From: Cryptosporidium bovis
Taxonomy: Eukaryota > Apicomplexa > Conoidasida > Eucoccidiorida > Cryptosporidiidae
DNA: 64,000 nt
NCBI GenBank assembly: GCA_009768925.2
Contig: VHIT02000052.1
Location: forward strand, 124,001 to 188,000
Direction of reading: 5' to 3'
In this document: piece by piece, positions 1 through 64,000 of the stretch
Layout of the letters: every line of letters starts with the position of its first letter
Position numbering within the stretch: the first letter of the stretch is position 1
Notes under the pieces: generated by a model
What the model was told of the DNA's origin: nothing
The model's input: the letters and a program-made list of their open reading frames with translations, nothing else
The model's database searches: none
Translations under genes and position numbers: made by a program

Positions 1-792
1 AAAATATATATTACAAAGTTTGCTAATGCCGTAAAATCTCACTCTATTGTAACTACTTTCATTTACGTTTTCCAGCTCGGAAATATCAAATCCAAAGGGA
101 ACAGCAAGATGCGCAATACTTGAAACATTGATTATTCTACTCTTACTTTTCAGTATTAGTGGTAATAATTCAGTTGTCAAGTAAAAATGTCCAAGATAGT
201 TTGAAATGAATTGAAATTCGACACCATTAACTAATTTAAAGGGGGAAGCCATTATTCCTGCGTTGTTTATTAATATGTCTAGCCTATCTAGTTTAGATAT
301 TACTTCTTTAGAGCATGCTTCAACACTTTTCAATGAAGTCAGATCACATTCTATAATATGAATTTTGGTTAATGGTTTGCCAAATAACCGTATTTGATTC
401 CCTATCTTCTCAATTTTTTTTTTATCTCTACAGCAGAGAACAAGTTCCGTTACACCCCACTCAAGTAACTGCCTTGTAGTTTCCAATCCTATCCCACTTG
501 TGCATCCTGTTATCATCACCGTTTTCCCCATTAATAAGTCTTTCTTTTCAAGTATTCTCTTCGGTAAGCACCTACCCCTTGCTATCGACCTGCACACCAG
601 CAGTAAAAGGGCGTAGTAAAGAATGAAGAAGGGAAGGCCAAATGAAAATAGCGACGTCCCATTGACAATGCCAAAACTTCTAACGAAAAAAGGAGCTAAC
701 AAACCGAAAGAGAAGGTCAAGATACTGAGAAAAGCAGGCTCGGTAAATAGGGAGCTCACTATTACATACAAGAGTAGGACTCTATTCATCAT
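1..792 (-). CDS. Membrane-anchored short-chain dehydrogenase/reductase, 3' end cut by window edge
   Basis: The frame is open on the minus strand from ATG at 792 to the window edge, so the C-terminus is missing. The first ~85 residues contain two long hydrophobic stretches (from about 790 to 690 and 665 to 590) that look like membrane segments, followed by a basic linker. The Rossmann fold then starts with GKTVMITGCTSGIGLE (the TGxxxGIG cofactor motif, about 528-480). The NNAG motif follows near 255-270, and the catalytic YxxxK appears as YGISK at about 33-19. Upstream of YxxxK is an INVSS strand carrying the catalytic Ser. The layout resembles retinol-dehydrogenase or WWOX-type SDRs fixed to a membrane. 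Substrate unknown. An alternative start at 531 (MGKTVMITG) would give a soluble form, but the uninterrupted hydrophobic leader argues for 792. Confidence 0.8.
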   Translation of the reverse strand, partial: MMNRVLLLYVIVSSLFTEPAFLSILTFSFGLLAPFFVRSFGIVNGTSLFSFGLPFFILYYALLLLVCRSIARGRCLPKRILEKKDLLMGKTVMITGCTSGIGLETTRQLLEWGVTELVLCCRDKKKIEKIGNQIRLFGKPLTKIHIIECDLTSLKSVEACSKEVISKLDRLDILINNAGIMASPFKLVNGVEFQFISNYLGHFYLTTELLPLILKSKSRIINVSSIAHLAVPFGFDISELENVNESSYNRVRFYGISKLCNIYF

Positions 793-1287
793 TCTACGTA
801 ACTACCGGAAAAATTCGGTGAATTCAATTGAAAATACCTTTCAGCGCTAGTAAGGGGATAAGTTATGACTTGAGGACATCCACGGTTATACGTAAATATT
901 TAACAAAGATAAAATGTTTCTATCACATATGTCAAAGTATCTACGAGTGGAAAAACATAGACTCAAGGTAAAGGTTGCTTAACCTAGTGAAGACTCCCTA
1001 GAACTACAATTAAATCCAACCTAATTAAGCACACTATAGTTCACTCAAAAAGAGTCGCCGCCGTCTCTTTTTTAGTGCCAAAATAATTTATATTTATTTT
1101 CAGTGCCGCGTCTTATTTGACGTCTCCCGTTGATCACCTGAGGGAACGAAACGCCTTTAGATCATCGGGTTCTATATATTAAATAAATATAATAACCTGC
1201 TTGTGGTTAAATTGATTGAACAGGCGAACAGCACTGACAGTCTCCACGAGCATAGATTCTTAACTTTTTCTATTACTGGTTTTAAAT
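793..1287. other. Divergent intergenic region upstream of P0 with hairpins
   Basis: No convincing ORF is present. This region serves the minus-strand dehydrogenase and plus-strand P0. It is more G/C rich than other spacers here. A clear inverted repeat lies at 1126-1169 (CCCGTTGATC against GATCATCGGG, one mismatch), with a smaller CGTC/GACG hairpin just before it (about 1108-1122). The hairpins could be part of the P0 5' leader or a small RNA; nothing proves either. Confidence 0.4.
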
Positions 1288-2220
1288 ATGCCATCTCCAG
1301 AAAAGGCAGCAAAAAAGAAACAATACTTTGAGCGTTTGGCTGAATACGCTACCTCTTATCCGAGGATATTGATAGCAAACGCCGATCATGTTGGTTCCAG
1401 GCAAATGGCGGATATTCGCCTTGCTTTAAGAGGCAAGGCAGCTGTGTTGATGGGCAAGAACACAATGATAAGAACTGCCTTGAAACAAATGCTCAGTTCC
1501 AACCCAGAACTTGAGAAGTTAATTGAGTTAGTCCGCCTAAATGTAGGGTTGATTTTCTGTATTGAGGAGCCATCCGAGGTTCGGAAAATTATCGAGGAAT
1601 ATAGAGTCCCTGCACCAGCACGTCAGGGTGTTATTGCACCGTGTGATGTCGTTGTTCCTGCGGGTGCCACGGGTTTGGATCCATCACAAACATCCTTCTT
1701 CCAAGCTCTTGGTATTGCTACCAAGATTGTTAAGGGTCAGGTTGAGATCCAGTCAGATGTAAACCTAATTGAAGAAGGCAAAAAAGTTACGGCCTCTCAG
1801 GCAGTACTTTTGCAGAAGTTAAACATTAAGCCGTTTTCTTACGGACTTAAAATAAACAACATTTATGATAATGGGAGTGTATATAGTTCGTCGGTGCTTG
1901 ATATAACATCTGAGGATCTTATTTCCAGAGTTGTAGAGGCAACTAGATATGTTGCAGCCTTCTCAAAGGAAACTTCCATTCCAACTAAACCCTCAGCTTG
2001 CGACGGTATTGTCTCTGCATTTAGGAATTGTGTTGCATTCGGTTTGGATACTGAATTTGATTTCCCTGAAATGCAGACAATTAAGGATGCGTTAGCAAAT
2101 CCATCCGCATTTGTCGCGGTTTCTACTAATGAGAACAGTTCTTCAGCTGCACAGGCATCAGTGCCGGTTGAAGAGGAAGAGGAGGAGGAGGGTGATCTTG
2201 GCTTTTCACTATTTGATTAA
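1288..2220 (+). CDS. RPLP0: 60S acidic ribosomal protein P0 (uL10)
   Basis: 310 aa, the usual length for eukaryotic P0. The N-terminal L10 domain is unmistakable (YPRILIANADHVGSRQMADIR, RGKAAVLMGKNTMIR, the VPAPARQGVIAP segment). The C-terminal stalk tail is an acidic run ending GDLGFSLFD, the peptide that recruits elongation factors. P0 binds 28S rRNA in the GTPase centre and carries the P1/P2 dimers. The ATG at 1288 starts the conserved MPSPEKAAKKKQYFERL. No intron is visible. G/C content is higher than in neighbouring genes, as expected of a highly expressed gene. Confidence 0.98.
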   Translation: MPSPEKAAKKKQYFERLAEYATSYPRILIANADHVGSRQMADIRLALRGKAAVLMGKNTMIRTALKQMLSSNPELEKLIELVRLNVGLIFCIEEPSEVRKIIEEYRVPAPARQGVIAPCDVVVPAGATGLDPSQTSFFQALGIATKIVKGQVEIQSDVNLIEEGKKVTASQAVLLQKLNIKPFSYGLKINNIYDNGSVYSSSVLDITSEDLISRVVEATRYVAAFSKETSIPTKPSACDGIVSAFRNCVAFGLDTEFDFPEMQTIKDALANPSAFVAVSTNENSSSAAQASVPVEEEEEEEGDLGFSLFD

Positions 2221-2699
2221 ATTAGAAGGCTAGTCTAGTTTTACTCTCATTTAACTTTTCTACTTAGTACACTGCCCCTAGTTATTGTACCTTTGTTCAT
2301 TTAAGATCGAGGTTGTGGGCGAGTTGCCACTTATCTGCTGTCTATTTGAGTTTCATATTGCGGGCTCATTTGCTAGTTGCCCTAATCGGACATATTTCTG
2401 CCCTTTAATGTGGGACTGATTAAGTAGGACCTGAAGGCGGTAGCAACAGAGAATTAAATGGAAGAAAATATTTTTTGATTAAACTTTTGTCAATTTGTCG
2501 TATAGAGTCTGGTTCCAGATGTGTGTTCAACAATAAATAGTAATTTGTGCACATTAAATATACATTATCGATTTACAGATCATTTTTTTTTAAAATAAGT
2601 TATTTATCAACTGATTATTTATTTGAATTTGTCAATTATTTGGATTCCTCTTATGATGTTTGTGACTTAGCACTTCTTGTATATTAAAAGGAATGATTC
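2221..2699. other. P0 downstream region, G/C-enriched patch, no ORF
   Basis: No coding signal is seen. From about 2300 to 2455 base composition is clearly less A/T rich than the flanks. This stretch ends in a possible hairpin (CTGCC near 2400 against GGCGG near 2437) followed by AGCAACAGAG, reminiscent of the 3' half of an H/ACA snoRNA. It may equally be the P0 3'UTR. The rest is A/T-rich spacer. Confidence 0.25.
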
Positions 2700-3255
2700 A
2701 TGATTAGACACTTTTTTAGAATGATAAATGGTATGAAGCTGAAATTTCGTACAGAGCAAGGATTTCCACAATCGTTTGAGACGCAAAGTATTGATGATTC
2801 ATATCAAAAGCAGGTATGAAGCATATTGTACTAAAAAAATTAGGAAAATCTACTTGAAATATTTGTGTAAATTCTGTAATATAATTTTCAATACTAGACT
2901 TCCAAATACTAAATCACTATAAAAACAATAGAGTTTAATGAAGAAAATTATAGATATGTAATTGAGAAATTCGATGGTGTTGAATATATGAAATTAATAA
3001 CAAATAATAGATCATCAAATGTACGATTGCAAGATTGTGTGCCAAACTTGTGGAATTAAGGAGAATAACCATTATTCAACTGAGTGCAGTTAAAAAGTGC
3101 ATCAGCAAATATAAGTGTATAAAATTAGAATCAAAGGTACGAGATATTGCAATAAAAATGACGAATAAAAACATTTTCGACAATATTGTGACAAAAGAGC
3201 GCAAAATAAAGAAGTATCTAGATTTTTATACTTAAGAGATTTCTATTGGGATTGA
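2700..3255 (+). pseudogene. Probable decayed gene with zinc-knuckle remnants
   Basis: Protein-like sequence appears here but never as one open frame. An ATG at 2700 opens 39 codons (MIRHFFRMINGMKLKFRTEQ...) ending in TGA at 2817. A second open stretch at about 2936-3057 reads FNEENYRYVIEKFDGVEYMK and stops at NLWN. In another frame, 3019-3091 encodes a CCHC zinc-knuckle-like motif, CQTCGIKENNHYSTEC, closed by TAA. The same frame continues through three more stops with KGTRYCNKND and KHFRQYCDKR segments, which look like further knuckles that lost some metal ligands. A spliced gene could explain the first two pieces, but I found no intron set that joins them in frame. The in-frame stops between knuckle remnants favour a pseudogene. 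No relative recognised. Confidence 0.4.
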
Positions 3256-3276
3256 GTTCGCAAAAAATGCAGACCT

Positions 3277-4185
3277 CTAATAGTTAAAACTGATATTCTT
3301 TTTATAATTATTATAATTTTCAACAATATTTAAAACGAGTGATTTTTCTATTGGTTCAGTATTATTAGATATAATCTCAATTTTTGTTTCATTAGTTATC
3401 ATTATAATTTTATTTCTCTTTGATTGAAGCAAGTTAGCACATATAATATTCGGTTTATACCTTTCTAGGTATTCGAATGATTTTATAAGCAATTCATTCT
3501 CATCTGTTTCAAGTTTGAATGAAACAATGAAACAGTTGGGGCATTTTTCTCTGATATTGGCCACAAATTTAGGTACCAAATAAAGCTCAATATTAATACA
3601 AGGAAGCTTCAAACTTATTTGATCATTTGTAATAGAGTTAGGAGGTATAGTTATTTTATTTGTCGAGAGCAGGTCCTCAGGTATATAGAAATCGGAAACT
3701 GCAGCAGAGAGGTAAAATATAATTTTTTCATTATATTTTGCACAGTGAGATGAAATCATTTGAATTCCCTCTGTATAGTCGAATATAGATTCAAATTCAA
3801 TAATAAATAATTTTTTAGCATATTTTTCAAAATTTTTTGATGCTTCTGTAATTTTCATGTCATCAATTGAATTAGTATTTACTTCTCTTTCCGAAAACGC
3901 TAACATTATTTCATATTTGGATGGGAATTCAACAGCAAATGGTAAGTTGCTACCCTTTCTGTGAAAAAATACGACACTAAATCCATGCTTCAAGAAATAT
4001 TCAGCAGAGTAAGCACCTCTTTTGCCAGTACTGAAGTTTTCAATAAATCGTACTGCGTTTTTTTCCAATGGTACACTGGTTCCACCACTGGTTATTATAA
4101 CAACATTTCTATCAAATAACAATATTTCCTTGTAAATAAATTGTGCAAAATCTCTCTCAATTACAGACAAATATTTTTTACCCAT
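3277..4185 (-). CDS. PPCS: Phosphopantothenate-cysteine ligase (PPCS)
   Basis: 302 aa, close to the ~310 aa of eukaryotic monofunctional PPCS. It joins cysteine to 4'-phosphopantothenate, the second step of coenzyme A synthesis from pantothenate. Diagnostic motifs are [24 protein letters not shown] (residues ~32-54, nucleotide binding and the NFSTG-type loop), the FHRKGS segment and [12 protein letters not shown] (residues ~158-169). The eukaryotic type is separate from the CoaB half of bacterial fused CoaBC, and no decarboxylase domain is present here. The start at 4185 gives MGKKYLS; no intron is seen. Cytosolic, since no targeting signal is visible. Confidence 0.92.
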
Positions 4186-4575
4186 TATTATATCTTAGTC
4201 TTTATATTTAATATTAATACATAAACCCAAATAATATCTTCCATATAAAAAATATAGTTCATTCCCATAAAAAACGAGAGAAACCAATAAAACATGAGAA
4301 GTATACTACATATAAACACATAAAATATCAATTAATTATGATAAAGGCAAATACAAATATTTAATTATTGGTTTTGCTTTAATGTTTTGGTACTTCAAGA
4401 ATTGAGGGTCTAATAATTACTGCGCTGAAATTTAAGTTAATAAAATTTATTAATACATAAAAGTAAATTGGATAATAAAAGAAGATACAATATAAGAACT
4501 AGCAAAATAAACCTTTCTGAAACATTTTTGTTTGTATTTTAGTTGCAAAAATGAACCCCTAGTTTATTCTACAAA
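4186..4575. other. Divergent A/T-rich intergenic region
   Basis: Promoter region between PPCS (-) and the NELF-B-like gene (+). I see no ORF, RNA or clear regulatory box in it. Confidence 0.3.
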
Positions 4576-7500
4576 ATGCAATTTTCTAAAAATTGTGGTG
4601 CTTCATGTTGCATTTCAAATTGGCATAGAGAATCAGATAATAAACTCTATGATGATGAAATTAACAACCCAAATGTATCATATTCTTTGGCCTCAAACAA
4701 AAGGGCACCTATTTATGGTGTAGGTTTTACGGAACGATTGAATGAAAATGACAATTCAGTAAATAGTGGACCAAATGGAAAGCGCAAGTTTAAAGATTTT
4801 TTAGAAAGTAATCTTCAACATGGAGGTGTTTTAAATCTTTTAACTGTCTCACGTTTGCTTTCTGAATGGAGGAAAAGCAATGAGATAAAAAATAGTTTTG
4901 TTATGGAGTTAATAGATTTTACCAGATTATGTGGTGTGAAAAGAAATGTGACTTATAAAGAGTTATTTGAATTACTTTCAAAGTTATTTGAGTCAAAGCT
5001 GAAAATGAAAAAAATTGACAATTCCACTTTTAAGAAGTTTGATTTATTGGCATCAAAATGCGTAAGGTTAATTAATATTCCACAGTTGCTTAATTCTATT
5101 ATTATGGTTTTGACAAAGTTCAATAGATTACCTGACAAAATTTTAAATGAGTTGACTACCCCAGATTTACACCTGTTTCCAAGTTTCCTTTCATTTTATA
5201 AATTGGCTCCTATAAAACTACGCCAACAAATGTGGCTTAAAAGACCAGATTGGTTTGTTTACGAGATTTTACCATTTATTATGTTATTTACAAAGTTATC
5301 TTCGAATGTTGATTGCTGCTCAATTAACAATACTAGATATCATGATATTAATAGTGAGTTAAATTTAATTGAAGGAACTGATTGTTTTTTGGAAAGGCTT
5401 AAAACTGATATAGATAGAGATGGTGTTACTAAAATCAGAAAATATATAGAGGATTATGTATTTGAGTTTACAAACACAAGTTCATCATCTTGCAGTAATT
5501 GTATTGAAAAACAAGTACAATATTCAGACTCAGTAGACTCAATTTTTTCGTTTATTTCACGAATTAAAGCCCTTTATACATCCTGTGTTGAATTAGAACA
5601 CGATGAAATTGAACTTTTTGGTGAATCTTGCAAATGTTTAGCCTTTAATTATATGGATTCATTTGAATTTTACAAAGCTTTTTTTCAATTGCAAAAAAAT
5701 GAGCAGCTTCATTCCTTAAGATGCGTTGATATGACAGTGGGGAATATAAACAGCTGTCCTGATTCAACTTGTAAATCTGCCAAGAACACCAACCATATGA
5801 TTAGCTCAGGAAAAAACTCCCTTCAAGGAAGTTTAGCACATAATAAAAATACAAACTTGTCGAACTGCACAACCACTAACTTGACTATATGTGGGAATAT
5901 TCTTAAATTGGGTAGAATTGTTGCCTACATTTCTCATTGTATTGGAGGTTACAAGGAATTATACATTTATTTTGTCAGTACAGTTAAGCAAATCTACTTG
6001 GATTCACTCTCACACAACATTGGTAGCAAGGCTATTCAAGGTGATGATTTAAAATCAACTCAGGAAGGTTCAATTCAGTATGAAATTATTTCTTCTGATG
6101 ATAACTCTCATTTTTTCTCAAAGCACACACTTCAAACACATATAGACTCTTCAAACAATGAAAAAGTAAATTTAGAGAAGAGTCGAGGCCCGGACAATTC
6201 AGAATCATCAAAACACGAAGTGGAGACAAACAAACAAAAGACTACAAATCCGGGGAAATTTAGAAGTACTTACTTTAATAAATCGAGTAATACAAAACAA
6301 TTTAATTACCAATTTGAGCAAAAACTAAATAACTTTTCTGGTGAACCATTATTGGCAACACTTAGAATTTTCGTTGCACTTCGAATTTTTTACTTCGAAA
6401 ACAAGACAAATTGGAATGAAGATGATGATGTGAAAGTAGGTGATTTCGACGATAATGTGTCTGGGAACAAATCAACAGACTTGAATTCTGAAAAAATAGT
6501 TGTGAATGGTTCATATAAGTCTGAACATTCTGCTCCGCTTACAATTTCTGAATGTGACCCAGTTGCTTGGCCATGTATAAATATAATCGGCAATGTACTT
6601 AGAGATGGATTTTCATCTAATAAAACTCAAGAACTATTAGTAAATGTTTCATCTACACTGGTAATAAAGTCTACTAAAGAACTTGCAGATATTGCGTTTG
6701 TTTTCTCAGAACCACATTTCTTATTTATTTGTTCCGAATTTATCTTAGAAACGTCGATTCTAACTATGTTTCATTCCTCAATGGACGTTCAACTTGTTCT
6801 TAATCCTCAAAGAAGAAAGATACCAATAGGACTAATTTCACTTGGCCTTAATTCAGTATTTTTAACTCACAAAAATAGGAATACCATTATTGAAAGTTCG
6901 AGCTTTCTTAATGTTACAAGCTGTAACTCCATTATCAATGGAATTTCCTTAAACAAAAGTATCACCAGTAAGACTTGTAATTCTCAAATTTCAAATTTTT
7001 GTAAACCACAATATACAGACTCTAGTGTTTTATCAAACATTCATATTCAATCCAATTTAAAAAAAGGACCCAATAAATTAATTTCAAATGATTCAACCCC
7101 TATATATAACAATAACGGTGATTCCAATTCTAACTTTGCAATTAGATTTGATGCATTATTAAACTTGCTAACTTCATTTAATATAGACGGAAATTCTACG
7201 GAGGATAAACAATTTGAAAGCAATAATGAAGCAACAAAATATATAAATAGTGCACAGGTGTTTGAAATTAATAACAATTTTAATTCTACGTCTATTAATC
7301 AAATAGGCAATGTTTATTCAAAATTATTAAGTAATTTAAACAAGTTGAATTGTACAATATTTACGACGTTTTTGCCTTTGATTGATCGTTATTTAGAACT
7401 TTCAATTTCTACAGAAGAAGTAAATATGTCAAATTTGGGGAAAGAAATTGAAGTCAGCTGTAAATCCAAGAAAAATGAGGTTCTCAAGTTTTATAGAAAC

Positions 7501-8487
7501 GAACTTATGGAATACATTGGCTCCTTATATTCTAAGGAGTACTGCCATTCAAGTGACATGTCATTAAAGTTTATTAGACTTATTTCAAGTTCATTGTTCT
7601 TCACTGGAATGAAACCAACATTTGCTAGACATGAGAACTCGCAGGCACACCACTTTATACAAAATAATATTATTGGACTATATTATGGACATTTTCATGA
7701 AACAAATAGTAAAATTGACCAAAATGTTTTACCTTTGTATAATCAAGTACCTGTCCCATTATTGCCTTCCTGTATAAATCTATCGATTAGACTATTGGAG
7801 GTGTCATTTTGTTCAGACTGGTTAAATCAACTTTTTTTGAAGTCAATACTTGGGCTTTTACACACGTATCCCAGGATATCTGGTAAAAGTGAGAAAAGCC
7901 ATTTAGAAAATAGTGAAGTAAAGTCAATGAATTATAACAATACAAAGTTAGCAGAAATATCCCTTCTTGCATCTATCCCAAGAGACATTGCGCAGGGCCT
8001 ATTTTTCAGAATTGTCCTCCCAAGCATCAGGGACCCACTAATTAGTAGTTCAGAAATAAATGTTGTAAACGAAATAATAGCGAATAGAGATATACTAACT
8101 ATACTAGACAATAAAACTAGAAAACTTTGTATTGAAAGACTCTGGTTTCGAAGTCCATTTCAATTTGTAATTAATTACGAGTCAATAAGCGGAGGGACGC
8201 CAAATGAACCCTCACAAAGACTGCAGATTAAAGATATACATCAATATTTGATTGATTTATCCAGTGAAAAGAAAGAAATAAAGGAAATAAACTTACTTAT
8301 ACCATATAAAGTAATGGTCTGGGAACACCATTTTATAGGGAATAATGACGCTTATTTTGTTTTTATCAAATGGTTAGTTTATTTCCAAAGATTGTGCACT
8401 ATTTTAGATAAAGAGAACCAAATATCAAACAAACTTATCTTGATAAATGATTTAATAAAGTCCTCTGATAATAAATTAAAGCTTTAA
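4576..8487 (+). CDS. NELF-B/COBRA1-like protein (tentative), 1303 aa
   Basis: A very long single ORF without introns. The N-terminal 250 residues follow the order of metazoan NELF-B: GGVLNLLTVSRLLSEWRKSN, then KFDLLASKCVRLINIPQLLNSI, then a hydrophobic TKFNRLPDKIL segment and PIKLRQQMWLKRPDWFVYEI, matching NELF-B's LLEKSFSLVKMPSL, PKVPEKKL and VKRQIWQDNQALF regions. A late LLHTYPRISG segment resembles NELF-B's LLIHLHPRVAP. Two long Ser/Asn-rich insertions (about residues 380-590 and 640-900) make it twice the human length. NELF-B is the structural core of the complex that holds RNA polymerase II in promoter-proximal pausing. The match is from recalled family sequence and is distant. If wrong, this is an unknown helical-repeat protein. 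Confidence 0.55.
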   Translation: MQFSKNCGASCCISNWHRESDNKLYDDEINNPNVSYSLASNKRAPIYGVGFTERLNENDNSVNSGPNGKRKFKDFLESNLQHGGVLNLLTVSRLLSEWRKSNEIKNSFVMELIDFTRLCGVKRNVTYKELFELLSKLFESKLKMKKIDNSTFKKFDLLASKCVRLINIPQLLNSIIMVLTKFNRLPDKILNELTTPDLHLFPSFLSFYKLAPIKLRQQMWLKRPDWFVYEILPFIMLFTKLSSNVDCCSINNTRYHDINSELNLIEGTDCFLERLKTDIDRDGVTKIRKYIEDYVFEFTNTSSSSCSNCIEKQVQYSDSVDSIFSFISRIKALYTSCVELEHDEIELFGESCKCLAFNYMDSFEFYKAFFQLQKNEQLHSLRCVDMTVGNINSCPDSTCKSAKNTNHMISSGKNSLQGSLAHNKNTNLSNCTTTNLTICGNILKLGRIVAYISHCIGGYKELYIYFVSTVKQIYLDSLSHNIGSKAIQGDDLKSTQEGSIQYEIISSDDNSHFFSKHTLQTHIDSSNNEKVNLEKSRGPDNSESSKHEVETNKQKTTNPGKFRSTYFNKSSNTKQFNYQFEQKLNNFSGEPLLATLRIFVALRIFYFENKTNWNEDDDVKVGDFDDNVSGNKSTDLNSEKIVVNGSYKSEHSAPLTISECDPVAWPCINIIGNVLRDGFSSNKTQELLVNVSSTLVIKSTKELADIAFVFSEPHFLFICSEFILETSILTMFHSSMDVQLVLNPQRRKIPIGLISLGLNSVFLTHKNRNTIIESSSFLNVTSCNSIINGISLNKSITSKTCNSQISNFCKPQYTDSSVLSNIHIQSNLKKGPNKLISNDSTPIYNNNGDSNSNFAIRFDALLNLLTSFNIDGNSTEDKQFESNNEATKYINSAQVFEINNNFNSTSINQIGNVYSKLLSNLNKLNCTIFTTFLPLIDRYLELSISTEEVNMSNLGKEIEVSCKSKKNEVLKFYRNELMEYIGSLYSKEYCHSSDMSLKFIRLISSSLFFTGMKPTFARHENSQAHHFIQNNIIGLYYGHFHETNSKIDQNVLPLYNQVPVPLLPSCINLSIRLLEVSFCSDWLNQLFLKSILGLLHTYPRISGKSEKSHLENSEVKSMNYNNTKLAEISLLASIPRDIAQGLFFRIVLPSIRDPLISSSEINVVNEIIANRDILTILDNKTRKLCIERLWFRSPFQFVINYESISGGTPNEPSQRLQIKDIHQYLIDLSSEKKEIKEINLLIPYKVMVWEHHFIGNNDAYFVFIKWLVYFQRLCTILDKENQISNKLILINDLIKSSDNKLKL

Positions 8488-8576
8488 TCGAAAATAAACA
8501 AAATTAATAGAATGTACACAGGAGTTAGGCAAAAGTTAAAATATATATTATTTATTTTAGTTGTACCGGAATCAAT

Positions 8577-10226
8577 TTACGTCGGGATTGTACCACCTTT
8601 TGAAATATACAAAACTAACTGATCACCAACCCTAAGTTGTAGTGGACTGTACCTGTCGTGTTGTAATCCCTTTCTTTTAAGTGCAGATATTATTGCAAAA
8701 TTCTTCGGTACAACAGATATGTCGATCCCAAAGTGTTCCTTTGAGTTAGCTAATTCCCCTGGTTTAATAGCATTATATATTATCTTATATGTAATAACAT
8801 CAGTTCCTGCGCACTCTGTGTATAAAATTTCCATTTGTGGAGAAAAAATCGGGATATTGAAGAAGTCTTTCAGTTCTTTGCCCTCATTCTTAATTGGCCT
8901 CCAGTCAGAGTCGGAAGAATACATATCTTCAATTTCACATCTCTCTGAGCTAATTTCTTCGAAAACCAATCTTTGGAATTTTATGGAGTCCAAGTCAACA
9001 ACACCAAATGAGTTACTCATATTTACTGCAATTTCGATTCTATCCCCAACATTCAAGTTTGATGTAGTGGTTGTATGAGCAACTGCAACTTCTTCACAGT
9101 GTGATCTAGAAATATCTTTATATGCCCACTGAACTCTTTTCGTTCCTGTTGCTTTCGTGTTGAATCTATAGGAAGAAGTATAAATAATTTTTGGAATGGA
9201 ATTACACGAACTTCCTCTATTTGGTGGCAGAAAAGTGGAATTTGAACGGTTTTTACGAAAATTCTTGTTGCTTTCCATTAAAGCGGACTTGTACTTGAAA
9301 TTATAGGAAAGCGTCGATGATTTGTTCAAACAACTTTTCAGTACTTTTGCATATAACACTCTATCTATTCTAACGCTCCCTCCTACTGTCAACACCGGTT
9401 GAATTGTGACAGTTGCGTGCTCCAATTCGATATTTCCTGCGTAACATTCAATAAACTTCTCATCTATCGAAATACTATACTTTTTGTTTAAGAAGTTAGC
9501 GATTGTAAGTAACCAATGAGGGCAGACTAAGAAGCAAGCTAGTAGAGTCTCATCGAGTACAAATGGTACGAATACATCAATTATACCTGGGCTTAAAAAT
9601 GGCATGTGGTTTTTCTTGTTCCCGAAAATTTTGAATAATTTACTTTTAACCTCAATTTCATTCGTTTTAAACTTGGCATTAATTGAAGAACTTTCGATGT
9701 CGATACTTTCGTTACTAACTATATCCCTAGTTCCCATGATATCTTCAAGATTCTCAGAAGATTCTCTGCTTTCAAGTTCAAACCCCATTCCATAAGTTAG
9801 GTTGTCAAAAAGATTATCCTTCGTGGTGGGTATTAGACTATTATTCTTAATTTTTGAAATATAGCTATCACACGTTGATTTCACTTCTTTATTATCTAGT
9901 GACTCGAATATATAGTTTTTATCATTTATACTGTCAAGGACTTCAAACTCGGAGTCGATATTCTCATTTTTGCTTGAACCTGCTCTTGATAAATAATGTA
10001 TAACACCACAAGTAGTGATAATTCTTGAGGATATCCTACCCAGAGTATCCGACACCGGACCGTCAATGAACTGATTTGGCATACCTTGAAATGAGGCGAC
10101 TCTTGAAGTTGCATTGCTATTCAAATTCGAATCTGAAAGTGATTTTATTAGAGGTTGTACTAAAGTAGACTCTTTTCCGTCTATAATATCTTGAGTGCTA
10201 ATATCATTTGCCAGTGCATTCCCCAT
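8577..10226 (-). CDS. Conserved-looking unknown protein with possible N-myristoylation signal
   Basis: 549 aa from ATG at 10226; the codons further upstream in frame lack an ATG. The protein begins MGNALAND, which meets the broad rule for glycine myristoylation (Gly2, small residue at 6), so peripheral membrane attachment is possible. Residues ~1-200 are low complexity. A hydrophobic F-box-like stretch (VFVPFVLDETLLACFLVCPHW) lies near residue 225. The remaining ~300 residues look globular and beta rich and end VGDQLVLYISKGG. I do not recognise a family. The gene is divergent from PDCD5 and its upstream region holds an E2F-like box at 10333. Confidence 0.7.
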   Translation of the reverse strand: MGNALANDISTQDIIDGKESTLVQPLIKSLSDSNLNSNATSRVASFQGMPNQFIDGPVSDTLGRISSRIITTCGVIHYLSRAGSSKNENIDSEFEVLDSINDKNYIFESLDNKEVKSTCDSYISKIKNNSLIPTTKDNLFDNLTYGMGFELESRESSENLEDIMGTRDIVSNESIDIESSSINAKFKTNEIEVKSKLFKIFGNKKNHMPFLSPGIIDVFVPFVLDETLLACFLVCPHWLLTIANFLNKKYSISIDEKFIECYAGNIELEHATVTIQPVLTVGGSVRIDRVLYAKVLKSCLNKSSTLSYNFKYKSALMESNKNFRKNRSNSTFLPPNRGSSCNSIPKIIYTSSYRFNTKATGTKRVQWAYKDISRSHCEEVAVAHTTTTSNLNVGDRIEIAVNMSNSFGVVDLDSIKFQRLVFEEISSERCEIEDMYSSDSDWRPIKNEGKELKDFFNIPIFSPQMEILYTECAGTDVITYKIIYNAIKPGELANSKEHFGIDISVVPKNFAIISALKRKGLQHDRYSPLQLRVGDQLVLYISKGGTIPT

Positions 10227-10332
10227 TTTCACATATCATTTGGAGAAATAAACAGAAACATTAATATTCTGGAAATTATACTCCATTTACTTTTAAACAA
10301 ATAAGACTTTGCATAAATAACGAAACACAACA

Positions 10333-10340
10333 GGCGGGAA
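10333..10340 (+). promoter_or_regulatory. E2F/DP1-like box
   Basis: GGCGGGAA (in context CAGGCGGGAAATG) sits in the 450-bp divergent promoter region between the minus-strand unknown and PDCD5. E2F-like boxes are reported as an over-represented upstream motif in Cryptosporidium, whose genome encodes E2F/DP1 factors. No other element in this region is recognised. Confidence 0.45.
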
Positions 10341-10676
10341 ATGTGGGGGAATTAGTAGCCCTTAAACTCATGAATAGTTTGCAATATTAACGTGGAACAT
10401 TCATACGTAAGCTACACAGAAACACCAATTTATTCAAGTCGAGGTAGGAATGGAGTAAATTTTACAAATAAAATGTTGATTGCTTAAAATTGATATATAT
10501 GTATATGTGGTTATTTTCATTTATGACCTGAAGCAATTGTAAAAATTCCTTTGTTATTTTCGGTTTTTTGTTTCATGAAATCCCGCGACTAAAAACTACT
10601 GCAATTATTTTTCTCAGGTTTTAATAATCAACTTTCTAATTAAAATACTATTTTTAACAATTGTAACATTAACAAG

Positions 10677-11075
10677 ATGGCGAATTTTAATAACAGTAAT
10701 GGAGGCACCGCAAATTTTCCTGTTGGCGATGGCCTTGAGGGAGTAAACAGTAGAGAGGGAAAACAACCATCGAATATAAGCACTGAAGAACAGAAGGTAA
10801 TTGAACAAAGAAGAGCAGTGCTGAGGACTATTCTTGAACCTTCCGCTATTGAACGTCTGAATAGAATAGCACTTGTTAAACCAGATAGGGCCATTCAAGT
10901 AGAGGACTATATTCTACGCACCGCCCGTTCAAGTGGATTTTCGCAACAAAGGAAGTTACAGGAAAGTGAATTAGTCAATATACTATCGATGATCAACGAG
11001 TCAAGTGAGCAGAAATCTAAAATAACTATTTATAGGAGAGAATTATTTGATGAGGATGACGGGATTGATTTTTAA
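10677..11075 (+). CDS. PDCD5: PDCD5 / TFAR19 family DNA-binding protein
   Basis: 132 aa, about the usual family length (~125). The PDCD5 core covers residues ~35-115: EEQKVIEQRRAVLRTILEPSAIERLNRIALVKPDRA with VEDYILRTARSSGF, the helix bundle that in human PDCD5 contacts the CCT chaperonin/beta-tubulin and in archaea is an uncharacterised DNA-binding protein. The tail ends EDDGIDF, similar to the acidic family C-terminus. A single exon. It ends about 50 bp before the convergent AP-4 epsilon gene. Confidence 0.92.
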   Translation: MANFNNSNGGTANFPVGDGLEGVNSREGKQPSNISTEEQKVIEQRRAVLRTILEPSAIERLNRIALVKPDRAIQVEDYILRTARSSGFSQQRKLQESELVNILSMINESSEQKSKITIYRRELFDEDDGIDF

Positions 11076-11125
11076 TTGAAAATTTAGAATGTCACAAATT
11101 AGTGTCTAAGAAATGTGACATATTT

Positions 11126-13783
11126 TTAGTTACTTCTTGTTTTAGAGATGCCACTAAAAAGCGCAACTATCTCTTTCTGTTTTTTGATATCTCTTTCTTG
11201 TGTTTCCCTACTTTTTACATTTTCAGAATTATCAGTCTTTTTAGATTTACAACTGACAATACTCTCCTGTTTTGTGCTATTTTTATAGCCTTCGGGTCCC
11301 CATTTACTTGTGATCGTAGAGATATTGGTTCTTGTTGGTTGCGAGATCACTCCGCTAGGCGGAAAACTTTTCGCTTTGAATTTAATGGTTTGACTTTCCT
11401 CATGGGGTTCGCCCTCAAATTTGTGTGCGTTGTAGATGTTCTGTAATGTTTCTTGCATTCTTTCAGAAACTACTTCATCGAGATAGACTAGTTCCTGGTC
11501 CGTATGCTTCAACTCGGTACTAAGACTTGCTTTTTGGTCGTATTCAAAGGAGTTCTCGATAAAATCGATACTATTGGCATTTAATTTATTTTCTTTTCTC
11601 TTTATTCTCGAAAGGTCACTTTTATTTTTATTAATTTTAGATGCGTAATCATTAGAAAGCTTATACTCATTTACAAAATTGTCTAGGAATTTGAGGTTTT
11701 TATCAACATTTATTTCTTCACATGATGCATCATATGGAAGGATAAAGTTCAATAGGTTGAAGAACTTAACATTATTGTTGTCTAGGAATTCATTTTTGAA
11801 TTCCTTATTAAGCAATATAAGTGAGATAAATTCATTATTTCTTTGGCTTATTAAGTTAAATGGGTATTTGAAACACTCTGAAATAATGCCATTATATATC
11901 TCATTCATCTTATTTAAATACATTTCTTTCTTTTCAATTTCGAAATTTGTTATTTTATTAGAAACTAATATCGCGTTGGAATAGCATTTCATTATAGCTG
12001 AAATGATAATTGATATAGTTTCAGATGATGTTCGGGACTTTAAATTAGATAAATTTAACTCAGGTTCTTTATTGAATGTTTCAGTATTGTTTTGGAATGC
12101 TTTAAGGTTCTCTTTTAGACGTACAAATGTATTTGAAAGGAGTTTGGTTGCTTCGTAAATAACCTCAATCGATCTAATATCGCATGTTCCGTTTGGGTCA
12201 ATAGATCCATATTCACCAATTACCCATATTGCCAAATTATAAAGTATTTCTGGCAAAATATCCAGATGATTCTCAAGAATCTTCGAAAATACGTTACTCG
12301 CCTCATTTCTAAATTTTAAATCTTCTAATTCATCACCAGTGGGACCTTCTGCAATTATTTGCGCAATATTGTTTGCCTTATTTCTTCCAACAGTTTCACC
12401 TGATAATTCAAATAGTTTAATCATTGTATTTAGGTACCAAAAATATGTTGGTGAAAACCTCTCACTTAGCAAGACAATGTTTTTTACTAAGTCTTCTCTA
12501 AAATGACTATCCTTTGATGCAGTTAAATTCTGAATAAGTTTTGAAATAACGACTTCAATATTTTGTGGATTAGTCATCTTACATAGTAAATCGAGTGTAC
12601 ATCTTCTTAGAGTTTCGTCTTTATCTTCAAGACAATCTACTACAACCATCTGATATGGTATTGCATAAGATGGATCTATTTTTGTTATTCTAGTGAGGCA
12701 TTTTATCCCAATGCACTTTAGATAATTTACCCCAGAATTTAAAAGCTTCGAAATAGTTTCAGTTGTTTGATCCAGTAAATCACTATTAGTATTAATTGAT
12801 GTTATTGCCTTTGTACAAGAGTCAAATATTGCGAATGAAATATTGCAAGCATTATTTGTAGATTTTATGTTCGGATTTAGGGAAGGATAGACTATTGATT
12901 TACCGTTGTATGTCGGCACAAACACTGACGATTCAACTTTCTTGGTGGCATTATAGATGATTTCATAAACTTGATCACCAACGCTTTTGTCAAATGCAAC
13001 AAGATCAGACAATATATCTAGGATTTTAATTTGTGTCCAAGGTGCTGGAATTGAATGATATTCATAATCTTTTGGAATATTGTTTTCAATAATTTGTTTC
13101 AAATTGGCAATTATATATGGAATCAATGGCAAACATAATTTTGGATGGCAAGCATTTATTTTATCTACTAAATAAAGAACTGAGTTGACAACACCTATAT
13201 CGATATCGCAAAGACCTTTTCTCAATAGGTCATTGTTTTCTTCAATAATTGTCGGCTTCAATTCCATTACCTTTAGAAATAGCAAATATGCCTTTCTTCT
13301 AATAATTGGAGTTCGGTGTGAGAGTAATTTTATTAATAGTTCTTCTATTGATGATAATATTTCAGTATTTAGTAAATATGGTAAACTTGACAATGCGGAT
13401 AAAATGTCAAGTTGATTTCTGCTGGAAAGATCTCTTTGTAATGTATTAATAAGTAATACTAATAACTCGTTGTTCCTATTAAAAAAAATACAACATGCCA
13501 AGTATCCTATTCTTTTCACTAGTGCATTCTTCTCATTTGTCATTTTAATTGCATGAATATAAGCAAATGAAGCATCATGCCCCAACATTTCAATGTAAAT
13601 AGCTCTTATCATGTATTCACGTAGTTTACCAGGTGAAATAGAATGTTCTTGCATTTTTAATTGTAGCATTGTCAATTCATTAATAATGATGTTGTCCTCT
13701 TCATGTTTTGAGCGACATTCACCAATAGATTTAACCAAATCAAAAAGTTGTCTTGACGAAAAAGAGTCAACATATTGCATCAT
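11126..13783 (-). CDS. AP4E1: AP-4 complex subunit epsilon
   Basis: 885 aa large adaptin. The N-terminal trunk is diagnostic: SSRQLFDLVKSIGECRSKHEED (residues ~7-28), YIEMLGHDASFAYIHAIKMT, and PAPWTQIKILDILSDL near residue 250. The 'signature' spacing HDASFAYIHA and KSIGE.RSK matches AP-4 epsilon better than AP-1 gamma, AP-2 alpha or AP-3 delta. AP-4 buds non-clathrin carriers from the trans-Golgi. The C-terminal third (~640-885) is Asn/Lys rich and has no recognisable ear domain. ATG ATG at 13783/13780; the first is used here. None of the other AP-4 subunits is in the window. Confidence 0.85.
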   Translation of the reverse strand: MMQYVDSFSSRQLFDLVKSIGECRSKHEEDNIIINELTMLQLKMQEHSISPGKLREYMIRAIYIEMLGHDASFAYIHAIKMTNEKNALVKRIGYLACCIFFNRNNELLVLLINTLQRDLSSRNQLDILSALSSLPYLLNTEILSSIEELLIKLLSHRTPIIRRKAYLLFLKVMELKPTIIEENNDLLRKGLCDIDIGVVNSVLYLVDKINACHPKLCLPLIPYIIANLKQIIENNIPKDYEYHSIPAPWTQIKILDILSDLVAFDKSVGDQVYEIIYNATKKVESSVFVPTYNGKSIVYPSLNPNIKSTNNACNISFAIFDSCTKAITSINTNSDLLDQTTETISKLLNSGVNYLKCIGIKCLTRITKIDPSYAIPYQMVVVDCLEDKDETLRRCTLDLLCKMTNPQNIEVVISKLIQNLTASKDSHFREDLVKNIVLLSERFSPTYFWYLNTMIKLFELSGETVGRNKANNIAQIIAEGPTGDELEDLKFRNEASNVFSKILENHLDILPEILYNLAIWVIGEYGSIDPNGTCDIRSIEVIYEATKLLSNTFVRLKENLKAFQNNTETFNKEPELNLSNLKSRTSSETISIIISAIMKCYSNAILVSNKITNFEIEKKEMYLNKMNEIYNGIISECFKYPFNLISQRNNEFISLILLNKEFKNEFLDNNNVKFFNLLNFILPYDASCEEINVDKNLKFLDNFVNEYKLSNDYASKINKNKSDLSRIKRKENKLNANSIDFIENSFEYDQKASLSTELKHTDQELVYLDEVVSERMQETLQNIYNAHKFEGEPHEESQTIKFKAKSFPPSGVISQPTRTNISTITSKWGPEGYKNSTKQESIVSCKSKKTDNSENVKSRETQERDIKKQKEIVALFSGISKTRSN

Positions 13784-14253
13784 AATGTAATTTAATAGTT
13801 GTGAGAGGTGACGGTTTTAAATTTGAGAAATAGATATTATAATTTTTGAATTGATACTTTACAAAAATAACAAGGCAATTAATATTATCAATGACTAAAC
13901 TTTATCCATGTGATTTTAACTCTTAAATTCTACTTAGAACAAAGCAATCTTAACCACACATTTAGCAATAAATTCTTAATGCACCGGAACAATGAATGAG
14001 TTAAGCGCCAATCTACCCACACTAGATTTTAGGCTTTTATAATTTTAGTTAATGCTTGGTAAATTTTTCTTATGCAACTAGAATAAGTGAAATTTTGTTA
14101 AGCAAGCTGTATAATCAGTTTGGAAGTTTTTTATCATATGTATTTGACACTAGCTTGAACTTTCAGCCCCTTACCTTCTTAATAAAAACAAATTTAGTTT
14201 TTAATCTATTAAATTAACTAGTTGCGAGTGTAATAGAAGTTCGTAATTTTATT
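13784..14253. other. Divergent intergenic region AP-4 epsilon / SMC2
   Basis: A/T-rich spacer without ORF. The only item of note is AGCGCCAAT near 14004-14012, the reverse of an E2F-like TTGGCGC core, placed about 240 bp upstream of SMC2, a cell-cycle gene. Confidence 0.3.
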
Positions 14254-17200
14254 ATGTACATTGAAGAAATAATTCTGGACGGATTTAAGTCCTATCAAAA
14301 AAGAACTATTATTGGAAAATTCAATCCAAAATTTAACGCTATAACGGGACTTAATGGGAGTGGTAAATCGAATATTTTAGATTCAATTTGTTTCGTTCTC
14401 GGTATAACAAATTTATCACAAATACGTATTAATAAGCTAGAGGAGCTAATATATAAATCAGGTCAGGCAGGAATAAGCAAAGCCTCAGTTTCAATAATTT
14501 TTAATAATGAAGACAAATCTAATTCCTCTCCATTATATAGGGACCTTGACAAAATAACGGTAACAAGACAAATTGCAACTGGTGGGAGAAATAGATACTT
14601 AATAAATGGGGCAGTTGTTAAACCGATGGATGTTACAAATTTTTTTCATTCAGTGCAATTAAATGTTAGTAGCTCACATTTTTTAATTATGCAAGGAAGA
14701 ATAACGAAAGTGATTAATATGAAGCCAAAGGAACTGCTTTCGATGATTGAGGAAGCTGCAGGGACAAGAATGTATGAAACTAAAAAGCAACAAAGCTTAA
14801 AATTAATTGAGAAAAAGAATAGCAAATTGAATGAGATTAATAGAATGCTAGAGGAGGATATTATTCCTAAATTTGAGAGAATAAAGAAAGAGAAGACTGA
14901 TTATCTAAAGTGGGCAAGTATTAATGAAGAAGTCGAGCTTTATGAACGCCTTTGTACACTGCACCAGTTCAAACAAATAATAGATGAGACTAATTCAATT
15001 GAGTTAAATTTAAAAAATATGAAACTTGAGTTCAATAATTTTGAGAATGAAGTTGATTCTTTGAATAATAAAGTATCTTGCATTCAAAAAATTATTGACA
15101 AAGAAGAAGACAAAATGTCTTCTAAATGGTCAATCCCACTTAGAGATTGCAAGGATAAAATATCTTTAATTGAATCTAATGTTAATATGACACAAGTTCA
15201 ACTGAATGAATTGAATACAGATCTCAAAGATGAAGAAAATACACTTGTTGATATGGTAAAGCAACAAGGTGAAATTCAAGAAAAATTATCTTTTGGAAGA
15301 AGCAAGAAAAATGAACCCAACCAATCAGATGAATTCGCTAAAGTCGACACAAGACTAAAAGATCTTAAGAAATTGTTAGAAAATTCAAAAAAAACTCTCC
15401 AAGGAATACGTACAGGTTGTGATTCTGTTTCCGAAGATTCAGAACAAAAGTCGCTGCGGCAATCTTTATTTGACACCCAAAAGGAATTAAGTAGTATAGC
15501 TGTACAAGAGAAGAAAATTAAGTTAAAAATCGAAGACATGGAGAGAAGTCTTAAACCACTGAAAAACAAAATATCAAAAAACAATTCAAATGGTGGGCAA
15601 CAAAATTCGAGTATAAGAGATGAATATAATAAATTAAAGGCACATGTAGAGAAACTACAAACTGATGTAGATAGTATGAAAGAAGATGCAGAATTATTTG
15701 AAAAGTACAGTTTCGAAAGAAAAAGGTTAAAAATTGATAATGACTCTCTTGAAATTCAGCTTCAGCCCATAGAAATGTTTATTAGAAATATTCAATGTAT
15801 TTATGATTCTGGGAGTAACGGAGAATTGGCCGTACAGGCACACATAAATAGTGTAGACTTACTTTTTTCACAAAATTTAAACAAAACAAAAGTTAAAGGC
15901 TGTGTGTTCGAATTATTTGGTTACAGTGACCCCAAGTATTCAACTGCATTGGAAATGGTCGCTGGAGGAAGGCTCTACAACATGATAGTTGAGAATAGTG
16001 AAATAGGAAAACAACTTTTAAATAGTGGATTAATAAAAAAAAGAGTTACACTGATACCATTAGACAAAATCATTGACCCCTCTATATCAGAAAAAACCAT
16101 TCAACATGCTAAAAAATTGACAAACTGTACTGGTAATGATGATCTTCGAGTGGTTAGTCCAATGAACTTGATTAATTTTAATCAAGAACTTCTTCCTGCA
16201 ATGAAGTATTGTTTTGGGCATACAATAATATGCGAAGACGAAAATTTTGCAAAAGCTATCACATTCCATCCCGATATTGCTGTAAGGACGGTGACCTTAA
16301 AGGGTGATATTTACGATCCAACTGGAACATTATCTGGGGGTTCGAGTACGGGTAATAGTAGGAGTATTATTGAAACATACAGACAATACAATGATATAAG
16401 GTTGAAATTGTTAAATAACAACAGAAGAATTGAAGAAATAGATAGAAACCTTTTGCCTAATTTAAGTAAAGCTTCGGAAGTTTATCGTCACTCATTGAGG
16501 CAACTTGAAATAAATAATCATCAATTAAAATTACTAGAGGAAAGACTCGAGAAAATAAATGAATATTCGACAGAAGCGATGATGGATGGTATAAAAATGG
16601 AAATTGAGGCATTAAAAATTGAACTAACGAACTGTAAAAGAAAAAGTGAGGAGTTAACACAAAATAAATTAAGGTTGGAAACTGAAATAGAAGGGTTCGA
16701 AGTCAATAAGGCGTCACGTGAAAAAGAAATAGAAGAGAGCATAGAAGACTACAAAAAAGAAATAAAAAAGTTGACGGTTATACATCAAGACCTGGAAAAA
16801 GTAACCTTTTCTTCAAGAATTGAAAAAGAGGTATTAAATAAGGAGTTGGAACAACTGAATGAGAATATAATTAAGAAAAGAACAATTATTGATGAAATTA
16901 AAAAGAACTTAGGTGAACAAAATTTAAAGTTAAGTGAACTTCAAAGCGAGTTGAAAGATGCAAATGGTTCATTATTAAAATTACAAAAGGAAATAGAATC
17001 AAGTAATGACATTATCAGAGATAATAGAACTGAAATAAAAAAAATAGGAAAAATTATTTCGAAGAAACAAATAGAAATAACCAAAATTTCTCATGAAATA
17101 TCGACATTGAGTCAAAACCTGACAAAAAAAAATAAGAATAAAGATTCAATGTTAAGGCAATTTGAGTGGCTTCATGATGATAAAATCACTGAAAAATTTG

Positions 17201-17970
17201 ATCTGGAGACGCACAAATATAAAGATTGTATTAAAAAATTGGAGGATCTGCAATGTGAAAAGGACAGTCTTTCCAAAAATATGAATAGAAGAGCTTTAAA
17301 TATATACGAGAAGGTAAATGCAGAGTGTAATGAATTAATTAACAAGAGGGATATAGTCACCAAAGACAAGGATAAAATTGAAGATGCAATAAATGATTTA
17401 GATCAAAAGAAGAAACAAGCGTTGGAAAACACATGGAAGGCAGTAAATGCTTCTTTTGGATCAATATTTAGTACACTATTACCAAATGCAAATGCGGAAC
17501 TTGTACAATTTATTGATCCTGAAGAGGAATCAGATAATTTATATGGTCTGGAATTCAAAGTTGAGTTAGGCGGTGTTTGGAAAAAGTCATTAACTGAACT
17601 TAGTGGAGGCCAAAGGTCACTACTTGCGCTTTCACTCGTCTTAGCAATGCTTAGGTTCAAACCCGCTCCGGTATATATTTTGGATGAGATAGATTCTGCA
17701 CTCGATCTTGGCCACACACAGAATATCGGTAAAATGATCAAAAACCATTTTCCCAATTCCCAGTTTATTATTGTTTCTCTAAAAGAAGGAATGTTTAATA
17801 ACGCAAATGTCTTGTTTAGAACAGAATTGATGCACGGGGTCTCAACGGTTAACAGATATGAAAATAACAAACTAGAGGATTTCGAAGACGAGAATCAAGA
17901 AATAAACGCGATTGTAAAGGATAAATGTTATAAAGAGAATTCTAATTTGAAGTTACGCAGAAGATCTTAG
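14254..17970 (+). CDS. SMC2: Condensin subunit SMC2
   Basis: 1238 aa, standard SMC size. The N-terminus MYIEEIILDGFKSY with the SMC2-type QKRTIIGKF phrase leads to Walker A GLNGSGKSN (residues 32-40). Two long coiled coils (~165-500 and ~690-1050) flank a hinge (~515-670) with FGYSDPKYSTALEMVAGGRLYNMIV. The C-terminal head has the ABC signature LSGGQRSLLALSL, Walker B VYILDEIDSALD and the following D/H loops. SMC2 pairs with SMC4 in condensin and compacts mitotic chromosomes. RNKLEELIYKSGQAGISKASVSI also fits SMC2 rather than SMC1/3/4. Single exon. Confidence 0.96.
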   Translation: MYIEEIILDGFKSYQKRTIIGKFNPKFNAITGLNGSGKSNILDSICFVLGITNLSQIRINKLEELIYKSGQAGISKASVSIIFNNEDKSNSSPLYRDLDKITVTRQIATGGRNRYLINGAVVKPMDVTNFFHSVQLNVSSSHFLIMQGRITKVINMKPKELLSMIEEAAGTRMYETKKQQSLKLIEKKNSKLNEINRMLEEDIIPKFERIKKEKTDYLKWASINEEVELYERLCTLHQFKQIIDETNSIELNLKNMKLEFNNFENEVDSLNNKVSCIQKIIDKEEDKMSSKWSIPLRDCKDKISLIESNVNMTQVQLNELNTDLKDEENTLVDMVKQQGEIQEKLSFGRSKKNEPNQSDEFAKVDTRLKDLKKLLENSKKTLQGIRTGCDSVSEDSEQKSLRQSLFDTQKELSSIAVQEKKIKLKIEDMERSLKPLKNKISKNNSNGGQQNSSIRDEYNKLKAHVEKLQTDVDSMKEDAELFEKYSFERKRLKIDNDSLEIQLQPIEMFIRNIQCIYDSGSNGELAVQAHINSVDLLFSQNLNKTKVKGCVFELFGYSDPKYSTALEMVAGGRLYNMIVENSEIGKQLLNSGLIKKRVTLIPLDKIIDPSISEKTIQHAKKLTNCTGNDDLRVVSPMNLINFNQELLPAMKYCFGHTIICEDENFAKAITFHPDIAVRTVTLKGDIYDPTGTLSGGSSTGNSRSIIETYRQYNDIRLKLLNNNRRIEEIDRNLLPNLSKASEVYRHSLRQLEINNHQLKLLEERLEKINEYSTEAMMDGIKMEIEALKIELTNCKRKSEELTQNKLRLETEIEGFEVNKASREKEIEESIEDYKKEIKKLTVIHQDLEKVTFSSRIEKEVLNKELEQLNENIIKKRTIIDEIKKNLGEQNLKLSELQSELKDANGSLLKLQKEIESSNDIIRDNRTEIKKIGKIISKKQIEITKISHEISTLSQNLTKKNKNKDSMLRQFEWLHDDKITEKFDLETHKYKDCIKKLEDLQCEKDSLSKNMNRRALNIYEKVNAECNELINKRDIVTKDKDKIEDAINDLDQKKKQALENTWKAVNASFGSIFSTLLPNANAELVQFIDPEEESDNLYGLEFKVELGGVWKKSLTELSGGQRSLLALSLVLAMLRFKPAPVYILDEIDSALDLGHTQNIGKMIKNHFPNSQFIIVSLKEGMFNNANVLFRTELMHGVSTVNRYENNKLEDFEDENQEINAIVKDKCYKENSNLKLRRRS

Positions 17971-18196
17971 ATAAATGTTTATATTTACCCTTTCAATAAT
18001 AGGTAATTATTAGCTAGAATTTTTAATAAAAAATATATTCGCAAATTACCGCATAAGATCATTTTTCTTCACGAACATGTGTATATACGATTTATTTACA
18101 TAGTTAAATTATTAATATTCTTTTTTAATTTAATTTTAGTTACCTTACATATGTGTGTTCTTTAAAAAATCACTTTTTTAAAGAGTCTCTAAAACA

Positions 18197-19810
18197 ATGA
18201 ATAGCAATAAAATATTGTTATTTCTTATTTTAGCTACTCATATCAGTTTTCATGTTAATTTGGAAATACCTGTATACGGAAGCATTAGTGAACTTGGGTA
18301 TTACTACATTAAGGTATTTGCCGGATATCCCACTATACAGGTTCAAACATTATTAATAGATACAGGTAGTTCTTTTACGGGCTTTGCATGTAGCGATTGC
18401 CTAGAATGCGGATTTCATGAATACAAACCTTATAATGCCTCTTTGTCAAATTCAAAAATATTGAAGTGTAATACGAATACTGGTAAAAATGTGTTGAACA
18501 GCAATATAATTAGGAGGTGTAATTGCAGCCAAGAAGGAACGTGCATTTATAGTGTGAAATATTCGGAAGGAAGTAGATTAACTGGGTATTTTATCGAAGA
18601 TTTTGTTGAATTTGAAAATATGCCACCAATCAGTAGGTGGAATAAAGGTAAAGAAAGAAATAATAGTAGATTAGTTATAGGATGCAATTTATTTGAGCAT
18701 AAACCGTTTAAACATCAAAAGGCAACAGGAATCATGGGATTGGGAAATTTTAAAACGGTAGATTATTTGAATTCAGTTATAAACAACGTTTTTAACAATA
18801 GGTCAGTTCTAAAGAGTGAGCTTGAGGAAATAATATCGATTCACCTAAATAAAAGAGGTGGTAAACTGGTTTTTGGGTATGTTATCAATAATAAACTTAG
18901 TAGTGAAATGTCTGAGTTAAAACCAATTCAAAGATGTAGTGATGAAGAAAGGTATTGTGGCTATGTTCGAAATATTAAAATTAATGGTTACAAATTAACA
19001 ACAGGTAGATCGTCCGAAAATCACTTATATAGAGCAATTTTCGACACGGGGACGACTATTACAGTTTTACCCTCAAATATATATAATAATTTAATCAATC
19101 AAATTTTAAAGGTTGTTATAAAATTATATCCGTACATATCTGGATATGACTATATGGATGGAACGACATGCTGGAAAATTTCAAATACTGTTTCTATAAA
19201 TGAATTTCCAAATTTAGAACTAGAATTCGTGAGAAATCAAAGTGAAAATACCTTAGAGTATTCAACCATTAATTGGACCTCAAATTCTTATTTGTTTATA
19301 AATGAAATAATTGATTCTGAAAATAAAATATATTGTTTAGGGATAGTAAGTGATAATGTGAATGATTACTTAAGTGCAGCTTATGATGTTAATTACAATG
19401 CACAGAATTATCAAGATGAAATAATATTAGGAGCAACTTTCTTTGTTGATAGAGAGATCTCATTATTTCTAAATAAGGGACAGATTTTAATTGGGAGTAC
19501 TGATATTGATACTTCTAATATTAACGAAAAGTATTTGCTAGTAAATGATTCAAGTTTCAAAGATAAATATGGAAGAACAAAGCAATTCAATAAGATTTTA
19601 TCACACGCAAGAAAAATAAATGTTATTCGGAGTGAATTAAAAGATAATCGTGTTTTTAAATTAATATGGAATAAGTTTAAAAGGCATAAATCTTTTCTAA
19701 CCATTATCATAATATTTAATCCATTTTTTTTGATTTTGATAATAAGAAGTGTTAGAAGAAATAACCTTAATAAATTATCATTAGGTGTTGGCTCAAATTG
19801 TAGTAGATAA
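18197..19810 (+). CDS. Plasmepsin V / TgASP5-like membrane aspartyl protease
   Basis: 537 aa A1-family protease. A signal peptide occupies residues 1-24. The first catalytic motif is LIDTGSSF (~residue 53) and the second is IFDTGTTITVLPS (~284). Between them lie a Cys-rich insert, ACSDCLECGFHE...CNTNTGKN...CNCSQEGTCIYSVKYSEGSRLTGYFIEDFVEFE, a nepenthesin-type insert seen in plasmepsin V and Toxoplasma ASP5. A C-terminal membrane anchor (FLTIIIIFNPFFLILII, ~residues 498-515) is also shared with plasmepsin V. Those enzymes cut PEXEL/TEXEL motifs of exported proteins in the ER or Golgi. Whether this one has such substrates cannot be told from this window. 390 bp downstream is DPY19, another secretory-pathway enzyme. 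Confidence 0.82.
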   Translation: MNSNKILLFLILATHISFHVNLEIPVYGSISELGYYYIKVFAGYPTIQVQTLLIDTGSSFTGFACSDCLECGFHEYKPYNASLSNSKILKCNTNTGKNVLNSNIIRRCNCSQEGTCIYSVKYSEGSRLTGYFIEDFVEFENMPPISRWNKGKERNNSRLVIGCNLFEHKPFKHQKATGIMGLGNFKTVDYLNSVINNVFNNRSVLKSELEEIISIHLNKRGGKLVFGYVINNKLSSEMSELKPIQRCSDEERYCGYVRNIKINGYKLTTGRSSENHLYRAIFDTGTTITVLPSNIYNNLINQILKVVIKLYPYISGYDYMDGTTCWKISNTVSINEFPNLELEFVRNQSENTLEYSTINWTSNSYLFINEIIDSENKIYCLGIVSDNVNDYLSAAYDVNYNAQNYQDEIILGATFFVDREISLFLNKGQILIGSTDIDTSNINEKYLLVNDSSFKDKYGRTKQFNKILSHARKINVIRSELKDNRVFKLIWNKFKRHKSFLTIIIIFNPFFLILIIRSVRRNNLNKLSLGVGSNCSR

Positions 19811-20203
19811 CAAACTATTTTTCATTTATATATGTAAAACAATTACTAGATGTATATTTTCATGAAAAGCGGAGCAAATTGAATTTGTATTTTATTCAAT
19901 AATATAGGGTAAGGAAAAATAGGATTTTTTATCTTAATATTAGGTATATTAGTGAAACTTCAAAATCTTAATCCGATAAAGATATTTATCAATAATATTT
20001 CCGAAAAAAAGAAATACTTTTTTTAATAATTCGAGGCGCATTGGTTTTTATTTTTTTTTTTTGTAAATATAACCGAGACGGAAGAATATTGAAATATTTG
20101 ACACACAAATTGAAACTTATCATTTTGATAGTGTTATTGTATATAATACAATATCTTGTGCAATGTGTATTAAACAGGAGATATAAATTTACTTTTAGCA
20201 AAT

Positions 20204-23200
20204 ATGGAGAAAAAAACAGTTGATAGAATAGTCTATGTTAATCGCATGGCTAAACATGGTAACTCAGTAATTAATGAAAATAATAATAGGAACAAAACAA
20301 CTAAGTTTACTGTTTTCTCATGTATTATTTTCACATTATTTTTGTTTTTGAGACATCGAATGATCCTTCGAAAAACTTATGAGGAACAAAAAATGTCACT
20401 CTTTAGTGAAACAGGATTTTACTATTCTTTTTATGAGGAAATAGTTGGCTCTCCTACAAATATTTTTAGTACAATAATAGATAAAATGATTTTTGATGAA
20501 AGAACTGAATATCCAGATACTATTAATTCTATTTCAAGATTTAATATTTATCAAGAAATTTGTTTGGGAATAACATATAGATTAATAAGGGAGATATTCT
20601 TTAGAGCAAAATACTTTTTATCATTGTTATATTCGATAAAATTTGAAAAACATTCTTTTAGCGAAGCAATATTAAGAAATATTGATTATAAGTCAAGGTA
20701 TTTTAACACTTTTATTTCACCATTCAACTTTTATTATTACGTTATAAACACAATTCTAGGAATTGGAATGGGTTTTCTGTGTGGTACAAGTACATACATT
20801 TCTAATGGATCTTATATAAGTGGCCTCGTTTGTATGGGATTTTTGTTTGGAAATTTTCAGTTAAGACTTCTTTCTAGAATTTCAAGTTTACCTTTGAGAG
20901 AAAATTTTGCATTACCTATTATTTGGATAAATAATCTTATTCTTATTTCAATTTTTAAAGGAAAAAAAAAGATGAATAAAAAATGGGTTTTGTTTTTCAT
21001 CACTTCCCTAATTCAACTTGAATTTTGGCAATTCTCTGTCTTTATAATTGCGACCCAAATGGTTTCAGCTTTTATAATTTATTTGCTTGGTTATGAACAT
21101 AATGTTTTCGAAATGAAGCTTGTAAACATGATAAAAATTCATCTTCTTTCTTTAGTATGCTCATATTTACTGCACTTTTTCAACAATTATATCTTATTTT
21201 CACTTGCAATGTCAGTGGGTATTTCTATATTTTTATCAATTTTGGTAACTCGTATATTTTTAAATCGTGGTAAAAATACCGAGTTCTCTTTTTTCAGTTC
21301 ATTTTTTACTGGTATATTTTCTCTTGTAATATTCATTTTGATAAACAAAATTACATCTCCATTTTCAAACGGTGATACACATGTTTATGACATGTTAAAG
21401 TCTTTACTTTTCGGCAAAGAATTTAATAACTTTGACACAATGATTTACAAGATGGGTGGGTCCGAGTTTTCCTGGATAACTAAACAGCAATTGAAAATGA
21501 TACATAATTCAGGAGTATTGTACTTTTTCTTACCAAATATTTTTTTTATTTTAACAATGATTATTATGGATTTAATTAAAAGTATTTATAGTTTAAATAA
21601 AAGTTATTCTAAGACAGAATATTTTAAACATAATAATTCTATGTTAACCTACGAAACGAAATGTTCTGATGACGAAGTTTCTCTGTATTCATCGTCCTCT
21701 AGATCGTCAATTTATTCTTCCTCTACTTCATCTTCCCCAAAATCTACAACAATGTCTGTTAATGACTGGAAAACTTGCAATGAGTATTTAATTGAGCAAG
21801 ATTATTCAGTTTTGAAAAAAACTGATAAAAAAGACGCTGTCTATATGCCTTTGGACACATCGGATGAGAATGCTACTTATGAATTGCAAGAAACGAGACT
21901 CGAAACATATATACTTTATTTTTTTATTCAGACTATTTTTTTTTGTATGCTTGCAATTATAATTTCGAGGTTAAGAGTTTTAGCAATACCATATATTTCA
22001 ATATTTGCAGCTTTGCTGGCTTCAAAATCTTACTTACTTTTCCTAAAAAATTATTACAAAGATGTTTATTTAACGATTTTCAATAAGAGATCAAATGAAT
22101 ATTCAAATATTAGAACATCAAAAGTTAAAAGAGGCAATTTTGTGGTAAAAATGATATCTAACTTATTATTTTTATCATTGGTTCTATTTATGCTTTCCAT
22201 TTCGTTCTTGAGATTTCCATTGAGTGAGTTGAAATCTGGATTAATTTCAGAAAATAATTCTTCTCCATCAAAGTCTAGATTAGTTGATTGGATAAACACA
22301 AACCTACCAGATGGAACACCAATACTCGCAGATATGGTGGTTAGTTCAACTTTAAGATTAATGACAAATGCAAGGATAGTTACGCATCCACAATATGAAC
22401 ATATCAAAATAAGAGAAAGGACTCAGTTTATTTATTCAATTTCAGCCTGTATCCCAATTAAGGAACTTTATGAAACAATGGAAAAAATTTACAAGACAGA
22501 ATATTTATTATTAAGCATTTATAGATGTGCTACCCCAAACAATATAGACGGCACTATAACAGTCGTCGAAGTCACTGAGTATTTAGATAATATCAAACAT
22601 AGGTGCAATAATCAAGAAAATATATTCCAAAGAACGTGCTGGAGAATCCAACTTGATAATAATTCAAGATATTTTGAGCTCGTTTATAGAAATGCACAGT
22701 ATTCGATTTACAGAAGAATCGGAAGAACCGAAATAGGTATAGACTTACTAAAATCAAACAATGAACATGACGTTTTAAATAACTATTCACAATTTCCTTA
22801 TAATAGAAAGCTTTTAGATTGGTCAGAGAGTTGGAAACCCTGGATAGTCAATAATTGCATAGAAAATGACAAATTCTGCCCTCAGAATATAGTTGATTAT
22901 GCAAGAATGATAATAGATATTTATAATTTAATTGATGTGTCAAAACTCATTTATGAAAAGGCAATATCATTATACCCAAATAATGGTTACGTAATCTATA
23001 ATTACGCAGAATTCCTCGATTATGATTTTGGTGGAAACCATGAATCGATACAAAAATATTACAATAAATCAATAAATATATTAGGTAGAATTTCCATTCC
23101 TGAATTTGGTTTAGATAAAACCGGTATTAATCCAGGTTTTGCTCTTAAGATGATTATAGGATTTATACTTTACAATGAACAAACAACTGGTAGGAACATG

Positions 23201-23593
23201 AAAAATGTAATTTCTTCGTTAGAGTTAATTATTGAGAACAAAACAATCAAGGAAATTGCACTAAATCTAGATAATCTAGACAAAAATGGTTTAATCGAAT
23301 ATTTAAATGATAACATTGTAGATATCAATTATGACATGTGCTTGAGGAATTTGGCATATAACATTTGTATGATTTCCTCGTATTTAAAATCATTAGAAAT
23401 TGAAAGTAAAGATATATTGACAAAACAAAAAAAATACCCTAATTGGTTAATAAATAAGATTTATTCAAGATTATGGAAATTTTCAAATTTAATTGATCCG
23501 AACAATGCCTGCATTGTGAAGTATTGGAGTTTGTTCAATAATAACGTGAACAAGGGAAATCTGGACTATATATATAGTTTCATTTTAGGCTAG
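20204..23593 (+). CDS. DPY19: DPY19-like protein C-mannosyltransferase
   Basis: 1129 aa polytopic ER membrane protein. The luminal signature near residue 65-120 is present: ETGFYYSFYEEIVGSPTNIF, ERTEYPDTINSISRFNIYQEI, matching DPY19's 'TEYP..IN...RFN.YPE' block. Many hydrophobic segments follow, then a soluble C-terminal region with FIYSISACIPIKELY. DPY19 enzymes attach mannose to the first Trp of WxxW in thrombospondin repeats; apicomplexan adhesins of the TRAP family carry those repeats. About 300 extra C-terminal residues (from ~840) contain a TPR-like stretch (LYPNNGYVIYNYAEF). A Ser-rich loop (~490-515) interrupts the membrane region. The start at 20204 is the only ATG before the first conserved block that keeps a plausible cytosolic N-terminus. 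Confidence 0.9.
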   Translation: MEKKTVDRIVYVNRMAKHGNSVINENNNRNKTTKFTVFSCIIFTLFLFLRHRMILRKTYEEQKMSLFSETGFYYSFYEEIVGSPTNIFSTIIDKMIFDERTEYPDTINSISRFNIYQEICLGITYRLIREIFFRAKYFLSLLYSIKFEKHSFSEAILRNIDYKSRYFNTFISPFNFYYYVINTILGIGMGFLCGTSTYISNGSYISGLVCMGFLFGNFQLRLLSRISSLPLRENFALPIIWINNLILISIFKGKKKMNKKWVLFFITSLIQLEFWQFSVFIIATQMVSAFIIYLLGYEHNVFEMKLVNMIKIHLLSLVCSYLLHFFNNYILFSLAMSVGISIFLSILVTRIFLNRGKNTEFSFFSSFFTGIFSLVIFILINKITSPFSNGDTHVYDMLKSLLFGKEFNNFDTMIYKMGGSEFSWITKQQLKMIHNSGVLYFFLPNIFFILTMIIMDLIKSIYSLNKSYSKTEYFKHNNSMLTYETKCSDDEVSLYSSSSRSSIYSSSTSSSPKSTTMSVNDWKTCNEYLIEQDYSVLKKTDKKDAVYMPLDTSDENATYELQETRLETYILYFFIQTIFFCMLAIIISRLRVLAIPYISIFAALLASKSYLLFLKNYYKDVYLTIFNKRSNEYSNIRTSKVKRGNFVVKMISNLLFLSLVLFMLSISFLRFPLSELKSGLISENNSSPSKSRLVDWINTNLPDGTPILADMVVSSTLRLMTNARIVTHPQYEHIKIRERTQFIYSISACIPIKELYETMEKIYKTEYLLLSIYRCATPNNIDGTITVVEVTEYLDNIKHRCNNQENIFQRTCWRIQLDNNSRYFELVYRNAQYSIYRRIGRTEIGIDLLKSNNEHDVLNNYSQFPYNRKLLDWSESWKPWIVNNCIENDKFCPQNIVDYARMIIDIYNLIDVSKLIYEKAISLYPNNGYVIYNYAEFLDYDFGGNHESIQKYYNKSINILGRISIPEFGLDKTGINPGFALKMIIGFILYNEQTTGRNMKNVISSLELIIENKTIKEIALNLDNLDKNGLIEYLNDNIVDINYDMCLRNLAYNICMISSYLKSLEIESKDILTKQKKYPNWLINKIYSRLWKFSNLIDPNNACIVKYWSLFNNNVNKGNLDYIYSFILG

Positions 23594-23608
23594 AAGTAAA
23601 AATTGACA

Positions 23609-25963
23609 TTAACGATGTATTATGTTTTCAATATCATTAATTATGAAAAAAATAGTATCTCTTAGTTTTGCCCTGGATTTGTTTTCGAAATAGTTTTTGA
23701 TTTTGTGAATATAATTCTCCAAAACATTTGATTCTTTTGTTAGAGAAACAATTACTTGTTTAATTGAACCATTATCTGATTTTCTATCTGAAAGCAATAT
23801 TAACTTAATTAAATTTAGAACGATTAATAATACTTCACTTTTAGAAAGCTCATTCTCAAGTGTGTCGCATTCTAACAAATATTCAAGTGAAATTGAGATA
23901 GTTCTATTCAAATCCATATATAATATAGCTCCGCATTTCCGATTGTTAATTTCTTCCCACCATATCTCACGTATCTTACTTATTAACCCAACAGTAACTT
24001 TTCCTGAAAAAGGATTTTTTAATGCCAACTTCTTGTGAAACTCAACATTGATGTAAAAAAGATTAAATAATGTATCGTAGTCATAACATTTTTTAAGTGA
24101 GTAAGTTATTTTATCAAATAAGTATGGATAAAGTTCATTCATACTATTGATTTTAGAATCTAATATGGATTCATCTCTGTACCTAGTAAAAGAATAAAAT
24201 ATATGTTTAATTAGTATATTTTGGTGCCAATTTAATCCGTATATTGTCTGAAACGAACAAGGTATCAATTTTTTACAGTCGATTAAATTATCAAGGTTAC
24301 TTTCCAATAAATAGTATGCCTTTTCTTGTAATCTATTTTGTATTAATATGTGAAATTTTTTAGTATAATAACTGTCAGCGAGTATGCCTTTCTGCAAAAA
24401 TGTGTTGAAATACGATAACAATATATCCTCATTTTTTTTCCTACTATGATTCAACTCATACCCATACATACAAGTATCACAATATATTAAAAATATAGTG
24501 ACGGTTCTAAAAATGATGCTGAGTCTAGATGGTAAAGAAATGATTTGCCTTGGATAAATTTTGTCACACAAATTCGGATAACTTTCTTCTAATATTACAA
24601 ATAATGAGTATGAATAGCATGCAAGGGAGAGTGGTGTAACGTCCAAATCACCAGGCTGAGATTCGACATCAGTAATACAAATAGGAATGTTGCTTAAAAT
24701 ATCTATAATTGTCTGTGGGGCCACATTGCTGATATAATAACACAGTTGAAAAATAATCTTAGTCCAACAAGCAAATATCGTATTTGAATTATGATTTGAG
24801 TTAGGGTTTTCACAAGAAAGGATTTGGCTAATAATCGAATTTGTAGAGTTGTGAGATAGGTTAGAGGCTAACTTTGGCCTATGTAATCTCTTGTTCTTGG
24901 AATTTGAATTATCAAACGATATTTCAATATCGTGTACATCAATTAGAATAAGCTTTTCCAATGTTTTCATTAAGAATGAATAAATGGTATGTTGCGTTAC
25001 ATTAATACTATTTTCGTAATTATCTGAATTAAAGATTCCAATTTCTTGACTTTTATATTCAGCATCATATTTGTTATCGGAAAGACAATCCAATATCAAT
25101 TGAATAATATTATTTAGTAGATACTCCAAAAATCTAATTTCTGCAATGATACAGTATTTTGGAGATGATTTTGTCGATTTTGCACAAGAACAAGTATAAA
25201 GAGAGTTACAATCTGTATCATAAATAAGTTTTCTAAGAGTTAAGGAACAAACTGTTGTTAGAAATTGTGCTTTGTTCCTTTTCATTCTTGAAATACATAA
25301 TATTGAACAATGTAAACCTAAATAACGAAAAAATCTTGGTAGCTCACATTTTTCTTCGGACAAGGAAGTTAATTTTATATCTTTAACAATACCATCATTA
25401 TTTTCTTGATTTTGGTTGTGATTATATTCAGAAGTTATAGGTAAAGTTACTGAACCCAGTATAATCTCAACAAAAATAACATAGCATTCTTTAGGAGAGC
25501 ACTTTTGAGATATTTTAATTGCGAGTTCACGGAATAATTCCCAAAATTTGTTTTCAATTGAGTAACCTTCTGCTTTGTAAAATGGATTTTCCGATTTAGA
25601 ATAACAGTTGTCAGGAAATCTCAAAATTTTTGAGCTTTTATCAAAAACTATTGATAAAATATCTGGGGAAACATAACATAGGTGGGGTGAAATATGTGTT
25701 TTAGAATTTATGTGTTCTAAAATATAGTTGCAAATTTCAGTCAATCTCCCAATTGCCAAATAATAATTACTTTCTGAACCTAACCAGGAAAGTATTTGGT
25801 AGTAAATTTCAGATACTTCTTCCGTTTTTTCTCCATATTCAATGTATTTTCTAAGAGATATTGGTATATCCGTCATAAATATAAAATATTTGACAACAAC
25901 AATGTCAGGACTAGTACCTAAAGTATAGAGAAGGTCAGGTTGCCGCAATTTGTGTTTTTTCAT
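23609..25963 (-). CDS. Unknown protein, 784 aa
   Basis: Single ORF from ATG at 25963 (an upstream in-frame codon pair lacks ATG). It is convergent with DPY19; the two stop codons are only about 15 bp apart. Composition suggests an all-helical, HEAT-like repeat protein: alternating Leu/Ile-rich amphipathic stretches such as EALLIVLNLIKLILLS and IYYQILSWLG. A Cys cluster (CNSLYTCSCAKS) lies near residue 262. There is no signal peptide or clear membrane segment. I do not recognise the family. Confidence 0.7.
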   Translation of the reverse strand: MKKHKLRQPDLLYTLGTSPDIVVVKYFIFMTDIPISLRKYIEYGEKTEEVSEIYYQILSWLGSESNYYLAIGRLTEICNYILEHINSKTHISPHLCYVSPDILSIVFDKSSKILRFPDNCYSKSENPFYKAEGYSIENKFWELFRELAIKISQKCSPKECYVIFVEIILGSVTLPITSEYNHNQNQENNDGIVKDIKLTSLSEEKCELPRFFRYLGLHCSILCISRMKRNKAQFLTTVCSLTLRKLIYDTDCNSLYTCSCAKSTKSSPKYCIIAEIRFLEYLLNNIIQLILDCLSDNKYDAEYKSQEIGIFNSDNYENSINVTQHTIYSFLMKTLEKLILIDVHDIEISFDNSNSKNKRLHRPKLASNLSHNSTNSIISQILSCENPNSNHNSNTIFACWTKIIFQLCYYISNVAPQTIIDILSNIPICITDVESQPGDLDVTPLSLACYSYSLFVILEESYPNLCDKIYPRQIISLPSRLSIIFRTVTIFLIYCDTCMYGYELNHSRKKNEDILLSYFNTFLQKGILADSYYTKKFHILIQNRLQEKAYYLLESNLDNLIDCKKLIPCSFQTIYGLNWHQNILIKHIFYSFTRYRDESILDSKINSMNELYPYLFDKITYSLKKCYDYDTLFNLFYINVEFHKKLALKNPFSGKVTVGLISKIREIWWEEINNRKCGAILYMDLNRTISISLEYLLECDTLENELSKSEVLLIVLNLIKLILLSDRKSDNGSIKQVIVSLTKESNVLENYIHKIKNYFENKSRAKLRDTIFFIINDIENIIHR

Positions 25964-26352
25964 TAACAAAAATAAAATTGTTGGTATAACTTCATAAACA
26001 TTAATTATTCATCAATAATTAATAAGTTATATTAAAATTGATAACCCTAATGGATACTAAATTGAGTTGATGAACAATTTTAAATGTACACACAAAAAAA
26101 TAAACATGTAGGAGGCGAACGTGCTACTTTTTTCTACTACCAACTGTTTTTGAAAAAAAAAAGTTAAGTATATCTGGTATGTGGGTGACCAAGGACTATC
26201 AAAAATTATATATTAATTGAATGTTTTGAGATATTTGTATTTTTTCCGTTTAAAATATCATTTTCAAAGCTATAAAACTTGCAACAATTCCCGCTGAGAC
26301 CTATTTTTTTTACATATTGAAAGGTATTTGTACTAGATTTAACGAATTCATA
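25964..26352. other. Divergent A/T-rich spacer
   Basis: Promoter region between the 784-aa unknown and RNASEH2A. A G/C island GGAGGCGAACGTGC near 26110-26123 could be a factor site; nothing else is recognised. Confidence 0.25.
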
Positions 26353-27352
26353 ATGTTAGATCACTCATTTGAGGAAAACACATGCACTTTTGATAAAAGA
26401 GAAGTTGTATTGGGCGTGGATGAGGCAGGAAGAGGCCCGGTTTTGGGGCCAATGGTATATGCATGCCTATACTACCCAAAGGAGAATGAGGAAATGCTAA
26501 GAAAGTTTGGGGTTGACGGTAAGTAATAATGATTATAAAGTATGGACAACATTACGGCTATTTTTTAGACTCCAAAAAGTTAACTTCCAGTAATAGGGAC
26601 AAAATAAATGTGAGAATTAGAAAGGAAACTGACAAGTTTGGTTGGAGAATACATTCAATATCCCCTGAATATTTGAGTTGCGAAATGCAAAAAAGGTGAG
26701 TCAACAATTCTCAATTTGATATTTTAATTTTAATTTTGAGTAAACAGAAGAAAGCGCAATTTAAATGAAATTTCACACATTGCAACAATAAGTAAGTTGC
26801 TTTCCAGACAAACATAATGAACATTTACTGAAAGTAGTAGATTTAATAACTTCTGTAATAAATAACGGTGTTAATGTGAGAGAGATATACATCGACACTG
26901 TTGGACCACCTGAAACTTACAAAGATAAATTAAAACAAATATTTCCTAATATTGATATAGTTGTAAAACCAAGGGCGGATTCACTTTTTACATCCGTTAG
27001 CGGTGCATCTATCTTGGCAAAGGTTAAAAGAGACGATTTTTTGTTGAATTGGTGGGATCAGCCTGGTGTTGATAAATGTGATTTAAACGGGAATGACATA
27101 AGCAAATATGAACAAGGAAGTGGATACCCAAGTGATCCGAAAACGAAGGAATTTCTTAAATTGACTTTTAATCCTATATTTGGCTTTCCTAATATTGTAC
27201 GCTTTTCATGGTCAACAGCCATTGATTTTATAAATAAAGATGGATATGAGGTTATTTGGGATTCGTTAGAGAGTGGCGAGGACAATCAAGAAAAGATTTT
27301 TTTTAAAAATCCAAAGAAAAAAAGTAAGTTTTGCAACAAAATTATCAATTAA
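26353..27352 (+). CDS. RNASEH2A: Ribonuclease H2 subunit A, four exons
   Basis: Exons by my reading: 26353-26518, 26569-26695, 26748-26791 and about 26838-27352. The introns are 50, 52 and ~46 nt with GTAAG/GTGAG donors. The third acceptor is ambiguous (AG at 26834, 26837 or 26840, all in frame). The product is about 283 aa, the usual eukaryotic length. Catalytic DEDD residues are visible: [13 protein letters not shown] in exon 1, [10 protein letters not shown] in exon 4 and [23 protein letters not shown]. Exon 2 starts with the ADSK-like DSKKL and exon 3 encodes RNLNEISH, both family landmarks. RNase H2 removes ribonucleotides and RNA primers from DNA. The unspliced exon 1 frame continues to 26526 only. 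ATG 26353 is preceded by an in-frame TTG at 26317. Confidence 0.88.
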
Positions 27353-27892
27353 ACTTGTAATTATCGCATGTGTCAAATTATTATTCATACGACCCACGCC
27401 AAATTTGCCACGAAAAAAAAGGTATTCAATGTGACCCCGAGTCTCTTAATTCACGTAAACTCTCAAGAATGAAGCGACTATTCAGTAATTTATGAAATTA
27501 AGTAGCTTTAAATATTAATTACTTAGATACTCTGGTTTGAATTCAACAGTGTTTTGATTAGTAAAATAATTTATACTCTGGTCTTGCCACTTACGAGTAC
27601 ATTCTTTTTTGATGATTTACAACTATCGCCTAAACGACACAGAGTGGCGGGCACTCTTTTTTTTTACAGATAATAATTCACAAATTATGTAAATAATTTA
27701 CTAATAGACAAAAATTTATATCTCAAAAATAAGATTTGGGAGTGTGCTTTATATCATAATAGTTATATACTAGTTATATTTCTATTATATCCCTCCACAA
27801 TTTTCTTTGATAATTTAGGAGTATACACACAGTTATAACTCGACAAGGAAACTTCAAAAAGAGCCAAATAATAAATTCATTGCCCAAAAATA
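27353..27892. other. Spacer upstream of CDT1 with E2F-like box
   Basis: No ORF. Two poly-purine or poly-T runs occur. GTGGCGGGCACTC at 27644-27656 contains a GGCGGG core about 240 bp upstream of the CDT1 start. Confidence 0.35.
27646..27651 (+). promoter_or_regulatory. E2F-like core upstream of CDT1
   Basis: GGCGGG in context AGAGTGGCGGGCACTC, with TGGCGGGC centred in a short AGAGTG/CACTCT inverted repeat (27641-27656). CDT1 is a classic E2F target in animals, so the placement is suggestive only. Confidence 0.4.
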
Positions 27893-30007
27893 ATGGCTAG
27901 AAGGGCAAAGAACTCAGTAAACTTAACATTTCAGGTAGATGACTCTGGGCAAACCAGGTTGGATCTTGATCATGGAGTAAAATCAACTATCTCTTTGAGG
28001 AATGTTTCAAAGTCGAATGACTTGAAAACAAGTTTCGATGGTGTAAAAACAAGATCAATGTACAAACAAGTCAATAAAAACGAAAAGCATAATGAAATTG
28101 ATGAAATGGGAGTCTCCTCTCCAAAGAAAAAAACAAAGCAGAGTAAGAAGAAAATTGTAGAATCTGATATAATTGACAGAATAGAAGATGACACAATAGG
28201 CAATTCTAAGCAAAATACTAATATTGAAGGTACAAACATTAAAAAGGGCAATAAAATATTTATTAATGATGATGGCGATTTTGATACTGTTAATGAAAAA
28301 ACAGAGAGTACTGAAATAGACATAGGATTGGATAGTTTGCTACCACCGACCGCTCCTGAGTCGCAAGTATCATCACCTATTAAAACTAATGATAAATGTG
28401 ATTCACTTTGTTCTCCATCAGAATTTTTTCAAACTCACAGAGAAACAAAAATACTTAATTTATTAAGAGCAGAATATAATAGTGATTTGTCTCTCTATGG
28501 TGATATTATCTCAGGCAATAATAGACACAAACTTGAAGGGTTAATGAATATTAAACTACCTAAAAAATATGAATATTTGCTTAATATCTTTCAGGGTTTA
28601 GAAATAGTTTTGAGACTGTTAGAAAGAAGGCAAAAACCATTTTTTTATCCATCTTTAGTTAAAGAGCAAGTAGAAAATGTGACAAAAAAAGTTTTTAATC
28701 TTGACAATCTACAAAAATTATTGTGGATTGCACCTCAATTGATATCTGTTAGATGGTGCAAATTAACTAAATATGAGTTGGCATCTAGACATTCTAGTGC
28801 TGATGAAAAGAATTTTTTTGATGGGTATGAATTGGAAATAATTATGAACCAAGGTATAAGTAATCCAATTGATAGAGTTTCAAATTTAAGTATTAATGAT
28901 AGAGTTAATACATTAAAGTTGATTATTTTAAATTTAGTACTTCTGCAACAGGAGGATCATCTTAAAGATAATCTCTCAGGCGAGATTAATGTTAGCACAA
29001 AACTATTGGATTTAACTGATTGGTCTAGCCTTTTCAATATTGAAAGTTGCTTGGATATTCCAAAAGCAAAACTTCCACTAAAAGAAAGAAGTGATAATAA
29101 ATTATTTGGAAGTTCAGAAAGCAGGATAAAAAGTTTGAGTGTAACACCAAATGTAAGAAGTCTATATAAGCTTAAAATGGTTAGTAGTATTTCAAATATA
29201 GAGGATTATCTAGATAACAAGGGACAAAGTAATAGAAGATCGCTCTCCGTAGATGAAAAAAAGGTGGATTTAGATTATGACAGAGATGTAAAAACGCCCA
29301 CAAAGAATAATAAGATTATTGTGACAAAAAACTCAAAAGAAGATGATGATTTATCTTTTTCATCAAAAGTATCTGCATTAAAATCAGAAACCTATACAAC
29401 TCCAAGAAGAAGCTTTCGTTCGTCAGCTTTGCTATCACGCTCAATTTCACCAATAATTTCAACTCCAAAGACTCAAAATCATATTTCACAGCCCAAGTGT
29501 CCAAAACCTGTAGCAATTCATTCTAAAAATAGGAATTTATTGACACCTTCACAAAGAGAACTTCTATTTACAGTAAAAAGACGTGAAAAAATAAAAGAAA
29601 TAAGCAAATTAATTAATGTAGAGGACGATGAGTACAATATAAAGCTTGAACAACTAAAAAATGAGCTTTGGACGGTTCAACAAATTTCGTTTATATTTTT
29701 GCACTCAAGAAAGTTTATACCAACAACCCAACTACCACTATTGGCAAAGCGTTTAACAACCTATGCAAGAAATTGCCCTTCAGTTAAGCAAGTTGAGAAT
29801 TCTATTATGAGCTTATCTGATAAATTTCCGGAAATGATAAAGTTATGTGATTCAACTGTCGATAAAGGAATAAAACTAGTTAAACTAAAAATAAACGAAG
29901 AAAGTGTAGTGGAAATTATACAAAAATTGACAGAAGAAAAAAACTCAGTTATAAGATCGAGAGAAGAGTTTAGGTTAAATACAATATCTAGTTTTCAAAG
30001 AGATTAA
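27893..30007 (+). CDS. CDT1-like DNA replication licensing factor
   Basis: 704 aa. A disordered, Lys/Ser-rich first ~165 residues is followed by a region like the CDT1 middle winged helix: LPKKYEYLLNIFQGLEIVLRLLERRQKPFFYPSLVKEQVENVTKKVFNLDNLQKLLWIAPQLISVRW (residues ~222-288; compare the CDT1 order 'LP..Y..L...F..LD.....L......F..L...V.......F....L.QI......' ). A C-terminal winged helix follows, with LLFTVKRREKIKEISKLI, FIFLHSRKFIPTTQLPLLAKRL and CPSVKQVENSIMSLSDKFPEMIKL (~550-665), the MCM-contacting part. CDT1 loads MCM2-7 at origins. I see no obvious PIP-box degron at the N-terminus. Residues between ~290 and 540 are low complexity. Single exon, with an E2F-like box upstream. Confidence 0.78.
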   Translation: MARRAKNSVNLTFQVDDSGQTRLDLDHGVKSTISLRNVSKSNDLKTSFDGVKTRSMYKQVNKNEKHNEIDEMGVSSPKKKTKQSKKKIVESDIIDRIEDDTIGNSKQNTNIEGTNIKKGNKIFINDDGDFDTVNEKTESTEIDIGLDSLLPPTAPESQVSSPIKTNDKCDSLCSPSEFFQTHRETKILNLLRAEYNSDLSLYGDIISGNNRHKLEGLMNIKLPKKYEYLLNIFQGLEIVLRLLERRQKPFFYPSLVKEQVENVTKKVFNLDNLQKLLWIAPQLISVRWCKLTKYELASRHSSADEKNFFDGYELEIIMNQGISNPIDRVSNLSINDRVNTLKLIILNLVLLQQEDHLKDNLSGEINVSTKLLDLTDWSSLFNIESCLDIPKAKLPLKERSDNKLFGSSESRIKSLSVTPNVRSLYKLKMVSSISNIEDYLDNKGQSNRRSLSVDEKKVDLDYDRDVKTPTKNNKIIVTKNSKEDDDLSFSSKVSALKSETYTTPRRSFRSSALLSRSISPIISTPKTQNHISQPKCPKPVAIHSKNRNLLTPSQRELLFTVKRREKIKEISKLINVEDDEYNIKLEQLKNELWTVQQISFIFLHSRKFIPTTQLPLLAKRLTTYARNCPSVKQVENSIMSLSDKFPEMIKLCDSTVDKGIKLVKLKINEESVVEIIQKLTEEKNSVIRSREEFRLNTISSFQRD

Positions 30008-30057
30008 AACTAAAAAAATGGACTAAAATTGGTATCTATTTTTAATTATGTTTCTTT

Positions 30058-31188
30058 TTATAAACCTAATGAGGAGTGTGCTGCAATTCTAACTGTTTTT
30101 GGCTTGGAATGAGATTGTAGAACTTTAAGTTTTGCTTTTATTACCTCAATACGCTTAGAATTTATCTCTGATTTGTTGTAAAGATCTCTATATAGACTGT
30201 AAATATAATTTGCAATTGGATCTTTTGATTGGTAATTTTTTATAAATCTTCTTGGCTCATTCAATGGTGGAATAAACTGAGCCATTTTCGGGTCTGATTG
30301 ATAAGACGATAGAGAATCTTCAAAAAAAGTGAGTCTGTTTTGAACATCTTTACAATTTCTGGATATACATTCCATCATCTCTCCTATATCATTGTACGGT
30401 ATTCTTGCTCTACTGCTAAGAGCACCCCTTGCTGCTAGATCCTTTAAATCAAGCCCCAAGAGGTTTTCAATACCATTTTCTTCAATACTAATTTCGTCTA
30501 AAGTATTTTTATTTTTTAAATTTGAATTTTGCCTTGCATTCCTCTTCTCATTTTCTGTATGATTTTTTGCAATTCTTAATGTTCCCCTACCAGGTATTTC
30601 TGCAAGACCATGAAAATCTATTAGTTCAGAATCATCCATCCTGACCTTGTCTGAAATTGGATTTCCTTTCTTGTCTCTATATGAATATATTGATCTCGGA
30701 ATATCAGATGAGGGGTCTGGAATGTCATCTAATAGTGGTGCCTCATTTACCTTGTGAAACACACTAAACCCATGGTTATCTTTAGTTACTTGGATTTTGT
30801 TGTTTATTGTGTTTTTTATATTTGAGTTGTAGTTACCATAGATTGTATCTTTTGTTCTTAAAGACTCGATTTTTGCTCCTATATCATGTTCTGAAGGTAT
30901 GAAGAGTGTGCCGTAATAATCTAATAGTCCGTCCTTAAGATCAGTAATTGTAGTTCCAATATCTGTAATTACACCCAAGTGAGGCCATCGTTCTTCTGCA
31001 GGTGTGTTGTTTGGTAGTGGTGGTTTTTTATATTCTTCAAATGATCTTATTGTAGATGGTGATAGCTTTATATTTTCTGTATTTGATAAAGCATTTCCAG
31101 TACTCAAACTGCTCAAATTTTGTTGAATTCCTTTTATATTATCACCAATAGGAGACTCACCAAGCTTAAGTGTTTCCTGTTTTTTCAT
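30058..31188 (-). CDS. Unknown protein, 376 aa
   Basis: Intact ORF, convergent with the CDT1-like gene (about 50 bp apart). Polar, mostly disordered N-terminal half with WPHLGVITDIGTTITDLKDGLLDYYGTLF as the best-ordered patch (residues ~65-95). A helical C-terminal region (~255-370) contains a NDIGEMMECISRNCKDVQNRLTFFEDSL segment and a basic last helix. No signal peptide or membrane segment. Not recognised. Confidence 0.65.
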   Translation of the reverse strand: MKKQETLKLGESPIGDNIKGIQQNLSSLSTGNALSNTENIKLSPSTIRSFEEYKKPPLPNNTPAEERWPHLGVITDIGTTITDLKDGLLDYYGTLFIPSEHDIGAKIESLRTKDTIYGNYNSNIKNTINNKIQVTKDNHGFSVFHKVNEAPLLDDIPDPSSDIPRSIYSYRDKKGNPISDKVRMDDSELIDFHGLAEIPGRGTLRIAKNHTENEKRNARQNSNLKNKNTLDEISIEENGIENLLGLDLKDLAARGALSSRARIPYNDIGEMMECISRNCKDVQNRLTFFEDSLSSYQSDPKMAQFIPPLNEPRRFIKNYQSKDPIANYIYSLYRDLYNKSEINSKRIEVIKAKLKVLQSHSKPKTVRIAAHSSLGL

Positions 31189-31592
31189 ATTATCGCTTTT
31201 ATTATGTTACATTTATTTCAATTAAAAAAAGTCTTCTCTGTGAATTTTAATTTTAAATAAACTTTTCCGCGTTTGCATGTGAAAAGGGTGCATGTGCATT
31301 ATTTAAAATAGTACCGTCGACATAATTATGCTTTGGTGGGGTAAGCAAGAGTTTATTAATCCACAATAGTAATTAATGAATTATAAACTAGTTATTTTAT
31401 ACCAATAATATAAAATTAAAATTTCACATTTTGAGTAACAAAATTAAGACTTAACTTTTTTTTAAGTAATTGTTCCAAACAACTGCAAAAAGTCAGGCGG
31501 GAGAACAATAACTGTAATTGTCACAAATCATTGGAACATTAAAAGAATTAATTATTTAATCAATATATTGTTGATATTAAGTTATCACTGAC
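31189..31592. other. Divergent spacer with E2F-like box
   Basis: Promoter region for the 376-aa unknown and the TBC gene. Contains CAGGCGGGAG at 31494-31503, 90 bp from the TBC start codon, nearly identical to the box at 10331. Confidence 0.4.
31496..31502 (+). promoter_or_regulatory. E2F/DP1-like box
   Basis: GGCGGGA in context GTCAGGCGGGAGAAC, about 90 bp before the TBC-domain gene at 31593. Same core and flanks as the site at 10333. Confidence 0.4.
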
Positions 31593-32618
31593 ATGATTAG
31601 ATCATCTGAATTCTGGGACAAGGAGTCAAAAGCACCCCTTTTAAAAAGAAATGCCAACTTATTTTCTAATGAATTAAAGGAAGCAGAAGAACACATAAAA
31701 AGAGCTGAAAGTTGGCTAGAAATTGCTCTTAGCCCAAGCCAAGAGATTAGATCAATTAACGAAGGCCATAATGAATATAAAGATGTATATGACATAAATT
31801 TGATTCCACTAAACCAAGGAATTGAAATAAAATTACTCGATAATACAAACGATCCTGAAATGAATAGGATTTTTAAATTGGATGCTGAAAGGACATTTAC
31901 TGATGAAGAAAATAGAATGAAAATGATAAAAGTATTAAGTACCATTTATCAGGAAATAAAAGATTATCATCAAGGTCTTGGATTTGTTGTTGCATTCCTA
32001 CTTCTCCAATTGAAACCAGAAGATACAGTTCGTTTAGCCTTATCTTTAAATAGATATTATTTACCTGGATATTTTAAAACTGCCCCATTTAACTACGTGA
32101 GAGATGCAAAGGTTTTTGAAAGGCTATTATTAAAGAGATATCCAGAAGTTGCAAAGAAAATTGAGGATTCTGCTTGCGCTGAAGCATTCTGTTCTAAATG
32201 GTTTGTAGGATTGAACGTTCACGTATTACCTTTCCCTGCTCTTTGTAAATTTTTTGAAATACTACTTTCAAAAGGCAATATATTCTTATTTCAATTTGGT
32301 CTATCTATTGTGGACGTTTGTAGGGTGGACATATTGAATGCAAAAGATACGTCTGAGGTATTGGAAATTCTACGTCTTGATGAAAAAAAATATCACGACT
32401 TAATGGAACACAAAGAATATGAATCAGATGTGAAACCCGGGAGTTTTTTCATTTACATTGTTGAAAATGCACTCAACTTAGAAGTTACTGAAGATGAAAT
32501 CAACGAACTTAGACAGACCGTTGTTGCGGAAATGAAGTTACAAGAAGAAAAAAGGAAGCAAAAAGAGGCAGAATTGAATTTTGATGACGATGAAATTGTG
32601 TTTTCAGATGAAGAATAA
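31593..32618 (+). CDS. TBC-domain Rab GTPase-activating protein
   Basis: 341 aa. The dual-finger residues are visible: the arginine finger in IFKLDAERTF (IxxDxxR type, residues ~90-99) and the glutamine finger in YHQGLGF (~128-134). The TBC core spans ~85-290 with YYLPGYFKTAPFNYVRDAKVFERLLLKRYP and FCSKWFVGLNVHVLPF (the equivalent of the usual 'F..WF...F....P'). The tail is acidic and ends DDDEIVFSDEE. TBC proteins stimulate GTP hydrolysis on Rab GTPases in membrane traffic. Its target Rab cannot be told. Differs clearly from the second TBC gene at 60715. Confidence 0.85.
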   Translation: MIRSSEFWDKESKAPLLKRNANLFSNELKEAEEHIKRAESWLEIALSPSQEIRSINEGHNEYKDVYDINLIPLNQGIEIKLLDNTNDPEMNRIFKLDAERTFTDEENRMKMIKVLSTIYQEIKDYHQGLGFVVAFLLLQLKPEDTVRLALSLNRYYLPGYFKTAPFNYVRDAKVFERLLLKRYPEVAKKIEDSACAEAFCSKWFVGLNVHVLPFPALCKFFEILLSKGNIFLFQFGLSIVDVCRVDILNAKDTSEVLEILRLDEKKYHDLMEHKEYESDVKPGSFFIYIVENALNLEVTEDEINELRQTVVAEMKLQEEKRKQKEAELNFDDDEIVFSDEE

Positions 32619-32689
32619 CACACAAGAGATTAGAAAACTCAAAAATCTCTTATATTAGATGATAAGGGTAAAGAAAAAAATACTAACAG

Positions 32690-34156
32690 TTAATAATCGT
32701 AGTTATCAAATCCTCTGCAATCATTGTAACTGCCATTGTTACCCACATTATTTCCTGTGTGAGTCGTAGAATAGTCGTCGTAGTAACTATATCTGTCTTG
32801 GGGAGTGGAATCACTATATTGTGGGAGGTGTTGCAATTTATTGAAAACTTTATTCCAAAATTCACTTTCTGTAAATGAGCACTGAGATTGTCTTTTGATA
32901 AATTCTGCTATTGTACTATTAAAGACGTCTATTTTTTCAGAGAAGAAATGTGGCATTTCGTGAATGACAAGTACCACTCTTCCTGCAGACAGGAGGGTCC
33001 TCAGTGCAGACTGATCTTCTCTGTACCTTTCTAGTTTTGAAAGATTAGACTCTGAAGTGAATGAACCCTCACGAGATTTTGAAGTAAACAATGAAAATCC
33101 ACTTACAATTCCTTTAGCTGCTGAGCTTACAACACTTGTAATGGTATTATTATTAGAGTTTGATAAGGAATTAGATCTGTATTCATTTACGTTAGCCTCA
33201 TCACCACCAAAACTTGAGTTGTTAGGGTTCAGAAGACATTGCATCTTCTCCAAAGTTTGTACAGCTTCAATCATGCATTCAGTGTCATTCATTTCTCTTG
33301 TAATAATTCCGTGTAACATATCGTAATGTTTCTGAGCTGAGGAAGAATTCATATTATATAAATTCATGAATATTGTTGACAAATCAAGTCTTGAATTAGT
33401 TCCATTATCTAAACAAATATTGTGGAAAAGCGATGGAATTTCTTTAAATGAGTGATGAATTCGATTATAAGAACAAGTTATTGTATTCAAATGCTCACTT
33501 AATTGTTCCAGTTTCGCAAAGTGAGATTCCAAACGACTTGAAAATTCTGAAATTGGGCTTGTATCAACTTTGGGAACTGAAAATCGATTTGAAGGCCTAC
33601 CGAATCCATGATTGCTAGTATTGTCTGTTGATAAAACACTGTCAAAACTACTGAAATACTGTGTCACAATATCAAATAAAGGACGATTTGATTCCTCTTT
33701 TTTCAATGTCTCCATCCCACTGTCACTTCTATTTAACCACGTTCTTACTAGCTCCGAAGATACAAGATAATTTCTATTGAAAATCCGTCTTAAAAACTCT
33801 TCTAGATAACGCCTTCTAAATTCAATAAAATCTTTTTCAAACCTGCCAACTTTCTTTTTCTTTGGTATAGGTGGAATGAAAACACCAGGAAATTGCATAA
33901 CTAGAGTAGATCTTAACCATTCAAAATCGCTATATCTTTTTCTAGTGGAAAAATTATGTCCATCTGGAGTAACCCCCGAAACTAAATAAACTGTATATTT
34001 TCCCAAACCCATTGACTTATTTTCTGGATCAGTTACATTCACTTGGTAGTTATATTTCTTTGGTTCTATACCCCAATCAGAGATGATGTAATTATTAACT
34101 TGGTCATTTTCACGATAATTATCGGTGTTATCAGTTTTTGCACTTTCAGGTGACAT
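32690..34156 (-). CDS. PX-domain sorting nexin
   Basis: 488 aa from ATG at 34156. The PX domain lies at residues ~33-140: YTVYLVSG, RKRYSDFEWLRSTLVMQFPGVFIPPIPKKK, with the RRYSDF basic motif that binds PI3P and the PPxP turn. EFRRRYLEEFLRRI closes the fold. Residues ~190-440 are helical and consistent with a BAR-type region, so an SNX1/2/5-like endosomal or retromer-linked protein is likely. The last ~50 residues are Tyr/Asn-rich. Convergent with the TBC gene. Confidence 0.88.
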   Translation of the reverse strand: MSPESAKTDNTDNYRENDQVNNYIISDWGIEPKKYNYQVNVTDPENKSMGLGKYTVYLVSGVTPDGHNFSTRKRYSDFEWLRSTLVMQFPGVFIPPIPKKKKVGRFEKDFIEFRRRYLEEFLRRIFNRNYLVSSELVRTWLNRSDSGMETLKKEESNRPLFDIVTQYFSSFDSVLSTDNTSNHGFGRPSNRFSVPKVDTSPISEFSSRLESHFAKLEQLSEHLNTITCSYNRIHHSFKEIPSLFHNICLDNGTNSRLDLSTIFMNLYNMNSSSAQKHYDMLHGIITREMNDTECMIEAVQTLEKMQCLLNPNNSSFGGDEANVNEYRSNSLSNSNNNTITSVVSSAAKGIVSGFSLFTSKSREGSFTSESNLSKLERYREDQSALRTLLSAGRVVLVIHEMPHFFSEKIDVFNSTIAEFIKRQSQCSFTESEFWNKVFNKLQHLPQYSDSTPQDRYSYYDDYSTTHTGNNVGNNGSYNDCRGFDNYDY

Positions 34157-34988
34157 ATTCAAATTAACACATTACAATATTGGCATTCAAAACTCTAAAA
34201 GAGGTTCAACGTTTATATGACCTATTATTTTCCTAAACAGTGTGTAAAAGTGCAAAAATATGGATCGTAATTAAAGTTTGAATCAAATGTACAATTCCAA
34301 CAATCTATAATCCATATTAAACTCAAAGTTATACCCCTCATTTAATAAAGAAACGCAGGCGCCATGGTTTTCTTTATTAACTATTTTATATAGAATATTG
34401 ATACAAGAGGGTGATAAACACTATGATGTGTATTGAAAATTTGTAAAATTCTGGTTGAAATCAAAGTATTGTGAAACATACATGTAGGAGCATTTATGGA
34501 AAAGTTATGTACATATTAGAAAAAAGTTTCATAAAATCTAAACTTTAGACTAGACTTTGGTAGCTGATAAAAATAAGATGACATATGGTTAGTTTCGAAT
34601 TTTATTTAAATAATTACTCCATTCTACTGTAATTTTTTAATTATTCTGTATAATTTAAAGAAATTTAGTACCATGCAAAAAAAGGAGCCGCCTAAAATGC
34701 ATGCAATAAACGCTATTTTAAAAATAGACCTTGGCTCTAGTTTAAATAATTTGTCGATTAATTGCATTGAATTGTAACAGTAATTCTAAAAAGTGGATTT
34801 ATTAAGTAGTTTATTTTTGAAGTATTAATCCTATAGATTTTTCCTAATTTTCACAGGGAATATAAAGGATAGAGGCAAAAAAAACGAATTATTCAACTAA
34901 ATGAAGCATAAACAAAATTTTATATTTAAAATTTGGCGATAATACTAAATTTCTTGTAAATGTTCTGGTTAGAAATAATCCTAAAAAA
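34157..34988. other. 832-bp divergent promoter region
   Basis: No ORF. Contains CAGGCGCCATGG (34356-34367) near the sorting nexin, and GGAGCCGCCTAAAATGCATGCA (34684-34705) nearer cathepsin C, which includes a perfect TGCATGCA palindrome. The rest is A/T rich. Confidence 0.35.
34698..34705 (+). promoter_or_regulatory. TGCATGCA motif (ApiAP2-type site)
   Basis: Perfect palindrome TGCATGCA, 284 bp upstream of the cathepsin C start. GCATGC-type sites are bound by ApiAP2 factors in apicomplexans, including a Cryptosporidium AP2 family member. A GCCGCC element lies 10 bp before it. Confidence 0.45.
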
Positions 34989-36896
34989 ATGCTCAGCAAA
35001 GGAATTGCAATATTAATTTTAGCTGTTATATATTTAGCAAATGTAAATTGCGATTTACCTATTCATGTTACGACATCAGATATAGTTGGAAAGTGGAGGT
35101 TTGATTATACATCTCAATTAGATTACTGGATTGATGGTTGTGGCTCTGGAATACCGAATAAAAACACACAAAATTTACAACCAAGTTTATCAGATTACAA
35201 TAAATGGTTGAGAGAGAGAAATGACGGTGAATTGAATTCAAAAACTCTTATCCTTACAGATCTTCTTTTAAGTAGCAGTGAAATCACAAATAAAAACTTG
35301 ATTTTCCCTGGGAGAGATGATTGGACCTACTTGGTGGTTAAGGATGCGAATACTGGCGAAGTGGTTGGAAGATGGACCATGGTTTATGACGAAGGGTTCG
35401 AGGTTACAACAAATGACATGATTATTTTCGGTTTTATGAAATATAATTTATTAAGAGATGAGGATTGCAATGCGCATGATGGTGACAATGAAAACTCAAG
35501 TGGAGAAACACTTTGTTATGAAACAGATCCGACGACATTTCAAATTGGTTGGTACTATATGGGTAGTTCCAATAAAAGAGGATGTATAAATGGAATTAAA
35601 GAGGAATCACTTTATGGAAACAATATTATTGATTTGGTAAGAAATAGAGTAGAAATTCCAATAAGAAGAGCAGTTGAAAATAGTATAAAAAATTTATCAA
35701 ACTCGCTTCATGATTTTGCAAATAAACACAACAGCAACAACTTAAAGAATTGGAGAGCGAGAAGTAACTTCAGTGTAACAGATATAGCATTTTCTCACCA
35801 TCCATTTTACATGAATTATGTTGATTCAAGAAAAATCCATTTTACAAGAATGGCTGCGACAGAGAGATCGGCATTTATTGAAGTAGCGAGTAATAGTTAC
35901 AGAGAAAATGGTAGTTATTCATTCAATATATCAGATTCAATTTTTGCATGCAATATAAACCGTATTGAAAGTAATGATGACCTTCCAAAATCATTTTCCG
36001 TTGGTGATCCATTTACTAGTGATGATTTTAATGAGTATCCATATAATCAGGGAAACTGTGGCTCCTGCTATGCTGTTTCATCTGTTTACATACTTGCAAA
36101 AAGAACAGAAATAATGCTTAATAAATTAACTAATGGAAAGTCAAAATTTGAACAAGTTAATCTTTCATCACAATCAGTACTCTCTTGTTCTCCATTTAAT
36201 CAAGGCTGTGAAGGTGGATACCCATTTCTTGTTGGAAAACAAGCAGAAGAAGTTGGAATACCAATCGATAGTTGCATGACCTACTACGCTGATTCAAATC
36301 AAGAATGTAACTTTAATCCATTTATTTCGGCAAATACAGATGATCGTTTATATTGTGGCAAAGATGAAAGAATGTACGCAGAGAATTATGGGTATGTAGG
36401 CGGATGTTATGAATGCAGTGATGAAAAGAAGATGATGAGAGAAATATACGACTATGGGCCAATTGCAGTTGCATTACATATTGGAACTTCATTACTTGTA
36501 TACGAAAATGGTATTTATGACTCTGTTCCAGACGATCACAAGAAGTACTGTGATATCCCAAATAAACAGTTAAATGGATGGGAGTATACAAACCATGCCA
36601 TCTCAATTGTTGGGTGGGGTGAGGAAAATGGAATTCCATACTGGATTATTCGAAATTCATGGGGTAGCAATTGGGGAAACAGAGGGTATGCAAAAATAAG
36701 AAGAGGAAAAAACATTGGCGGAATTGAGAATCAAGCAGTATTTATTGATCCCAGTTTTTCAAAAGGCTTAGGTCTTACATTACTAAGTAAGTATGTAAAT
36801 AACGAAAGCAACGAGACAAACATAGAAACCGAGGAAATACAATTGAGTGAGCAGGGATCTCAGAAAGCAAACTACACTATTGGAAATGACATTTAA
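34989..36896 (+). CDS. Cathepsin C (dipeptidyl peptidase I)
   Basis: 635 aa papain-family enzyme. Signal peptide at residues 1-22. An exclusion domain follows, starting DLPIHVTTSDIVGKWRFDYTSQ and including WTMVYDEGFEV, the feature that restricts cathepsin C to removing N-terminal dipeptides. The papain domain has QGNCGSCYAVSSVY (catalytic Cys, residue ~357), CEGGYPFLVGKQAEEVGI, TNHAISIVGWG (catalytic His, ~537) and RNSWGSNWGNRGYAKI (catalytic Asn, ~557). The C-terminal 45 residues are an Asn/Glu-rich tail. Apicomplexans carry several cathepsin C paralogues used in secretory organelles or digestion. Confidence 0.95.
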   Translation: MLSKGIAILILAVIYLANVNCDLPIHVTTSDIVGKWRFDYTSQLDYWIDGCGSGIPNKNTQNLQPSLSDYNKWLRERNDGELNSKTLILTDLLLSSSEITNKNLIFPGRDDWTYLVVKDANTGEVVGRWTMVYDEGFEVTTNDMIIFGFMKYNLLRDEDCNAHDGDNENSSGETLCYETDPTTFQIGWYYMGSSNKRGCINGIKEESLYGNNIIDLVRNRVEIPIRRAVENSIKNLSNSLHDFANKHNSNNLKNWRARSNFSVTDIAFSHHPFYMNYVDSRKIHFTRMAATERSAFIEVASNSYRENGSYSFNISDSIFACNINRIESNDDLPKSFSVGDPFTSDDFNEYPYNQGNCGSCYAVSSVYILAKRTEIMLNKLTNGKSKFEQVNLSSQSVLSCSPFNQGCEGGYPFLVGKQAEEVGIPIDSCMTYYADSNQECNFNPFISANTDDRLYCGKDERMYAENYGYVGGCYECSDEKKMMREIYDYGPIAVALHIGTSLLVYENGIYDSVPDDHKKYCDIPNKQLNGWEYTNHAISIVGWGEENGIPYWIIRNSWGSNWGNRGYAKIRRGKNIGGIENQAVFIDPSFSKGLGLTLLSKYVNNESNETNIETEEIQLSEQGSQKANYTIGNDI

Positions 36897-36984
36897 TGAT
36901 TAATAGTACTATAGAATATATTTCTTTGTAATAAATAAATACCTTATACTTGTTTTCTATTTTTTGCATCTTCAACAAATTTTT

Positions 36985-36993
36985 TTCGGCGGC
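36985..36993 (+). promoter_or_regulatory. E2F-like GGCGGC element upstream of SPC24
   Basis: TTCGGCGGC, 120 bp upstream of the SPC24 start codon, in an otherwise A/T-only spacer of 215 bp. Confidence 0.3.
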
Positions 36994-37111
36994 TAATTTT
37001 TTAATTTAATGTTTTTGTTTTTTTCTTGATAAAGCTGGTAATAGATAAAATATTTTAGATTTAGCAGTTAATAGTTTAATAGAAACCTGGAAAATTATTT
37101 TTGACTTCACA

Positions 37112-37877
37112 ATGAGTGAGACATTACAGGAGTACGGTATAAACAGAAAATCAATGGGTAAAACGTCAATTTCTCCACTTGTTAGTGAGAATAGTAAGGA
37201 AATAGTATTGTTAACTCAGGAAATGTCGAATATCTTTGAGAACATAGATGAAGAGAACAATATATTGAATAAGATGGTGAACGAGATACTAGATCTTGAA
37301 AAGTTTATAACCCTCACACGGGAAAAATTGGGCTTAATAATCAAAGGTAAGTTTTTTTACTTTTTTCCGGTAAAATTGTTACACTTTATTTAGAGATAAA
37401 GTCTACGGAGGATAGTTATATAAAAGAACTTGAAAATATTAGAAACAATAAGACAAATTTATCAGAAAATGATAGAATTTCAATTGTTGAAGAAAATAAT
37501 AAATGTGCAATAATAACTTCTAGATGCGAGGAAATAGAGAAAGAATTATCAAATATCCACGATAAATATGCATTATTACTTGAGAAAAAAAAACAATTAC
37601 TGAAGTCTATGAAAAATTCAGAGGAAATATTGCAAGCTAAGAAGAAAATGTACCAAAGTATCTCAATGATATCTTGGTCATTAATTTCAGATTCATTTAT
37701 ACAGGGACACTTCATTCCTGTGAATTCTCCAATAAGAACAGAGTCTTTCCAGCTTGAAATAGGAGAACATAGTAAGTTCCCATTAATTTATTGTATAACT
37801 TATCCTGATTCTATTTTCATTTGTTAGGAAAAGTATCAAATGCTGAATACTTATGGTCAGAAATAGAGAAGTTCTAA
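37112..37877 (+). CDS. SPC24: Kinetochore protein SPC24 (Ndc80 complex), three exons
   Basis: Exons 37112-37346, 37394-37771 and 37828-37877 join in frame to 220 aa (human 197). Introns are 47 and 56 nt with GTAAG donors and TTTAG/GTTAG acceptors. Residues ~30-145 are coiled coil (Glu/Lys/Leu/Asn heptads). The C-terminal globular part, MYQSISMISWSL...GHFIPV...EYLWSEIEKF, matches the human SPC24 tail (LYHQVSKIEWDYEC ... VKGIHHGP ... DYLWSLVDTEW) in order and spacing; the final YLWS is contributed by the tiny last exon. SPC24 pairs with SPC25 and docks the Ndc80 complex on the inner kinetochore. Without splicing, the gene is easily missed. Confidence 0.82.
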
Positions 37878-37917
37878 GTCAAAAATTTTAAAATAACAAT
37901 TAATGGCACTATTATAT

Positions 37918-39288
37918 CTAATTAATCACTGGGAAATCAATGCACTTTTCTATGTATTTCCCTGGATAGAACAACTCAAGGAAGAACCAAATAAAATAAT
38001 CTATAACTGCTATAAGTACAAAAACCTTCCCAATGACGCTACCGGTGTTTGAAATACGTAACAGTCTTTCCTTTATCCCTATTAACTCCACCTTATTTGA
38101 GTTTTTATAGACCTCTTCTGTTCTTTTTGCAATATCGTGCCAGGAATACATGGCAGATATTTTTTTATGAGATGTATTTGGATCGAATTTTCCTTCCCTA
38201 ATAATTCCTATAGCTATTTTAAGTTCATTTACCATATTTGAAATTGATGGATTTGAGAGTCTTAAGATTTCTTCCGGAAGGATCTCCGGAATCCCACCTA
38301 CATTTGAGGAAACAACAAGTAATCCACAGGATGCTGCTTCTATGATACTAATTCCAAACGCCTCTGTAAGAGAAGTGTTTAGAAAAATGTGTCCTCTTTG
38401 CAAAACTCGGCAAACTTTAGCACAAGGAACCGAACCAAGCAATTCGACGCGATTAGAAAGGTTGTATTTCATGCACATCTCGTGTAAAAGATGCTTTTTA
38501 GGTCCATCTCCACCAACAATAAATCTTACATTTGGATCACTGTTACATATTCTGGGTATTATCTCAACTAACAAGTCCACACCCTTTCTATACGTCATTC
38601 TGCAAATGGAAACAACTATAACTTCATTATTTATTGGGGACTTATAATTTGGATTTGGAAGAAAATCATTACTATCTATAGCATTCGGTATAACATAAAC
38701 GTTATTTGGCGATACAAGAGACCTATAGATCAGATTTTTTTTATTAGTGTGTGAAACACATATTATATTGTCAATGCATGATAAAGATATTCTGAAGAAG
38801 TTATTTACATGAATTGAATCATAATTAGAAAGTCCAAATAAAGAATGGTCTGTAAATACCACTCTATAACCCATAGTTACTGCATGGAACAAGCATTCTA
38901 ATGCTAACATTGAAACAGATTGATGCCCATGAACTATATCAATCTGCTCTCTTATAAGAATTTGTCTAAACAACGGAAACAATGTGAAAAGAGACGGATA
39001 AATTACATTATCGTAAATTGTTTTATATGGAAGATAATAAACTTTCAGGCCTATACCCATGTATCTAACACCATATCTGTCATTTCTACTGTGTGTAACC
39101 ACTATAACCTTGTATCCTCTTAACATTAAGCATTGCGATAATTCATATATGTGCATTTCTACTCCACCAAGTCCCGGATAAAAAAAATCAGATACCATAC
39201 AAATGTTAGGTAAGTTATTTTTTTTTGAATCGTGCCTGAAACCATAATCAAATTCCATAAAATTCCTTGGCTGTGTTTCAATATTCAT
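37918..39288 (-). CDS. PIGA: PIG-A, catalytic subunit of GPI N-acetylglucosaminyltransferase
   Basis: 456 aa GT4 glycosyltransferase. The N-terminus NICMVSDFFYPGLGGVEMHIYELSQCL, the IDIVHGHQSVSMLALEC segment and TDHSLFGLSNYDSIHVN are near-invariant in PIG-A. The donor-binding E-rich motif is ...TEAFGISIIEAASCGL. A C-terminal membrane anchor (VFVLIAVIDYFIWFFLEL, ~residues 415-440) matches the ER topology. PIG-A starts GPI-anchor synthesis by moving GlcNAc from UDP-GlcNAc to phosphatidylinositol. Convergent with SPC24, with ~40 bp between stops. Confidence 0.95.
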   Translation of the reverse strand: MNIETQPRNFMEFDYGFRHDSKKNNLPNICMVSDFFYPGLGGVEMHIYELSQCLMLRGYKVIVVTHSRNDRYGVRYMGIGLKVYYLPYKTIYDNVIYPSLFTLFPLFRQILIREQIDIVHGHQSVSMLALECLFHAVTMGYRVVFTDHSLFGLSNYDSIHVNNFFRISLSCIDNIICVSHTNKKNLIYRSLVSPNNVYVIPNAIDSNDFLPNPNYKSPINNEVIVVSICRMTYRKGVDLLVEIIPRICNSDPNVRFIVGGDGPKKHLLHEMCMKYNLSNRVELLGSVPCAKVCRVLQRGHIFLNTSLTEAFGISIIEAASCGLLVVSSNVGGIPEILPEEILRLSNPSISNMVNELKIAIGIIREGKFDPNTSHKKISAMYSWHDIAKRTEEVYKNSNKVELIGIKERLLRISNTGSVIGKVFVLIAVIDYFIWFFLELFYPGKYIEKCIDFPVIN

Positions 39289-39758
39289 TTTTGTATTGAA
39301 TACAAAATTAGAAACAAATATATCTTTAAAAGTCTGTTTACTACAAAAAGAAAGGCATAATATATTTTAAAGTTTAACCAATTACTTATATTTTAAGCGA
39401 AAAATAGTAAAATTTAACTTGAAAAAAGTTATATTTAGATTTTTTCAAGTTTCGCCCGTGCCATTTCAATTCTATTAACTAAATCTATTTTGGCTCCAAC
39501 TGATAAGTTGTATCCCCACATTAAAAAAAAAAGTCAAGATCAAGAGAAAAGAAAAAAACAAGCAAATTAAAATATATACATTTTAAGTAATAACGATAAA
39601 CATGGTAATAGTTCATCAATTATAGCTGCGACACGTCTAATTTATATTCAAGAAATCTAGAGCTTGATAGTTATATTGTTTTTCTTTATATCTATGGGTA
39701 CAACAGAAGTTGAAGTTAAATAAGTATTGATTGTTAGAGAATTGTGTATGAAAATCAT
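39289..39758. other. A/T-rich spacer
   Basis: Downstream of the small basic gene and upstream of PIG-A (both minus strand). I see nothing in it beyond A-tracts. Confidence 0.3.
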
Positions 39759-40010
39759 TTAAAGATTAAACTTACTGGACAATTTATTTAATCTTCTCTG
39801 AGCCTTTTTATCGAGTTTGACATTCTTTTTCTTAACCTTAATTATGTCCATTATAACATCACGACTTCTGGAATCTCCTCCCGAATCATGCTCAATTTTT
39901 CTGGACTTATTCGCTACTTTAGACTCCTTTTTCATGTTATTATTCCTCTCTACCTCCTTCAGCCATTCATTGTACTGTCTCTTCCTACCCTTATTGTTTT
40001 TTCTAGCCAT
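39759..40010 (-). CDS. Small basic protein, 83 aa, probable nuclear/nucleolar
   Basis: Short ORF with a proper ATG (MARKNNKGRKRQYNEWLKEVERN). About one third Lys/Arg, with basic clusters at both ends (KGRKRQ; KLDKKAQRRLNKL) like a nuclear or nucleolar signal. An ORF of this length with organised basic ends is unlikely to be chance in such A/T-rich DNA, but I cannot name a family; a small ribosome-assembly factor would fit. Its upstream neighbour is the divergent SET gene. Confidence 0.5.
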   Translation of the reverse strand: MARKNNKGRKRQYNEWLKEVERNNNMKKESKVANKSRKIEHDSGGDSRSRDVIMDIIKVKKKNVKLDKKAQRRLNKLSSKFNL

Positions 40011-40682
40011 TTATGCTACCACGCACAATATGGCCTAAAATATCAAAAATTTTACTTAGATAAAAGGTTAAAGGACAATTAAAAATAGTTTAATATAAAT
40101 ACTAGACAAAAGAACAATAGGTCAAAATATATAAATCTATTGTCGCGATTAGAAGGGAGAAAAAAAAAAAAATCAAAAAGAAATTAAAAAAGACCGCCGT
40201 GTTTCCCTTAAAAGTAATTTACTCATTTACGATTAATGTAAAATCAAGTTACCATAAAACTTATAATCAAACAATATTATATAAATCACACAATTATTTT
40301 AAATAATGTTGTATGAATGTTTATATTTACACACAATTTATTTTTGAATACCTATTTTTAGCCCATGTTTAGCATGTTCACAGTCTTAATACTGCTGAAA
40401 TAACAGGCGGCAAAAAAGGTGCACAGTGGTTCTCCTATGTACAAATTGACAAGTTATTAGTACTTCCTATGAAAGGGAGATTTATTCGAGGCAATTACTG
40501 GAACCAGAAGAAGTGAAAGCCTCACAGCTGTTGTATTCTCTTGAAAATTAAGAGTATTAATTTTTTTGATTTGTGTCACTTATACCAAATAACAGGAATA
40601 TTCCTTGTTTTTTTTAAGTATATTGTTCATTGAGAGTAACAAAAAATTGGTTTCCTTGTGAGATTGTATAAATAAAGTAAAT
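40011..40682. other. 672-bp divergent promoter region
   Basis: No ORF. Has an A-tract at 40160-40175 with the G/C motif ACCGCCGTG just after it (40192-40200), and ACAGGCGGCAAAA at 40403-40415 (E2F-like). Confidence 0.3.
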
Positions 40683-42413
40683 ATGCCATCTAGTCACGAA
40701 AACAATACTGGCACAAAATTAAGACCAGTTGTGGACTTTGGCGATGACAGATGGGTATCACTATCTACAGCGGAATATAAAAAGACACTCCTAAGTAAAA
40801 ATCAAAGCTACAGTGAAATCGAAGATGAATTGGAAAGCGAGCAGGATTATGAGGAACATGATGAATATGAGTATCATGAAGAAGACGAAAATCAAGATAT
40901 TACAGAAGAAAGTGATGAGGAAGAGGAAGATGAGGAAGAAGATGAATATCACAATGATAACAACAAATTAAATAATAATGGGGTTTCTATTTATCCAGAT
41001 ATGATCAAATATCACTTCAAGGAAGCATTCAGTATAAATGAGGGAGTTGAAGCAAGGGAATTTGGTTTCAATGATGAAGAAGAGGAAGATATAGAGAATG
41101 AAATTATTGATGAGGGTGAAATAACAAAATATCAGAATATTGAAGAAGAAAACACCCCTGATGAATTGATAAATCCATGGAATGTTGATGATATAAACGA
41201 AAATGTTGAGGTCAGGTATATCGAAGGAAAAGGTAGATGTTTGTTTGCAAAGAAATGTTTCAATCCAGGTGATATTATATTTGCAGAATCTCCAATATTG
41301 GTAGTTACTCCAGAAATATCCCCAGAATTATCCGAATTTCTTGAAGATATGAATTCAAAAGAGACATTTACTTTACCACCTCTTTGGCATGTTGCGGCTC
41401 TTTGTAGCTTAACGATGTTGGATGAAGATGAGAAAGCAGCGTGCCTAGACAAGTGGGTTCCAGATATAAATGCAGAACCCAGCTATGATGTTCACAGAAT
41501 AATAGAAAGTACAGGTATAGACGTTGATCCATATTTATACGAAAGAATCTTAAATGCTTGGAGATTTAATTCATTTTACCACACTTCGAACAATGGTATT
41601 GTTTTATATAACATTATAAGTATGATGGCACATAATTGTGGTGCAAGTTGTTGTTGGCATTATGGTGTAGATAATACATTTGTATTAAGAGCAAAAACTC
41701 GTCTGGAGGTTGGAGATGAAATAACAATATCTTATATTTCAGATGATGACTTGTTTAAATGTTCAAAAACGCGTAGAGAATTGTTGAGTAACTGGTTATT
41801 TTATTGCCAATGTGATAGATGCAATAATGTCAATGACTTATCAAGAGGACTTAAATGCGCTTCTTGTGGTGTTGGAAGTATGTTCTTCAAAGAAGATATT
41901 GATGGAAAAACATCATCAAGTAAGTGTACTGTTTGTAGATCTCAGCCTGATCAAGAGATAATAGATAGTTATACTGATCTTGAAGCACAATATATTGCTA
42001 GATTAGAAGATACAGATAAAAGCGATATTGATGATATTGAAGCAGTATATTTAGAAGCACAAAAAGTATTTTCTCAACATTGGATAATGTATGAACTGGA
42101 TACAATGCTTTTTGAGGCATATAAAGAATCAAAGCAATATAAATTGGCACTATCTGCCTTGTACAGCAGACTTAATTTTGTGAGGAGTGTCCTACCAGAT
42201 TGTACGTACACTCTTGCCTGGATTACGGAAGAGCTTGGGGATATTTTGAGTATTTTACAGGAGGAGCATGATATTGGTTCGAAGACGAATCATGAAATCG
42301 CGGCAATACAGAGGTATTATTACGATACATGGTGTTATCTTACTATTTTGACGGGTCCAAACCATAATTTCACGATTGCTGCCAAAAACAAATATGAATC
42401 AATTTCTGGTTAA
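40683..42413 (+). CDS. SET-domain protein (SMYD/SET5-like lysine methyltransferase)
   Basis: 576 aa. Residues ~40-165 are extremely acidic (runs of Glu/Asp). The SET domain spans ~178-380: VEVRYIEGKGRCLFAKKCFNPGDIIFAESPILV at its start, then NGIVLYNIISMMAHNCGASCCWHYG (the N-H-S-C-like core appears as AHNCGASC), GDEITISYISDDDLF, and a post-SET Cys cluster YCQCDRCNN. CGVGSMFF...KCTVC adds two further Cys pairs. A helical TPR-like tail follows. The split SET with a long insert resembles SMYD-class or yeast Set5 enzymes. Substrate unknown. Confidence 0.85.
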   Translation: MPSSHENNTGTKLRPVVDFGDDRWVSLSTAEYKKTLLSKNQSYSEIEDELESEQDYEEHDEYEYHEEDENQDITEESDEEEEDEEEDEYHNDNNKLNNNGVSIYPDMIKYHFKEAFSINEGVEAREFGFNDEEEEDIENEIIDEGEITKYQNIEEENTPDELINPWNVDDINENVEVRYIEGKGRCLFAKKCFNPGDIIFAESPILVVTPEISPELSEFLEDMNSKETFTLPPLWHVAALCSLTMLDEDEKAACLDKWVPDINAEPSYDVHRIIESTGIDVDPYLYERILNAWRFNSFYHTSNNGIVLYNIISMMAHNCGASCCWHYGVDNTFVLRAKTRLEVGDEITISYISDDDLFKCSKTRRELLSNWLFYCQCDRCNNVNDLSRGLKCASCGVGSMFFKEDIDGKTSSSKCTVCRSQPDQEIIDSYTDLEAQYIARLEDTDKSDIDDIEAVYLEAQKVFSQHWIMYELDTMLFEAYKESKQYKLALSALYSRLNFVRSVLPDCTYTLAWITEELGDILSILQEEHDIGSKTNHEIAAIQRYYYDTWCYLTILTGPNHNFTIAAKNKYESISG

Positions 42414-42831
42414 AATTGTTATATAATACTTAAATTACTTGGAAATATTAATGTTATTTTCTATAAAATGAACTTGCTTGTTATTACAATCCGTTCTCTA
42501 AATGGAAATACTTAGTTTTTGACTCACTAAAGAGTTTTTTATTTACGTTTTTTTTTTTTTTTTTGTAGAAAGCTCTTCAAATTGAAAGTAATCACTATAT
42601 CAATCATTAGTTTATATTATATAGTATATATTTTATTGTATTACTATCTATTGATTAACTTAAATAAATTGTTATGCGAATAAGAGAAATGCCTTAATCT
42701 AATAATCAGTGGGGTCATTTGGCGGCAATGGCCCAAGGGTACCATATTTTTATTACAGAGAAAGAACATCGCAAACTTCAAGCTTATTATTCGTAATAAT
42801 ATAGCTATATACTGAAATATATTGAATTGGA
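42414..42831. other. Spacer with poly-T tract and E2F-like box
   Basis: A T-run of about 18 lies at 42547-42565. TTTGGCGGCAA at 42718-42728 is an E2F-like site about 105 bp upstream of the DHHC gene, followed by an inverted-looking TGGCCC. Confidence 0.35.
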
Positions 42832-43848
42832 ATGAATAAAAACGATAATGCCCCAAAAACGAATAGTACTTCGTGCTGTATTATTAATGAAGACTTGGAG
42901 AATGATATAAGGAGAAAAAATGGTTTTCAAAAGCCATTAATTGCATTACAAATAATGATATGGATTGTATTCGGTGCGAATATGTTTCTTTATTTTGTAT
43001 TCATTGTCACATCACTCAGCTTTACATTAGCAATCTTATCGGGAATATTGTGCTCATTACTTGGAATAGTTGTTTTTATCTATGGTTGGAAAGTGACTTC
43101 AATAGATCCCGGTTATACAGAGGATGAGTCAAAAATACTTTCAATGAATATAGAACTTAACGAATGTAAGGTATGCCATTCAATATTTGAAGACAGCAGT
43201 AAACATTGTAAAATTTGTAACAAATGTGTTCCACGTTATGATCATCATTGCAAATGGCTAAATACATGTATTGGTGAAAAAAATTACAGATATTTTTTTT
43301 TATTGTTGTTTTTCGTATCATTTCTCCTACTGTTTATAATAGTAACAACTATAACTACTGTATTGCTTCAAACAATTTATAATGATGCTTCCCTATACTG
43401 GACTTCAAGATTAAACTTTTGGTCTCCTGGTGTATTTTATATTATTGGAATTGTTATTGTAATTTTTGACTTACCACTACTAGTTCTTAATGGTCATTTG
43501 TTCATTTTACACTGTTATCTGGTTTTTAAAGGTGTAACAACATATGAATACCTTACAAAAATTGTAATTGAGGAAGACGAAACAAGCAGACCAGAAGTTG
43601 GTAAATGTAACAGTTGCAGTGCAGAAAGTTTTTGTCATAAACTCGTTTCCACAGTAGACTGGATAATTGCTGACAGAAAAAAGATAAACGAGAAAAAAAT
43701 GAGATTGAAAGACGGAAAGGTTAATATCAGTAGAAAAGATACAAATTCACATAATTCCAGGAAAGAAATAGAACTATCAACTGAGAATTACATAGATTTT
43801 GAGGAAAAATCTATTTCACCTGCGAGAGGTTCAGTTGGCGAGATTTAA
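42832..43848 (+). CDS. DHHC-type palmitoyltransferase
   Basis: 338 aa with four membrane segments (about residues 38-60, 64-88, 160-185 and 205-230). The Cys-rich catalytic domain sits between the second and third: CKVCHSIFEDSSKHCKICNKCVPRYDHHCKWLNTCIGEKNYRYF, with an intact DHHC. The usual TTxE motif after the last membrane segment appears as VTTYEYL. These enzymes S-acylate membrane proteins. The C-terminal tail (~100 aa) is cytosolic and charged. Confidence 0.95.
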   Translation: MNKNDNAPKTNSTSCCIINEDLENDIRRKNGFQKPLIALQIMIWIVFGANMFLYFVFIVTSLSFTLAILSGILCSLLGIVVFIYGWKVTSIDPGYTEDESKILSMNIELNECKVCHSIFEDSSKHCKICNKCVPRYDHHCKWLNTCIGEKNYRYFFLLLFFVSFLLLFIIVTTITTVLLQTIYNDASLYWTSRLNFWSPGVFYIIGIVIVIFDLPLLVLNGHLFILHCYLVFKGVTTYEYLTKIVIEEDETSRPEVGKCNSCSAESFCHKLVSTVDWIIADRKKINEKKMRLKDGKVNISRKDTNSHNSRKEIELSTENYIDFEEKSISPARGSVGEI

Positions 43849-43927
43849 TACAGAATTAAACATAATTACTTATATAAAATTTATAAACGCAATAAGTTGT
43901 TTACTTATTAGTTCTTGTCTCACTCCA

Positions 43928-45109
43928 TCACCTATATGAAGGACAAATGAATCTTAGAACGAAATTAGCAGCATTCATGTATTCATTTGTTAAGTATTTC
44001 TTTGTAGTAGATGTTCTCCTTATAAACGGGTACTTAAGTATACTTTTTATTGTATTTATATTTTTATTGACATTATCCTCTATCAATGATTCATCGTTTA
44101 AATATTCATACAAGTAGTTCTTAACGTAGCGCTCTATACTCGCTCCCAAACACTCTTTCGCAATTAATAATGCCGAAATTGCCTGACATAAAGGTGAGTA
44201 TTTTAGTGTTTGAATATCGTATAAACATATTTCCAGGATATAACAACCAATATAATACTCTAACACTTTGTTTATTCCATTACCACTTTTTTTATTTAAG
44301 GTATTTATTATGAGTGCAGAACTATTTGTTCTAATGGGACAATTATCCTGAAACATTCTCATATTTTTAGGTATTTTGTCAGTTCGAATCGTACTCCCTA
44401 CTTCAAAGTTAATATCTTGAGATTGAATACAGTATTTTTTTATTTCACTTATCTCACTTCCGACGATTTCCTTAAGATAACTCTCAATTAATATTCCCAT
44501 TAGATGTTGTAAAAATAAAAGTGGTGATACGGGATTCAGTCTAAAAGAAAGTTGGGAAATAATGTATTTTTCCAAGTCTATAATCTTTGTGATATCTATT
44601 TGCAGTTTTTTGCAAACCTCTTTACTTTTCATATCTACAACCCGTTCCATTTTTACAGCTAAATAAAAACATGTGTAACTCAAATATTTAATTCTCTCAG
44701 CAGTTGTTTTCTTAAATAGTCTTTTTTCCCTAAATATTATGTTATCCATGAAGTTGACTGTGTTAAACAATATCTCTTCTTTTATTTGGTATTTCCAAAT
44801 AAAATCTGAGAACTCTTCTATTAATTCCATTCTCAAATCTAACAATGATTTACCATCTTCTAGTTCTTTTTTATAATACCTTCTATAAAAACAACAAATA
44901 TTATGAGAATTGTACTCTTTTTGTTTCAATACTATATGGTTAATTATCATTCTTCCAATATCTATTTCTTTACCTAAAAATTCTTCCTTTATTTCAACCT
45001 TCTCTGGCTTATTAATTTCCTCCAGAACCTCATGTTCATAGCCATACTTATATAATTTGTCATTTATTTCATCATTGTAATTATGAATCCTATTATTTGA
45101 ATCTGTCAT
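43928..45109 (-). CDS. Cyclin (A/B-like two-fold cyclin)
   Basis: 393 aa. The first cyclin fold is residues ~85-215: DLRMELIEEFSDFIWKYQIKEEILFNTVNFMDNII, then KYLSYTCFYLAVKMERVVDM and LEKYIISQLSFRLNPVSPLLFL. The second fold is ~285-390 with YILEICLYDIQTLKYSPLCQAISALLIAKECLG. It looks closest to mitotic cyclins, but the usual MR(A/S)ILVDW is degenerate (LRMELIEEF), so the CDK partner is uncertain. Coding sequence continues in frame upstream of the ATG to about 45210 without an ATG, so a 5' exon or a longer N-terminus is possible. Confidence 0.82.
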   Translation of the reverse strand: MTDSNNRIHNYNDEINDKLYKYGYEHEVLEEINKPEKVEIKEEFLGKEIDIGRMIINHIVLKQKEYNSHNICCFYRRYYKKELEDGKSLLDLRMELIEEFSDFIWKYQIKEEILFNTVNFMDNIIFREKRLFKKTTAERIKYLSYTCFYLAVKMERVVDMKSKEVCKKLQIDITKIIDLEKYIISQLSFRLNPVSPLLFLQHLMGILIESYLKEIVGSEISEIKKYCIQSQDINFEVGSTIRTDKIPKNMRMFQDNCPIRTNSSALIINTLNKKSGNGINKVLEYYIGCYILEICLYDIQTLKYSPLCQAISALLIAKECLGASIERYVKNYLYEYLNDESLIEDNVNKNINTIKSILKYPFIRRTSTTKKYLTNEYMNAANFVLRFICPSYR

Positions 45110-45435
45110 ATTAAAAATAAAGTCACTTATTGAATCATATATTTGTTCTTTATTGTCAACTACAATATCTCCCAGTTCTTCAATTAACTTGTAAACATCA
45201 TCCTCATTATTATCATTAATTTACAATTCAACAACATTTATACCAATAAAACGAACAATTTTGTAGTTATAACCTGAAAATTTTAAATTAGAGCAATTTT
45301 TTCAATACATGTAATTTTACATTGCATGCCAATATGTCACTACCGGCAGACTGCTAATTAAAGTAACATGAATAAAATTTAACAAGTTAATTCAGAATTT
45401 AAATAAAAATCTCAGTATAAAATAGAAATGTTAGT
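45110..45435. other. Spacer between RAD51C and cyclin (both minus strand)
   Basis: The part next to the cyclin (45110-45212) is an open minus-strand frame continuous with the cyclin ORF, reading IEELGDIVVDNKEQIYDSI, bounded upstream by TAA and with no ATG. The rest is A/T-rich spacer. Confidence 0.35.
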
Positions 45436-46530
45436 CTAATTTTCATCTATATCTTGAATTCCGTTCTTGGAAATCTAAACCAGTGTTAAAACATTATTAT
45501 TAATTAATTTTAGAACTTACCTTGAAAAATGCACTATCCCCATTACTATTGGTTGCGAAGATAGAGAATGATTGATCATTCCCCACATCTATTTCTCCTT
45601 TTGGCCTCAACAACAGCCTGTCGCAAATTAGAGAATTCCAAGATAGGCCTAGTGATGGTTCTAAATTCACACCAGACAACTTTTTATTGTTGATTGAATT
45701 ATCACCTCTATTTTCGAAATATCTGGTAGTCATATGGTTCGTCACAATCACTGATAATGTGTACTTTTTTGACATATCTTCAAGTTGTTTGGCTATTTTC
45801 TGTTGCATCTTGAGTTTATATGGTTGATTTTCTATTAAAAAAATCAATATTAATAGTCGATATTAATAATTATGTAAATAATAAACAACCAACCTAAATT
45901 ACATATTCTTATAAGCATGCTAATAGAATCAATTATTATGATACCAATATTGTTGTCCCTGCAAATCTAATATATATTTATATTCATATTACCAGGTGTA
46001 CTAAAAAAAACTTACATTTGGAAGAGTGGACATTAAATTAATTAGTTCTTCCATATCAAAAATTCTTATATATTTTACATTTTTTAGTAGATCATTAGTA
46101 GTTATATTTGTGTCACCGTCTCTGCTTTTAATATAATTTATAGTGCTTTTAGAAATTTCCTTTAACCTAGTTGTACTAAAATTTCCTTCTGTATCTAAAA
46201 AAGATAAATTCGTTTCCAACTACTTAATTAAATGATAAAATTACCTATGTAAATTGCATTTAAACCTGGGCCTCCAATATTTTTAGGAATTTGAATGTTT
46301 AATGAAAGTTGTTTGCAAAGTTGTGTTTTCCCAGTTCCCGGTACTCCACATAATTCTAATATTCCTTTGCCTATTATTACACCTCCACCTAGGAAAAAAT
46401 GACAAAATATGGAGCGCATAATTTAAAACTTACTTAGTATATTATCTAATTTTTTTGAGGATGTCTTGATTCTATTTGAAGATGTGACCTCGTGCTTAAA
46501 TAATTCCAATGCAGATACTCCCTTAATCAT
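45436..46530 (-). CDS. RAD51C: RAD51C-like recombinase paralogue, six exons
   Basis: Exons (minus strand) 46434-46530, 46245-46388, 46016-46194, 45894-45966, 45521-45831 and 45436-45474 join in frame to about 280 aa. Introns are 45-62 nt. Exon 1 gives KGVSALELFKHEV, exon 2 GGVIIGKGILELCGVPGTGKTQLC (Walker A) and NIQIPKNIGGPG, exon 4 IGIIIIDSIS (Walker B), exon 5 IVTNHMTTRY and PSLGLSWNSL, and the 39-nt last exon ends ISKNGIQDIDEN, matching human RAD51C in order. Without the last exon the protein would end at SKIN after 45502. Sequence upstream of the chosen ATG (to ~46600) still looks coding (SYKKANIVCALEI), so an N-terminal helix-hairpin-helix exon is probably missing. RAD51C acts in homologous recombination. 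Confidence 0.85.
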
Positions 46531-46900
46531 TATTTCCAATGCACACACAATATTAGCTTTTTTGTAGGAATAACAACTGATATATAGATTTCTAACACAT
46601 TAGCTAACAAATCCCATACCTTCAGGTATTAAATTTAAATTTCATTCTAGTAAATAAACTAAAGTTGAGAAAATGCAAAATTAATTGGCGCGCCGTTGTG
46701 GCGGTTTGTAATCATTTTTTTCCTTAAAACCTTCTACATTAACTGCTAAAAAAATTTTGGAGAAAACCTTGACTTGTAACTCAGCTCAAAACAATTACTG
46801 TGTTGTTTGTACACTGTTCATATTTTGTTAATTTTATATAAAATTTAGAGAAATATTATGTTTTTCTCGAAATTATTTAAACGATAATAAATTCTCTAAG
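46531..46900. other. Divergent promoter region RAD51C / PCF11
   Basis: Contains a striking G/C island, TTGGCGCGCCGTTGTGGCGG at 46685-46704. The minus-strand part next to RAD51C (46531-46605) is probably N-terminal coding sequence of that gene. Confidence 0.4.
46685..46704. promoter_or_regulatory. E2F-like GGCGCGCC island
   Basis: A palindromic GGCGCGCC core preceded by TT (TTGGCGCGCC), then a GGCGG. It lies ~155 bp upstream of the RAD51C start and ~215 bp upstream of PCF11, and matches the TTTSGCGC E2F consensus. Confidence 0.45.
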
Positions 46901-49808
46901 ATGGACGGTAGTAGTCCAGGTAAGTTAAAAAGTATACTTTGAGTACTTTTGTTAAAAAGAGGTTTACTAAATTTTTTTAGAGCAACTGGTGCGTACTAGA
47001 TATGCGGAAGTCCTTAGAAATTTAAGGAGTCCTGCAGGGTCAGGAAAAATGATACAAAACTTAACATTATTGGCAGAAGATCAACGTCAATATGCACATA
47101 TAATTGCAAGTGTTATACTAGAGGAGATTCCGAGGTCAGATATACCAAGAAAGTACGTACTTTTGTGTTTAGTTGATTCAATTGTTAGAAAATGCCGTTC
47201 AGGGTCTATTTTCTTCCCATATTTTTTGCCATACATAGCTCCATATTTTGCAGAGGCTTATACTACAAAAACTCCCACTCAGATATTGCGTTCTCTTGAA
47301 AAACTATTGAAGGTTTGGAACGAATCATTTCCTAGGGATATAGTGAAGAAGTTAATTTCAACTACTAATTCAGTTAGATCAAAGTTGAATGAGCCCCCAC
47401 TTGAATTGGAAATAAAAGTAGTTTTAAACAATTCAACGAAGCAAAGTACTGATGTTAGTGCTCTTAATCAGACACCAGAACCACCAAATACTCAAAAGGA
47501 AGCTAATATATTAAATGATATATACACTCAGGTATCAAAGTCAATAATTCAAAAAGCTAATATTACGGATGAGAACAATGTCCTACTTAGCAAATTAATT
47601 AAGGATCCGAACGTACACAAAATAACATATCTAAGTTCACAAGGAAAAGTACAGGAATCTCAAAGTTTATTTAATATTCTAGTTAGTAATTTAGAGAATT
47701 CTAAGGTTGATACGAACAACTCAACTGGAATGTTTCAACCACCACACAAAAAAATAAAACAAGATAATTTGGATGCTAGTATTAAACACGATGACAAAAG
47801 TATTTCAAATAAGTGTGCCATACCTCATTCTACATCAACAAGTAGCATCTCAGGAAAACCACCGAGTCAAATGAACCTAGTACAAACAAATATTCAAAAC
47901 ACCATTATTGGAACAACTCAAGTTATTCCCCACGCAAATACAAGTTCTGTATTGCCATCTTCATCTGTTGCAGCTGCAGCAGCAGAAGCAGCAGCAGCAG
48001 CAGCAGCGGAGGTCGTTCAATCAAAAACACAAATACAGCAAAAACATTCATCTGGGTTAATTTCAAACCAACATATTACAATTCCTTCCCAGAGTAAGAT
48101 ATTACCAAACCAATTAGTAGTTGCGCAGCAAATAGTGAATTCAAATGTTTCAAATGTAAACACACAAATTAAGAAGACCTTCTCTCCAAGATTTTCTGAA
48201 AATAATACCTCTGCAATATTGTTGTCTATTTGGAATCAATTGTTTACACAGAATGATGTATCCAAGAATGTTGACACTAAAAAGCTGATAAAAATTAAAT
48301 CTTCTATTGTTGACGGCATGGGCGATCAAAATATTTTTGTCGAAGGGCTGCATATAAATGAAATGAATGATCTTCTCCTGCTATACAAGAAGCTTCAAGA
48401 AAACGTAGACGCCTCTGTCCAATTTAAAAAAACAGTTTGGCTTAAATCTCATTTTATCAAGAAGAGAATAATTGATAATATTTGTGACTTTAACATTCAA
48501 TACAATATTTCAATGTATTACTTTGATAGACCCAATCAATGCCATACATGTGGCTGCAGATTTGTTGATTCAAAAAAGAAGGAGCTTCATATCCAAATCC
48601 ACCTTTCAAGAAATCTCATTTTTAAACAAAAAAAACAGACATGGAACTCACAAGTTCTTTGGCCAAATCTTCAAGATTGGATATACGGTTCGGATAATTT
48701 AACTGAAAATGCAACTAGAAACGATGGTTCAATTGATAGCACTGATTGCCATAGAGATAAAAGTGATAGAAATACTGGAAACATGACCGAAATAGGAAGT
48801 AGTTTTTTGAGTGATGTAACGGGTTCACAAAGCGAGAAAGATATTAATTATAACGATTTATATGACATAATTTTAAAAAGGTTCTCTAAGAAGAGCGATG
48901 AAATTGTTTGTTTGAATGGCGATTCCAATATGGATAAATTTAAAGACGGTATAGATGATGAAAGTTACCATCAAACTTGTAATGAGTCTGTAAATAGACG
49001 TTTAAGGGGAGATTTATTACTAGTGCACTATATGGATTGTATTGAGAGTATTAATAGTGCTAATTCAAACAACACTATTAAAGGACTTGTCAATTCTTCA
49101 GGTATTTTGGAATATACAAGCGTTTACATAGATAACTTGATAATTAAGGAAGTTGAAGATATTTGTAACAACCTCTCATCGCTGTGGAATGAAATGTCTC
49201 AGTGTGTTGCATCTTCTTGCACTCCTATTGATCCTTTGCATATTACATGTGATATTTGTCATGAATCACTAAGGATTAAATGGTCCTCACTTTTGAAGTC
49301 ATGGATATCAGTAGATGCAGTGGCCTTAACCCTAGACGATGGAAAAGACACAATAAATGAAGAAAAAAATGACATATTTAACCATAAACTATCATTAGCG
49401 GTTTTGGACCGAATGTCGGATGTAAACGCATTGAATTCCAGTAATACAAAGGAGAGAATTGTAGATAATATGTTGAAATTTATCCAATGGAAATCACAAA
49501 ACACATCATCAAAATATTATAAAAAGATTGAATTTAAACCATTCGACATTGATTATTATAACTACAACTTGTTTATTAACCGTAATCAGGGAATTATGGG
49601 CGATCGTTTCGTGGCGGCACACAAATCATGTTTCATACACTACTTTGTTTATAATGACATTAATTTCAGGCTTCCAGCCAACACTAAGATTAGCAAAAAG
49701 AAAAAATATATACACAAAGATGCAGTGGTGTCATCGAATATACTGCGTGAAGCAGCTAGTCGTATAGATACATCTAAGAGTGTCACAAAGAGATTCTCAT
49801 TTATTTAG
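46901..49808 (+). CDS. PCF11: PCF11-like pre-mRNA cleavage factor, two exons
   Basis: Exon 1 is tiny (46901-46919, MDGSSP), with a 61-nt intron to 46980; exon 2 is 46981-49808. The product is 948 aa. The RNA polymerase II CTD-interacting domain (CID) covers residues ~8-135: VLRNLRSPAGSGKMIQNLTLLAEDQRQYAHIIASVILEEI, KYVLLCLVDSIVRKC, FLPYIAPYFAEAY, LEKLLKVWNESFP. A zinc finger CHTCGCRFVDSKKKELHIQIH is followed by WNSQVLWPNLQDWIYG, the Pcf11 C-terminal finger arrangement. A second finger, CDICHESL ... AAHKSC, sits near residue 750-875. PCF11 couples 3'-end processing to transcription termination. An Ala run (GCA repeats, 47971-48008) interrupts the middle. Confidence 0.88.
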
Positions 49809-49904
49809 TTTATTTAATCGTATAGGTTACTTCGGCGCTCTTTTTTAACTTTTTTCTAAATACATCGTATATATATGTTTTGTACTTTTTCACTTACGAA
49901 AAAA

Positions 49905-50260
49905 ATGATTGATGATTGTAGATCTGTTGATTATCTAAAAGTTCAGAGAAAAGGTAAGTCTCCTCCACTTTTCCAAATGCAATTCTAACTTCCACCTTAG
50001 CTACTCAGTCAACCCTGGTAAATGAATTGATATTAGTTGCAGGTATTATTTTAGGCTTTTCAGCTGCCTTGTTCCAGATCAATTACTTACTATTCTTATC
50101 GGGACTTTTTATTTTGTCGAGTATTGTGACCTCAAATAACAGCGACATTCAACGTACTACAACACTAATTGGATTTTTAATAATGGCTTTCATTTCTAAT
50201 TACATATTCCCAAAGAACATTAATATCGAAAACAATGGAAATGATGCAATTAATTCATAA
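49905..50260 (+). CDS. Asterix/PAT10 (WDR83OS)-like ER insertion factor, two exons
   Basis: Exons 49905-49953 and 50001-50260 (47-nt intron, GTAAG...CTTAG) join in frame to 102 aa. The second exon has three hydrophobic segments: LILVAGIILGFSAALFQ, LFLSGLFILSSIV and LIGFLIMAFISNYIFP. The spacing and the polar SNNSDIQRT turn mirror Asterix ([51 protein letters not shown]). In animals Asterix pairs with CCDC47 in the PAT complex that helps fold multi-pass membrane proteins. Small size makes the family call tentative. It ends 9 bp from the ATG5 stop, tail to tail. Confidence 0.6.
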
Positions 50261-50269
50261 AATAAGAAC

Positions 50270-51233
50270 TTAAATTCTAAGTAACAAGTGAATCATGCCA
50301 TCTATATACGAACAAGACACCAATAAACATATTAATGGTGTTTCAATAGGAATTTCTATTCCATGAAATATTACGAGTAGATCATCATAGCTTTCATTTA
50401 AATTAGATGATATATCATTTAGTACATCTCTTATTGTTAAGGGTCTATTGTTTATGTTTCTACTAAAAGATTTTAAGAAAATCTTGTCTTTTATATATAT
50501 CTTTACTGGAACGTTCCTGCAATTGAATTTTTATTTGTCTACAATTCTAAAAAATGACATACCTCGTGTTATTATATATTTCCTCTACTTTTCCAAATAT
50601 TTCCTCGTAAATAGACTCATATTTTTCAGTAGTTACAGATAGTGAGTATATTAAATCTATTAAGTATTTATATTTTTTTTCACTTAACATTTGAAATTTT
50701 CTGCAGTCCCCCAATATCAAGGTCTGTGATAATTTAATATCATTTGTTATCTTCTTGACAAAATCAATCTCGTTAAAAGTGATTCTTTCTATTTTCTCTC
50801 CGCTTTTATCCTCAAATACTATCACAAGGCTCACGCAAAGCTGCAAACCATTTTTATTATAAATGTCAAGTATTAATCCAATAGGGTATTCACTAAAATT
50901 TAATAATCTACGCTTATAAAAGGAATATATTTCGAGGAAAAGAATTTACCTGTTAATTTTAAACCCGTCACATTCAAACCAGTGATGATTTTTTTCAATC
51001 AACATTGAAAATCTATTATCAAATGAATTGTAATAATCCTGTAAAGCGTCAATAACACATATTAAATACCCTACTCTAGGAACCAGCAAATACAACTTGG
51101 GGGCACACTTCAAAGTTGAATATCCTTTTGCTCCCCTAATTTCCAGACGTATTGATAATATAACTAAACCTGAGTGGATAACATTTTGTGTTAAAGAACT
51201 AAATTTATTGGTGAGTTCATTATTTAATAGCAT
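50270..51233 (-). CDS. ATG5: ATG5 autophagy protein, three exons
   Basis: Exons (minus strand) 50950-51233, 50563-50892 and 50270-50516 join in frame to 286 aa (human 275). Introns are 57 and 46 nt. First UFD: GLVILSIRLEI ... APKLYLLVPRVGYLICVID, then HHWFECDGFKINR-SEYPIGLILDIY, equal to ATG5's YYLLLPRVSYL ... [23 protein letters not shown]. The helical middle follows. The second UFD in the last exon reads VPVKIYIKD...RPLTIRDVL...LLVIFHGIEIPIETPL, equal to IPFRIYQTT...TLGDLL...QVMIHGIEPMLETPL. ATG5 forms the E3-like complex with ATG12 and ATG16 that lipidates ATG8. In an ungapped reading, the conjugated lysine (human K130) is not in its usual place. Not visible without splicing. Confidence 0.9.
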
Positions 51234-51625
51234 GTATTTCCCAAATTGTGTTATTTGATAATATTTGCAAATTAATATTAGACATGTGTTGGCGCCTAAA
51301 CACTACCCACATTTATAAATAAAAATGTAAAATAACTAGATGGACGGACGACTAATAAAAATATGAGAATATAATTAAGAGCAGGAAAGAACTGCATGTG
51401 ATAAATATATAATAAAAATAAAGTTTAATTTGTAATATGAAAGAAAACTGTTTGCTTAGTAGTAATTCGTAAATTGATTGTCAATGATAAAGGGAAAATT
51501 TAATCCAAAACAAATAATATTGCTTACTATTCGAACATTTAGCCTATAAGAGTATTTCATACAAAGAAATACTTATTTTTTAATGCTTTGGTTGTAAAAT
51601 ACAGTAGATACTTGGATTAACATAT
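51234..51625. other. Divergent promoter region ATG5 / CENP-A
   Basis: A/T-rich with TTGGCGCCTAA at 51289-51299 (palindromic GGCGCC, E2F-like). No ORF. Confidence 0.35.
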
Positions 51626-52169
51626 AATGGCTCGTTCAAAGACATCCAGCAAACGAGTATCTAAGTATCCTTCAAAAGTAAGTTATTGCCTTATAGAATA
51701 ATTTAGTTTGCAAACTATTTATTATTAATTTTTTTTGAAGTCCCCCATTTTACATCAATCTCCAAATAGTCGAATTACTGGTAGCAGCCCACATCAAAGA
51801 AAATATAGAAGAAGGCCGGGTACGTGATTATATTATTCGTTCCACAACATATATATAACTTAATTTTACTTAGGGACCGTTGCATTGAGGGAAATCAGAA
51901 AATATCAAGCGTCTACCGACCTACTTATTGCCAAACTACCTTTTGCTCGCGTTGTAAGAGAAGTTACTTTGAAGTTTGTACCACATGGCGAAATGTGGAG
52001 GTGGAATGCAGAGGCCTTGCATGCTGTCCAGTGTGCAGCTGAGGCCTTCTTACAAGGATTATTTGAAGATGCCTATTTGTGTACCTTGCATTCAAAAAGG
52101 GTAACACTACTTCCTAGAGACATAAGGTTGGCAAGACAATTAAGAGGAAGATATGGTGACTTTATTTAA
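51626..52169 (+). CDS. CENPA: Centromeric histone H3 (CENP-A/CenH3), three exons
   Basis: Exons 51626-51676, 51741-51819 and 51874-52169 join in frame to 141 aa. Introns are 64 and 54 nt. The tail ([17 protein letters not shown]...[10 protein letters not shown]) is short and unlike H3's ARTKQTARKS. The histone fold is [30 protein letters not shown], then a long loop 1 with tryptophans ([34 protein letters not shown]), then [24 protein letters not shown]. The extended loop 1, the W/A changes and AEAF...LFEDAY mark CenH3 rather than canonical H3. It defines centromeres; SPC24 in this window is part of the kinetochore built on it. Confidence 0.93.
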
Positions 52170-52384
52170 AAATACTTTTTTATTTCGATTCTAAGAATTA
52201 TAGTTCAGAAAAAAATTTAGTTAATTCAATTAAAATAATATTTTTCAGGTATATAGGAAGATAATTTGTTGATAATAATTAATTATAACTTGTATTAGTT
52301 ACATGCGTTGTTTTTATTTCTGGTCTTAGCTTAACCTTTATTGTTAAAACTTATTCTTCTGCTAAAAGGTCCAGTCGTCGGTTT

Positions 52385-52469
52385 GCGTGGATGGCCGAGT
52401 TGGTCTAAGGCGTTAGACTCAAGATCTAATGAGCGTATGCTCTCATGGGTTCGAATCCCATTCCACGCA
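52385..52469 (+). tRNA. tRNA-Leu (anticodon CAA)
   Basis: The cloverleaf folds by eye: acceptor GCGTGGA/TCCACGC, D arm GCCGAGTTGGTCTAAGGC, anticodon stem TTAGA/TCTAA around loop CTCAAGA (CAA anticodon), a long class II variable arm, and T arm ATGGG-TTCGAAT-CCCAT. The discriminator is A. No intron and no encoded CCA. Reads TTG codons. Confidence 0.97.
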
Positions 52470-52779
52470 GCTTTTTACTTAAGATCGGTGATACCCCGCC
52501 TTTGTAATTTGCGCGGTTTGTTTGATTTTGGTGCTTTCATCTTATTAAATTTCCAATGTTCTCGAGAATTGAAAGTGTGACTTTTCGTTTGTGAGGACAC
52601 TTTGTGGCATCTGAAATGAAAACGAAACACTTTTAATCATTTTTTTCTCAAATATTATATGAAAAAAGAACTGCCCACTTGATAACCCTATTTTTTTTGA
52701 TTTGCTATTAAAAGCATTAGGTTACTTACTAAGAAATCAATAGTATTACCGTTATATAACTTTTATCTAATTCTCAGTT
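52470..52779. other. Spacer between tRNA-Leu and VID27-like gene
   Basis: No ORF. TTTTTAC directly after the tRNA (52472-52478) may act as the RNA polymerase III stop. GCGCGGTTTG at 52511-52520 is the only other G/C element. Confidence 0.3.
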
Positions 52780-54965
52780 ATGAGCAGCCTTATTAGGAGG
52801 TTTTTCACTGGAATATCTAGATCTGGTGACTCCGAACAATTTAACAATTGTTATAATGGTAAGTTTATAAAAAAAACAATGTAATTCCTAATGAAATAAT
52901 TGTTTATTTAATAGGAACGCTGTATAAGTCCGTTGGGAAGACGCTGAATCTTATTTTGTGTTCTTGTAAATTAAGTATAGAGGACTGTGTGAAAATAGCC
53001 GGGTTTAACCCTAATGACAACCAAAAAGAGGAGTATATATTTAACTTTCAGAATATCTACCACTTCCATTGTAATAGAGAAGGGGAGCTTACTATCATTC
53101 TACGTACTGGCTCTGACTTAGTTAAATTTGTTTTTGAATTTGAAAAACAAAACCCTCATGTTTTGTCTTCAATCTCCTACAACATAACAATTTCATTAAA
53201 ATCACTTTGTAGTATTGTAGATCAGATACCGATAGAGTTATATGAGCACAATGATAATAATTTAGAGGCTTTATTTAATTCTTCAAATGGGTTCAATCCA
53301 GAAGAATGGTTGTTAATAAGTAGTAATTGCACATGTGAGTTGTTATCAAGTAAAGATTACAAGGACATTATTTTTTCAATTAAGGATTTATCTGAAAAAG
53401 GTAATGTATTGTTCACAAGTATAATGGGTGATAACATACTTTTCTTACCAAAGCTGACTGAAAGAGCTGTAGAATTTTATGGATCAAGTAATGATGAGAT
53501 TAGAAAAAGGTACAGAATCCACTTCAAAAGGAATAAAGAAGTAAATGAGAGTAGTGACTCGTACATTTCTACTGAAAACGATATTGATAATTTTCTAGGT
53601 AGATTACTTGGATATATTGACCAAGTAAATCCTGAAGAGAAAAAAAGAAAGAAAAGTATTTCTGATTTTATTAACGGTGAAATATCAGATAATGGCATTA
53701 CATACAAGATGGATATAGACGATAAATACAATCCTGTAGAAGACCAAATAATGTGGCATGAAGTTAGTAATGAGGGTAAAAGTGAGGATTCAAGCGACTA
53801 TTATAGTGAAGATGAATATAAAAAAACCCCTGTTAGGAGGACTAAATCCAAGCATTCAAGTTTAAGTCACAAATATTTACTAATTGGGCATGAACATACG
53901 TTTGTAGGGAGGGCAGACAGAAAAAGTAACAAGTCAGAAATTGCTGTTTTTAAAAATTTTGAATACGAGGAAAGCAATTATACCTTGGGTGGAACCCCTG
54001 CGAGAAACATTTCAGTAATGAAAAATGTAGAATATAACAACCAAAATATTCTTCCAGTAAGTGGCCAGTTACATAATTGTGAAACTCAGATGCTTTTTCT
54101 ATCAGAAACAGATCCAAACCATGTATATCAAATGGATTTAGAAAACGAAAAAATCCTCAGGCGTTGGGATGCTGATGGTTTGCCTATATCATGTCTGGGA
54201 TTGTCAAATAAGGATTCACAATATACACCAGTTCCAACGTTTCTAGGGTTAAGCAACAACGCATTATTTGTTATGGATAGCCGAATTAAGGATAACTCAA
54301 ATCGTTTTACATCCAAATTATATCGTTCAAATGTGTTATTTAGTAGCTTAGCTACTGACAAGGATGGGCACATTCTGCTTGGTAATGATTTGGGAGAGTT
54401 GAGGTTATATGATGGCACTATAAACAGAGATGGTGAATTCAAAAAAGCTAAGACGCTTTTGAATTCATTTTCCTCACCAATATTGTCGGTAGATGTTACA
54501 AGAAATGGTAACTGGATTTTAGCAACAACAAAGAATTGCATATATCTGTATCCTGTTTGCGAGCAAAGTCAAGATTACGAAAATGTAAGAAATGGTTTTG
54601 TTACAAGTTTAAAGAATAAACCTCCTTCAAGAAAATTGAAACTAAAACCGGAAGATATTTATCACTATAGGATAACCGATGTTAACTTCACTCCCGCTAG
54701 GTTTGATCAAAGTCAAGATTCTAACGGTAATTTTGCTGAAACAAAAATTATATCAAGCATAGACAATTTAGTTATTGTTTGGGACTTTGAGGCTATTAAA
54801 AGAGGAAATCTGTACGCATATTCAATAAAGGAAGTTGAATATAAAGTTGACGACTGCTCAACTTTTTACAATAGTAGTGATTCAGTAGTGTTGGCTTACA
54901 ACGACGATTTAACAATACACAAATTAGGTAAAAAAAACAAAAGAAACATTTACTCCAGAAACTAA
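52780..54965 (+). CDS. VID27-like WD/beta-propeller protein, two exons
   Basis: Exon 1 52780-52858 (MSSLIRRFFTGISRSGDSEQF) and exon 2 52915-54965 (56-nt intron) give 709 aa. The N-terminal PH-like part begins GTLYKSVGKTLNL and includes FHCNREGELTIILRTGSDLVKFVFEFE. The C-terminal beta-propeller starts about residue 400: MLFLSETDPNHVYQMDLENEKILRRWDADGLPISCLGLSNK, then FLGLSNNALFVMDSR, SSLATDKDGHILLGNDLGELRLYDG and ILSVDVTRNGNWILATTKNCIYLYPV, which is the VID27 family block. In yeast Vid27 is linked to vacuolar import and degradation; the molecular role is little known. Confidence 0.85.
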
Positions 54966-54992
54966 CTTTTTTGTTATTTCTTATTAAATAAA

Positions 54993-56435
54993 TTATAACT
55001 TACTCCTATCCAACTTAGAGTGATCCCTACTAGATGCTAAAATAGACTCAATTGATTCCATAAACTGGAACCATACAGAGAGGTCGTTATGACGATTTGT
55101 CCTATTAATTCTGACAACATCAACATTCCACTTTCTAATGTTTTCAGGTATTGGCTCTGAATCGTACGTTATATGATATCCTTTTATCATTGTAAAAATG
55201 TCTGAAATTGACCTAAATGGAAATGATTGCAATTGCCATTCTGCTCCAGTTAAAAATACAGCGATAAGCGAGTACCAGTCCCTTTTTCTAAAATTTAGAG
55301 TGGACTCCAAAATTCTAAAGGTTACATTTTGCGCAGTCGGACCAGATCCAAATGTCAAATTTACTGTTTGTTCCGCACCTGTCGATGCCTTTTTAATAGT
55401 ATTTGGGTCAATGTATATTTTATCCCTAAGAAATTCAACAATATTATTCATGGTTATTGGACTTTTAGAGGAGGGTGGTACGAGTATTATTGGGCTTAAA
55501 TTGTTCGAGTTCAAATAAGCAAGCAATGTTGATTTACCTTGTTTTACACTAGGTGGCCTCTGAACCAGTTCTTGTCTTGGAAAGGTATTAGTTGATATAC
55601 TTTGACGTTTATTCGAACCTAAATCCATATAATTATTATTTCTGTTGTTTTGAATTCCAATATTTGCATCTGTATCATTAATGCATAAATTCGCATGGTA
55701 ATCTCTCTTTTTATTGTCCCTTTTGTATGGCTCATTCATGAAAGACACCAAGCTACTTGTTCTAGTGTACATATCTACTCCTTGGCATATATAGTCTATT
55801 CCTATGGGATAAATTTGTGAAATTGTAATTATTTGTCTAGTTAATAAAACATCTTTACATTGTTCATTTGAACTGTTGATGTCAACAATATATTCTTCAT
55901 TCTTGTAGTTTATGTCACTCTTTGAAGATAACCTCTCATTCTCATTGTTTCTATATTCAACCCATGGTGAACTTATATGTTTTACTTCATAAATATTAGG
56001 ATCCAAAAGTCTGCATTGCTGAAGAGGGAAAGATGAATTAATGCATTCAAATTTTTTTAGACTTTCAATAGAATAATCACAAGGAATTCCCTGTTCTTTA
56101 TACCTTTCATCATTTACAAACTCTTCGAAAAATTCTAGAATGTTTTTTTTTTCCAAAATGTTAATAAATTTTGACCCCTTTTCCTGTGCTAATTTTAAAG
56201 TATATTTTTTTAATTTTGTGGCAGAAACGAATAAATGCAAATCACCGAAGCTTAACGACTCTCCTCGCCTATTTCTACACCTTGTTGGTGTGTTTGCACT
56301 TAAAGCACAATTGTAGAATTCAAGTTTAAATTCATCACCATCCTGGATAATTTCATCAAACTTATTTCTTGTAATTGAATCTTTGAGCAATATAAGCGGA
56401 TCGACAAGTACACTAACTAAAACATTCTCAGTCAT
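54993..56435 (-). CDS. CDC73: CDC73 / parafibromin, Paf1 complex subunit
   Basis: 480 aa. The C-terminal Ras-like domain is clear: PIILVPPSSKSPITMNNIVEFLRDKIYIDP (~residues 315-345), then RDWYSLIAVFLTGAEWQLQSFPF, DIFTMIKGYHITYDSEPIPENIRKWNVDVVRINRTNRHND and WFQFMESIESI, in the same order as human parafibromin. The N-terminal part has DPLILLKDSITRNK and a DGDEF-type opening similar to the family N-terminus. CDC73 sits on elongating RNA polymerase II with PAF1, CTR9 and LEO1. A perfect E2F-like box lies ~220 bp upstream. Convergent with the VID27-like gene (27 bp apart). Confidence 0.95.
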   Translation of the reverse strand: MTENVLVSVLVDPLILLKDSITRNKFDEIIQDGDEFKLEFYNCALSANTPTRCRNRRGESLSFGDLHLFVSATKLKKYTLKLAQEKGSKFINILEKKNILEFFEEFVNDERYKEQGIPCDYSIESLKKFECINSSFPLQQCRLLDPNIYEVKHISSPWVEYRNNENERLSSKSDINYKNEEYIVDINSSNEQCKDVLLTRQIITISQIYPIGIDYICQGVDMYTRTSSLVSFMNEPYKRDNKKRDYHANLCINDTDANIGIQNNRNNNYMDLGSNKRQSISTNTFPRQELVQRPPSVKQGKSTLLAYLNSNNLSPIILVPPSSKSPITMNNIVEFLRDKIYIDPNTIKKASTGAEQTVNLTFGSGPTAQNVTFRILESTLNFRKRDWYSLIAVFLTGAEWQLQSFPFRSISDIFTMIKGYHITYDSEPIPENIRKWNVDVVRINRTNRHNDLSVWFQFMESIESILASSRDHSKLDRSKL

Positions 56436-56654
56436 AATAAAAATATTACAATATATACACTTTTTCCTATTAAAAATGTGTTTAACGGCTTACATAACCA
56501 ACCAAAAAAATCCCGTTATGTAATAGTTATTTCTTATATGAATTAATATAATCCTATATATACCCTTTTTCACTCCAGTTAGATATTTAATCTTATTGAA
56601 ACAGAAAAATTATTGGCAATGATCAATTTCCTTCATGGCAAAGATGAAAGTGTA

Positions 56655-56667
56655 TTTCCCGCCAAAA
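56655..56667 (-). promoter_or_regulatory. Perfect E2F/DP1 consensus upstream of CDC73
   Basis: TTTCCCGCCAAAA matches the full bidirectional E2F consensus (TTTSSCGC on both strands). It lies 220 bp upstream of CDC73, which is the only gene that could use it as a promoter site since the other flanking gene ends here. Confidence 0.6.
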
Positions 56668-56855
56668 CCACGTTTATGTAAATGTATTTTAGTGTTTAAA
56701 ATAGTTTTATTTCAAATCTAATACAAACAAATATTCCTATATTATTGTTTAAAATTGGATACTTTACTCGACTTATATTATTATTTTCAGAACTATCTAA
56801 CTGTTCTCACATGTAATACATTAGTTCTAAATTATAATAACTCAACTTTTACCTT

Positions 56856-58364
56856 TTATAAAACACTCTTTGAAAATTCAATAAATTCGCGTCTGTCCTC
56901 TCTAGAGCTAAACTTTAATGGAATACAATTTCCGGTATCCATTAATTGCAAAGCAACTACTAATGTGTGGTCTTTACTGAGTAACGTCTTTGTGTTTACT
57001 AACTTTAGTTTCTCTTTGGTAGTGAAGACCTCCTTAATGTTTTTCCATGGAACAGCCTTTATTTTTCCATCGCAAACAAATGAAAGGTCCTCTTCTTCAG
57101 CAGAAAATACTAATTCACATTCAAGAAAAACTCCATCTTTTAGTATTATACTAGCCTTCATATGGGTTATACTCTTCTTTTTCATTATTCTAGTAGGAAT
57201 ATCTCTCGTAAAATTTACTTCTTCTTCTTCGAATTGCCTCTCAATGTACCCACTATCACTCGTTATACAATCACCCTTGCTAGAATTCAGTTCATTTTCA
57301 TTGTTTCCTTCAACTTCAGTTAAATCACTATACTCAACTAAACTGTTATTCCTTGAAATAACTTCAGAACTTACCACATTACTTTGAATATTATCAATCT
57401 CTTCAAGTTGAGAACTCATGCGACTTTTACTACTGAGACCTTTATTTATTTTCTTCAAGCTCGCTTTACTTTTCAAAATACCAACATTTGTTTGCTCAAC
57501 TTTTTCAGAAAATTTCTTACTATGATTTTTGAGTAAGCTACCTTCATGCATAAAATTTTTATTGCCACTTTCAATAAATTCACCTTTCTTTGGTGGTGGT
57601 TTTGCTCTTTTTCCTGGCTTAGAAATACTCTTAGATAATTTTTTTATTTCGTTAGTTACAGACTTCGAGAATTTACTTCTGTTATTTTCACTTGTTTTAA
57701 CTAGAACTGCTTTTTCTTCCTCTTTTTTTGCTTGCAATTCAGTGTCTCCGGGTTGTTCGTTCTTGTCTTCATCATTTTCACCTTCTGGTATCTTTTTTTT
57801 ATCTTTGTTTTTAAGAACCTCATTTTTATATCTTTTCTCTTCAATAATATCCAACTCCCTTTCAATTTGACTCGGGGTTTTCTTTATTTTGCCTTTTTTG
57901 TGTGATTTTTCTTTATTCCCACAAGAACTATCTGACAAATCTGCATTTGTATCATTGCTTGATTCTTGTGCAGATTTGCTACTTGAACAAGATTTTTGAT
58001 CAAAAGTAGTTTTTTTGTTCTTATTTTTTTCGATATGTCTTTTCAACATACTATTTCTTATATAGTTATCATAGTCGCCATTCATGTCAACTTTTTCAAA
58101 TATATTTTCATCTTCGTAAATTAAATGACAACAGCAACAACTTCCTATTTCTCTACCTTTCCAGTGTCTTAAAACACCATCATTAATTAATCTTGTTGAT
58201 GTTCCCTCTATTTTATTGTATTTTCTCACAGCTGTTCCTTCCAGATCACTCTCCTGATCATCCAAATCACTTGGTACAGGGCAAAAAGCAAAGATGTATT
58301 CATCATTACTACCTTTTTTAAACTCACAACAAATATGTAAAAAATCAAGTAAGTAGTCAATCAT
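56856..58364 (-). CDS. Unknown protein with C-terminal PH-like domain
   Basis: 502 aa from ATG at 58364. The N-terminus (MIDYLLDFLHICCEFKKG...) has a Cys run REIGSCCCCHLIYED at residues ~82-96, a candidate palmitoylation or metal site. Residues ~115-390 are very Lys/Glu/Ser-rich and probably disordered. The last ~110 residues form a compact beta-rich unit (ASIILKDGVFLECELVFSAEEEDLSFVCDGK..VPWKNIKEVFTT...CIPLKFSSREDRREFIEFSKSVL), which reads like a pleckstrin-homology fold with the closing helix, as in apicomplexan ISP-type proteins. That fold call is an inference. Confidence 0.65.
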   Translation of the reverse strand: MIDYLLDFLHICCEFKKGSNDEYIFAFCPVPSDLDDQESDLEGTAVRKYNKIEGTSTRLINDGVLRHWKGREIGSCCCCHLIYEDENIFEKVDMNGDYDNYIRNSMLKRHIEKNKNKKTTFDQKSCSSSKSAQESSNDTNADLSDSSCGNKEKSHKKGKIKKTPSQIERELDIIEEKRYKNEVLKNKDKKKIPEGENDEDKNEQPGDTELQAKKEEEKAVLVKTSENNRSKFSKSVTNEIKKLSKSISKPGKRAKPPPKKGEFIESGNKNFMHEGSLLKNHSKKFSEKVEQTNVGILKSKASLKKINKGLSSKSRMSSQLEEIDNIQSNVVSSEVISRNNSLVEYSDLTEVEGNNENELNSSKGDCITSDSGYIERQFEEEEVNFTRDIPTRIMKKKSITHMKASIILKDGVFLECELVFSAEEEDLSFVCDGKIKAVPWKNIKEVFTTKEKLKLVNTKTLLSKDHTLVVALQLMDTGNCIPLKFSSREDRREFIEFSKSVL

Positions 58365-58977
58365 ATTCAAAAAAAATGAATGTTATCGTTAAATTCTGTT
58401 ACTATTTTAACTTCGTGATCCTTAATACTATTTGTAGATTACTTAAAAATGTACATCACTTCAAGATCTCTACAAGCAAGTTTAATAGTTTAGTCACTTC
58501 CATTACCTTAAATTTTTATTAAACCTGTGATTTTCTTCTCCTAATTTATTGATCTTGTCACTAATTTCTCTCGTGATACTGACATCTTTAGACCATTTAT
58601 ATGCATGTCATACACCCGCTCTTGTTAAGCAAAAGACATAAACGTAGTCAATGGGAGCGCCTGGTAACTAAATATGGGTTTTTGCTGTTTTTGCTATTTT
58701 TGCAATTTTTATTGAGACCTTATAATAGTAAAAGAGCAAATAAAGTTTCAATAAACATAGATTTTCGAGCTCTCAATACTTTTTTAAATTTATAGATTTG
58801 CAACTATCACATAGGGATTTTATGTCTACAAGTTCTTTTAAGAGGCAAAGAAAATAATGTACATTTAAATTGTGACTTTGACTTTCAGTACAGTAAATCA
58901 TTTATTTTTTTTAAATAGATATTCGTTGAAAGCCATATTTTATTTTGACGTTACTTGATGTACTGATATATATATGT
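58365..58977. other. 613-bp divergent region between PH-like gene and RRP1
   Basis: Promoter region for both genes. It contains a 64-codon plus-strand ORF (listed separately). Otherwise A/T rich. Confidence 0.3.
58601..58795 (+). CDS. Possible small single-pass membrane protein, 64 aa
   Basis: ATG-initiated ORF with a basic N-terminus (SKRHKRSQWERLVTKY), one hydrophobic segment GFLLFLLFLQFLLRPY (residues ~26-41) and a polar tail. The arrangement is sensible for a tail-in ER or mitochondrial small protein, but the size allows chance, and it sits in a divergent promoter region. No family recognised. Confidence 0.25.
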   Translation: MHVIHPLLLSKRHKRSQWERLVTKYGFLLFLLFLQFLLRPYNSKRANKVSINIDFRALNTFLNL

Positions 58978-60441
58978 ATGGGAGACATAGAAATGAAGAA
59001 GCAAAAAAAAGGGGACCAATATAGAGAAAATGAGATTCTTTTAAAACTATCCAAAACACTAATTAGTGTCAGCCCATCCAGTAGAAAAAAAGGATTGGAT
59101 ATTATTTCCAGATATATTTCTAGAAATAATGAGTCAATATCAAAACTTCAAATAATCAAGTTGTGGAAGGGACTATACTACAGTATGTGGTTGTCGGACA
59201 AAGTGTTGATACAAAGAGAAGTCGCATTAAGCATATCAAATCTACAGACTAAATTTACTAGTATCGATTCATGGCTCTCATTTATCAGAGAATTTTACCT
59301 AATGATGAGATTTAGATGGGACAATATTGACCACTATAGAATGGACAAATTTTCGTTTTTACAAAGAACAATGCTTTCCAAGTCACTTGAACTCATTAAA
59401 AATAAAGGGTTTGAAAATTCGTATAGTAACGGCTTCTTCAATGTATTGTTTGAGTCTCTATTTGTTGAAGATATTGAAGTAAATGACACAGACTTGAATG
59501 AAATAGATAATTCCGTACACTTTCAAAATGAAGATTCAGTTAATTGCAACAAATCTAATGTAAATCAATTCACCGGAATTGGTATTTCACTGATCTTTTG
59601 TAAACAGTTCCCACAGGAATACGTATATTTGATATATGAATTATATAACTCGAAAAAAAATGATAATTCTATCTTTCTGTTCCTCAAAAACTACTCTAAA
59701 TTTGTTACAAGACTGCTTATTTCGAATATAAACCACCAAACTCTAAACGACTATATTAAAAATCAGCTAATATTTAGTTTATTTAATTCAGAATCGTTGC
59801 TTATAAATGTCCTTAAGGATATAGAAGATTTAAATATTGAAGAGTATGAAATGAATATTGTCAATGATTTCATCAAGAGCATGATTATAGAACAAATGAA
59901 AATTATAAAATGTGAAATTTCAGAATTGTCAAAGTCCAGGTGCACACTTATTAATCAGGTTAAACGAAATCGCCTATATACCGTATTAGAAAAGGTTGAG
60001 GAATTTCTTGAAGATAATAAGAAGGAGGAACTAAACGGGAATTTACCGAGAACTTCAAAGAACAAGATGAGAAATATTAAATTCAAACAAGAAATCGAAC
60101 ATGATAATCAAGCTAAAAAAGTTAGATTTGATATGTCAAAAAATACTCGTATGCTTCTTCCTGATTCGATTTCAACTTCGAAAGCCCTTGTAAGGATATT
60201 TGACAAAAAGTGCAACTCAAAGAGTAGTAACGAGTTGAATTGTATTCTTTTCAGATCAACAGATAATGATAATTCACTGAGTAATGGGAATTCAAGTAAC
60301 TTCGCCCCAAAAGAGCCAACAAATAACTTTGATAAATTAAACAACATCGAAATAATATCTGCGGAGAAGGCCCTATCAAAACCATCTAACTTCAATAGTT
60401 CGCCTTTAAAAGGTATCTTGAAAAGAAGTACGAATTCATAG
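58978..60441 (+). CDS. RRP1: RRP1/NOP52 ribosomal RNA processing protein
   Basis: 487 aa from ATG at 58978 (an in-frame TTG further upstream is not a start). The NOP52 domain spans ~20-235: LLKLSKTLISVSPSSRKKGLDIISRYIS, KLWKGLYYSMWLSDKVLIQREVALSISNLQ, then FIREFYLMMRFRWDNIDHYRMDKFSFLQRTML, all family landmarks (the W..RW..ID..R.DK...L.R block). The C-terminus is basic and ends SPLKGILKRSTNS. RRP1 works in the nucleolus on 27S pre-rRNA and 60S subunit assembly. Confidence 0.92.
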   Translation: MGDIEMKKQKKGDQYRENEILLKLSKTLISVSPSSRKKGLDIISRYISRNNESISKLQIIKLWKGLYYSMWLSDKVLIQREVALSISNLQTKFTSIDSWLSFIREFYLMMRFRWDNIDHYRMDKFSFLQRTMLSKSLELIKNKGFENSYSNGFFNVLFESLFVEDIEVNDTDLNEIDNSVHFQNEDSVNCNKSNVNQFTGIGISLIFCKQFPQEYVYLIYELYNSKKNDNSIFLFLKNYSKFVTRLLISNINHQTLNDYIKNQLIFSLFNSESLLINVLKDIEDLNIEEYEMNIVNDFIKSMIIEQMKIIKCEISELSKSRCTLINQVKRNRLYTVLEKVEEFLEDNKKEELNGNLPRTSKNKMRNIKFKQEIEHDNQAKKVRFDMSKNTRMLLPDSISTSKALVRIFDKKCNSKSSNELNCILFRSTDNDNSLSNGNSSNFAPKEPTNNFDKLNNIEIISAEKALSKPSNFNSSPLKGILKRSTNS

Positions 60442-60499
60442 GCAAAAGTTGAAAATTTATAAATCAATATTAAGCTTCTAAAATCAATTATCTCCACAC

Positions 60500-60509
60500 T
60501 TTCCCGCCC
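60500..60509 (-). promoter_or_regulatory. E2F-like box upstream of TBC gene
   Basis: TTTCCCGCCC, 205 bp upstream of the TBC gene start at 60715, in the 270-bp spacer after RRP1. Confidence 0.45.
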
Positions 60510-60714
60510 CTGGGTTATGAGATTATTATAGCATTGTATGTTTATATTTTATAGAGTAGTTCCTTTCAATAAATAAATAAGTTGCATCAATGTGTATTTT
60601 GTTTACAAGTAATATTTTATGATACAATAATAACTATTACCTTTAAACTAATGATAGGAGTGTAGATTTTGACTTTATTATTATTTCTTCATTACTATTT
60701 TAAAATACTTGAAA

Positions 60715-61755
60715 ATGAAGGAGGCTGAAATCTCTGATTTGTATGAAATCTATGGTAACCAAGAAATAAAAGATTTTATTAACTTTTCCTATGAAAGTCC
60801 CGATACTGTGAGCAACAAAGATAAAGAGCTTGAGGGAAAAAACGAAAATGACAAGAATGAATCTGAATATACAAAAATAAGAAAAGTTCCAGTTACGTTT
60901 GATTATAGAAGTAGGTTAAAGGAGTTGGAAGAGTGGAGATTTATATGCTATGACTTTGAAAAATTTGACCTAGAAAAAGACAGTACATTGATTCTAAATA
61001 AATTGAAAAAAGGTGTTCCATCACAGTTTAGAGGTTACATATGGATGAAATTAGCAGAAGTAGATACAATAAAACATGAAAACGACTTAAATTTGTACTA
61101 TAAACTATGCGAGGAAAAGAATGCACCTTGTTGTGGTGATATTTACAGAGACATAAGCAGAACATTTCCAAAGCATGCATTATTTCGCGATAGGCACAAT
61201 CATGGGCAAAGTTCTCTATTCTCTGTTTTAAGAGCATATAGTTTGTACAATCCAGATGTTGGTTATTGCCAGGGAATGGGTTTCATTGTGGGTATATTGT
61301 TAATGCATATGCAAGAAGAAGATGCATTTTACATGTTAATATCTATATTAGACAAATATAAATTTTCTGGATTATTTTTACCAGGGTTACCTCTACTAAA
61401 CACATATTTAGAACGGCTAAGAGGATTATTTAAAAGAAGAATTCCCAATCTGTACAATCACTTTAAAAGTGAAAATGTTGATGAAACGATGTTTGCATCT
61501 CAATGGTTTATGACTATTTTCGCTTATAGTTTCAGCTTAGATAAGGTTGCGAGGATATGGGATTTATTCTTCTTAGAGGGAATTAATATAATATTCAGGA
61601 TTTCTATAGCAATTCTAAAACTGCTAAAAAATACATTATACAACCAATCATTTGAAAACATACTTAGTATCCTAAAAACAGCCCCTAATGATATAAATAT
61701 TAACGAATTAATACATTGTGCGCTTAGCATAAGACTAGAAAAAGATAGTGTTTGA
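60715..61755 (+). CDS. TBC-domain Rab GTPase-activating protein (TBC1D10/Gyp-like)
   Basis: 346 aa from ATG at 60715. The TBC domain (residues ~97-310) is textbook: KKGVPSQFRGYIWMKLAEV, the arginine finger in IYRDISRTFPKH, LFSVLRAYSLYNPDVGYCQGMGFIVGILLMHMQEEDAFYML (glutamine finger YCQG), FASQWFMTIFAYSFSLDKVARIWDLFFLEGINIIFRI. Both catalytic fingers are intact, so this should be an active RabGAP. The N-terminal 95 residues are acidic and disordered. It is more canonical than the TBC gene at 31593. Confidence 0.94.
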   Translation: MKEAEISDLYEIYGNQEIKDFINFSYESPDTVSNKDKELEGKNENDKNESEYTKIRKVPVTFDYRSRLKELEEWRFICYDFEKFDLEKDSTLILNKLKKGVPSQFRGYIWMKLAEVDTIKHENDLNLYYKLCEEKNAPCCGDIYRDISRTFPKHALFRDRHNHGQSSLFSVLRAYSLYNPDVGYCQGMGFIVGILLMHMQEEDAFYMLISILDKYKFSGLFLPGLPLLNTYLERLRGLFKRRIPNLYNHFKSENVDETMFASQWFMTIFAYSFSLDKVARIWDLFFLEGINIIFRISIAILKLLKNTLYNQSFENILSILKTAPNDININELIHCALSIRLEKDSV

Positions 61756-61888
61756 AAATCATGTGAAAATCCGAGATACTGATGTTTGAATATAGCAACA
61801 CGTGTTATTTTCAAAGTAGATCATAGATAATCTAAAAATTAATAATCATTATTTTTGTATCATCTACAAGACATTTTTATTCTAATGA

Positions 61889-62640
61889 TCATCTCATTTG
61901 CATCCCCGACATTCCTGGCATTCCTGGCATTCCTGGCATTCCTGGCATTCCCTGCATCCCCTGCATACCTGGCATACCTGGCATACCTGGCATACCTGGC
62001 ATTCCCTGCATACCTGGCATACCTGGCATACCTGGCATTCCCTGCATACCTGGCATACCTGGCATTCCTTGCATACCTGGCATTCCTTGCATACCTGGCA
62101 TCATTCCGGGTGCACCTCCTTGCATGTTGTAGTTTCCAGCCATTTCTTGGTTTTGACCGCTCGATCTTGATCTCAAGAAGAATACTATCAAGGCTATCAA
62201 TACAAGTATACCAATACCTATACCTATCCAGACATATTGATTTGTTGAACTAGATGAATCGGTTGTATTCGATTCACTACTTAATATTGGATTAACAGCT
62301 GAATCAGCATTTGTTTTAATTACAGATAGCCACTGATTTACTTGGTCCATTGTAATCTCATCATTGGAAGATGTTGCTGTATTGCAGTCACATTGTGGAT
62401 CAAAGTCATCGCACAGTGTATTACACGTTCCAAGTTGAGAATTGGAAAATAGGCTTGAATGTATACTCAATTTCTGAAGATTTCCGCTATAACTAACGGA
62501 AAAAGATTCCAACTTTGAGCCTCCAAGAGAACCTGTATTAATTGCAAAGGAATTCCTACAATTAGAATTAATAAAGCCGAATATTATTATAAAGATAACA
62601 AACTTACTTTATCAGTATAATGGTAAAAATGATAATTTTC
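61889..62640 (-). CDS. Type I membrane protein with Met-Pro-Gly repeat cytoplasmic tail; 5' end unresolved
   Basis: The main exon ends at 62555, where an intron (62556-62607, GTAAG...TGTAG) joins an upstream hydrophobic stretch (62608-~62638, reading KIIIFTIILIKNSFA), a signal peptide. No ATG lies in that frame before a stop at about 62654, so a further 5' exon or a sequence error is likely; the ATG at 62658 is out of frame. The ectodomain (~100 aa) has five Cys in TCNTLCDDFDPQCDC. A membrane segment YVWIGIGIGILVLIALIVFFLRSRSS follows (about 62255-62170). The tail is NYNMQGGAPGMMPGMQ and then ~20 tandem GMPGM/GMQG units to the stop at 61889. Function unknown; conserved Met/Pro/Gly tails are unusual. 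Confidence 0.65.
61892..62132 (-). repeat. Tandem 9-nt/18-nt repeats encoding GMPGM(Q/P)
   Basis: About 27 units of CATNCC(T/C)GG-type 9-mers (CATTCCTGG, CATACCTGG, CATCCCCTG variants). The two Pro codon forms alternate in blocks, suggesting expansion by slippage followed by local homogenisation. The repeat is open in all three plus-strand frames, which creates His/Trp/Ser and Ala/Leu shadow ORFs. Confidence 0.85.
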
Positions 62641-62658
62641 AACAAACTATTACTCATC

Positions 62659-64000
62659 TTGTCTATTAAATTGAACAAAGAACAATAAATATACTGAGAC
62701 GTTATATCACTTCTATATTGCTTCTCACTAAAGATGACACTAACATTTATTTGGTACCTATATCTCGAACTATTAAATATTGTAAATAATGTCTTACTTT
62801 CAGCAATATTAATAGCTCCGTTATTTCTGAAAAAAATGGAAATACGGTACGCTTAACAGCGTACGCGGATCTAATACTCCTTAAGAACTATTTTAATTTA
62901 TAACCGTGTGTTTCTTCTCAATTCCAATTCAAAAGAATTCCGTAGGCGTATGCATTTCACATATAAATGGCGCCATGTTTTGCATGCATAACAATCAGTT
63001 GCTAATACACTTAATTGTCGTAAGGAGAATGCATATAAAAAACAGAAATACAGGATTATGTGAACAATTGATTGTAAGTTTAATCACTAGTTATGCCTAT
63101 TTTCCTCATGTCTGGTTGATCTTTGATGTTGAAAGTATTTAAATTTTGAGATTGTCTTTTTACACTTAATCGTGTATGTAATTAAAATAGGATTATCACT
63201 GATATTTAACGTTTAATTAAAATAATTTAGCTAAATCAATATATTTTCTTTAGTTTTGATACACTCATTTCTGGTTTAACACTAATTTTGTGGGTTTTAA
63301 AGATTAATAATGCAACTACCAAATTGAGCATCATAAGTTTGACTAAATTTTTATATATAATTAAATTTATGACCATCGAACCTTAGAAATTTTATTTCAA
63401 ATATACAAGCATATGAATTCATTTATATAAATCCATCCTACAAATCTGATTACTACGTAATTGCGAAGCGAGTTTTAGACTAGAAATAAAAATCTTTATA
63501 TATACGAGTGCTGTATATACGAGCATGAGAGTGTTCCAGGTCAATTTAAGGTGTTTTTGTCATATCTAATAAAAAATTGAATATTAAAAATAAGTGTGTA
63601 ACTATTTTAAACAGTGTAAGGTTGATATTTAATTTTAAGTAATATTTATACATGAAGTTTATTAATTTTGAGGTGGCACTAGATAAAAATACTCAAAGAT
63701 ATTTGCGTTATTGTATCAATATTATTGTAATTGAATTTTTGTTGTTCATGTTCGTTATTTCTTTCGCCGAATCTATTAGTCATATTTTAAATGGTGCACT
63801 TATTTAAACACTGTCATAGAATACATGCAAATACAAAAAAAAATAGGCTACCTCAAACATTTTTAATCAAACTATACTACAGATATGATAATATTTACAT
63901 ATAATTTCACATTCTAATTTCTATGAAGAGTGTTGAACCTATAATTACAGTAATAATTTTTCTCCCATAAAAAATATTTGTAAGCCACGTTTGGCGCGAC
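62659..64000. other. 1.3-kb A/T-rich end region, no gene recognised
   Basis: Only short chance ORFs. Structures seen: a 6-bp GTACGC/GCGTAC hairpin at 62847-62864, a palindromic ATGGCGCCAT at 62967-62976, TGCATGCA at 62981-62988, a 15-nt-period repeat of TATATACGAG (63499 and 63514), and TTTGGCGCG at 63989-63997, an E2F-like site. It probably holds promoters for a gene beyond the window and perhaps the missing 5' exon of the repeat-tail gene. Confidence 0.35.
62981..62988 (+). promoter_or_regulatory. TGCATGCA motif (ApiAP2-type site)
   Basis: Perfect palindrome, 5 bp after a palindromic ATGGCGCCAT. Same octamer as at 34698. It may belong to the minus-strand repeat-tail gene about 330 bp away. 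Confidence 0.35.

Follow-up and report, generated by a model that had tools for sequence, protein, structure and literature searches.

The gene on the minus strand at 50270-51233 of the window, as we call the whole stretch of 64,000 nucleotides of the Cryptosporidium bovis genome analysed here, raises the question of whether it is an intact ATG5 and what an ATG5 would serve in an apicomplexan without an apicoplast. In the excerpts available of the earlier literature, ATG5 was reported absent from the apicomplexans examined (PMC2408969, 2008), and clear ATG5-ATG12 orthologues were not found in Toxoplasma (PMC3228817, 2011); later reviews, in the parts at hand, report both proteins in apicomplexans (PMC8161075; PMC7600729; PMC12005411). 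The main-text portions of a comparative paper of 2025 leave Cryptosporidium unmentioned (PMC11764061), the excerpt of PMC10104450 does not name it, and those of PMC13381302, PMC7539657 and PMC10543664 hold nothing about the parasite's own ATG5. Experimental work on Cryptosporidium's own ATG5 was not found among the literature matches listed.

Structure and identity of the ATG5 gene

Three minus-strand exons between 51233 and 50270, joined over two GT-AG introns, encode a spliced protein of 286 amino acids. Exon 1 (50950..51233) begins with the start codon at 51233 and encodes most of the UblA domain, exon 2 (50563..50892) carries the end of UblA, the middle region and a lysine, K148, at the ATG12-acceptor position, and exon 3 (50270..50516) encodes UblB and ends with the stop codon at 50272-50270. 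Retention of either intron 1 (50893..50949; 57 nt, GTAAAT...TTTTAG) or intron 2 (50517..50562; 46 nt, GTATGT...TTGCAG) would lead into an in-frame stop. The residues flanking intron 1 agree with the C. xiaoi and C. ryanae proteins, which as deposited also have 286 residues each and align without gaps over both exon junctions. The first-pass annotation had given the gene three exons, two introns (57 and 46 nt) and a product of 286 residues, and its coordinates and length proved to be correct; likewise, the landmarks it had read, LVPRVGYL, EYPIGLI and FHGIEIPIETPL, are all present in the spliced translation.

As a control for chance, a profile built solely from the ATG5 proteins of four other species (P0003-P0006) was run on the 1144 open reading frames of the window (stop to stop, at least 25 residues). 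It matched three of them, which are exactly the ATG5 exons, each at E < 1e-27 (9e-29, 2e-30 and 1.6e-28 for exons 1, 2 and 3), and gave the spliced protein 312 bits. A pseudogene, or an accidental joining of unrelated reading frames, might be entertained for a gene that is known here from its sequence, but each of the three exons matches independent orthologues and the C. ryanae protein (FG386_000813, filed as hypothetical) is 73% identical without a gap, which makes this explanation extremely improbable. Judged by these comparisons, the locus is a genuine and intact three-exon gene.

The neighbourhood comprises plus-strand genes for a CID-domain protein (46971-49808) and a VID27 WD40-like protein (52863-54965), together with a tRNA-Leu(caa) at 52384-52471. 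Another plus-strand gene, of two exons (49905-50260), is convergent with ATG5 and ends 9 bases from the ATG5 stop; its product resembles the PAT complex subunit Asterix, below the cut-off (18.3 versus 22.7 bits).

The protein contains ATG5_UblA (residues 27-112; 45.5 bits, cut-off 23) followed by ATG5_UblB (residues 206-283; 47.3 bits, cut-off 20.4), that is, both domains in the order of ATG5 and each above its curated Pfam cut-off. Against solved structures, phmmer returned ATG5 in seven of nine rows, human ATG5 at 1.1e-9, and two chains unrelated to it at E 0.019. Seven Cryptosporidium sequences combined into a profile likewise returned ATG5 in seven of nine rows, human ATG5 being the best at 1.1e-13, with the remaining two unrelated at E ~0.2, and this profile also matched the ATG5 of Kluyveromyces marxianus. 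On these domain and homology matches the window gene encodes ATG5, as had been assigned from the letters alone. The ATG5 fold expected at the outset received weak support: ATG5 chains occupied Foldseek ranks 1-30, but with TM-scores (query length) of just 0.23-0.29 on a poor model, predicted from seven sequences of one genus (mean pLDDT 46), of which only the UblB end is reasonably modelled. Helices between residues 136 and 203, between the two Ubl domains, appear in this low-confidence model. A third Pfam row for the protein, under its cut-off, was discarded as a chance match.

The single-sequence homologue search found two at E <= 1e-3 (C. xiaoi and C. ryanae). When three sequences were aligned and searched with at E <= 1, the number rose to six including these two, all from Cryptosporidium; the ATG5 proteins of Toxoplasma and Plasmodium were not reached. 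Both ATG5 domains occur in all six deposited orthologues, four of which are named autophagy protein 5 by at least one source: C. xiaoi RS030_1163 (95% identity; NCBI lists it as 'hypothetical protein' and UniRef as 'Autophagy protein 5'), C. ubiquitum cubi_01360 (48%), C. parvum CPHLJ_4g2034 (46%) and the C. felis orthologue (44%). The protein of chipmunk genotype I (ELE39_002900, 46%) is uncharacterized. The first-pass annotation had left open whether the gene was annotated; sister species carry annotated copies, some as autophagy protein 5 and others as hypothetical or uncharacterized, and Cryptosporidium ATG5 is thus already known, the C. bovis gene being an ordinary orthologue. The deposited models of the chipmunk genotype (P0005) and C. 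ubiquitum (P0006) lack 10 and 17 residues relative to the other sequences, and the first gap among these shortened models covers the position of intron 1; the missing stretches are probably gene-model errors.

ATG12, the acceptor lysine and the E2 enzymes

The partners of ATG5 were sought in the same assembly (9.06 Mb, 43 contigs). An ATG12 gene lies on the minus strand of contig C2 (84675-84959), with four predicted exons separated by introns of 44, 42 and 51 nt. Its predicted product of 102 residues matches positions 1-83 of the 87 in the profile with 56 bits (cut-off 22.8). This protein ends in KLYISYSLKPLFL (...KPLFL), with a terminal leucine and no glycine. The homologue search found one ATG12 homologue, from C. 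xiaoi, which as deposited has 102 residues and the identical KPLFL end, so that the ATG12 end was compared in two species, from predicted and deposited proteins. Against solved structures the C. xiaoi protein gave ATG12 in three of five rows (best ATG12b, 3.4e-10), and its alignment to known ATG12s extends to residue 96-97 of 102. From these alignments the ubiquitin fold of ATG12 looks complete, the last residues divergent and the glycine absent. Because the predicted ATG12 lacks the terminal glycine, covalent ATG12-ATG5 conjugation is unlikely. The ATG12 and ATG8 genes lie about 17.5 kb apart on the same contig, and for C. parvum an ATG12, cgd7_3873, is given in the Figure 5B legend of PMC8161075, a paper available in excerpt.

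The family shared by ATG3 and ATG10 (PF03987) gave one genome match at E <= 1, an ATG3-type gene, and no further match at E <= 1 that could represent a second E2 of this type (ATG10), a search that a divergent or split gene could escape. The ATG3 reading frame, on contig C18 (L015:1350-2072), has a short linker ahead of the active-site part, and an acidic ATG12-binding region like the human one was not discernible in it by eye.

K148 is invariant in all seven Cryptosporidium ATG5 sequences, and so are its surroundings, I-K-L-S-Q-T. In the seven-sequence profile it is aligned to a lysine of K. marxianus ATG5 with high posterior, and in the single-sequence and full-length profile alignments to a lysine of human ATG5 with low posterior, while two of the human profile alignments shown are split, with the K148 position outside them. 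This human lysine is K130, the ATG12 acceptor. An invariant K148 counts against a non-covalent reading, because the lysine would be superfluous without conjugation; its conservation and its alignment with the K. marxianus and human lysines would suit a covalent bond retained through K148, with an ATG10 that escaped detection and an ATG12 that gains a terminal glycine by processing or splicing. However, the terminal residue of ATG12 is leucine in both species checked, the C. xiaoi protein can be aligned to known ATG12s almost to this end, and a second PF03987 match is missing at E <= 1, so that we consider a retained covalent bond improbable. The conservation of K148 is not evidence for conjugation, because ATG12 lacks the glycine; the lysine may be kept as part of a conserved ATG5-ATG12 surface. 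The excerpts of PMC12005411 argue that this surface counts for more than the bond.

The ATG8 conjugation set and a proposed non-covalent E3

The gene of ATG8 was found in two exons, and the C-terminus of the protein reads YGSENAFG-SLN. Since ATG8 ends with a glycine followed by SLN, trimming by ATG4 would be needed, and ATG4 was detected well above the cut-off in the genome profile search (1.7e-50). A glycine plus tail agrees with published accounts, as far as the excerpts of PMC8161075 and PMC3228817 go. For ATG7, an N-terminal match under the cut-off (25.5 versus 27 bits) is followed by a ThiF domain well above it (1e-27). Beclin/ATG6 is present in the same genome (5e-36).

A candidate ATG16 (C5:78760-79023; L007:1168-1767) is spliced to 164 residues comprising an N-terminal segment, which we take to resemble the segment by which yeast Atg16 binds ATG5, and a coiled coil. 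It is the best of five family matches, with 30.3 bits against a cut-off of 33.7, the match covering the coiled-coil part, and it was not filed as ATG16 because its score is below the Pfam cut-off. Such weak matches mean little, since sub-threshold matches to the family also turned up in 10 of the 14 control genomes. A search of solved structures with the candidate returned no ATG16 chain at E <= 10. Thus, among the partners that the first-pass annotation had suggested seeking, ATG12, ATG3, ATG7 and ATG8 are in the genome, but ATG16 is represented by a candidate under the Pfam cut-off.

We propose that ATG5 is likely a subunit of a non-covalent ATG12-ATG5(-ATG16) E3 that would drive ATG8-PE lipidation in an organism with no apicoplast, a reading drawn from the gene set and its protein ends. 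ATG4 would trim the SLN tail behind the glycine of ATG8. ATG12 would bind to ATG5 without a covalent bond, by analogy with the non-covalent ATG12-ATG5 E3 described for Plasmodium and Toxoplasma in the available parts of PMC8161075, PMC7600729 and PMC12005411, and the 164-residue coiled-coil protein may act as the ATG16 of the complex. This complex would then promote the step in which the E2, ATG3, passes ATG8 on to phosphatidylethanolamine, and the lipidated membrane would be autophagosomal or endolysosomal, not that of an apicoplast.

Role without an apicoplast and comparison with known systems

The first-pass annotation had argued that a retained ATG5 implies a role other than apicoplast inheritance. 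This follows if Cryptosporidium has no apicoplast, whose loss is described in the excerpts of PMC8161075 and PMC9973341, and a non-apicoplast role of ATG5 in Cryptosporidium is therefore reasonable; but the same excerpts already argue such a role from ATG8, and it may be either true autophagy or CASM-like lipidation, both named in that annotation.

ATG9 and ATG13 gave no genome match at E <= 1 when genes were read exon by exon, the profiles being equally silent in every control genome. An exon-by-exon search for PROPPINs, without a positive control, gave one weak match, to part of a general WD40 protein; with 40 Pfam matches, of which those listed are mostly WD40 families, this protein was not accepted as ATG18. 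We take this protein to resemble PWP2. These results would fit an ATG5 whose sole task is a remnant form of lipidation that is non-degradative (CASM-like, or for the upkeep of vacuoles and endosomes) after loss of the canonical machinery of autophagy initiation. In mammals, the WD40 domain of ATG16L1 is required for CASM, and no WD40 family was found by Pfam in the ATG16 candidate, which argues against the remnant reading, as does the presence of Beclin/ATG6. The negative searches, moreover, read genes exon by exon without a positive control, the loss of the initiation set is judged without ATG2, which was not scored, and the absence of ATG9 is nothing special, as Plasmodium lacks it too (PMC8161075, in excerpt). 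We therefore regard a solely remnant function as possible but on the unlikely side.

A bolder combination, that a stripped ATG8-lipidation machine, comprising the non-covalent ATG12-ATG5 E3 and ATG4-processed ATG8, persisted once the apicoplast and the ATG9/ATG13/ATG18 initiation set had both been lost, is a speculation that we hold to be rather doubtful. If true, it would offer a natural example of ATG8 being lipidated for neither a plastid nor classical autophagosomes. The apicomplexan Cryptosporidium allows what the ATG8 system does for the plastid to be separated from what it does in autophagy, and with a near-complete conjugation set, ATG5 present and ATG12 lacking the glycine, this separation becomes a direct depletion question. 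The useful addition of this work is the ATG set assembled around ATG5, which points to a non-covalent E3 acting on ATG4-processed ATG8.

Compared with the other Cryptosporidium ATG5s, that of C. bovis is orthologous, with sequence divergence as the sole difference. With the covalent system of human and yeast, it shares the domain order and the lysine at the acceptor position, whereas C. bovis differs in lacking the terminal glycine of ATG12 and in the ATG10 that was not found. The non-covalent system of Plasmodium and Toxoplasma resembles that of C. bovis in an ATG12 without terminal glycine, in no ATG10 being found and in the ATG8 conjugation set, a likeness drawn from gene sets and not from ATG5 sequences. 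As to ATG9, which was not found in the C. bovis genome at E <= 1, the excerpts of PMC8161075 describe it as kept by coccidia and absent in Plasmodium. In contrast to the Plasmodium and Toxoplasma system, the ATG8 of C. bovis has a glycine followed by a tail, and the conjugation set in Cryptosporidium has no apicoplast to serve.
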